A DNA stretch of 64,000 bases from Salvelinus alpinus (taxonomy: Eukaryota > Chordata > Actinopteri > Salmoniformes > Salmonidae). The notes under the pieces are model-generated. The model made no database searches. It saw nothing but the letters and a program-made list of their open reading frames with translations, and had not been told where the DNA came from. The stretch is taken from positions 37,855,430 to 37,919,429 of the forward strand of contig NC_092094.1 in assembly GCF_045679555.1 (NCBI RefSeq), given 5' to 3'. The position numbers and the translations under genes are program-made. How positions within the stretch are numbered: position 1 is the first letter of the stretch; every line of letters starts with the position of its first letter. Shown piece after piece: positions 1 to 64,000 of the stretch.

Positions 1-174
1 ACTCAATGAACACACGACTACAGTATGTGGTTTCCCTCAAAGCCATAAGGAAGGAAGATGATGACACTGTTCCAACCATAGAAATACAATCGTAATTATA
101 TAGTAATAGTATATTACAGTATAGTATAGTATAGTATATAAATAGTAATTATATAGTAAAGCCTTGCTTTTCCT

Positions 175-1130
175 GTGATTCTGACAGTACTGCAGGGCAG
201 GGCTTATTATCCAGGGCTCATTATCCACGAGGAGGCCTACAAAGACCACATTCACAACTACAAGAACTCACTTCCCACAACCAAATCTGCTTATTTCTCC
301 AACATCATAAGGAATGAACAAGGAAACCCAGGAGTGCTCTTCTCAACCATCAATAAACTTCACCGCCCCTTGGACAACCCCTCTCTCACAATCACCACGA
401 CCTCTGTGACCGTTTTCTGGCATCCTTTCAAAACAAAGTGGAGGCTATCTACCAACAGCTGCAACAGTCTCACCCTTCAGTCGGGCTTCTGGGCTATGCA
501 TAGTACTGAAACTGCCTTGGTAAAGATAGTGAATTACCACCTCTGTGCTTCTGATGCTGGGAACATCTCCATCCGCATCCTCCTGGACCTGTCTGAAGCA
601 TTTGACACTGTCTGTCATCAGATTTTAACTGACCGCATGGAGAGGCTTCTTGGAGTTTCTGGAACAACTCTTGCCTGGTCCCAATCTTATCTATCTGATA
701 GACAACAGTTTTTCTTCCTTGGCAACTACAGGTCTGCCCCAGCCCCTGTATCACAAGGTATCCCACAAGTCTCAGTGTTAGGTCCATTACTGTTTAGTAT
801 TTACATGCTACCTCTTGGTCAGATCCTTCGTCAATTTGGACTCAGATTTCACTGTCATGCAAATCACACACACATCTACATCCACACAAAACCCAACTCC
901 ACTTTGTCACCCCCCTCTGTTGTTGACTGTCTCCGTGAAGTGAAAAGTTGGATGAGCAATACCTTTTTCAAACTAAACGACAAAACAGAGATCATGCTCA
1001 TGGGCCCCAACTCCCTCATTAACAAACTGGGTCGACCGCTGCACCATCCACCCCAACTCCACAGTCAGGAACCTTGGTGTTACATTTGACCCAACTCTGT
1101 CATTTGAACCCCACATCCAGAGGTAATATG
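175..1130 (+). pseudogene. Non-LTR retrotransposon (L2/CR1-like) reverse transcriptase fragment
   Basis: An open frame of 304 codons (175-1089) carries the reverse-transcriptase core of a fish LINE. Visible parts are motif A (LLDLSEAFDTV), which keeps its aspartate, then the SQGIPQVSVLGPLLF block before the palm. The catalytic YADD-type box reads CHANHT, so both catalytic aspartates are gone. After about 1025 the frame shifts, and the sequence then continues the family's NLGVTFDPTLSFEPHI stretch up to about 1130, where a Tc1-type element is inserted. The endonuclease domain and 3' tail are missing. This is a dead fragment. The exact clade (L2, Maui or CR1-like) is inferred from general resemblance only. 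Confidence 0.8.
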
Positions 1131-1132
1131 TA

Positions 1133-1598
1133 CAGTACCAGTCAAAAGTTTGGACACACCTACTTATCTAAGGGTTTTTCTTAATTTTTTACTATTTTCT
1201 ACATTGTAGAATAATAGTGAAGACATCAAAACTATGAAATAGCATATATGGAATCATGTAGTAACCAAAAAAAGTGTTGAACAAATCAAAATATGTGTTA
1301 GATTTTAGATTCTTCACCTGTTAATTGAAATGCATTCCAGGTGACTACCACATGAAGCTGGTTGAGAGAATGCCAAGAGCGTGCAAAGCTGTCATCAAGG
1401 CAAAGGGTGGCTACTTTGAAGAATCTCAAATATAAAATATTTTTTGATTTGTTTAACACTTTTTTGGTTACTACATGATTACAAATGTGTTATTTCATAG
1501 TTTTGATGTCTTCACTATTATTCAACAATGTAGAAAATAGTAAAAATTAAGAAAAACCCTTGAATGAGTAGGTGTGTCCAAACTTTTGACTGGTACTG
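1133..1598. mobile_element. Non-autonomous Tc1-like element (466 bp)
   Basis: Inverted ends CAGTACCAGTCAAAAGTTTGG and complement, flanked by TA on both sides (1131-1132 and 1599-1600), as expected for Tc1/mariner insertion. It contains only the outer parts of the larger element at 40890-42811, including the same 'ttgagagaatgccaagag' stretch from the transposase end, so it is an internal-deletion derivative. It sits in the LINE fragment. Confidence 0.9.
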
Positions 1599-1600
1599 TA

Positions 1601-1790
1601 TGTTTTCCATGTCCTTGTTCAGCCACGACTCTGAGGAACAAAGGATATTACAGTTCTTCCCGTTGATAGGATAGATCGAATGGAGCTCGTCAAGTTTATT
1701 CTCCAGTGATTGCATGTTCACCAAAAGAGCGGAGGTTAGAGGCGGTTTATCCACTCACCGAAGTAGTCTCGTCAGGTATCCCGCACGCTG
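1601..1790 (-). pseudogene. LINE endonuclease-domain fragment
   Basis: On the minus strand this reads PLTSALLVNMQSLENKLDEL and, further on, NILCSSESWLNKDM. This resembles the start of the apurinic endonuclease domain of fish non-LTR retrotransposons (NxQSLxNKxDEL ... CxTETWL). It lies in the opposite orientation to the RT fragment at 175-1130, so the two are either separate insertions or an inverted remnant. There is no complete domain. Confidence 0.6.
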
Positions 1791-1799
1791 GCCTCTATA

Positions 1800-3463
1800 A
1801 CGGCGCCTCTTCCTTCTTTGAGTGTCAGGGATTTGGGCCTGGTCCGGGATGAGCTGTACTGAATAAAGTAGGTCATAAAATTATTATCTGAACCATTAAA
1901 CACCACTGACTGATTGCATCCCTTTCATTTCCATGGATTTTCCATGGAGTGCTCAATAAAACAATGGGAATCATACATATTTTAGCCCTGAAGATTTTAC
2001 CTGTCATTGTATAAAGATAACCCAAAACAATATTTTTTTTTTAACAGATTAGATAAGGAATCTTAAAACGTGACACCTTTGTTTCCACACCAATGAAGAT
2101 GCAGTGTTTAGAAGGATTGCATTTTTTGTTATCGTTTTGTTTGTGTATTCATTTGCTCCCCTGGAGGGCTCGTGGCTGGTGCCGTATGTAAGGTGTGCCA
2201 GAGGCCCCTGTTCACAGACAGTGCCTCGCTGAAATGTGCTCATTAAAAATGCATCCGTGAGAAATCGATAGACCTTTCGGCTCAAGGCTGACGGACTAAT
2301 CTTTGCCCATTAATTATTTAAAAAGGCGTGACTGGGAGTTGTCAGGCGTGCCGAGCACTTTACAGATGAGGCGCTGAGTGTCCAGGGCAGCGGCCTTGTA
2401 GTGACCCTATCCCCTATCCCCTCTAGTAGGCTTAGAGACCATGCAGCTTTAATGAGCCCTGGGCCCTCCATCCCTCCTATTCCAAAATAAGCCCCAAGGA
2501 GCTCTTAGTCATAGCCACGCTCCTAGCACTGTCACCCTACACAAATACATGCACTTTTGAACGCACGCGCACACACACACACACACAGGGTATAAATCCC
2601 AAGACGGGTGCTACTGCTCTGCTCCTTGTCATAAGTACTTCTCTTTAGGAACTAAGGTGGAACTTACTTGGAGAACGTATGATTTTTCTCTGGGCTCCCA
2701 GTCCCTCCCTCCCCCTCGCTGCCTCCCTCGTTCCCTCGCTCCCTCTCACTTTACCCCTATCTACTCAACCTCCCTGCAGACTAGTGGTGTCAGGCTGGGA
2801 GAGGTGTTGCATACGCTGCAACCTCTGTTCTTAATTAGTGTGATTGTTAACCTTCTACACAAACACATCTCACACTGCCTGGCTAGGAGACGTTAATAGA
2901 CAGAATGTCTGCAGTGAAAAGTGAAAGTGTGTGGCGTCAGTGGTGTCAGAAGAGGAAACGTGATGACTGGTTTAACTGAAATAACGTGGGCCAACCGGTT
3001 TGTGTCTGCTGCTGTATTCATTTAATACATTTTTTTAAAGTCTGAAATAAAAGAGCAAACTGTGGAGGTGAAATATTGAAGCATTTCATAAAGTCCTTTA
3101 GCCAGTGGAACATGCACTGTATGATTTGTCAAAGATCCTGGTCTAGCTGTTTTCATGAGGGAACTGTCCAGGTGTGGCCTATAGATATGTATGTATGGCA
3201 TGTTCCCCCTATGCCCAGTTGAAGTGTGAGGTCCATAAAGAGCATATAGCATGCAGCTCTCCCCTCACCACCACCCAACACCAGCCCAGAGTAACAGATG
3301 AATAGGGAGCAGTTATAATATTCTTTCCATGAAAAGTGAGTGATTTTATGGGTCTTGGTGTTTCTGATTGATGGAGTCAGAACCAACCACAGCGCAGTGT
3401 GAGCCCAGGGACTCTCTGTCTTTCCCTCTCTTCTGCTCTCTCTCTCTCTCTCTCTTCCTCTCA

Positions 3464-3529
<66 letters not shown>

Positions 3530-4372
3530 TTGGTTTCTTTAGGTCTCTCTACCGCTCTCTCTTTATCTCTTCTGGTCTCTCTCTTTTTTAGTCTGTCTTT
3601 TCTTTCTTTCTATATCTCCTTTGTGGTGTTTCTCTCACTCGCTGTTCAGGTCTCTCACTCTTGGTCTCTCTCTCACATTTCTCTCTCGTGCGCGGGTGAA
3701 TAAACCATTGAAAACAGACGGTGCCAGCAGAACGGGGCCAGTTTAAACTTGGACGCTGGTGGAGGACAGTAGTATTATCTGAGTGGGGCGGTGAGCCCAG
3801 CTCCACTGGAGCCCCCCCAGTAGAGCTTAAGTACAGACTCTGAGTGTCACTACAGGCTAATGGGAACCAGCTGTGTGGGAGGTTCATTTTAGAGGTAGCT
3901 AGCAGGGCCTGGGGAGGAGCCGCTAACCCTGTCCCAGCCAGGGGCTCCCAGTAGCCGACTGTTTCGTACCAGAACCCTGGTCAGTCCAGTGGATCATCCA
4001 CACTGCCCTAATGGTCATGGATCCTAACTCCCTAGTCCAATATTAAGTTGATTAGATTGGAGTGCCAAAGGATAGCTAACAGTGCCTTCAGAAAATCATC
4101 AGAGACAGAAATGAATACACAGCAGCATACTGTTCAAAATTCACAGAGCAGAACAGGAAGTTGTATAACTGCCACAGAAGCATCGAGTATAGAGTCCTTA
4201 ACGCAGGTCCTCATACTGTGACAGGCAGCAGAAGTGCAGGGTGTTTGAATTTCTACAGTAGCAGACAGGAGGAGGGGGATGATTCAATGTGTCGTAGTCA
4301 ATTATTAATCTGTTCCAAGTGAAGTTAGCTTACCTCAGACATGAGTTCATCCTCCATTGATGAGGATCCTCC
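1800..4372. other. Non-coding, probably cbfb intronic or upstream DNA
   Basis: No supported gene. It contains a short (AC)n run near 2570-2587 and a pyrimidine-rich CT microsatellite described separately. Open frames here are short and without recognisable domains. Confidence 0.5.
3437..3530. repeat. (CT)n microsatellite, interrupted
   Basis: Runs of CTCTCT with small interruptions. The wider 3420-3690 region stays pyrimidine-rich. Leu/Ser-rich open frames across it are an artefact of the repeat. Confidence 0.9.
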
Positions 4373-4380
4373 ATTGATGC

Positions 4381-4922
4381 CAGTGGTGGGAAAAGTACAC
4401 AATTGTCATACTTGAGTAAAAGTAAAGATACCTTAACAGAAAATGACTCAACTAAAAGTGAAAGTCACCCAGTAAAATACTACTTGAATAAAAGTCTAAA
4501 AGTATTTGATTTTAAATATACTTAAGTATGAAAAGTAAAAGTATAAATCATCTCAAATTCCTTATATTAGGCAAACCAGACGGCACCATTTTCTTGTTTT
4601 TTTTAATTTACGGATAGTCAGGAGCACAATCCAACACTGACATAATTTACAAATGAAGCATTTGTGTTTAGTGAGTCTGCCAAATCAGAAGCATTAGGGA
4701 TGACCAGGGATGTTCTCTTGATAAGTGTGTGAATTGGACAATTTTCCTGTTCTGCTAAGCATTCAAAATGTAAGGAGTAAAAAGTACATTATTTTCTTTA
4801 AGAATGTAGTAAGTAAAAATAAAAGTAATCAAAATATATATAGTAAAGTAAAGTACAGATACCCCAAAAAACGACTTAAGTAGTACTTTAAATTATTTTT
4901 ACTTAAGTGCTTTACACCACTG
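4381..4922. mobile_element. hAT-type non-autonomous transposon (542 bp)
   Basis: Terminal inverted repeats CAGTGGTG... and ...CACCACTG, with inner inverted stretches rich in ACTTAAGTA. The element is flanked by a perfect 8-bp target duplication ATTGATGC at 4373-4380 and 4923-4930. An 8-bp duplication is the hAT hallmark. No transposase frame is present. Confidence 0.9.
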
Positions 4923-4930
4923 ATTGATGC

Positions 4931-5718
4931 TTTGTTGTTATGGAACTGCATTGATACTGATGACCCACCATGGGATTGTAGGGTATCTCTTTAGGCTAGG
5001 TCAAGAACCTCTACACAGACTACCTGGATTGAAGTTTGATAAAATAGGATTTTTACTGTAACAAGAGAAGGGGAGATAGACTCTTAAATATGAACTCTGT
5101 CTCCTCAACTCAATCTTGTTGAAATGTGAGACTTTTAGGGTTTTGGAGCGTGGTTCAGCTTTAAGGGTTTAAGAGATATTATGTTTGGCATCTTGTCCAA
5201 ATCTCCCTCTCTACTCTGTTCATCAGTAGCACTTGTGTGTGGTTTCCCTTTATACAAAGCACAAATTGGGTTCCGTCTGCATGGCCATGCCACAAGGTTG
5301 GGTTTGGAGGCTTGTTAACTGATTGGCCTCTTGCTACTGGTGTAGACCATCCACAGTGTGCTTCCACTCTGTGTTAAGAGCTAAGAGCACAAATACATGA
5401 AGAAAGTGGCAGAATGACTCCTAAACTTTTGAGCTACAGTCTCGGTATTACAACAGTAAGCCATAGTGAGACTGTGTAGGTGTGTTGGTGTCTGTCATAG
5501 GGCTAGAACAGAGAGAGACAGAGAGCGGGCCTCAGAGGCAGCAGACTCTATAAATCTTTGGCCTGTCTCTGGATGTAAGAATGTTCGCTCGGGGGCAGAT
5601 AGCACAGGGAAGATTCACAGTAAATGACTCCATTATGAAAGGGACTGCAGTCTGAGGCGTCACCACAGGAATTGGAGTTTTAATAGTTAGCTTCTTCGCT
5701 TGTTCCCAAGACCAGCCA
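4931..5718. other. Non-coding sequence without recognised features
   Basis: No gene, RNA or element was recognised. The short open frames have no family resemblance. Confidence 0.4.
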
Positions 5719-5790
5719 GTGTGTGTGTGTGTGCGTGTGTGTGTGTGAGTGGGTGTGTGTGTGCGCGGGATTGTGTGTGTGTTTGTGACT
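5719..5790. repeat. Imperfect (GT)n microsatellite
   Basis: GTGTGT with GC and GA interruptions, about 70 bp. Confidence 0.9.
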
Positions 5791-5897
5791 GTGTTTTTAT
5801 GTATGTGTTTGTCTGCCTAGCATTGCACTTACGGAGCCAATCTCCATATTCATGATGGGTCATGTGCCACAAAACATGTTTTTGAGCTGCCTGGCGC

Positions 5898-7288
5898 CAG
5901 CTTGACAATTAACCTTGTTACAGAGCCAGAGAGGGCGAACAGCTTGACAGTTAACCCTGTTACAGAGCCAGAGAGGGGGAACAGCTTGACAGTTAACCCT
6001 GTTACAGAGCCAGAGAGGGCGAACAGCTTGACAGTTAACCCTGTTACAGAGCCAGAGAGGGCGAACAGCTTGACAGTTAACCCTGTTACAGAGCCAGAGA
6101 GGGCGAACAGCTTGACAGTTAACCCTGTTACAGAGCCAGAGAGGGCGAACAGCTTGACAGTTAACCCTGTTACAGAGCCAGAGAGGGCGAATAGCTTGAC
6201 AGTTAACCCTGTTACAGAGCCAGAGAGGGCGAACAGCTTGACAGTTAACCCTGTTACAGAGCCAGAGAGGGCGAACAGCTTGACAGTTAACCCTGTTACA
6301 GAGCCAGAGAGGGCGAACAGCTTGACAGTTAACCCTGTTACAGAGCCAGAGAGGGCGAACAGCTTGACAGTTAACCCTGTTACAGAGCCAGAGAGGGCGA
6401 ACAGCTTGACAGTTAACCCTGTTACAGAGCCAGAGAGGGCGAACAGCTTGACAGTTAACCCTGTTACAGAGCCAGAGAGGGCGAACAGCTTGACAGTTAA
6501 CCCTGTTACAGAGCCAGAGAGGGCGAACAGCTTGACAGTTAACCCTGTTACAGAGCCAGAGAGGGCGAACAGCTTGACAGTTAACCCTGTTACAGAGCCA
6601 GAGAGGGCGAACAGCTTGACAGTTAACCCTGTTACAGAGCCAGAGAGGGCGAACAGCTTGACAGTTAACCCTGTTACAGAGCCAGAGAGGGCGAACAGCT
6701 TGACAGTTAACCCTGTTACAGAGCCAGAGAGGGCGAACAGCTTGACAGTTAACCCTGTTACAGAGCCAGAGAGGGCGAACAGCTTGACAGTTAACCCTGT
6801 TACAGAGCCAGAGAGGGCGAACAGCTTGACAGTTAACCCTGTTACAGAGCCAGAGAGGGCGAACAGCTTGACAGTTAACCCTGTTACAGAGCCAGAGAGG
6901 GGGAACAGCTTGACAGTTAACCCTGTTACAGAGCCAGAGAGGGAACTGCTTGACAGTTAACCCTGTTACAGAGCCAGAGAGGGGGAACAGCTTGACAGTT
7001 AACCCTGTTACAGAGCCAGAGAGGGGGAACAGCTTGACAGTTAACCCTGTTACAGAGTCAGAGAGGGGGAACAGCGTGACAGTTAACCCTGTTACAGAGC
7101 CAGAGAGGGGGAACCGCGTGACAGTTAACCCTGTTACAGAGCCAGAGAGGGGGAACAGCTTGACAGTTAACCCTGTTACAGAGCCAGAGAGGGGGAACAG
7201 CTTGACAGTTAACCCTGTTACAGAGCCAGAGAGGGGGAACCGCGTGACAGTTAACCCTGTTACAGAGCCAGAGAGGGGGAACAGCTTG
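5898..7288. repeat. 42-bp minisatellite, about 33 units
   Basis: The unit is GAGCCAGAGAGGGCGAACAG followed by CTTGACAGTTAACCCTGTTACA. Units from about 6001 to 6890 are nearly identical and carry GGGCGAAC. The outer units, mainly on the right (6891-7288), carry GGGGGAAC and several private changes (CCGCGTGAC, GAGTCAGAG). One unit near 6943 has lost 2 bp, which breaks the long frame. Because 42 is a multiple of 3 and the unit has no stop in several frames, open frames of 350-500 codons appear on both strands. These are artefacts: both strands are open and there are no splice or codon signals. Confidence 0.97.
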
Positions 7289-10200
7289 CTGCTGCTTCTG
7301 CTGGCGGTGGTGGTTATTGAAGGAAACAAAATGTTGAGCAAATGAATCTCTCTCATCTTCAGCCCCAACATGAAGCAGGGTGTGGTGTTTGGGAAGGGCT
7401 ACGAAATTATCTCAGGAAGCCACACAAATACCAATTGGTCGGTTGCTAAGTTTAAAGTTTACGTCCTTAATGTCATAAAGCTACTATAGTTAGTCCATAC
7501 ATATTTAATGGAGTTTGTACTTAAGTCTGGCTGAAGTGGACCTGGTAGTAATGAGTGTATGATGGGGGAGGGAGTAGGGAGGCATCAGCCCTCACTCCTG
7601 ACACTGATGAGGAGAGGGGCGACTGGGCGAAGGCCAGAGCAGAGGGAGGATGATGGACTAGCGTCTCTGCGAGGAGCGCAGTGGGCCGGCTCGTTCTGTG
7701 GTGGGGGCTCTTGTTTCCGTCTCCCTCAAACAGAAGCTACTCCACTAGCAGATTACTTGTCAATGACATCATCAAAGGGAGCCCACTAATTGATTCCTGC
7801 TGCTCTGTCATGCCCATTGTGCACTGAGCCCTCCTCGTGTTCCTCTGATCTGATGTTAATTCTTTGATGTTTGTTAAAAAGAGGGGTTCTTTGTATTCTT
7901 GGCTATGCCATGTCCTTTTCTTGAATTAGGTTTTCACAAAAATGTTCCTGTTTTGACTGTCTGTTGGGACAGAACTGTCTGTGCTGGGGAAAGAGAAGCT
8001 TTGTTTTTTCCCAGCACAAGTCAATCATACTCCTTCCTCTAGTCTTCCCATAGGGTTCTCGTTATAGCTCCCCAGCTCAAATGTCCTCTTCCTCTATCCC
8101 AAGCCTCAGATCAATGACCACTCGCAGGCTTTATTGTGGGGTACAAAGAAATGGAAGGTTTCATGGCTTCCTGAATTAAAAATGTAATCTTACAGTCAAA
8201 TGAAACAGGTGAGCTCTGGTTGGCCATTATCATGGCTAGTTTCGAAGATGTACAAAAAACATAACATTTGGCTGTTATTACTGTTCCGCTACCTACAGGA
8301 GCATTGTTCATTTCATAATGAGACGTGAGAGCATGTTGACTCATAACTGGACATTAGCGTTAGCCACTTAGCCACCTAGCTAGATTACATTAGCCACAAC
8401 AAATTGGAATTCATAACATATCATATGAATTGTAATTTGTGATATATCATATGAAATGGATGATGGACATCCACAAGTTAATACATACCATACGAAACGT
8501 AACATATCAGACTAAATGGAGTGTCCCGTATTTACTTTTACTATGTTACGTCTACCCCTGAGTCCTGGTTGCAAACATCTATTGCTCAGTCTGAGGTTAA
8601 TGGCAAGAGTTACAAGAGTTTTTCATTTCTTTTGTTTTCTTTATATAGACATCACACTTTTCCACCAAAAGTGAGGTGTTTCAGTTGACCACTCTCACCC
8701 TCTCCTTCTCGCTCTCCTCCTGCCAATTTAAAGATTTTCTTTCCTTTGTTTTCCAATCGCCTTGCCCTCCAGAATAATGAACATTCCATGATACTGTGGA
8801 ATTCTTCAACTGATTCTGATTCCTTGGAGTTTGGAACATGGGGACCTAACTGGATGGTGATGTTGCAGGTCACTTAATCAACATTTCATGAATTAATTAA
8901 ATATTAATTACACTAAATTGTTCCTGCGTAAATGTCATAGATGGATAGCCCAGATGAGTAGGTGAAAGACTTCAGTGTCTGTACTGATGCAAGTCTGAAC
9001 CTCCCACCCTCCTTCCATCCCCCTGAGTGGGAGCAGTCAGACAGCGTTGTTGTCTGGGAGAGAGGAGAGGGAAGCATCCTGTTTGGGATTTGTTTCTCCA
9101 GAAGCCTCAGGACACAGGTGAGAAATACAGCGTGTATTTGCCGACAGCATTCCTGGTCACTATTCCAGGAACAATGTTCTCTTCTGGCCGCAGAGGGAGA
9201 CCTGTGTGGTCACTTGGCCTGTAGGGTCGTGTCTCGCCCCTCTGCTTCCAACCTGACACTGTAATGGGTGTGTCTTGGGAGGGGCCAAGCGGCACCCTAC
9301 AACCCAGTATTCCCTGTCCAGTTCCTATGTCTCCCTGATAGTATTGTACAGAGAGGGAAAATGGCAGACGTGAAGCTGGACTTGTGTCCAAGTATTTCTA
9401 GAGTGCCTGAGAAATCAAGTCCCCAAAGATGCTCTTGGAAAGCCTGCTGATTCTCTATTTTGACTGTCGTTACCTCTTTCCGTGAAAACTGAGCCCGCCA
9501 ACACGTTCTTTTGAAATGCTAATATTCTTCTATTGTATTTTCAACCATTATTTTGTTCATTTGTTCATTTATTGTTAAAAATTGAGTTAATTGACTACTT
9601 TTAGATAATAACAATTCCATATCTACGAGTGATGTTTATATTAGTGTCTGTGACTATCTGACTATTCTCAGAATCCTCCGGGGTTTTGTAGACTCAGCCA
9701 ATTCTCCTCTGTAGCCTGTCCCTGCAGTCTCTCTCCCATTCTCCTGTGGTTAGAAACTTTATCCAAATGCTGAATTTGCCTTTGCATGATATTTACTTAA
9801 GTTAAACAGCCATCTGTAAAAACTGAGAAATGGATATCATGTGTATGGTGTTCGTGCGAAAAATTATTTTACATAGTGTACTCTGTGTCCCCAACTACCC
9901 TATACCTGATTCCCAGTAAAAGTATAAATGGTAGAAAAAAGTGGAATCATAACCAAACTGACTCATAATCTGGTTGACAAAGTGACAAAGACTACGTTTT
10001 CCTTACCACCAAGATAATAAGTCTTCTATTAAATTGGATAGCTTTTTGGGTGTACATTATATTGTACATTATATTATAAATAATATAAAGGATAAAGTAA
10101 AGCTGTATCACCGGCTGGATTGGCAAGATAGAAACAATCCATTTTGATGACTTTTACAATTGAATTGGGAAATGACGTAGAGGAAGCCTCACTGAATTTG

Positions 10201-10411
10201 AGTCAGTGTTACTGCATTACAGAATCAGGCTTAGCAGGCGCAGTTATCCTCTGATTAGGAACATATATCCGAGGAATAGTCTGTCTGCCAGGCTGTCTTC
10301 CAAGCTGTCTGTCTACCAGGCTGTCTGCCAGACTGTCTGCCAGGCTGTCTGTGATTGTATATATGTATGTTTGTGAGTTCTGCCCTGGCATGGTGTCAGG
10401 TGAATGCAGGG
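7289..10411. other. Non-coding interval with a degenerate dispersed repeat
   Basis: No gene recognised. About 8391-8560 has CATATGA/TCATATG-rich sequence resembling a dispersed fish repeat (weak, from memory). The 10270-10350 stretch has short CTGTCTGCCAGG repeats. cbfb exons 1-3 were looked for by their conserved peptides and not seen. Confidence 0.4.
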
Positions 10412-13400
10412 CAGTTAGGGGGCTATAACTGGGTTTGGGCGGGAGGGGGTCAGTTAGGGGGCTATAACTGGGTTTGGGCGGGAGGGGGTCAGTTAGGGGG
10501 CTATAACTGGGTTTGGGCGGGAAGTGGTCAGTTAGGGGGCTATAACTGGGTTTGGGCGGGAGAGGGTCAGTTAGGGGGCTATAACTGGGTTTGGGCGGGA
10601 GGGGGTCAGTTAGGGGGCTATAACTGGGTTTGGGCGGGAGGGGGTCAGTTAGGGGGCTATAACTGGGTTTGGGCGGGAGGGGTCAGTTAGGGGGCTATAA
10701 CTGGGTTTGGGCGGGAGGAGGTCAGTTAGGGGGCTATAACTGGGTTTGGGCGGGAGGGGGTCAGTTAGGGGGCTATAACTGGGTTTGGGCGGGAGGGGGT
10801 CAGTTAGGGGGCTATAACTGGGTTTGGGCGGGAGGGGGTCAGTTAGGGGGCTATAACTGGGTTTGGGCGGGAGGGGGTCAGTTAGGGGGCTATAACTGGG
10901 TTTGGGCGGGAGAGGGTCAGTTAGGGGGCTATAACTGGGTTTGGGCGGGAGGGGGTCAGTTAGGGGGCTATAACTGGGTTTGGGCGGGAAGTGGTCAGTT
11001 AGGGGGCTATAACTGGGTTTGGGCGGGAGAGGGTCAGTTAGGGGGCTATAACTGGGTTTGGGCGGGAGAGGGTCAGTTAGGGGGCTATAACTGGGTTTGG
11101 GCAGGAGGGGGTCAGTTAAGGGGCTATAACTGGGTTTGGGCGGGAGGGGTCAGTTAGGGGGCTATAACTGGGTTTGGGCGGGAGGGGGTCAGTTAGGGGG
11201 CTATAACTGGGTTTGGGCGGGAGGGGTCAGTTAGGGGGCTATAACTGGGTTTGGGCGGGAGAGGGTCAGTTAGGGGGCTATAACTGGGTTTGGGCGGGAG
11301 GGGGTCAGTTAGGGGGCTATAACTGGGTTTGGCGGGAGGGGGTCAGTTAGGGGGCTATAACTGGGTTTGGGCGGGAGGGGGTCAGTTAGGGGGCTATAAC
11401 TGGGTTTGGGCGGGAGGGGGTCAGTTAGGGGGCTATAACTGGGTTTGGGCGGGAGGTGGTCAGTTAGGGGGCTATAACTGGGTTTGGGCGGGAGGGGGTC
11501 AGTTAGGGGGCTATAACTGGGTTTGGGCGGGAGGTGGTCAGTTAGGGGGCTATAACTGGGTTTGGGCGGGAGAGGGTCAGTTAGGGGGCTATAACTGGGT
11601 TTGGGCGGGAGGGGGTCAGTTAGGGGGCTATAACTGGGTTTGGGCGGGAGAGGGTCAGTTAGGGGGCTATAACTGGGTTTGGGCGGGAGGGGATCAGTTA
11701 GGGGGCTATAACTGGGTTTGGGCGGGAGGGGGTCAGTTAGGGGGCTATAACTGGGTTTGGGCAGGAGGGAGTCAGTTAGGGGGCTATAACTGGGTTTGGG
11801 CGGGAGGGGGTCAGTTAGGGGGCTATAACTGGGTTTGGGCAGGAGGGGGTCAGTTAGGGGGCTATAACTGGGTTTGGGCGGGAGGAGGTCAGTTAGGGGG
11901 CTATAACTGGGTTTGGGCGGGAGGGGGTCAGTTAGGGGGCTATAACTGGGTTTGGGCGGGAGGGGGTCAGTTAGGGGGCTATAACTGGGTTTGGGCGGGA
12001 GGAGGTCAGTTAGGGGGCTATAACTGGGTTTGGGCGGGGGGGGGTCAGTTAGGGGGCTATAACTGGGTTTGGGCGGGTGGGGGTCAGTTAGGGGGCTATA
12101 ACTGGGTTTGGGCGGGAGGGGGTCAGTTAGGGGGCTATAACTGGGTTTGGGCGGGAGGGGGTCAGTTAGGGGGCTATAACTGGGTTTGGGCGGGAGAGGG
12201 TCAGTTAGGGGGCTATAACTGGGTTTGGGCGGGAGAGGGTCAGTTAGGGGGCTATAACTGGGTTTGGGCGGGAGGGGGTCAGTTAGGGGGCTATAACTGG
12301 GTTTGGGCGGGAGAGGGTCAGTTAGGGGGCTATAACTGGGTTTGGGCGGGAGAGGGTCAGTTAGGGGGCTATACCTCGTTTTGGGCGGGAAGTGGTCAGT
12401 TAGGGGGCTATAACTGGGTTTGGGCGGGAGAGGGTCAGTTAGGGGGCTATAACTGGGTTTGGGCGGGAGGGGGTCAGTTAGGGGGCTATAACTGGGTTTG
12501 GGCGGGAAGTGGTCAGTTAGGGGGCTATAACTGGGTTTGGGCGGGAGAGGGTCAGTTAGGGGGCTATAACTGGGTTTGGGCGGGAGGGGGTCAGTTAGGG
12601 GGCTATAACTGGGTTTGGGCGGGAGGGGTCAGTTAGGGGGCTATAACTGGGTTTGGGCGGGAGGGGGTCAGTTAGGGGGCTATAACTGGGTTTGGGCGGG
12701 AGGGGGTCAGTTAGGGGGCTATAACTGGGTTTGGGCGGGAGGGGGTCAGTTAGGGGGCTATAACTGGGTTTGGGCGGGAGGGGGTCAGTTAGGGGGCTAT
12801 AACTGGGTTTGGGCGGGAGGGGGTCAGTTAGGGGGCTATAACTGGGTTTGGGCGGGAGAGGGTCAGTTAGGGGGCTATAACTGGGTTTGGGCGGGAGGGG
12901 GTCAGTTAGGGGGCTATAACTGGGTTTGGGCGGGAAGTGGTCAGTTAGGGGGCTATAACTGGGTTTGGGCGGGAGAGGGTCAGTTAGGGGGCTATAACTG
13001 GGTTTGGGCGGGAGAGGGTCAGTTAGGGGGCTATAACTGGGTTTGGGCAGGAGGGGGTCAGTTAAGGGGCTATAACTGGGTTTGGGCGGGAGGGGTCAGT
13101 TAGGGGGCTATAACTGGGTTTGGGCAGGAGGGGGTCAGTTAAGGGGCTATAACTGGGTTTGGGCGGGAGGTGTCAGTTAGGGGGCTATAACTGGGTTTGG
13201 GCGGGAGGGGGTCAGTTAGGGGGCTATAACTGGGTTTGGGCGGGAGGGGTCAGTTAGGGGGCTATAACTGGGTTTGGGCGGGAGAGGGTCAGTTAGGGGG
13301 CTATAACTGGGTTTGGGCGGGAGGGGGTCAGTTAGGGGGCTATAACTGGGTTTGGCGGGAGGGGGTCAGTTAGGGGGCTATAACTGGGTTTGGGCGGGAG

Positions 13401-14514
13401 GGGGTCAGTTAGGGGGCTATAACTGGGTTTGGGCGGGAGGGGGTCAGTTAGGGGGCTATAACTGGGTTTGGGCGGGAGGTGGTCAGTTAGGGGGCTATAA
13501 CTGGGTTTGGGCGGGAGGGGGTCAGTTAGGGGGCTATAACTGGGTTTGGGCGGGAGGTGGTCAGTTAGGGGGCTATAACTGGGTTTGGGCGGGAGAGGGT
13601 CAGTTAGGGGGCTATAACTGGGTTTGGGCGGGAGGGGGTCAGTTAGGGGGCTATAACTGGGTTTGGGCGGGAGAGGGTCAGTTAGGGGGCTATAACTGGG
13701 TTTGGGCGGGAGGGGATCAGTTAGGGGGCTATAACTGGGTTTGGGCGGGAGGGGGTCAGTTAGGGGGCTATAACTGGGTTTGGGCAGGAGGGAGTCAGTT
13801 AGGGGGCTATAACTGGGTTTGGGCGGGAGGGGGTCAGTTAGGGGGCTATAACTGGGTTTGGGCAGGAGGGGGTCAGTTAGGGGGCTATAACTGGGTTTGG
13901 GCGGGAGGAGGTCAGTTAGGGGGCTATAACTGGGTTTGGGCGGGAGGGGGTCAGTTAGGGGGCTATAACTGGGTTTGGGCGGGAGGGGTCAGTTAGGGGG
14001 CTATAACTGGGTTTGGGCGGGAGGAGGTCAGTTAGGGGGCTATAACTGGGTTTGGGCGGGAGGGGGTCAGTTAGGGGGCTATAACTGGGTTTGGGCGGGA
14101 GGGGGTCAGTTAGGGGGCTATAACTGGGTTTGGGCGGGAGGGGGTCAGTTAGGGGGCTATAACTGGGTTTGGGCGGGAGGGGGTCAGTTAGGGGGCTATA
14201 ACTGGGTTTGGGCGGGAGGTGGTCAGTTAGGTGGCTATAACTGGGTTTGGGCGGGAGGAGGTCAGTTAGGGGGCTATAACTGGGTTTGGGCGGGAGGGGG
14301 TCAGTTAGGGGGCTATAACTGGGTTTGGGCGGGAGGGGGTCAGTTAGGGGGCTATAACTGGGTTTGGGCGGGAGGGGGTCAGTTAGGGGGCTATAACTGG
14401 GTTTGGGCGGGAGGGGGTCAGTTAGGGGGCTATAACTGGGTTTGGGCGGGAGGGGGTCAGTTAGGGGGCTATAACTGGGTTTGGGCGGGAGGTGGTCAGT
14501 AAAAGGGCTATAAC
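10412..14514. repeat. 39-bp G-rich minisatellite, about 105 units (4.1 kb)
   Basis: The unit is GTCAGTTAGGGGGCTATAAC followed by TGGGTTTGGGCGGGAGGGG. Each + strand unit contains five G-runs, including GGGTTTGGGCGGGAGGGGG, a canonical intramolecular G-quadruplex motif with loops of 3, 1 and 1 nt. Variants sit mainly in the last G-run (GAGGGG, GAGAGG, GAAGTGG, GAGGAGG). A few 38-bp units lack one G (near 10675, 11155, 11220, 11331, 12620, 13095, 13250, 13348, 13981) and break the otherwise open frame. The frames encoding GQLGGYNWVWAGG repeats are not treated as genes. A longer-range duplication inside the array is described in the findings. Confidence 0.98.
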
Positions 14515-15012
<498 letters not shown>

Positions 15013-15539
15013 CGGGTTTGATCTCAACGATGAAGGATGTGTGTGTGCTCATAGATATGGATAGACTGATACTGCATCTAAAAAAAACAACTCAGCCCTG
15101 ATTAGGATTGCACACACTACTCCCGTAAAGGAACTGTGCTGACTCGACTCCCAGGGACTTCCTGCTTCTCCATATCTAGCGGAGCAGAGGGGAGGGAACA
15201 GATAGAGATACTGTGATAGGGGGAGGGGGAGATGGAGGCTGGGGGTTGGGTAGCCAGGTTGAGAAGCAGCTGTGGTTCAGTTGCTGTAGACAATGAATGT
15301 CCATCAGTACAGTCTGATAGGGTCCCTCCCTCCCATGGCTGGAGCCCCCGGCCGGCCCCTCTGGGTCCCTGCTGTAGAGGGCCAGGCTGACTGGCCCGGG
15401 CCTGGGAGGCCTTACTCACACACACACAAACTACACATCCACACACACACCATTACAAAAACACCCACACAGTACACATTCACATATCCACATCTAAGTC
15501 ATCTTCGGGGCAAAGGTGAAGTCACTCACACTGTGTAGT

Positions 15540-16705
15540 ATTGCATTACAGACTGTAGTGTGTCGGTATTCTGTCCTGTAGTTACCATTACAGACTGTAG
15601 TGTGTCGGTATTCTGTCCTGTAGTTACCATTACAGACTGTAGTGTGTCGGTATTCTGTCCTGTAGTTACCATTACAGACTGTAGTGTGTCGGTATTCTGT
15701 CCTGTAGTTACCATTACAGACTGTAGTGTGTCGGTATTCTGTCCTGTAGTTACCATTACAGACTGTAGTGTGTCGGTATTCTGTCCTACAGTTACCATTA
15801 CAGATTGTAGTGTGTGGGTATTCTACCCTGTAGTTACCATTGCCAGCGTTAGTGTGTGGGTATTCTACCCTGTAGTTACCATTGCCAGCGTTAGTGTGTG
15901 GGTAGTCTACCCTGTGGTTACCATTGCCAGCGTTAGTGTGTGGGTATTCTACCCTGTAGTTACCATTGCCAGCGTTAGTGTGTGGGCATTCTACCCTGTA
16001 GTTACCATTGCCAGCGTTAGTGTGTGGGTATCCTACCCTGTAGTTACCATTGCAGACTTAGTGTGTGGGTATTCTACCCTGTAGTTACCATTGCCAGCGT
16101 TAGTGTGTGGGTATTCTACCCTGTAGTTACCATTGCCAGCGTTAGTGTGTGGGTAGTCTACCCTGTAGTTACCATTGCCAGCGTTAGTGTGTGGGTATTC
16201 TACCCTGTAGTTACCATTGCCAGCGTTAGTGTGTGGGTATTCTACCCTGTAGTTACCATTGCCAGCGTTAGTGTGTGGGTATTCTACCCTGTAGTTACCA
16301 TTGCCAGCGTTAGTGTGTGGGTATTCTACCCTGTAGTTACCATTGCCAGCGTTAGTGTGTGGGTATTCTACCCTGTGGTTACCATTGCCAGCGTTAGTGT
16401 GTGGGTATTCTACCCTGTAATTACCATTGCCAGCGTTAGTGTGTGGGTATTCTACCCTGTGGTTACCATTGCCAGCGTTAGTGTGTGGGTAATCTACCCT
16501 GTAGTTACCATTGCCAGCGTTAGTGTGTGGGTATTCTACCCTGTAATTACCATTGCCAGCGTTAGTGTGTGGGTATTCTACCCTGTGGTTACCATTGCCA
16601 GCGTTAGTGTGTGGGTATTCTACCCTGTAATTACCATTGCCAGCGCTAGTGTGTGGGTATTCTACCCTGTAATTACCATTGCCAGCGCTAGTGTGTGGGC
16701 ACTGG
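15540..16705. repeat. 42-bp minisatellite with two subfamilies, about 28 units
   Basis: The first 6 or so units (15540-15790) are type A: ACAGACTGTAGTGTGTCGGT, then ATTCTGTCCTGTAGTTACCATT. The rest (about 15830-16705) are type B: GCCAGCGTTAGTGTGTGGGT, then ATTCTACCCTGTAGTTACCATT. Units around 15780-15830 are intermediate. A unit near 16050 inside the B block carries type A-like GCAGACTTAG and is 1 bp shorter. Long frames here are artefacts of a 3n period. Confidence 0.96.
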
Positions 16706-18533
16706 TACCTATTTAAGACCAGTTTGTTTAAGCCCATATGGTGGTTTGTGACTATGTTCCTGTTTTGCTCGTTAAGGTTGGGTGGGTGGGAGTGTACAGT
16801 ATGAATGGGCTATTGGTGAGGACGTGGTGGTAGAACTGGGCACCAGTGTGTTTGTCAATTCCTGCAGGTTGCTGACCTGCCAAGGGGGGGTTGCTGAGTC
16901 ACCAGGGGGGCACAGAGGCAGCTGTCACAGCCCAGCCAGAGGGCAAGGTGAGGGGAAAGGGGAGAGAGTAGTGCAGGGTAGGCAGCTGGCATGGTTTCAC
17001 AGACCTGGAGGTGAGAGGGGAGGAGAGGGGAACATGGGCATCTGTCTCTGTGTGTTTGTAACTTTGGACCGGAACCTGAAGACTCCCAACCTAGATGTAG
17101 CCCTGCCCAGAGCACAGCATTGTGGGGTTGTGGTGGAGGCTTATGGGAGGATGGGGGTCAGAGGGTCGAGTCAGGAGGGTGGAATCAGAACAGGGTTTTC
17201 GACTAGATAATATACAGCTTATGTCAGAACTTACACAGCAGGTTAGGATAATTAATGTAGCAGGTCAGGAGAATTAACGTAGCAGGTTAGGAGAATAATT
17301 TACTGTAAGGTTAGGAAAGGGGTTAGGGTTGGCTTAAATCCATCAACTTGACATGTTTTTAGGCATGACTTCAGAACAGCCATGATGACACAGCATGGTG
17401 ACTGCCTAGAAATACACACACATTACAGGGGGGTACCACATCATACTTACCCTGGAGACACAGAGAGAGAGAATCAGAGAGAGAGTCAGAGAGAGCTCAG
17501 GCCCTGAGTGGGATCTGTCATCCCCACATGCTCATGGTCACTGTGTGAATAATACACTCACACATCCACACACGTCCCAGACACTCAATAGCATAATTAG
17601 TACTGTGTTATATTAGTTGTTTCCTAGCATTCAGACGTGCATTCACTCACTCACACACACACACACACACACAGACACATTCACACAAACTAGCACCCAC
17701 GAGGTGTGTGAGGACAATGGTCCTCTGTGTGCGGGCTCACTGCCCTCTCTGCCCCCTGTGGCTGGGACTGCAGCCCTGCTCTCCTTCTTTCTCCTTCTCT
17801 CTGAAGTGCTTTTATTTTACTCTGAGAGCACCCAGATCTGCTGACGAGCCTTTGGCACGTGTCTAAATGAGGAGCCCTGTGCCAGTGGCTCAGCTGCGTC
17901 ATGCTTGTTGCCAGGCCCTGTGCCAAGGCTCTGCAAACAACCGTGTGCACAGCCTGAAAGAGACCGGCTATCCTCCACTCTCATCCGAGTATACTACTGT
18001 CCTGTTGTACCCCAACATGATTGCTATTGTCAAGTGCAAAACAAGGCCTCAGAAATATGGACGCCCACCCGTCATACTGTCCTGCTGTGTGATGTTGAGT
18101 GATTGAGCTCCAGTCCCTACATTCCTTCATCTGCTGTTTTTTTTCCTCAAATCTAAGGCGTTCCCTAAGAGCATGAATGTTGTGCAACTGCTCTTAAAGC
18201 TCAGAGACTCACAGAGAGACTGAGGGTGGCTGGGATGGATGGGATGGGAGGATGGATGGATGGGATGGGAGGACGGCTCAGCCTCAGGCCAGTTGGGGTT
18301 GGGCTGTAGAGGGGAGGAAGGGGAGGAGTGCCCCAGTGGAGTGGAGCTGACCTGGGATGGGGTCAGTGTCTCCCAGGGCTGGCCAGGGCAGGGACACCAC
18401 ACTGACCACAGGACAGTATACAGCACCACTCCTTGTGTGCTTTTCTAATATAATACTGTTGCTTAGACCACAGCAGAATGTTGGTCAAATCCATACTTAA
18501 CTTTGAGACTTTACAGTAGTTTACTGTGTCATC
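16706..18533. other. Non-coding interval, minor tandem repeat
   Basis: No gene recognised. About three imperfect 22-bp units (GCAGGTTAGGAGAATTAACGTA-like) lie at 17238-17300. Short CA tracts occur near 17650-17675, and GGATGGATGGGATGG repeats near 18235-18275. Confidence 0.4.
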
Positions 18534-18680
18534 TAGGCTGTATCACAACTGGCTGTGATTGGGAGTCCCATAGGACGGCGCACAATAGGCCCAGCGTCGT
18601 CCGGGTTTGGCCGGTGTAGGCCGTCATTGCAAATAATAATTTGTTCTTAACTGACTTGCCTTGTTAAATAAAGGTAAAAC
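18534..18680 (+). mobile_element. 5'-truncated tRNA-derived SINE
   Basis: This matches the 3' two thirds of the SINE at 45498-45715: GGCTGTATCAC, GATTGGGAGTCCCATAGG, CCCAGCGTCGTCCGGG, then GTTCTTAACTGACTTGCC and TTAAATAAAGG. The tRNA-like head with the A box is missing. Confidence 0.85.
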
Positions 18681-20516
<1,836 letters not shown>

Positions 20517-20812
20517 TTTATTATCACAGAGTCTGGGTAGTCTTGACTATAAACACATATCGTACATAACACATACTTTATTATCACAGAGTCTGGGTAG
20601 TCTTGACTATAAACACATATCGTACATAACACATACTTTATTATCACAGAGTCTGGGTAGTCTTGACTATAAACACATATCGTACATAACACATACTTTA
20701 TTATCACAGAGTCTGGGTAGTCTTGACTATAAACACATATCGTACATAACACCTACTTTATTATCACAGAGTCTGGCTAGTCTTGACTATAAACACATAG
20801 TGTACATAACGA
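20517..20812. repeat. 60-bp tandem repeat, about 5 units
   Basis: Each unit starts TTATTATCACAGAGTCTGGG. The first four units are virtually identical; the fifth has GGCTAG and ATAGTG changes. A 90-codon minus frame across it is only the repeat. Confidence 0.95.
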
Positions 20813-21158
20813 CCAGAGCCAAGGTAAAAGGCACATTTGAGCTGTGCTGTTGAGGAATATATGGAATGCTTATACAAAGCATTGTATTCACTTACCTGCA
20901 CTTATTTAAAGCATTTTTCAAAGACTGAGACGGACAGGGGCGTATCTAAATGGATGTCCGGTACCTCTGGGCATTTATGAGCAAATAATGTCTCAAAGAG
21001 AAGATCAGGATTGTTTTGGCTCTAGGAATCAACAGCTTCCAATGAATTGAATCCCAGTATTAACCCCCACCCCATCTCTCTCTCTCACACTCTCAATTCA
21101 ATTAAATTCAAGGGGCTCTATCTGCATGGGAAACATATGTCAACATTGCCAAAGCAAG

Positions 21159-21210
<52 letters not shown>

Positions 21211-21418
21211 CACCCGTCTTCACAAACACACTGATCCTCTGTGTGTTATCCCCTAAACCAGTCCCACCCTGCAGGCATCTACTGCCTCCCTCTGAGCAGG
21301 CAGCCTCCACCTCCCTCCAAACTTGTTGCACCACACATCTCTGTCTGTCTCTATTTTACTGTAAAAATAATTGTAGCTATTTTTCTTTCTCTTTTCCATT
21401 TCTCCATCCTCCCCCCTC
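20813..21418. other. Non-coding interval with repeat fragment and (CA)n
   Basis: No gene recognised. At about 21090-21160 a fragment reading AAGGGGCTCTATCTGCATGG and CAACATTGCCAAAGCAAG resembles a dispersed teleost repeat. It is followed by a (CA)n tract at about 21170-21213. Confidence 0.45.
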
Positions 21419-21822
21419 TGTATCATGACACTATGCAAGACCCAAATGCAGACACAGGAGGCAGATGGTTGGAGTTTAAGATGTTTAATAAATCCAAAGG
21501 GAATAGGCAAGAGAATGGTTGTGGACAGGCAAAAGGTCATAACCAGATCAGAGTCCAGGAGGTACAGAGTGGCAGGCAGGCTTGAGGTCAGGGCAGGCAG
21601 AAACAGAGTCCAGAACAGGCAAGGGTCAAAACTGGGAGGACTAGAAAAAGGAGAAAAGGCAAAGTAGGAAAACGGGAAAAACCGCTGGTAGGCTTGGACA
21701 TACAAGACGAACTGGCACAGAGAGACAGGAAACACAGGGATAAATACACTGGGGAAAATAAGCGACACCTGGAGGGGGTGGAGACAATAAAGAGGACAGG
21801 TGGAACAGATCAGGGCGTGACA
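21419..21822. mobile_element. Solo-LTR-like element (about 404 bp)
   Basis: It begins TGTATCATGACACTATGCAAG and ends GATCAGGGCGTGACA, i.e. TG...CA ends. Its layout resembles the cleaner solo LTR at 41150-41534 (TGTAATGAC... and ...GTCAGAACGTGACA). I could not find a convincing 5-bp target duplication here, so the boundaries are less certain. Confidence 0.55.
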
Positions 21823-22255
21823 CTGTCTATGGCCATTATGTCTATGATAAAGTAGATTAACTAGGTAGGTTAACTATGTAGCCTTACCCAACCGATAAAC
21901 CACTATGTTACCTCCAGCCTCCCTCCTCCCTGTGTGTCACTCTGTGCAAATTCTCTCTCCAAGACACCAGTGCCCACTCAACAGGCCATAAATCACTCCA
22001 ACACCACCTCAGCTCAACTCCACTCAATCTGCCCCCCTCCCCATCACTTTCCCCTCTCTCTCTAAACTACATGGTCTGGTTCCACTCAAGCCCAATAGGG
22101 TTTGTGTGAAGCAGTAAATCAGAGATCAGTTCACACACATCAAATCACTGATAATATGCTGTATGTAAACACTATATATAGCTAGAACAGATTTTCACTG
22201 ATATCACTTAGACCTTCCTCTTAAACCCAGTGCCCTGTTTTTTGTGAGAGTGGAT
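21823..22255. other. Non-coding interval
   Basis: No gene or element recognised. Confidence 0.4.
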
Positions 22256-23019
22256 AGTTGAGCAGCTCCACTGTATCGACAAACCATTTCTATATGGACC
22301 TCGCTTTGTGCACGGGGGCATTGTCATGCTGAAACTGGAAAGGGCCTTCCCCAAACTGTTGCCACAAAGTTGGAAGCACTGAATCGTCTAGAATGTCATT
22401 GTACGCTGTAGCGTTAAGATCCCTTTACTGGAACTAAGGGCCAAGCTCGAACTATGAGAAACAGCCCCAGACCATTATTCCTCCTCCACCAAACTTTACA
22501 GATGGCACTATGCATTGGGGCAGGTAGCGTGATTTATCAATCCAGAGAACTCGTTTCCACTGCTCCAATTATGGTGAGCTTTACACCACTCCAGCCGACG
22601 CTTTGCATTGCGCATGGTGATCTTAGGCTTGTGTGCGGTTGCTCGGCCACGGAAACGAATTTCATTAGTAACTGTAACTCCCGACGAGCAGTTATTGTGC
22701 TGACGTTGCTTCCAGAGGCAGTTTGGAACTCGGCAATGAGTGTTGCAACAGAGGACAGACAATTTTTCAGCACTCGGCGGTCCCGTTCTGTGAGCATGTG
22801 TGGCCTACTTCTTGGTCCTAGACGTTTCCACTTCACAATAACAGTTGACCAGGGTAGCTCTATCAGGGCAAAAATTTGACAAACTGACTTGACGGTGCCA
22901 CGCTGAAAGTCACTGAGCTCTTCAGTACGGGCCATTCACTGACCATGTTTATCTATGGAGATTGCATGGCTGTGTGCTCGTTTTTATACACCTGTCCACA
23001 TACTTTTGGCCATATAGTG
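22256..23019 (-). mobile_element. Tc1-like transposon, truncated, minus orientation
   Basis: The right end reads CACATACTTTTGGCCATATAGTG followed by TA, the terminus of the same family as the elements at 33736, 44449 and 47619. The minus strand encodes the transposase N-terminal part (MARTEELSDFQRGTVKSVCQ..., DRRVLKNCLSSVATLIAEFQ) at 22537-22935, with frame breaks after that. The C-terminal part and left end are missing. Confidence 0.85.
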
Positions 23020-23035
23020 TATGTCTGTATGTATA

Positions 23036-24641
23036 CAGTGCATTTGGAAAGTATTTAGACCCCTTGACTTTTTTAACGTTTTGTTACGTTACAACCTTAT
23101 TCTAAAATGGATGAAATAATTTTTTTCACTCATCAATCTACACACAATATCCCATAATGACAAAGCAAAAACAGGTTTTTAGATTATTTTGTAAATTTAT
23201 TACAACTAAAAAACTGAAATATCACATTTACATAAGTATTCAGACCCTTTACTCGGTACTTTGTTGAAGCACCTTTGGCAGCGATTACAGCCTTGAGTCT
23301 TCTTGGGTATGACGCTACAAGCTTGGTACACCTGTATTTGGGGAATTTCTCACATTCTTCTCTGCAGATCCTCTCAAGCTCTGTCAGGTTGGATGGGGAG
23401 CGTCGCTGCACAGCTAGTTTCAGGTCTCTCCAGAGATGTCCAATCGGGTTCAAGTCCGGGCTCTGGCTGGGCCACTCAAGAACATTCAGAGACTTGTCCC
23501 GAAGCCACTCCTGCATTGTCTTGGCTGTGTGCTTAGTGTCATTGTCCTGATGGAAGGAAAACCTTTGCCCCAGTCCGAGGTCCTGAGCGCTCTGGAGCAG
23601 GTTTTCATCAAGAAACTCTCTGTACTTTGCTCCATTCATCTTTCCCTCGATCCTGACTAGTCTCCCTGCCACTGAAACATATCCCCACAGCATGATGCTG
23701 CCACCACCATGCTTCACCGTAGGGATGGTGCCAGGTTTCCTCCAGACGTGACGCTTGGCATTCAGGACAAAGAGTTCAATCTTGGTTTCAACAGACCAGA
23801 GAATCTTGTTTCTCATGGTCAGAGTCCTGTAGATGCCTTTTGGCAAACTCCAAGTGAGCTGTCATGTGCCTTTCACTGAGAAGTGGATTCCGTCTGGCCA
23901 CTCAAGCATAAAGGCCTGATTGGTGGATTGCTGCAGAGATGGTTGTCCTTCTGGAAGGTTCTCCCATCCCCACAGAGGAACTCTGGAGCTCTGTCAGAGT
24001 GACCATCGGGTTCTTGGTCACCTCCCTGACCATGGCCCTTCTCCCCTGATTGCTCAGTTTGGCCGGGTGGCCAGCTCTCGGAAGAGTCTTGGTGATTCCA
24101 AACTTCTTCCATTTAAGAATGATGAAGGCCACCGTGTTCTTGGGGATCTTCAATGCTGAAGACATTTTTTGCTACACTTCCCCAGATCTGTGCCCCGACA
24201 CAATCCTGTCTCGGAGCTCTACGGACAATTCCTTCAACCTCATGGCTTGGTTTTTGCTCTGACATGCACTGTCAACTGTGGGACCTTATATAGACAGGTG
24301 TGTGCCTTTCCAAATCATGTCCAATCAATTGAATTTTCCACAAGTGGACTCCAAGCAAGTTGTAGAAACATCTCAAGGATGATCAATGGAAACAGGATGC
24401 ACCTGAGCTCAATTTCGAGTCTTATAGCAAAGGGTCTGAATACTTATGTAAATTAGGTATTTCTGATTTTTATTTGTAATAAATTTGCAAAGAAATCCAA
24501 AACCTGTTTTCTCTTTGTCATTATGGGGTATTTTGTGTAGATTGACAAGTATTTTTTTTATTTAATCCATTTTAGAATAAGGGTGTAATGTAATAAAATG
24601 TGGAAAAAGTGAAGCGGTCTGAATACTTTCCAAATGCACTG
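23036..24641 (-). mobile_element. Full-length Tc1-like transposon (1.6 kb), inactive
   Basis: Inverted ends CAGTGCATTTGGAAAGTATT and complement, flanked by TA at 23034-23035 and 24642-24643. The inner stretches resemble each other over about 190 bp. The minus strand carries the transposase in two pieces: the N-terminal DNA-binding region at about 23902-24260 and the catalytic region at 23184-23846. The first catalytic Asp is replaced (LWSVETKIELF instead of [11 protein letters not shown]) and the Glu is replaced (NPIGHLW instead of NPIEHLW). HQDNDTKH keeps the second Asp. With a frameshift as well, the copy is dead. Confidence 0.93.
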
Positions 24642-25339
24642 TACATAGTATATACTGTATTACCGCCTCAAAATAACCTGGGGGAAAGGGGGGGGGGTTG
24701 AGTGGAGCTGCTTTTCTCGTATGTCTGCATTATTGGCATCCCCCCAATAAAAACTGTGTGTTTAGCCTGATAGAGTCATGAATTTTCCTTCTGGAAGGAC
24801 CTGAGACAAACTGTTTAAATGTGTTATTGATGGCTAAAAGGACTGTATTGGTTGGGGGGAAGCTCTGTTTAAGTTGGCCGGTGGAGGGCAAAAAAGGTGG
24901 AGAGGTCCAAAATGATAAAAATATACCGTATGTATGCAGACATTCATCTTCTGTTTATTTTAAACTCACTGCCCCATGGTATATGGATTCTCAGAACCAC
25001 TTATGGTGCACATTTAAGTCCTTGGAAATGTTATATCACGCATAACCATGTGCATGTGCTGTGGTGCAGTTTTCACATTCATTCTTGTCCATGCATTATT
25101 TGTTATACTTGTAGCCTATGTGTCTTTGTCAAACACTGTGTTGTAGTGTAGTGTAGTGTGTATTAGGTGCAGCTTGTGTACTAGATCTATTCAGTTGATA
25201 GTTAAAGATTTCACTTTGCCTCTGACAAATTAAAGAACCACCCTGTGTAAATGGATTCATTGCTTTCAGAGAAGGTTGGAATGGGCTTAGTTTTCTCTAT
25301 ATCCCTTGTGTTCAGTGGAAAATGTGAACACTTTTTGTA
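24642..25339. other. Non-coding interval
   Basis: No gene or element recognised. Confidence 0.4.
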
Positions 25340-25347
25340 ATGGAACC

Positions 25348-26482
25348 TAGGGCTGGGCGGTATACCGTATTGTAATGAAACAGCTATATACCGGTATTTA
25401 TGCACAGACCGGTTAGGGTTTTTATTTTACCTTCTATACCGGTATTTTAATGTTGTGTTTGTTAAATGTAATGCGCCGTGTGTAACGTCCATTTTTATAG
25501 TTTACTCCGCTACTTGAGTCATCTCTCTCCACGCCGCTTTCCACACAGACCTAGCCCCACCCACTGTCACTCAAGGAGCGCATTTGTTGTTGCTTGACCA
25601 CGAGACACTTTCAAAGTCTGCATGGTCAATACAGCACATGCATCAGTGTTGACAACGATGTTGTTTCAACTTTGATCAATATAAATCCACAAGTGTTCTA
25701 CAATTACAATATTAGTTTGTGTTTCTTACATCTGCAAATAGCTAGTTTGTATTTTCTTAGCAAATTAAGCTAAATCGTGTTAGCCACTAATGCTAATCGC
25801 TAGCTAACTAGCTAATAAAAGTACTGAGTCAGAGCAAACGTAGCTAGCTAATACGGCCTGATACCAGTACTGGTGGAGGCTTAAATCAGCATGTTGTTTG
25901 TGCAGCGGTATCTTCTAAATCAAAGAGGAATAGACATGAATATGTGGCTATTTGAATAAAGATGTAATGTTGTCAAAGATTATAGGGTCTCCTAGGAAAC
26001 ACTGCACATTACTTTGGTTATTAACCTGTCACAATAACTCATCCATGGCATTTTCATTTGTTGTAATGTCAAACAACACTGTAATCAAAGTGCCCACTAT
26101 TATTTATATTCTTACTATATAATTATAATAAACATTGTATTTCCATGATTCCAAAAGTTCACCCAAGGGTTTTGATCTAAATCGCAATTGCAACATTTGG
26201 TTAAAAATAAGGCCTAGTATTTTTGCCCATATAGTGGCAGTGTGGAAATGATCTCATATGAGTGCAGGAAATACTTTTAGGTTGAAGTTGAATTGAACAG
26301 TATAAAACAATCAGAATGGAGAAAGACCCATTGAAATCACTGAGAATATGTGTTGCCACCCTAGGGTCACGTACTACTCATAAAGCAAATTTAGAACTTT
26401 TATTATAAAAAAAAACATAAAATACCATCAAAAATTTGAAAAATACCATGATATAATATTTTTGCCATCTCGCCCAGCCCTA
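25348..26482. mobile_element. hAT-type non-autonomous transposon (1,135 bp)
   Basis: Ends TAGGGCTGGGCGG and CGCCCAGCCCTA. A perfect 8-bp target duplication ATGGAACC flanks it at 25340-25347 and 26483-26490. The interior has paired ACCGGTAT-type repeats near the left end and CTAGCTAAC-rich sequence, and no transposase frame. Confidence 0.93.
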
Positions 26483-26490
26483 ATGGAACC

Positions 26491-27929
26491 CCAGTAAAGA
26501 GCCTGATATGTGAGGTGTGGACCTAATAGAGAGAGGAGGGAGTACAGATGGAGAAGATGGTGATGAAGGAAGAGAGTAAGTTGCCAGCGAGGAAGAATTA
26601 TCGTTTGGATGGAGAGTCGGGATTGATGTGGGAGTGGTGCGATGACAAAGAGTTGGAAGAATAGAAGCGGAGAGGACAGAGGCTATGGTTCTAGGTGCTA
26701 GACTCTCCTGACACTGTGAACTTGGCTATCCTGTGAAATAAATAAGTGGTTCGTGTTTATGGCTAGGATCGGTGTTTGTGTTTCAGAGTGATTAGGTTTG
26801 CGTGTGTGTGAGTATGTCTGAAAGAGGTTATACGTGTTTATAGCCAAAGCCACCTCCCCTCTCTTCCTCCTGCCCTATACTCCCATCTACAGAAATAAAC
26901 ATCACCCCACAGACTGACAGACTGCACGCTTTTGTCTGGGACTGAATTCCAGAGTCTCAGGGATGTGATATTTCTATGGCCCTAACCCAAACAGACAGCC
27001 ATATACTAAAACCTCTCACAGTGGGTTTTGACCAGAAGTGGCACCTCGTCTTGACAACGCTTCACTCCGCTTGCAATTTGCATAAAGTAGAGCAGAGCTC
27101 ATCTTTTTCTACCACTCCGCTAGCAGAGATCTCGCCATTCACCTTCCCACAATCCCTTTCACATTTCTCTGCATGCCCTCATTGAAAATGAAGGGGGTTG
27201 GGACTTTTCCTGCCAAATTCCTTGTTGGTAAAAACTATGCATTACTCTTTCCCACTCTCTGGTAAGGAGTCCTATACATATACACTCCCTCTCCCTCTTT
27301 CTCTGTCACTCTCTCTCTCCCCCCTCTCCCTGTTTCCCTCTCTACGTCTCTCTCCCTCCTTCCCTCTATCTCTCTCTCTCTCTTCTCTTCTATTATGGAT
27401 ATTCACATACTTAATTAATGTATTAATGTATACGCACGCACTAATTTGTATAAATAAAGTCAGGATTTTCTGATCTGTCATAGGAGAGCCTTGGTTTTTT
27501 ATTTCTCCATCCTACAGCAGCCTTTATAAATAAACAGCAACATGGCAGGAAGCAAACCTCTCAGTGTGCTACTCTGTGCCTTGGCTGGGCCTGAGGTGAG
27601 ACGGGAAGAGAGAGAAAGTGAAAATGTTAGTGTATGTATGTGGGGGACGCTAACCACTGTCCTATTTCGCCTTCCAATCCCCATCCCTCTAACCTCTCCA
27701 CTGGGCCTTAGATTGAGTGGGAGAGGACAGACACAGACATGTGTCTCTGATAGTGAACTGAGTGACCCTGTATTTGAGAAAACCTTACTACTTTTATCTG
27801 AGTGGTTGAAAGTGAGCCACAATGACTGTGGTTGAGTAATGTATCAAGGTCTGTGCATTCATTCTGAAGTGTATGTTTTCCTCGATGTTTGAGCCAGAGC
27901 ATTGTTGTGTCTGTGTGGTCTGTCTGCAG
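26491..27929. other. Non-coding, cbfb intron upstream of exon 4
   Basis: No exon of cbfb recognised. A CT-rich tract lies at 27288-27385. The segment ends in a polypyrimidine-containing acceptor (TGTCTGCAG) at 27929. Confidence 0.5.
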
Positions 27930-32711
<4,782 letters not shown>

Positions 32712-33526
32712 AGGCCAGAGAGACGCAGAGGGTGGGGTCAGGGTGACCTGTCCATCGTTCTATGCCAATCTCACACCCTGTCACCAAGCTGTTAACTGGA
32801 GAGACCAAAGTCCACATTTCTAGGGATTTGGGGGTGGGTGGGGGTGGGGCCCTTTTTAATTTTAAAAAGGGAATGGGTGAGGTGGGTGTCCATTTTTAAG
32901 TGTGGTGTAAGGGGATCGACCCAGACCTCCTTGTCTTCTGGTGGGTTTTGCACTATCTGATACATTCAGTTTAGTACCCACATTGCCTTCTGTATGCATG
33001 GAGCACCTGCCTACCTATGTTTTCTTTTGTCCCTCTATGCAAGCTATTTCGGCAGCACTTTCTTTTACAATGCTTTATAAATAGGAAATTACTGGGTGAT
33101 TAAATGGAACACATTTGTTCTTAAATAATTACATATTCTTCCTAAATTGTTACATTTCTAATAATTCCAAATATCTTCTTCCATCTTCCTTATTGTTTCC
33201 CATAAAGTTTGTTTCAAATCAGGTAGCACCTGAGGAGCACTGAGCATAAATGTATTTCACGCTAAATTCTAATCTATTGATAATTACTTATTAAAGCGGC
33301 AATCAGAAGTTGAAACAATAACAAAGCGTCCACCCTGCCCCTGTTTCGGTAAAAAGCTGAGGGATGGGGCTGGAGAAATGTAACCACTCTCAAATTCATA
33401 GACAGAGCTATGGATGCAAGGACTGACTATCCATAATATCAAAATTATAGTTTTAACCATGTTTTGAGGCTATATAGTCTTTGTTTACATTTATTTTGTT
33501 TTGAAACATTGGAGTAAAACAAGCTT

Positions 33527-33634
33527 CCCACTGGGCACATACTGATTAAATCAATGTTGTTTCAACATAATTTCAATTAAATTACATTGAAACAACGTGG
33601 AATAGACTTTGAAATGACGTCTGTGCCCAGTGGG
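33527..33634. mobile_element. Short palindromic MITE (108 bp)
   Basis: Perfect 12-bp inverted ends CCCACTGGGCAC and GTGCCCAGTGGG, with further inner pairing around GTTTCAAC/GTTGAAAC-like sequence. No coding content. Confidence 0.75.
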
Positions 33635-33735
33635 TTATATTTTGGGTTCTGATGCGGTACGACAGTTGAACTAAGCTTATGAGGCATTTATAAATTACAT
33701 TTTTCAAGAATCAATGGGTATGTATCATTCATTTT

Positions 33736-34661
33736 CACTACATAACCTAAAGTATGTGGACACCTGCTTATCAAACATCTCATTCCAACATCATGGGCAT
33801 TAATATGGAGTTGGTCCCCCCTTTGCTGCTATAACAGCCTCCACTCTCCTGGGAAGGCTTTCCACTAGATGTTGGAACATTGCTGCGAGGACTTTGTTTC
33901 CACTCAGCCACAAAAGCATTAGTGAGGTTGGGCACTGATATTGGGCGATTAGGCCTGGCTCGCAGTCGGCGTTCTAATTCATCCCAAAGGTGTTCGATGG
34001 AGTTGAGGTCAGGGCTCTGTGCAGGCCAGTCAAGTTCTTCCACATCGATCTCGACAAACCATTTCTATATGGACCTCGCTTTGTGCACGGGGGCATTGTC
34101 ATGCTGAAACAGGTAAGGGCCTTCCACAAACTTTTGCTACAAAGTTGGATGCACAGAATCGTCTAGAATGTCATTGTACGCTGTAGGGTTAAGATTTCCC
34201 TTCACTGGAACTAAGGAGCCTAGCCCAAACCATGAATAACAGCCCCAGACCATTATTCCTGGCACTATTTATTCGGGAAGGTAGCATTCTCCTGGCATCC
34301 ACCAAACCCAGATTTGTCCTTCGGACTGCCAGATGGTGAAGTGTGATTCAGCACTCGCCGGTCCTGTTCTGTGAGCTTGTGTGGCCTACCACTTTGTGGC
34401 TGAGCCGTTGTTGTTCCTAGACATTTCCACTTCACAATAACAGCAGTTGCAGTTGACCGGGGCAGCTCTAGAAATTGTACAAACTGACTTGTTGGGAAGT
34501 TGGCATCCTATGACAGTTCCATGTTTGAAGTCACTGAGCTCTTCGGTACGGGCCATTCTACTACCAATGTTTGTCTATGAAGATTGCACATGGCTGTGTG
34601 CAATCCACACAGCCAAATCCACTAATATGAAGGGTGTCCACATACTTTTGGCCAAATAGTT
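33736..34661 (-). mobile_element. Tc1-like transposon, internally deleted, minus orientation (926 bp)
   Basis: Left end CACTACATAACCTAAAGTATGTGG, right end CACATACTTTTGGCCAAATAGT: degenerate ends of the CACTATATGGCCAAAAGTATG family. The minus strand keeps the transposase C-terminal box DWPAQSPDLNSIEHLWDELE at 33780-34043. The DNA-binding part lies near 34300-34560, with the middle lost. Confidence 0.85.
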
Positions 34662-34709
34662 TATATGTCCAAAAATGAATGTAGCAACTGTAGTTTGGAA
34701 ATAGGCCTT

Positions 34710-34857
34710 TTTTGGTTCCAGGTAGAAGAACCATTTTTGATTCCAGGTGGAACCATTTTTGTTTTCATGTAGAACCCTCTGTGGGAAGGGTTCTACCTGG
34801 AACCAAAAGGGTTCTATCTAGTACCAGAAAGGGTTCAAAAAATAACAATTTTATGTT
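34710..34857. repeat. Inverted GGTTCCAGGTAGAACC-type repeat
   Basis: Several alternating copies of TTCCAGGTAGAA and GGTTCTACCTGGAACC make an imperfect palindrome of about 150 bp. It is probably a short fold-back element. Confidence 0.6.
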
Positions 34858-37645
34858 CCAGATAGCACCTTCAAGTACAAATAGTTACCAATCAATCACC
34901 TATTGATTTTGTATTTATAAAGGACTATAAAAGATTGCTTAACAGCTATAATTTATCATATTATAGCACTATTTTAATGAAATTGTATTTTTTATTATTT
35001 TATTCATGTTTTGTGTGAAAGTCATGATGTTTACTTTTTTATTTCTTTTCTCTATATATAAATACTGTATTTGTATGTCTTTATGCTATCGTATGGGATA
35101 TCAGTAGAATATGTAAAGTTGTGTTAAAAAAAAGTTACTTTTACAAAGAGACTGTTGATTTGCCGGATGAGGAAGGTCTATCATCCTCAGCGCTTTCTGT
35201 CTTCCTGTCTCCTCCATGTTAGCAGCATATTTTAACAGTCTTTGAACATGACTCTAGCAGCACATAGCGCACAATGAGGTCAGTGTCTCTGAGCTCGCTC
35301 TTTGGAAGTTGAGGCAAAGAGGCCATCTCCTTTGCATTGCTTTTTAAATTATTCTCTTTATTTCACGTTTCATCCAGATCAGAGTTTGTAACGTCTAAGC
35401 AGTAACTTTCTCTTTTTTTGATCCATTGCGGCTTCATTCCAGAGATTTGTCGCACATTTTGATCCAGCTCTGGGATCTATCTCCCTGAAAATTATGCAAG
35501 AACACAGCAACATTATCTCACTAACTTATCCTCCAGTTTTGTTTGGTATGTTTCAGGTAATCTGAATATCTTTGAGTTTCATCAACTATTGTGCTGTTGT
35601 CAGTGTTTCTTCCTCTTTCTTTACAGGAATACAGTTTTAACAGTTCATTCATATGAAGTTGTCTGTACTGGGGTTTAGAGAGAGCAACATCTTTAAAGAG
35701 ATTGAAGACTCTCTATTGCAATAAATGGTGTGTGTAAACCCTGAATGGCTAACACGGGGTGCTGTATTGAAGCCACCATGCAGCCATCTTGGTACTCCTT
35801 CTCCGTTGTAAAAGATTTTGGAAGCTATAGAAATGAATTTATTAATGTCTACATTTGTTTTTGACACATTTATTCTATTACAGACACATTAATGCATACT
35901 TTTAAATTATATGCGAGTTAAACATAAAAAAAATGAATAATCTCTAAACTTTTATTTAGAGAGTACTAATGTTACTGTCCCCACTACAACAACAAAAATA
36001 CTCAAATACATTTAATTTTGACCGTACATTTTTTTTTTTATACTGTAGAATCATTCATTCCTATAGATGCGGTAAAGAGGTCAATCGAACTTGACCAAAA
36101 CAATGGAATTGCCATGGAAACGTGTGGGGGAAAGGGCCATGGGGGAAAGATAGCCTACATTTAGGCTATTGTTTATATGTGTATTTCACACTATGTTGAG
36201 GTGAAAATCGGAGTATAACGCTTTTATGGATGTCAACCCCAACACTTGTTCATGTCATCTTTACCAATCAATTGCATTACAGTTAAAAACGAATTTGACT
36301 ACCACCAACGATTTCTGTATGCTGGCTATATTTCTGTATGCTAGCTATATTTATATATGCTAGCTATTCTCACCAGCTTATACGAACAGGAGTTAGCATA
36401 TAGCAGTCACGTCTTCTAAACCTGAAAAGGGACAATTTCTACAGACAAATATATCCAAATCGGACTTAAGAAACCACATTGTGTACCTGTTACAATACAT
36501 ATAGAATGACGGATTTGATGAATACTCACTTTGTTAGATAAGATTTGTTGACTGTGCGCCAATCTAGTATATGGAATGTCTGCCTTCCATTGACTCCTTT
36601 AACGCATCTATGGAGGACTGCTCCTACTGGGGAGTGCCAATATGGTTGACCGGTGGCTTCAAAGGCTCTCAATGGCCAATACATAGAATCAGCAATATCC
36701 AGGGTTTATATAAACCATTGATTGCAATCCAGCACTGTTTCAACCAGTCATGAAATATTGGGATGAAATAGACCAAGAGTCAGTCAGGAGATTTTTTCCT
36801 CAAAATAAGTAATATAGGCAGTATGTAAATCAGTTTGAACAGAGATGGATTGTACAGTCTGGGGCTCAACAAACTGCATATGAAATTAAAGGAGAGCTCT
36901 ATGGTCAAGTCTAGCAGCAGTGATGAACCTGTGGTTTTCTCCCATTAATTTGTAATGCATCAGCTCAGTATTTTATTCAAAATGAATTTGCTTTAATTTG
37001 AATAAAGAAGAAAGGTGGAGGAAGTAGCCTATGTTTTGTAAAGGGACAAATGTTAGACAGCAAGTTGTAAGATGTTGTTGTGCTGGTCAGAAATAATGGG
37101 GTTTAGGTGGACAGAGGGAGAGGCAGTGGGTTGTCACACTTTGCTATCGAAGCAAGTTCTATTTTCATACAGCATGGGATTGTATTTCCTTGAGTTAGGT
37201 TCTTATGTTTTTATCCCAAATATTTGCATAATGTTTCACATCCCACTAATGATGCAGTTCTTTTGCATTTACATCTCATAAAAACAATGTGTACGGCCTT
37301 AGCGTGTTGCTTTAGTGTATCAAAGATTTACACAGTCGGTCATCTCAAGGTATCATACCAATGTGGGTAACAGGAACGAACATGTTTACGTTATCTTCCA
37401 TAGACCATTGTGATGTTTAAACAATGTGTACAGTATTTCACAATATTCTGGGAGCTCTATTTCAAGTGGTTTGTTTGATATCTACTCCAGTGTATAGATT
37501 ACCTGATAAGTGTCAGTGCACAAAACATGTTGGACACTCAAAAACTAACTGGCCTACCTCCAGCTACAACCAAAAACAAATAGAAATCTTGGGTATTTTT
37601 TACCTCACGATTTTGTGAATCTTTTTTTCATTTAAATGTTTGTTA

Positions 37646-37897
37646 CAGATGTAGGATAATAATTTGAACCAGTTTGCTACAGCAGGAAAATAATCCTGCA
37701 GCAACAGGAAATGTGAATTACTATGTGGATTTTAATTAATGGACATTTTTGCAGGGGTTGATAAATGTTTCTTAAGTGAAAATCAAGTCTGAAATGTCAA
37801 AGTGGAAATACATCTCAAATACACAACACGTTTTAAATGTTGTACATGCAGGAAAGTTATCCTGCAACAGGGCGATCAAATTAAGATCCTACATCTG
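37646..37897. mobile_element. Tc1/mariner-type MITE (252 bp)
   Basis: Inverted ends CAGATGTAGGAT and ATCCTACATCTG, flanked by TA at 37644-37645 and 37898-37899. Inner stretches also pair (ATCCTGCAGCAACAG with CTGCAACAGGGCGAT). No coding content. Confidence 0.85.
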
Positions 37898-38516
37898 TAA
37901 ATAGTGTGATCTGTGTGCATGAGGTCAGGAATGTCCAAAACACTGGAGTTATGATATACCCTACTTAGTGATGGTGTCACAGCCTAGATTTCCAACATAA
38001 CTGATTACAATCCCTGGAGAACAGGTCCTCCTCTCGTCTCTCCCTTCATGTGTAGGCCTACTCCCCAGAGCCCCAGCTAGCTGGTACCCCTGTCTGAGCT
38101 TCTCCCGTCACTTTAATGCTGGCATTAATGCTGGCATTAACACCAGAGACTGTCCTAGTTATTTTTATAAATTGTTTATTTTATTATTTGTTTTAAGTTA
38201 TTGATACAGGTTGACCTTTGTTTTGTTCAGGTTACGCAATGAAGAACTGTGTATTTCTTTGTTTAATGGCCTATCTTTTAACATTTTACTGAATAATTTA
38301 GGTTTCTTTCTCTCTGTTTTATGGTTTAGCTTGTATGGCTTGTTTTGTTAAGGGGAAACTTAAATATGAAGTGTTGAATTTGACATGTTTCGTAATAAAT
38401 TTGTAACAATCGTTGTACTTGGTCTTGTGCCTTTTTAAGAATCACTCTTACCAGTAACACTCATTTATTACTGACTTTAAAACTGTCTATAGCGCACACC
38501 TTTGACTGGTATTGTA

Positions 38517-40889
<2,373 letters not shown>

Positions 40890-41149
40890 CAGCACCAATC
40901 AAAAGTTTGGACACACCTACTCATTCAAGGGTTTTTCTTTATTTTCACTAATTTCTACACTGTATGAATAATGGAATTATGTAGTAACCAAAAATATATT
41001 TGAGATTTTTCAAAGTAGCCACCCTTTGCCTTGATGACAGCTTTGCACACTCTTGGCATTCTCTCAACCACTTTTATGAGGTAGTCACCTGGAATGCATT
41101 TCAATTAACAGGTGTGCCTTCTTAAAAGTTAATTTGTGGAATTTCTTTC

Positions 41150-41534
41150 TGTAATGACTTTCGTCGGTGGAAAGAGAGGAGGACCAAAGCGCAGCATGGT
41201 ACGTTTCCATATTTATTGGAATACTTTTTCAATACGAACAAAAACAATAAACAGACGAAAACCAACGACGCTACAGTCCTGAACTAGTGAACATAAAACA
41301 CATGAACGCACGAACAGGAACAATCACCCACCAACCAACAGTGAAAACAGGCTACCTTAATATGGTTCCCAGTCAGAGACAATGCAAAACACCTGCCTCT
41401 GATTGAGAACCATATCAGGCCAAATGACAAACCTCAACATAGAAACACATAACATAGACTGCCCACCCCAACTCACACCCTGACCATACTAACTAAAGAC
41501 AAAAACAAAGGAAAATAAAGGTCAGAACGTGACA
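41150..41534. mobile_element. Solo LTR (385 bp) nested in a Tc1 element
   Basis: It begins TGTAATGACTTTCGTCGG, ends GTCAGAACGTGACA (TG...CA) and is flanked by a perfect 5-bp target duplication CTTTC at 41145-41149 and 41535-41539. Removing it restores a continuous Tc1 sequence. No internal retroelement genes remain, so recombination between two LTRs is the likely origin. An LTR retrotransposon of unknown clade is inferred. Confidence 0.85.
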
Positions 41535-41634
41535 CTTTCCTTCTTAATGCGTTTGAGCCAATCAGTTGTGCTGTGACAAGGTAGGGGTGGTATACAGAAG
41601 ATAGCCCTATTTGGTAAAAGACCAAGTCCATATT

Positions 41635-42655
41635 ATGGCAAGAACAGCTCAAATAACCAAAGAGGAACGACAGTCCATCATTACTTTAAGACATGAAAGT
41701 CAGTCAATACGGAACATTTCAAGAACTTTGAAAGTTTCTTCAAGTGCAGTCGCAAAAACCATCAAGCGCTATGATGAAACTGGCTCTCATGTAGACAGCC
41801 ACAGGAAAGGATGACCCAGAGTTATCTCTGTTGCACAGGATAAGTTCATTAGAGTTACCAGCCTCAGAAATTGCAGCCCAAAAAAATGCTTCACAGAGTT
41901 CAAGTAACAGACACATCTCAACATCAACTGTTCAGAGGAGACTGCGTGAATCAGGCCTTCATTGTTGAATTGCTGCAAAGAAACAACTACTAAAGGACAC
42001 CAATAAGAAGAAGAGACTTGCTTGGGCAAGAAACACAAGCAATGAACATTAGACCAGTGGGAATCTGTCCTTTGGTCTGATGAGTCCAAATTGGAGATTT
42101 CTGATTCCAACCGGCGTGTCTTTGTGAGACGCAGAGTAGGTGAACAGATGATCTCTGCATGTGTGGTTCCCACCATGAAGCATGGAGGGAGGTGTAATGG
42201 TGTGGGGGTGCTTTACTGGTGACACTGTCTGTGTTTTATTTATAATTCAAGGCACACTTAACCAGGATGGCTACCACAGCATTCTGCCGCGATACTCCAT
42301 CCCATCTGGTTTGCACTTAGTGAGACTATCATTTGTCATTTGTTTTTCAACAGGACAATGACCCAACACACATCCAGGCTGTGTAAAGGCTATTTGACCA
42401 AGAAGGAGAGCGATGGAGTGCTTGCATCAGAAGACCTGGCCTCCACAATCACCCGACCTCAACCCAATTGAGATGGTTTTGGATGAGTGGGACCGCAAAG
42501 TGATGGAAAAGCAGCCAACAAGTGCTCAGTATATGTTAGAACTCCTTCAAGACTGTTGGGAAAGCATTCCAGGTGAAGCTGGTTGAGAGAATGCCAAGAG
42601 TGCGCAAAGCTGTCATCAAGGCAAAGGGTGATACTTTGAAGAATCTAAAATATAT
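41635..42655 (+). pseudogene. Degenerate Tc1-like transposase
   Basis: It starts MARTAQITKEERQSIITLRH, with the helix-turn-helix region through [18 protein letters not shown] before a stop at 41812-41814. Later pieces are recognisable in shifted frames: [12 protein letters not shown] at about 42065, DNDPTHIQA at about 42356, and a C-terminus ending MPRVRKAVIKAKG at about 42590-42650. There are several frameshifts, so no product is expected. Confidence 0.85.
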
Positions 42656-42837
42656 GTTGATTTGTTTAACACTTTTTTGGTTACTACATGATTCCATATG
42701 TGCTGTTTCATAGTTTTGATGTCTTCACTATTATTCTACAATGTAGAAAATAGTACAAATAAAGAAAAACCTTTGAATGAGTCGGTGTTTCCAAACTTTT
42801 GACTGGTACTATATATATATATACACACAGTGGGGAG

Positions 42838-44409
42838 AACAAGTATTTGATACACTGCCGATTTTGCAGGTTTTCCTACTTACAAAGCATGTAGAGGTCT
42901 GTACACTTCAACTGTGAGAGACGGAATCTAAAAAATGAATCCAGAAAATCACATTGTATGATTTTTAAGTAATTAATTTGCATTTTATTGCATGACATAA
43001 GTATTTGATACATCAGAAAAGCAGAACTTAATATTTGGTACACAAACCTTTGTTTGCAATTACAGAGATCATACGTTTCCTGGAGTTCTTGACCAGGTTT
43101 GCACACACTGCAGCAGGGATTTTGTCCCACTCCTCCATACAGACCTTCTCCAGATCCTTCAGGTTTCGGGGCTGTCGCTGGGCAATACGGACTTTCAGCG
43201 CCCTCCAAAGATTTTCTATTGGGTTCAGGTCTGGAGACTGGCTAGGCCACTCCAGGACCTTGAGATGCTTCTTACAGTCCTTAGTTTCCCTGGCTGTGTG
43301 TTTCGGGTCGTTGTCATGCTGGAAGACCCAGCCACGACCCATCTTCAATGCTCTTACTGAGGGAAGGAGGTTGTTGGCCAAGATCTCGCGATACATGGCC
43401 CCATCCATCCTCCCCTCAATACGGTGCAGTCGTCCTGTCCCCTTTGCAGAAAAGCATCCCCAAAGAATGATGTTTCCACCTCCATGCTTCACGGTTGGGA
43501 TGGTGTTCTTGGGGTTGTACTCATCCTTCTTCTTCCTCCAAACACGTCGAGTGGAGTTTAGACCAAAAAGCTCAATTTTTGTCTCATCAGACCACATGAC
43601 CTTCTCCCATTCTTCCTCTGGATCATCCAGATGGTCATTGGCAAACTTCAGACGGGCCTGGACATGCCCTGGCTTGAGCAGGGGGACCTTGCGTGCGCTG
43701 CAGTATTTTAATCCATGACGGCATAGTGTGTTACTAATGGTTTTCTTTGAGACTGTGGTCCCAGCTCTCTTCAGGTCATTGACCAGGTCCTGCCGTGTAG
43801 TTCTGGGCTGATCCCTCACCTTCCTCATGATCAATGATGCCCCACGAGGTGAGATCTTGCATGGAGCCCCAGACCGAGGATGATTGACCGTCATCTTGAA
43901 CTTCTTCCATTTTCTAATAATTGCGCCAACAGTTGTTGCCTTCTCACCAAGCTGCTTGCCTATTGTCCTGTAGCCCATCCCAGCCTTGTGCAGGTCTACA
44001 ATTTTATCCCTGATGTCCTTACACAGCTCTCTGGTCTTGGCCATTGTGGAGAGGTTGGAGTCTGCTTGATTGAGTGTGTGGACAGGTGTCTTTTATACAG
44101 GTAACGAGTTCAAACAGGTGCAGTTAATACAGGTAATGAGTGGAGAACAGGAGGGCTTCTTAAAGAAAAACTAACAGGTCTGTGAGAGCCGGAATTCTTA
44201 CTGGTTGGAAGGTGATCAAATACTTATGTCTTGCAATAAAATGCAAATTAATTACTTAAAAATCATACAATGTGATTTTCTGGATTTTTGTTTTAGATTC
44301 CGTCTCTCACAGTTGAAGTGTACCTATGATAAAAATTACAGACCTCTACATGCTTTGTAAGTAGGAAAACCTGCAAAATCGGCAGTGTATCAAATACTTG
44401 TTCTCCCCA

Positions 44410-44412
<3 letters not shown>
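42838..44412 (-). mobile_element. Tc1-like transposon with IR/DR ends and an open transposase frame
   Basis: Both ends read CAGTGGGGAGAACAAGTATT inward. A second copy of the core, ATAAGTATTTGAT, lies about 160-190 bp in at each end (about 42998-43010 and 44215-44227), giving an IR/DR layout. The left inverted repeat lacks about 16 bp present in the right one (TTTTTATCATAGG region, near 44316-44335). TA follows the right end, inside a (TA)n tract; the left flank is CA-rich and shows no clean TA. Confidence 0.93.
43028..44044 (-). CDS. Tc1-like transposase, 338 codons, full-length open frame
   Basis: DD(34)E-type transposases cut at the inverted repeats and insert the element at TA. The frame is uninterrupted from [20 protein letters not shown] to NKGLCTKY, the usual length of the family (about 340). 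The N-terminal third has two helix-turn-helix-like segments (about 10-50 and 70-115) separated by a basic linker. The catalytic residues are D153 ([12 protein letters not shown]), D244 (FQHDNDPKH) and E277 (NPIENLW). A glycine-rich box, [19 protein letters not shown], lies in between. Spacing between D244 and E277 is 32 residues rather than the family's 34: the stretch [12 protein letters not shown] looks two codons short. So the frame is open but the protein may be inactive. No host promoter or intron was seen. Confidence 0.9.

Positions 44413-44448
<36 letters not shown>
44413..44448. repeat. (TA)n microsatellite between two Tc1 elements
   Basis: About 36 bp of TA directly joins the right end of one Tc1 element to the left end of the next. 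TA is also the Tc1 target site. Confidence 0.9.
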
Positions 44449-44449
<1 letters not shown>

Positions 44450-45869
44450 TCTATATTTACAAAAGTATGTGGACACCCCTTCAAATTAGTGGATTTGGCT
44501 TTTTCAGCATACCTGTTGCTGACAGATATATAACATCTAGCACACAACCATGCAATCTCCATATACAAAACATTTGCAGTAGAATGGCCATTACTGAGAA
44601 GCTCAGTGACTTTCAATGTGGCACCGTCATAGAATGCTGGAAAACAAGTCAGTTCGTCAAATTTCTGCCCTACTAGAGCTGACCCGGTCAACTGTAAGTG
44701 TTGTTATTGTGAATTGGATCAACAACGGCTCAGCCGCAAAGTGGTGGGCCACATAAGGTCACAGAATGGGACCGCAGAGTGCTGAAGAGCATGGGGCATA
44801 AAAAAACGTCTGTCCTCGGTTGCAACACTCACTACCGAGTTCCAAACTGCCTCTGGAAGCAACTTCAGCACAATAACTGTTTTTCGGGTGCTTCATGAAA
44901 TGTGTTTCCATAGCCGAGCAGCTGCACACAAGCTTAAGATCACCATACGCGATGCCAAGCATCATCTGGAGTGGTGTAAAGCTTGCCGCCATTGGACTCT
45001 GGAGCAGTGGAAACGCCATCTCTGGAGTGATAAATCACGCTTCACCATCTGGCAGGCCGACGGATGAATCTGAGTTTGGCGGATGCCAGGAGAATGATAC
45101 CTGCCCCAATGCATAGTGCCAACTGTAAAGTTTGGTAGTGGAGGAATAATGGTCTGGGGCTGTTTTTCATGGTTCAGACAGCTTAGTTCCAGTGAAGGGA
45201 AATCTTAACGCTACAGCATACAATGACATTCTAGACGATTCTGTGCATCCAATTTTGTGGCAACAGTTTGGGGATGGTCCCCGTGCAAGTCAATGCCCTA
45301 GTGCACAAAGCGAGGTCCATACATGAATGGTTTGTCAAGATCAGTGTGAAAGAACTTGACTGACCTGTACAGGGCCCTGACCTCAGCCCCATCGAACACC
45401 TTTGGGATAAATTGGAACGCCGACTGCGAGCCAGACGTAATCACCCTACGTCAGTGCCCGACCTCACTAATGCTCTTGTGGCTGAATGGAAGCATTTGGG
45501 CTCCCGAGTGGCGCAGTGGTCAAAGACACTGCATCTCAGTACAAGAGGAGTTACTGCAGTACCAGGTTTGTATCCAGGCTGCATCACATCCGGCCGTGAT
45601 TGGGAGTCCCATAGGGCAGTGCACAACTGGCCCAGCGTCGTCCGGGGTAGGCCGTCATTGTAAATAAGAACTTGTCCTTAACTGACTTGCCTAGTTAAAT
45701 ACAAAAATTTAAAAAGTCCCAGGAGAAATGTTCCAGCTTCTAGTGGAAAGCCTTCCCAGAAGAGTGGAGGCTGTTATAGCAGCAAAGGTGCGACCAACTC
45801 CTTAATACCGATGACTTTGGAATGAGATGCTCGACGAGCAGGTGTCCACATACTTTTGGTCATGTAGTG
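44449..45869 (+). mobile_element. Tc1-like transposon split by a SINE, inactive
   Basis: Left end CTCTATATTTACAAAAGTATG, right end CATACTTTTGGTCATGTAGTG followed by TA. The + strand carries transposase pieces in several frames, from the start near 44586 (MAITEKLSDFQCGTV) to DLSPIEHLWDKLERRLRARR at about 45380-45440. Stops and frameshifts are frequent. A SINE is inserted at 45498. Confidence 0.9.
45498..45715 (+). mobile_element. tRNA-derived salmonid SINE nested in Tc1
   Basis: It starts GGGCTCCCGAGTGGCGCAGTGG (tRNA-like A box), has a B-box-like GGTTTGTATCC, the conserved body (GATTGGGAGTCCCATAGGGC, CCCAGCGTCGTCCGGGG) and the tail TTAACTGACTTGCCTAGTTAAAT. The truncated copy at 18534-18680 is the same family. 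The Tc1 sequence resumes at AAGTCCC after the A-rich tail. Confidence 0.88.
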
Positions 45870-53579
<7,710 letters not shown>

Positions 53580-55910
53580 ACAGCATCCCACTGGCACCCC
53601 AAGCCCCAGCCCCAACCCATACCCGGCCTGAGGACTGTCTCCCCACCGCTCCAGTCCGCTCCACACAGCCCTGGGCTGATCAGCAGTGTACTCTCTGTCT
53701 CAGCCACTGCCATCTTCACACCAGAGAGGCCCGCTAGGAGCTCCTCTGGACCCATCTGCCCCTGTGTGACGGGCGCCTCATGCAGGGTCCTGCTAGGAGC
53801 CTTACGGCAGCCATCATCCCTTCTCCCTCTGACTCACCCTGTCCCAATGCTCTTCATCATCAGAACACTTGTTAGATGTGTTGACAGTGTACATTTATAT
53901 GACTGCGAGCAGAAACAAATGCTCACCTGCGTGCATGCTGTAGTTTTTTTAATTGACATTTTAATACATGATTAATATACATCAGAAACAGATACCAAAA
54001 GCCTGCCACAGATACCAAAACCATTTCAATCCTTTCTCCACTATATGTTCATGTTACCGATTTTAAAACATGCATATGGATGCAGGCTCATCTGCAGCAC
54101 TAACATATCACGTACATCATTTCATACGCAGACATATACAGAAACAACCATGCATGCACATCAACATAAACCAATGCATGCACACACAAACAAACAATTG
54201 CATGAACATAGTTTTTATTTTTAAGATTACAAGCACAAACTGGCCACACCTTAGAGTGTCCTAGTGCTTTGCATGCTGTGAGGTGTACTGTCTTGGTACA
54301 TGAACAAACACACACATACTGGCCCATACACACACATTCATACACTCATGCCATGACCAAGTCCACAGCATAAGCCACCTCCTATTGCAAGGCAGTGAAG
54401 CACCAAATACATTTATAGTTTGTTTTGTGTTTTTGCATGGAACGATAAAAACATTGGTTTTGACATTTGCACTAAGATACACCATATTTACTTGATTCTT
54501 GTCTCCTATCCACTGCGGATTGTGTATTTTGTTTCCATTAGTGATGACTGAGGAAAGGCTCTCGCTCCTCTGTCACCTGAATTGACTTTGGACAGAAAAG
54601 CCATGCTTGCTTCCTTCCAGATGTACACCATCTCCTCCGACGTCCACTGCTACTTCCTTCCAGATGTACACCATCTCCTCCGACGTCCACTGCTACCACT
54701 GTCCTTTACAACCTTCCTCCCCATGCGCTCTCATCATTGCTCCCTTTCGCCATCCATTTCCCTTATCTCTTTTTCTATTCACAATATATATCTAAATGAA
54801 TCCAGCTAAACCCCTTAGATATACTTCATCATTGCTGTCATTCATTTTGTTAATTTGACAACATTTTAGCCAAAGATGTTTTAGCATGTTTTAAGTTATT
54901 GTCATTTTAGTTTGTTGTCAACTTGACCTCTTGCCCAGAAGAGCAGACATTCCCTCCTAAAACAATATCATTTTTTATTGCAGGCCCAGGAACCATAATC
55001 TTGATCTCATCTTAGTACTTCTTGAATATATATTCTTTATAATTGCTTTGTGCTTTTTAATGCAGATCTTTTATCATTCAGTTTTTACTCTAACCAAGAT
55101 GTCTTCTATATGTGTAGCAGGTAGATTTGGGACTATGTGCAGCAGTCTCTTCTGGTGTTCGGTGTTTGTACAGATTTGTAAATAGTGTGCCCTTTTCTTT
55201 TGGCTTGTCATGTTAAGATAATGGTACGATGCGGGCCTGAATTGTTTTAAGGTCAGAGCACACGCAAGACACGACACTTGTATTACATAGGAATTCTGTT
55301 TGATGTCTCTCCCCCCCTAGTGGAGAGAACACGGTCTGGCTCCTAAACCCTGGGCCTGAATGGTTCATTCATCTCTATAGCTCAGCTTTAACCACTATTA
55401 GTACTAGAGATCGATGCTGAAAATAGGATAAATCAGAGACAAAGATGGATAGGGAAGGTAGCCCTGTACACTGTTTAGAACCCCCGGATGTGTGTGTGGT
55501 CAGTCGCCCTGTTATAGTGGGTTGATCATGTACTGGTGCCAGCCCCACTCAACCAGCCCTCAGCTTTGCAGCGTGTGATGCAGGCGTATTACATGGGCAT
55601 GGTTTATGCTGTTACATTGACTTGTTTCATGAGTTGCTATGAAAAAAGCCTGTACTGCTGTTGATGTTGTTAAAATTGTATCCCTTGCTTTGTTCAAGAT
55701 GTATACAAAAAAAAAAGCTACAATCCTTTGTTAACGTTGTGCCTCATTTCCTACCAAGCCTGTCTTGACTTCTCTCTGTAAATGAAACTATTGAACAGCA
55801 TTGAGTATGACTGAGCATGACAAGCTAACATGATCGACTGACTGTCACCCATAGGCCATCATTTCCCTCTTGCTCCAAAAAACATGTCAAATTGTAGAAT
55901 AAAGACTTGA
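53580..55910 (+). other. phaf1 3' untranslated region (inferred)
   Basis: There is no gene after the phaf1 stop. An AATAAA signal lies at 55898-55903, in TAGAATAAAGACTTG. A second AATAAA near 56681 could serve instead. A 43-bp direct repeat pair lies at about 54616-54697 (GATGTACACCATCTCCTCCG twice). Confidence 0.45.
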
Positions 55911-57349
55911 TGTACAGTGCAGGTCCTGAGCTCAGTCATGAAGGGCTAATCCTCATCTCTCAACAACCCCTGGCATTCTGATTGGAAGATTTGCACAATA
56001 CATTGTTTTGGTTTGTTCTAGTTGCTGGACACAGAAACATGTATATCACTGAACATCTCATAGCAAGACTATGGTTTTAACATCAGTCTAACCATCACCA
56101 CCGGCCAACCATTCATGACCTGAGCTACACACACTGGTTGTTGGAGTTCAAATACAATGCAATGCACTCCCGGCCTGGTACATTTGTTGCATCTGTTATA
56201 ACTCACTGTAGATGAGTTTGCATTTATAGTAGCGAGCAAATGAATGCAACACAACCAATGTTGTGGTAACGTTACTGGAATGTTACTGCTGAGCATGAGC
56301 TGGGCTGTGTTTGCCCAATCTCAGGTGGACATAGATATTGTTTTAAATGCCAGGAGAAAGTGAATGCTTCCTTTTCAGCTGTTGGCTTTGGCTGTTTTAT
56401 TTCCTCTCAACTGATCCTATTTTTGCATTGGATTGAATTAATGACTGTAATTAAGACTGTAATTTTAAATGAACAACTTCAGTTGAGTTTAATACTCTAT
56501 TAATGCTATGTATTGTCTCCCTTTATATTGTATGTTTTATCCCCATTCCCCAAAGTAGTTATTTTTGGTGGATTCAGTCAATTTAACCCAGTTCTGGAAA
56601 TGGGAGTTATCCTTAATTCAACATGTGAATCAAATTAGTTGGGATCTGGTGTCAGATATTGGATAGCTTTACTTCTGTACAATAAAGAACATGTAGATCA
56701 ACATTATCAAGCATGTCATAAAAAGCAATAACCGTTGCTACGGTGAATCAGAACGGTCTGCTTAAAGCTTACACAATGCTCCTGAATGATGCGAGAATGC
56801 TGTGATTAAGATGAGCTCATCATAAAATCTACTGTCTGAAACTCAACATTTTGAATTTTATAAAACTGCTCATTCTGAATTTTGTTCATTTAAAAAAATC
56901 CTGTTACTGTGTGTACAAAAAGGATATGAAAATATTGATAAATAACTATGACAAGAAAGGTCTTGAGCTGTATTTTTTTCTTTTTAAAGAACAAAAAAAG
57001 CAGTACATGCACATGTTTTCCACCAGGGACAATTTCAGTGTTAACGGATTGCTTTACATTTTGATATCAACAGCATGTCGTCTACTTACAGCATTTGGAC
57101 TACAGTTGGAGGTATAGCTGAACATAACACGTTTAAAAAGAAACAGCATGTAAGGATTCTGATTATCAGAAGTATTGTAAGTGAAAGCACACCACCCTCC
57201 CTTAACTTTTCAGGGTTTACTCTGGGCTTTGGTTTGTTTCTTGGTGATTGTCATCTTCAGTGTAGCTAATTGTGAACTAAAGTAGGTGCTGTGCACATAA
57301 CATTCATGAATATGTAAACTGTACCTCTGTTGGAACGTTTCTAAGAATA
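55911..57349. other. Intergenic DNA between convergent phaf1 and b3gnt9
   Basis: No gene or element recognised. AT-rich. Confidence 0.4.
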
Positions 57350-58042
57350 CACTGAACAAAAATATAAACGCAACATGTAAAGTGTTGGTCCCATGTTTCA
57401 TGAGCTGAAATATAAGATCCTAGAAATGTTCCATATGCAGAAAAAGCTTATTTCTCTAAAATGTTGTGCACAAATTTGTTTATATCCCTGTTAGTGAGCA
57501 TTTCTCCCTTGCCAAGATAATCCACCCACCTGACAGGTGTGGAACATCAAGAAGCTGATTAAAAAGCATGATCATTACACAGGTACACCTTGTGCTGGTG
57601 CCAATAAAAGGTAGGTGTACAGTTTTGCCACACAACACAATGCCACAGATGTCTCAAGTTGAGGGAGCGCGCAATTGGCATGCTGACTGCAGGAATGTCC
57701 ACCAGAGCTGTTGCCACATAATTGAATGTTCATTTCTCTACCATAAGCCGCCTCCAACGTCATTTTAGAGAATTTGGCAGTACGTCCAACCGGCCTTACA
57801 ATCGCAGACCACATGTATGGCGTTGTGTTGGCGAGTGGTTTGCTTATGTCAACATTGTGAGCAGAGTGCCCCATGGTGGCGATGGGGTTATGATATGGGC
57901 AGGCATAAGCTACGGACAACAAACACAATTGCATTTTATCAATGGCAATTTGAATGCAAAGATACCAGCAACTTCGCATAGCCTTTGAAGAGGAGTGGAA
58001 CAACATTTCTTTGAAATTGTTGCATTTATATTTTTGTTCAGT
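57350..58042 (+). mobile_element. Tc1-like element, internally deleted (about 690 bp)
   Basis: Ends CACTGAACAAAAATATAAACG and ATATTTTTGTTCAGT, with TA on the left and a TA-rich run on the right. A piece of the transposase DNA-binding region is recognisable on + ([22 protein letters not shown]) at 57725-57800. It is joined directly to a piece of the catalytic part ([16 protein letters not shown]) at 57878-57925. Confidence 0.9.
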
Positions 58043-58169
58043 ATATATATAATGAGGTCCATTGGGGACTTCCTGCCACAGCTACAGTTGATGCTTTGAG
58101 CTTTGTCTCCCTTCATTTCAGATTCAAGTCTACCTACATGTATCATCTGATGTGTAATCGCACACAAAG

Positions 58170-58557
58170 GGTGTGTTCGTACATTCAATCTGGATTGCCA
58201 GAGTGCACTCAGAGTGCGCTCTGGGTGTTCGTAAATTCAGAGCGTTGTCAGATTGTCCGTTCGTAAATTCAGAGCGTTGCGCTTCAGAGCTTGCTAGCTA
58301 CTTCCAGACACAAATTAGAGAACACCTCACTCGAACCATTTTACTCGCCCTAGCAGAGCTATCCAGAGCGTTGGTGACTGTAACTGTGCTGCTGGAAACA
58401 ATTTAATTACTTTTTTTTGCCGACGTTTACTGACACCGGCCATATTCAACGGGTGTTGAGTGTTCGTAAATTCATCAGTTATTCTGCGCTCTGACACACT
58501 CAGACAAGAGTGCTCTGAAATCAGAGTAGATAGCCAGAGTGAATTTACGAACGCACC
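58170..58557. mobile_element. Non-autonomous inverted-repeat transposon (388 bp)
   Basis: Ends GGTGTGTTCGTACATTCAAT and its near-complement ...GAATTTACGAACGCACC. Internal repeats GTTCGTAAATTCAGAGCG occur twice. It is flanked by CAAAG at 58165-58169 and 58558-58562. Superfamily not decided. Confidence 0.75.
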
Positions 58558-58562
58558 CAAAG

Positions 58563-58947
58563 ATTCTTAATTTACAACGCTGTACTGTATATTCAACTGC
58601 ACAAAATCAACCTGGCACATGTTTCAATCTATATTGACCTTATTGAGGCTCTGTGCAATAAAATAAACAAAGTAAGTCATACTGTACCTAAATGGAGCAG
58701 GGGTGTTTTTAAAACATTACCACCACAATACATTTACCAACTGGTTTTACATCCAGGATGTTTCCAAGAAAAAGATAAGAAAAAATACTGTTTCCTAGAG
58801 ACGATGCACATTTACCATGGCTGTAAACTGTTAAGCAAAAACCACTGTATTACCTAAAAATAACTGTACCAAACATTCAATCACAGCTTCCATATCCCAA
58901 TGGCTCTTTCACAGTGTAGTCCCTCTAATCGACATAACACAAAGCCC
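58563..58947. other. Probable b3gnt9 3' untranslated region
   Basis: Immediately downstream of the b3gnt9 stop on the minus strand. No clear minus-strand AATAAA was seen close by. Confidence 0.35.
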
Positions 58948-60315
58948 TCAATGCTTTACAAACACTGTAACATCATAGTCCTGTTCCACTGTAGTCTCGG
59001 AGTCCTTCTGTCCTGTTGTTCCGAGTACCTTGCCCCTCCACTTAAAGGGCCATGGGGTGGGGGCCAGGTTACTGTGACAGCTCAGTTGGGGGTCATGCAG
59101 CAGGTTCCACATGAGCCAGATCTGTGGCACTGTCAAGCTGTGTACCACCATCAGCTCCCTGTAGAAACAAGGGTCAAACACCTGGAGGTGGGGAGCAGCC
59201 GAGGGGCGCACAATTCCAAATGTACGGAAACCTTCATGGCGTGACGGTTTGACTCCGATTCTCTTTAAGCACATGCCTAAGAACACATCGTCGATGGGGA
59301 ATAGTTCTACCTGCTGACACGCTCCACTCAGCCGCCTGGCGGTGTGGCCGGACATCACAAAGCCTCCCCCTCCTGCATATGATGGATACATCGTCTGGCC
59401 GTACACAAACTCAGGCACAAAGTACTTGCTGCTGCGCCGGCGGATGGGGCGGGCGTGGTGGATTATGTCACCCACAAAGAGGTCCTTGTCAGGCTTCTGA
59501 CCCTTCAGCATCTGCAAAATGTTGTCTATATTCACGTAGACATCAGCATCACCTTTGAAGATAAACTGGACATTGGAGCAGCTGTCATTCACCCACTGGA
59601 GGAAGTGGGTCTCTTTAAGTGTCAAATTGAAAAATGTGTCATCAAAGTCCCAGAGGAGAATGTCCCCAAAGGTGTGGCTCTCATAGGCAAGGAGCCGGTC
59701 CCATAAAGGCAGGGCTGTCTTGTTCCTGGGTACCCCAAGGAGGAATACAGTCTTCACTGTCTGCAAATCCGGGAGAACACCCTCTCTTCCCCAGGTGTGC
59801 CGCACTACCTGCCTTCTTTCAAAGTCTGCTGCTACGGACTTGATAGTAATGAGCATGTAGAGCTCGCCTGAGCACTTCCCTGGCTGGTCTATCAGCAGTC
59901 TGAAGTCCCGGTTGTCCTTATCTCGTAGGTAACCCTCAAAGTCAAAAGGTGGTTGTGTGGGTAAAACAGGAGCAGCCTTTGTTGGAGCAACCTTCTTTGT
60001 CCCCTCATCTTTCTTTGACTTGGATCTAGATTTGGTCTTGGCCTTAGGTTTGGATTTAGACTGAAGTTTGGACTTCGGATGTGACTGAGGCTCAGACTGG
60101 CACTTTGTCTTATCTGGGTGCGTAGAGGGGACCAGTTTAGTCACGTGGCTCTCTGGTAGAGCCCCTAGAAGAGCACGGGAGCTTGTAGAGCCCTGCTCTA
60201 AGTGCCAAGTGTCCCAGGTGGGAGTGAAGCATTGGTGGGCGTACAACAGCAGACAGAGTAGCCCCAGCATGAGCAGGGTGCACAGAACATCTCCTTTTAT
60301 GTGAATTCTCCTCAT
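58948..60315 (-). CDS. b3gnt9: Beta-1,3-N-acetylglucosaminyltransferase 9-like, 455 aa, single coding exon
   Basis: A family 31 glycosyltransferase, a type II Golgi membrane protein expected to add GlcNAc in beta-1,3 linkage to galactose. The acceptor of this member is poorly defined. Visible parts are a short basic cytosolic tail (MRRIHIKGD), a membrane anchor at about 10-26, and a stem with a Lys/Ser-rich run at 81-108. The catalytic domain runs from about 148 with VFLLGVPRN (190-198), [18 protein letters not shown] (218-235), the DxD-type metal site GDADVYVN (255-262), [11 protein letters not shown] (313-323) and [12 protein letters not shown] (339-350). N-glycosylation sequons are at 198, 230 and 243. 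Human B3GNT9 is about 402 residues; this one is longer in the stem and has a C-terminal extension after WPFKWRG. No intron breaks the frame, as in human. Location next to phaf1 supports the call. Confidence 0.93.
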
Positions 60316-62419
60316 TGTGTCCTACTGAACCTATTTCCCTTCAAAGGCTTTTCCCATTAATTTGTATTTTCCTCTTCCTCAGGATCTCTGAGATCAGAAA
60401 GCTCCATACAGCATCCTGTGAAGAGTTCACAATACTGATCACCCATGCAAGAGCAATTCCCGAGAGGTTTTCTGGGGGACCCTGAGGTCCTGCTGGATAA
60501 TGCTCAGTAACCCAACACTCTGCAGTCCTTATGTTTCTACTCCAGTATCTCAGAGGGGTTTTCCCTTTAGTCTGCAAAATTCATTCCATTTAATCTCTTC
60601 GGCAGGCTGTAATCCTAAATATGAAAATAAATCACGAGAATTACATTGTACACAAACAAGGAAAATAACAAAATATATTTGACAAAAGTTTTTGTTGTTG
60701 TTGTTACTTTTATATTTGCAGTTACTTTGTATATTTTGTTCTTATTTTTCTTTGACTTTATTATTCATAAATTATCTGAGGCGCCATTACAGGGATATCT
60801 GCAGTTCAAACTCATTTCCCCAAGTTTCCAGAACTAATGCAAGAATGTTCATACCTTTTCCTATAGCAGACACGCCCCCTCAAAGGAACAGAACAGATCA
60901 TCTCCCAGTAGTCTACAGAAATTGACCACGGTTTCCAAGTTAGCGTTCAAATGACACCTCAGAAGCAAATGTTAAGCCAGACCAAAATGTTCCAAAAGAT
61001 TTTGAAGAACGACTTCATTGCCACCCCTCTCCTATAGGACCTAACCCCAAATCTGGTCAATTCGGCTATTATGAGGGCTGTCGGATCGTATGTAAACTCT
61101 ACATAAGATTTCTAAATAGAAAATTCTTTCTTGTGTGCGTTAGAACATAGTGTTCCGAACTCAATGTCCCTATCTTAATCTCCTTCACAAATGTAACTAT
61201 TTATTGGTTCACCATGCAGTTTATAATTTGCAAAAATGCATCTTAAAATGCATAATTTTTCAGACATGTATGCGTTAACTCAAAGGAAAGCTTTTGTCGC
61301 ATGTAAAAAAAGAAAAAGCCGACCATGACGCATTAGATTTACATATAATTGCCAGACTGTTGCATGTTTGCATAATACAGGGAGCCCTATATTGAATGAC
61401 AGCGTTTGTATTGTATCAGTATATGTGTACAAAGTATTCAATCTACGCATCAGTCATCATACTTACCACAACAGATGAAAGTCACCAAAGCAATTTATAG
61501 CGACACTGCCAAACCCGGGAACATCTGGTTTCTGTATGAAAACTGCAGTCTCTGACAGTGCTGGGGTCCAACAAAAACGAAGTTTAAAATGGAGAGAGAA
61601 AAATACATGAAATGAATACAGACCTACATGGTGTATGGAGGGAGGCTCAGTAAGGTAAAGTTAACTTTTTGAAAAACGTGCAAAATTGGCAAGACAGCAT
61701 TTTAACGGTATTCATTTCACTGGTCACGTGACACGTGTGGGAGTCGCTGGTCCAGCTGTACGCCAGATGCCAACGCAGCAACTGGAAGCGGACTCTCCAA
61801 GAATATGAAGGAAGGGGAAAGGGGGGAGCATAATGATCCGGACCTAGCAGACTTATTTTTTTGTCAGACACTTTGTACTTTTATCGTGGTGATTGATGTT
61901 CTTGCAATACAGCACCATATGCACTTCTAGCCCCTAGCTGTCTTAAATGGCTGCAATTTAGGAGCTGGATTCACTTAACAGCAATCTGGCCTGAGAGACA
62001 TTGAAGACATTCATTCAACCAACAAGACTTGAATGAAAATACTACAATGAAAACCAAAAACAGACATATTAAGTTAAAAGACCATTTAATTTAGGGTTAC
62101 ATTTTCTGCACACACAAAGTTCCCTGACTATTTACAATCTATAAAATGTAAACGTGTATCACACTATGCTGGTCCCATTTAACATTAAAGGAGTATAGAT
62201 TTCTTTGGCTAGAAAACCACATTTACAACGTGACAGTTACTCCCACCCACTGACTCTTCTAAAACATCACTGCTGACCAATATGACATCTAGGGGTGCAG
62301 GAGAGGCCTGTCTTTTCTTCAGGCCTTGTCACTAGTGAACTAGACTTTCTTCACACTTATAAAGCCTCCTCTCCTGGCTCCCCCCGGACTGGCTCCCCCC
62401 TCTCACACAGGGGGTACCC
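60316..62419 (-). other. b3gnt9 upstream region and bbs2 3' end
   Basis: No further gene. The half near 60316-61560 should hold the b3gnt9 leader and promoter, with no clear start. The part just below 62420 is the bbs2 3' UTR, and a minus-strand ATTAAA at 62095-62100 is a possible polyadenylation signal. Confidence 0.4.
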
Positions 62420-62966
62420 TCAGGAAGAGGCTGTGCCTGCTCTCATGATCTTGAACAGGGCATTGACATTGTTGTTTTTGATAGTGTCTCGGCAGGCTGT
62501 GATAACCTGATTCTTTGGCTTACCCACTGAGAGAGACACATAGTAGTAGAGGTTAGGAAAGACCTGAACCCTTCAAAACACATTCAAACCTCTACAATTG
62601 CTATCCCCCACTGATCACCCTGTCAACCCCTACTCACCTCTCAGTCTCCCTGCCCTCTGAATGGGCCTGGTTGACAGACTTAAGAACATTGTGATTGTTG
62701 GATCCGATCTTGTACTCATTGATCAGGTCTCTGTTCAGGTCATAGAGCTCAATGTAGAGCTTCTTCATGTTCCTCCTGTCATGCAAAAAGATGAAGGGAT
62801 GAAAAGAAAAGCCAAGCAGAGAAATCATGGTGGTTGTTATGGCGTCACTAACTTGTCCCCCATGAGTTGTGCGTCCTCTGCCTGCTCCAGCATGTTACGG
62901 ATGTGATTAGAATGATCTGCAATGGCCACCATCAGCATTTGGTGGACAGAGTGATAGTCATCTACC
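62420..62966 (-). CDS. bbs2: BBS2, last three exons, with frameshift (partial)
   Basis: BBS2 is a subunit of the BBSome, which sorts membrane cargo in cilia. Minus-strand exons: 62853-62966 ([20 protein letters not shown] then [18 protein letters not shown]), 62638-62775 ([20 protein letters not shown] then [17 protein letters not shown]), and 62420-62526 ([20 protein letters not shown] then [14 protein letters not shown], stop). The borders are AG/GT. They match the C-terminal hairpin region of human BBS2. In the middle exon, about four codons are missing after NNHN. An extra C in GCCCATTC then shifts the frame (QAHSEGRE instead of QAIQRAGR). After splicing a TAA follows at once, removing about 44 residues, although the last exon is itself well conserved. 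It may be a decaying duplicate or a sequence error. Upstream exons are beyond the window or hidden in the repeat at 63-64 kb. Confidence 0.88.
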
Positions 62967-62987
62967 TGTTCAAACAATAGGTAACTT

Positions 62988-64000
62988 TGCGTAACGGTAT
63001 GTAACCCCGTTTCTCTGAAGGAGATGAGGAAGACATCTCACTATGGGACACGCCCTATTTTGTTGGTCATTGGTTGAAACCAATCATGCCTAACAGACAT
63101 ATCAGAGCTTTATGGGTGTACGCCCCATATCAGAGCTTTATATATAACACCATTCACTGCTCTGGTTTCCTCATTCTAAGAACTACCTCTTACACAAATC
63201 GTGCAAGAGGGGCAATCTGGTGAGATCTCCTTCAGAGAACCGGGGTTACATACCGTAACCCAAAGTTTTCTTTCAGTCAACTCGGTTGGACATTTCACTA
63301 TGGGACACTTGCAAAGCTCCCCGATTGCCAATAGTACCTTTCCTGAGAAGCCTGTTGTGGTACATGGTAATGTACCTGATCCATCCTACTCAGCTTCAGT
63401 CCAAGGACTCTGTGCGCCAGGGAGGGCGCAGTAACGTCCACGCAATAGAACCTCACAAAGGTGTGAGAAGAAGCCTAACTAGCCGCACAAATCTCCAAGA
63501 CGGAGATGCCTATATACAGTGCCCATGACGTGGCAATTCCTCAAGTGAAATGTGCGCGGACACCCAGGGGAGACTGCAATCCCAGACAACTGTACACCTT
63601 GGCAATAGCCTCCACTACCCAATGGGTGAGGCATTGTTTGGACAAAGCCCTACCCAGATCAGGGGTGGAAAAGCAAACAAAAAGTTGGTCACAACTTCGG
63701 AATGGCCTAGTGCTGTCCATGTTCAGTAGCTGCGCAGTGCACGCACTTAAGGCGCCGCTGCTCTGGAGAAGAGAACGGCGGAGGGTGGAAGGGAAAAAAG
63801 GTCAGTGGTTTGACTACTATAAGTCATGGGAATGACCTTAGGAATGAACGTGGCGTAAGGATGTTTCATAGCCTTGGAGTAGTCGGGGGGGAAACTGAGT
63901 GCATGAAGGATGAACCGAGAGCACATGAAGGTCGCTAACACACTTGGCCATAGCCAAGGCGAGCAACTGGGCTGTTTTATATGACAGAGTCTTAAGATCC
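62988..64000. repeat. Dispersed repeat with inverted ACGGTATGTAACCCC ends, in bbs2 intron
   Basis: ACGGTATGTAACCCCGTTTC TCTGAAGGAGAT at 62994-63025 is repeated in reverse complement at 63226-63260 (ATCTCCTTCAGAGAACCGGG GTTACATACCGT). CACTATGGGACAC occurs at about 63039 and 63297. The rest to 64000 holds no recognised gene. It is probably an unassigned mobile element. Confidence 0.5.

What the first reader, a model, noticed from the sequence alone, without database searches (positions are those of the whole stretch)
10412..14514. About 105 tandem G-quadruplex motifs in one 4.1-kb minisatellite
Every 39-bp unit contains GGGTTTGGGCGGGAGGGGG, with G-run loops of 3, 1 and 1 nt, plus another GGGGG run, all on the + strand. 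Arrays of this kind (human CEB1 is the classic case) are unstable in replication and can affect nearby transcription. If cbfb intron 3 spans this region, the G-rich strand is the coding-sense strand and would also be G-rich in the pre-mRNA and in R-loops.
Basis: partly seen in the sequence, partly recalled or inferred. Interest (0 to 1): 0.7.

Follow-up and report, generated by a model that had tools for sequence, protein, structure and literature searches.

The report
G-rich minisatellite in a cbfb intron
A 4.1-kb array of about 105 G-rich repeats sits in an intron of a fish gene; it is an ordinary kind of repeat, but the fish's second copy of the gene has only about two and a half units at the same place, so the pair offers a natural before-and-after comparison of how such repeats grow.

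Summary
The array is real: 10412-14514, period 39, 105 full units plus an 18-bp partial. 78 of 105 hold a canonical G-quadruplex (G4) motif, and 82 non-overlapping motifs lie in the array, none on the - strand. The conditional placement was right: intron 3 (28,370 bp) of cbfb, G-rich strand in sense.

New here: a second cbfb copy on contig C15 has about 2.5 units of the same repeat at the same intronic position, without the GGGC-type insert, so the 3/1/1-loop G4 is absent there. In the 2.37-Gb genome the unit was found only at these two places. A small, probably pre-duplication seed grew about 40-fold on one copy.

Six other repeats in and beside the intron were compared; five show similarly one-sided growth, and most lack G4 motifs, so G4 is not required. 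Minisatellites fill 26% of 160 kb sampled, so the repeat load is ordinary; the G4 density is not. New member of a known kind (CEB1/CEB25, TERT VNTR6-1). Folding, length variation and effects on cbfb are untested.

The parts
10412..14514 (+). 39-bp G-rich minisatellite: 105 full units (95 of 39 bp, 10 of 38 bp) plus an 18-bp partial; 82 non-overlapping canonical G4 motifs on the sense strand
10412..10450 (+). first consensus unit CAGTTAGGGGGCTATAACTGGGTTTGGGCGGGAGGGGGT: a 6-bp inverted repeat (CAGTTA/TAACTG) with a G5 run in its loop, then four G runs with loops of 3, 1 and 1 nt
   Evidence: predicted hairpin and G4
10451..11928 (+). block 1 of the internal higher-order duplication (units 2-39)
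12436..13951 (+). block 2 of the internal duplication (units 53-91); longest exact repeat 817 bp (11149 and 13172), offset 2023
14497..14514 (+). terminal partial unit CAGTAAAAGGGCTATAAC; the C15 seed ends with a matching 18-bp partial
27930..28046 (+). cbfb exon 4 (117 bp); its intron 3 begins before the window, after C9:37854988
28309..28404 (+). cbfb exon 5 (96 bp), placed by reading the frame and splice-like borders
5898..7288 (+). comparison array S1, 42-bp unit, 33 copies here, 227 on C15, no canonical G4 motif in either
15556..16699 (+). comparison array S3, 42-bp unit, 27 copies here, one to two diverged copies on C15
20516..20810 (+). comparison array S4, 60-bp unit, 4.9 copies here, one on C15
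30688..31552 (+). comparison array S7, 39-bp unit, 22 identical copies downstream of exon 5, one copy on C15

Best explanation
This is an intronic, G4-capable minisatellite of the CEB1/CEB25 kind that grew in place from a seed of two to three units, probably already present in cbfb intron 3 before the gene was duplicated (by the salmonid genome duplication, inferred). On C15 the seed has about 2.5 units of 34-35 bp. On C9 the unit carries an extra GGGC-type insert that gives four G runs with loops of 3, 1 and 1 nt, and the array has about 105 units, in part through duplication of a roughly 1.5-kb block. Shown here: the anatomy, the gene context, sense-strand G-richness, the C15 seed, no other match found in the genome, and the block duplication in the assembly. 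Inferred: growth by replication slippage or template switching and unequal exchange, helped but not dictated by stable short-loop G4s; the G4 fold itself; and that pre-mRNA and non-template strand can form G4s and R-loops, probably with little effect on cbfb.
For: Array and unit statistics. cbfb exons on both sides and sense orientation. C15 seed at the matching position with similar flanks. The first 29 bp of the unit with up to 3 mismatches: 105 forward matches and 1 reverse in the genome; the listed places are in this array except one at the C15 seed. 3/1/1-loop motif 58 times in the array, 0 in 47 kb of C15; 58 of 700 such motifs in the genome. ViennaRNA with its G4 term: consensus unit -25.3 against -5.6 kcal/mol without; no G4 in the predicted structure of the C15 seed. 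Internal duplication, alignment score 63 against a maximum of 19 in 100 shuffled unit orders. In yeast, short G4 loops and intact G tracts go with CEB25/CEB1 instability (PMC5491262 and PMC2673046, passages).
Against: Arrays without G4 motifs grew in the same intron, the longest one (9.6 kb, C15) included. The C15 seed still meets the loose canonical G4 rule twice. 27 of 105 units lack an in-unit canonical motif. Whether the insert came before the growth, and whether the seed is ancestral rather than a collapsed array, cannot be told without an outgroup. Chromosomal position is interior (37.9 Mb of an 87.5-Mb contig), whereas the human examples are subtelomeric. No fold, read or expression data.
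Confidence: 0.72

Rival explanations
1. G4-neutral growth: the array expanded by the same general process that fills this genome with minisatellites, and its G-richness is an accident of the seed; G4 plays no causal part.
For: 41,529 of 160,000 sampled bp are minisatellite with 13 G4 motifs in all. In and beside the same intron S1, S3, S4, S6 and S7 grew without canonical G4 motifs. The concentration of variants in the last G run is matched by one non-G4 array among 15.
Against: The only copy of this seed that grew is the one with the short-loop motif, which is a single case; yeast work links such motifs to instability.
Confidence: 0.45
2. A regulatory array: about 80 G4s on the sense strand slow elongation or change splicing of cbfb exon 4, as reported for TERT VNTR6-1, so that the two cbfb copies differ in output.
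For: Intronic, sense-strand G4, 105 units; exon 4 is 117 bp, so skipping would keep the frame. TERT VNTR6-1 (38-bp unit, 24-66.5 copies, sense G4) alters splicing (PMC11722454, abstract and passages). A recalled R-loop rule marks 10409-15554.
Against: No RNA data. The array lies 13.4 kb from exon 4 and 10.9 kb from exon 3, against about 3.5 kb in TERT. Similar repeat loads are common in this genome. The C15 copy also carries long arrays in this intron.
Confidence: 0.12
3. Contraction on C15: a long array existed before the gene duplication and collapsed to 2.5 units on C15.
For: Minisatellites shrink as well as grow; no outgroup was available here.
Against: The two C15 units lack the GGGC-type insert and differ from each other by 3 changes in 35 bp (read), while C9 units outside positions 30-38 differ from the consensus at 9 of 3,150 sites. 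A recent remnant of the C9-type array should look like C9 units. Old contraction is not excluded.
Confidence: 0.12
4. Copy number or block duplication is partly an assembly product (two haplotypes joined, or reads misplaced in the array).
For: Two nearly identical blocks with an 817-bp exact repeat; such arrays are hard to assemble. No reads could be examined.
Against: 16 full-unit types in a readable order with clean flanks, and a C15 seed at the expected place. Only the exact number of units is in doubt.
Confidence: 0.1
5. A cluster of binding sites: the unit repeats GGGCGG (GC-box/Sp1-like, and E2F-like in its longer form; motifs recalled) and may act as an intronic enhancer or a sink for these factors.
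For: GGGCGGGA occurs 94 times in the array, 0 times in the rest of the window and 0 times in 47 kb of C15.
Against: Follows from repetition of one unit; no binding, chromatin or expression data; motif names are recalled and no motif scan was run.
Confidence: 0.05

Closest known systems
Human CEB1 minisatellite (and CEB25)
   Same: Unit of 39 nt, strong G/C strand bias, short-loop G4-forming units in tandem (PMC5491262, passages; PMC2673046, passages).
   Different: CEB1 is 77% GC with a GC skew of 77%; this array is 60% GC with a skew of about 0.65. The 3/1/1 loops match the canonical rule, which CEB1 does not. Interior of a chromosome-sized contig instead of subtelomeric; intronic. Folding and instability not shown.
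TERT intron 6 VNTR6-1
   Same: Intronic array of a 38-bp unit with G4 motifs in the sense orientation; 35-113 G4s per allele against about 82 here (PMC11722454, abstract and passages).
   Different: Polymorphism and an effect on splicing are reported for TERT; neither was testable here. The unit sequence is different, and the distance to the next exon is about 13.4 kb instead of about 3.5 kb.
SLC6A3 intron 8 hypervariable VNTR (TR21)
   Same: G4-prone intronic array whose alleles range from 3.4 to 133.4 copies (PMC9909461, outline and section 7), like the range of 2.5 to 105 between the two fish copies.
   Different: There the range is among alleles of one locus; here it is between two duplicated genes in one assembly.
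Jeffreys core minisatellites (core recalled as GGGCAGGANG)
   Same: GGGCAGGA occurs 7 times in 105 units; the common unit has GGGCGGGA, one base away.
   Different: May be chance in a G-rich unit; the core is recalled and its enrichment was not tested.

Membership tests
Minisatellite | Head-to-tail copies of a unit of about 10-60 bp over hundreds of bases or more | tested here: met
   Period 39, 105.5 copies, 96% matches
CEB1/CEB25-type G4 minisatellite | Strong strand asymmetry of G, with G4 motifs in most units | tested here: met
   G fraction 0.496, C 0.104; 78 of 105 units with an in-unit canonical motif
CEB1/CEB25-type G4 minisatellite | Short G4 loops (the class most destabilising in yeast) | tested here: met
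   58 motifs with loops 3/1/1 in the array; by sequence only
CEB1/CEB25-type G4 minisatellite | Unit folds into a G4 in vitro | not testable with these tools
   Predicted only, with RNA parameters
CEB1/CEB25-type G4 minisatellite | Unstable length that depends on G4 (Pif1 or ligand sensitivity) | not testable with these tools
   One assembly; internal duplication and the 105 against 2.5 contrast are indirect
CEB1/CEB25-type G4 minisatellite | Subtelomeric location (true of the human examples; not a defining feature of the mechanism) | tested here: not met
   C9:37.87 Mb of an 87.5-Mb contig; that the contig is a whole chromosome is inferred
TERT VNTR6-1-like intronic G4 VNTR | Lies in an intron with the G4 strand in sense | tested here: met
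   Between cbfb exons 3 and 4, + strand
TERT VNTR6-1-like intronic G4 VNTR | Copy number varies among individuals | not testable with these tools
   Only one assembly held
TERT VNTR6-1-like intronic G4 VNTR | Alters splicing or expression of its gene | not testable with these tools

The most novel reading that the evidence does not exclude
A small insertion (about four bases, GGGC-type) in one of two duplicated introns turned a long-dormant seed of about 2.5 units into a short-loop G4 repeat and set off a roughly 40-fold expansion, which now loads only one of the two cbfb pre-mRNAs with about 80 G4s and makes the two gene copies differ in transcription or splicing.
Probability: 0.15. Interest if true: 0.65.

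Novelty: new member of a known kind. Interest (0 to 1): 0.42.

Why it matters
Minisatellite birth is usually inferred from an array that has already grown. Here a duplicated genome holds a small and a grown form of the same repeat at the same place in two copies of one gene, and five of six further repeats in and beside the same intron show the same contrast, in either direction. That makes it possible to ask directly, with internal controls, whether short-loop G4 motifs speed up repeat growth or merely ride along, and whether such an array changes the gene that carries it.

Tried and rejected
Protein-coding reading: 39 = 13 codons, so long stretches of the array are open in both directions (437 and 439 aa). 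Rejected because 38-bp units break the frame, the array is intronic, and the other long arrays of the window are open too.

Dispersed repeat family: not supported. The first 29 bp with up to 3 mismatches were found in the array and once on C15.

Mutation hot spot at the last G run as a trace of G4 (a polymerase copying the G-rich strand meets that run first): 54 of 72 differences and 8 of 17 variant types lie in positions 34-38, against 4 differences and 2 types in the other G5 run (type total). But the idea came after seeing the data; 8 against 2 gives one-sided P = 0.055; and the concentration test, P = 0.009, is matched by a non-G4 array with P = 0.008 among the 15 arrays examined. Kept only as a weak lead.

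Repeat-rich intron as something special: rejected. 6,933 of 27,926 bp (24.8%) of the window part of the C9 intron is minisatellite by my filter, against 41,529 of 160,000 bp (26%) in 16 sampled stretches.

A count of the looser pattern GGGNNNGGGNGGGNGGG was useless: 113,954 matches, the listed ones mostly poly-G.

Papers: I saw only listings (titles and opening lines of abstracts) for salmonid or fish minisatellites, for cbfb with intron and salmon (6 of 53 papers listed), and for G-quadruplex with fish genome, tandem repeat and minisatellite (0 papers). No earlier report of this array shows in those listings; most hits were not listed and none of the bodies was read.
Full report
Observation. 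The window holds a 39-bp tandem array at 10412-14514 with 105.5 copies, 96% matches, score 7681. Cutting at the CAGTTA anchor gives 105 full units (95 of 39 bp, 10 of 38 bp; 16 types) and an 18-bp partial. A canonical G4 motif lies inside 78 of 105 units, and 82 non-overlapping motifs lie in the array, 0 on the - strand. Base shuffles give 16.7 on average and a dinucleotide model 41.9, with maxima of 24 and 54 in 200 each; 9.5% of 200 arrays built from a shuffled unit also reach 82. G4Hunter averages 1.50 over the array. With ViennaRNA's G4 term (RNA parameters) one consensus unit drops from -5.6 to -25.3 kcal/mol, with the G4 beside a small CAGTTA/TAACTG hairpin. Of the seven commonest types folded, D equals the consensus and the others are weaker: B -19.2; C, E and F -15.3; G -12.0.

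Gene context. The CBF-beta family (PF02312) matches two loci in this genome, on C9 and C15, with four exon matches each (8 in all). On C9, exon 3 ends at 37854988, exon 4 is window 27930-28046 and exon 5 window 28309-28404, all on + (exon 5 read by eye from the frame). Intron 3 is 28,370 bp; the array starts 10,853 bases after exon 3 and ends 13,416 before exon 4. An R-loop rule of the QmRLFS type, recalled from memory, marks 10409-15554 as one of four sense-strand zones in the window, with three on the other strand.

The second gene copy. Intron 3 of the C15 copy (about 29.8 kb between the family matches) aligns with the C9 intron in blocks of mostly 73-89% identity, most of them in the same order. 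At the same place C15 has two units of 34 and 35 bp and an 18-bp partial, about 2.5 units, near C15:29077241-29077327, with similar sequence on both sides (the lengths counted by eye). Its units read CAGTTAGGGGCTATAACTGGGTTTTGGGGGGGGT and CAGTTAGGGGGCTATAACTGGGTTTGAGGGGGGGT: the GGGC-type insert of the C9 unit is missing. The 3/1/1-loop motif occurs 58 times in the C9 array and 0 times in 47 kb of C15. C15 still meets the loose canonical rule twice, with loops up to 7 nt, but its best predicted structure contains no G4. A genome search for the first 29 bp with up to 3 mismatches gives 105 forward matches and 1 reverse; the listed places are in this array except one at the C15 seed. So the repeat appears private to this intron in its two copies, and its first duplication most simply predates the gene duplication.

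Other repeats in and beside the intron, C9 copies against C15 copies: S1 42-bp 33/227; S3 42-bp 27/one to two diverged; S4 60-bp 4.9/1; S5 22-bp 1/58; S6 36-bp 1/13; S7 39-bp (downstream of exon 5) 22/1 (single copies are partial matches of 19, 28 and 44 bp for S5, S6 and S4; for S3 the unit search itself found no C15 match, and the copies are read from the alignment and the sequence). With the G4 array, six of seven are at 2.5 copies or fewer on one side and grown on the other; S1 has grown on both. Canonical G4 motifs in the grown arrays: 82 here, 5 in S5, 0 in S1 (both copies), S3, S4 and S6; the window list shows none in the span of S7. So seeds grow here with or without G4, on either copy, and the longest array of all (S1 on C15, 9.6 kb) has none.

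How ordinary is it? In 16 stretches of 10 kb, one on each of C1-C16, 41,529 of 160,000 bp are minisatellite by my filter (period of at least 10, span of at least 100); 11 of 16 have some and 9 of 16 more than 1 kb; they hold 13 G4 motifs in all. The repeat load of the intron (6,933 of 27,926 bp) is therefore typical; the G4 content is not. The strict motif GGGHHHGGGHGGGHGGG is reported 700 times in the genome (357 + 343), and 58 of these are here. Only the first places were listed (C1 to part of C4). They include smaller clusters of up to 9 such motifs. I fetched three (at C1:18382301, C2:90157201 and C3:94414801); all are tandem G-rich arrays of other units, with 9, 11 and 18 canonical G4 motifs in the fetched stretch; the first two run to the edge of what I fetched. 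G4 minisatellites are thus a recurrent minor class in this genome, and this one has far more strict motifs than any cluster in the listed part; the unlisted places were not seen.

Growth history. The unit string shows a higher-order duplication: units 2-39 (10451-11928) and 53-91 (12436-13951) align with score 63, against a maximum of 19 in 100 shuffled orders; the longest exact repeat is 817 bp at offset 2023. This suggests block duplication by unequal exchange or template switching, or else two haplotypes joined in assembly; no reads were available. Outside positions 30-38 the units differ from the consensus at 9 of 3,150 sites, far below the divergence of the two introns, so the present array is young or well homogenised. 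Variation is concentrated in positions 30-38 (63 of 72 differences), but among 15 arrays analysed one non-G4 array is as concentrated, so I do not count this as a G4 signature.

Mechanism, with steps marked. Shown: seed and array at one locus, one-sided copy number, short-loop motif only in the grown copy, block duplication in the assembly, sense orientation in cbfb. Inferred: slippage, template switching and unequal exchange as the growth process; stable G4s as a helper. For the helper role, yeast work on CEB1 and CEB25 ties instability to short loops and intact G tracts (PMC5491262 and PMC2673046, passages). Against it stand the G4-free arrays next door. I put the chance that G4 contributed causally at about 0.4-0.5, and that the array measurably alters cbfb at about 0.12.

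Comparison. It works most like CEB1/CEB25 as DNA and, if it affects its gene at all, most like TERT VNTR6-1 (38 bp, intronic, sense G4, splicing effect; PMC11722454, abstract and passages). The SLC6A3 intron 8 VNTR spans 3.4 to 133.4 copies among human alleles (PMC9909461, outline and section 7), a range like that between the two fish copies here. It is a new member of a known kind. That the fish is a salmonid, and that the two copies come from the salmonid genome duplication, is my inference from genome size, two cbfb loci and alignable introns; no tool named the species.

Noticed in passing
window 30688-31552: A 39-bp array of 22 copies with no difference among units, against one copy at 87% identity on C15 that is followed by a 7-base repeat of its own start (CTGTAAT): looks like a very recent birth from a seed with short direct repeats.
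   Followed up: partly
window 5898-7288 and C15 about 29080754-29090342: The same 42-bp repeat is an array on both gene copies (33 and 227 copies), so it was either an array before the duplication or grew twice.
   Followed up: partly
L026 1-10000, L033 1-7458, L023 1-6293: Sampled stretches almost wholly made of minisatellite (51-, 41- and 17-bp units); 26% of the 160 kb sampled is minisatellite, a remarkable load for a vertebrate genome if it holds genome-wide.
   Followed up: partly
L040, L041, L042: Other tandem G4 arrays with unrelated units; that of L042, CAGGACAGGGTTAGGGGGTCTGGGAGGGAGGGGGT, ends much like the cbfb unit (GGGAGGGGGT before CAG).
   Followed up: partly
window 14827-15010: A (TG)n tract that turns into (GGGT)n just downstream of the array, with four more canonical G4 motifs at 14942-15008.
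   Followed up: no
window 38870-39856 (+), 43028-44092 (-), 23184-23861 (-): Long frames that look like Tc1-type transposases (identification recalled from motifs, no search run).
   Followed up: no
window 58948-60321 (-): A 457-aa single frame that looks like a beta-1,3-N-acetylglucosaminyltransferase such as b3gnt9, recalled as a neighbour of CBFB in human (no search run).
   Followed up: no
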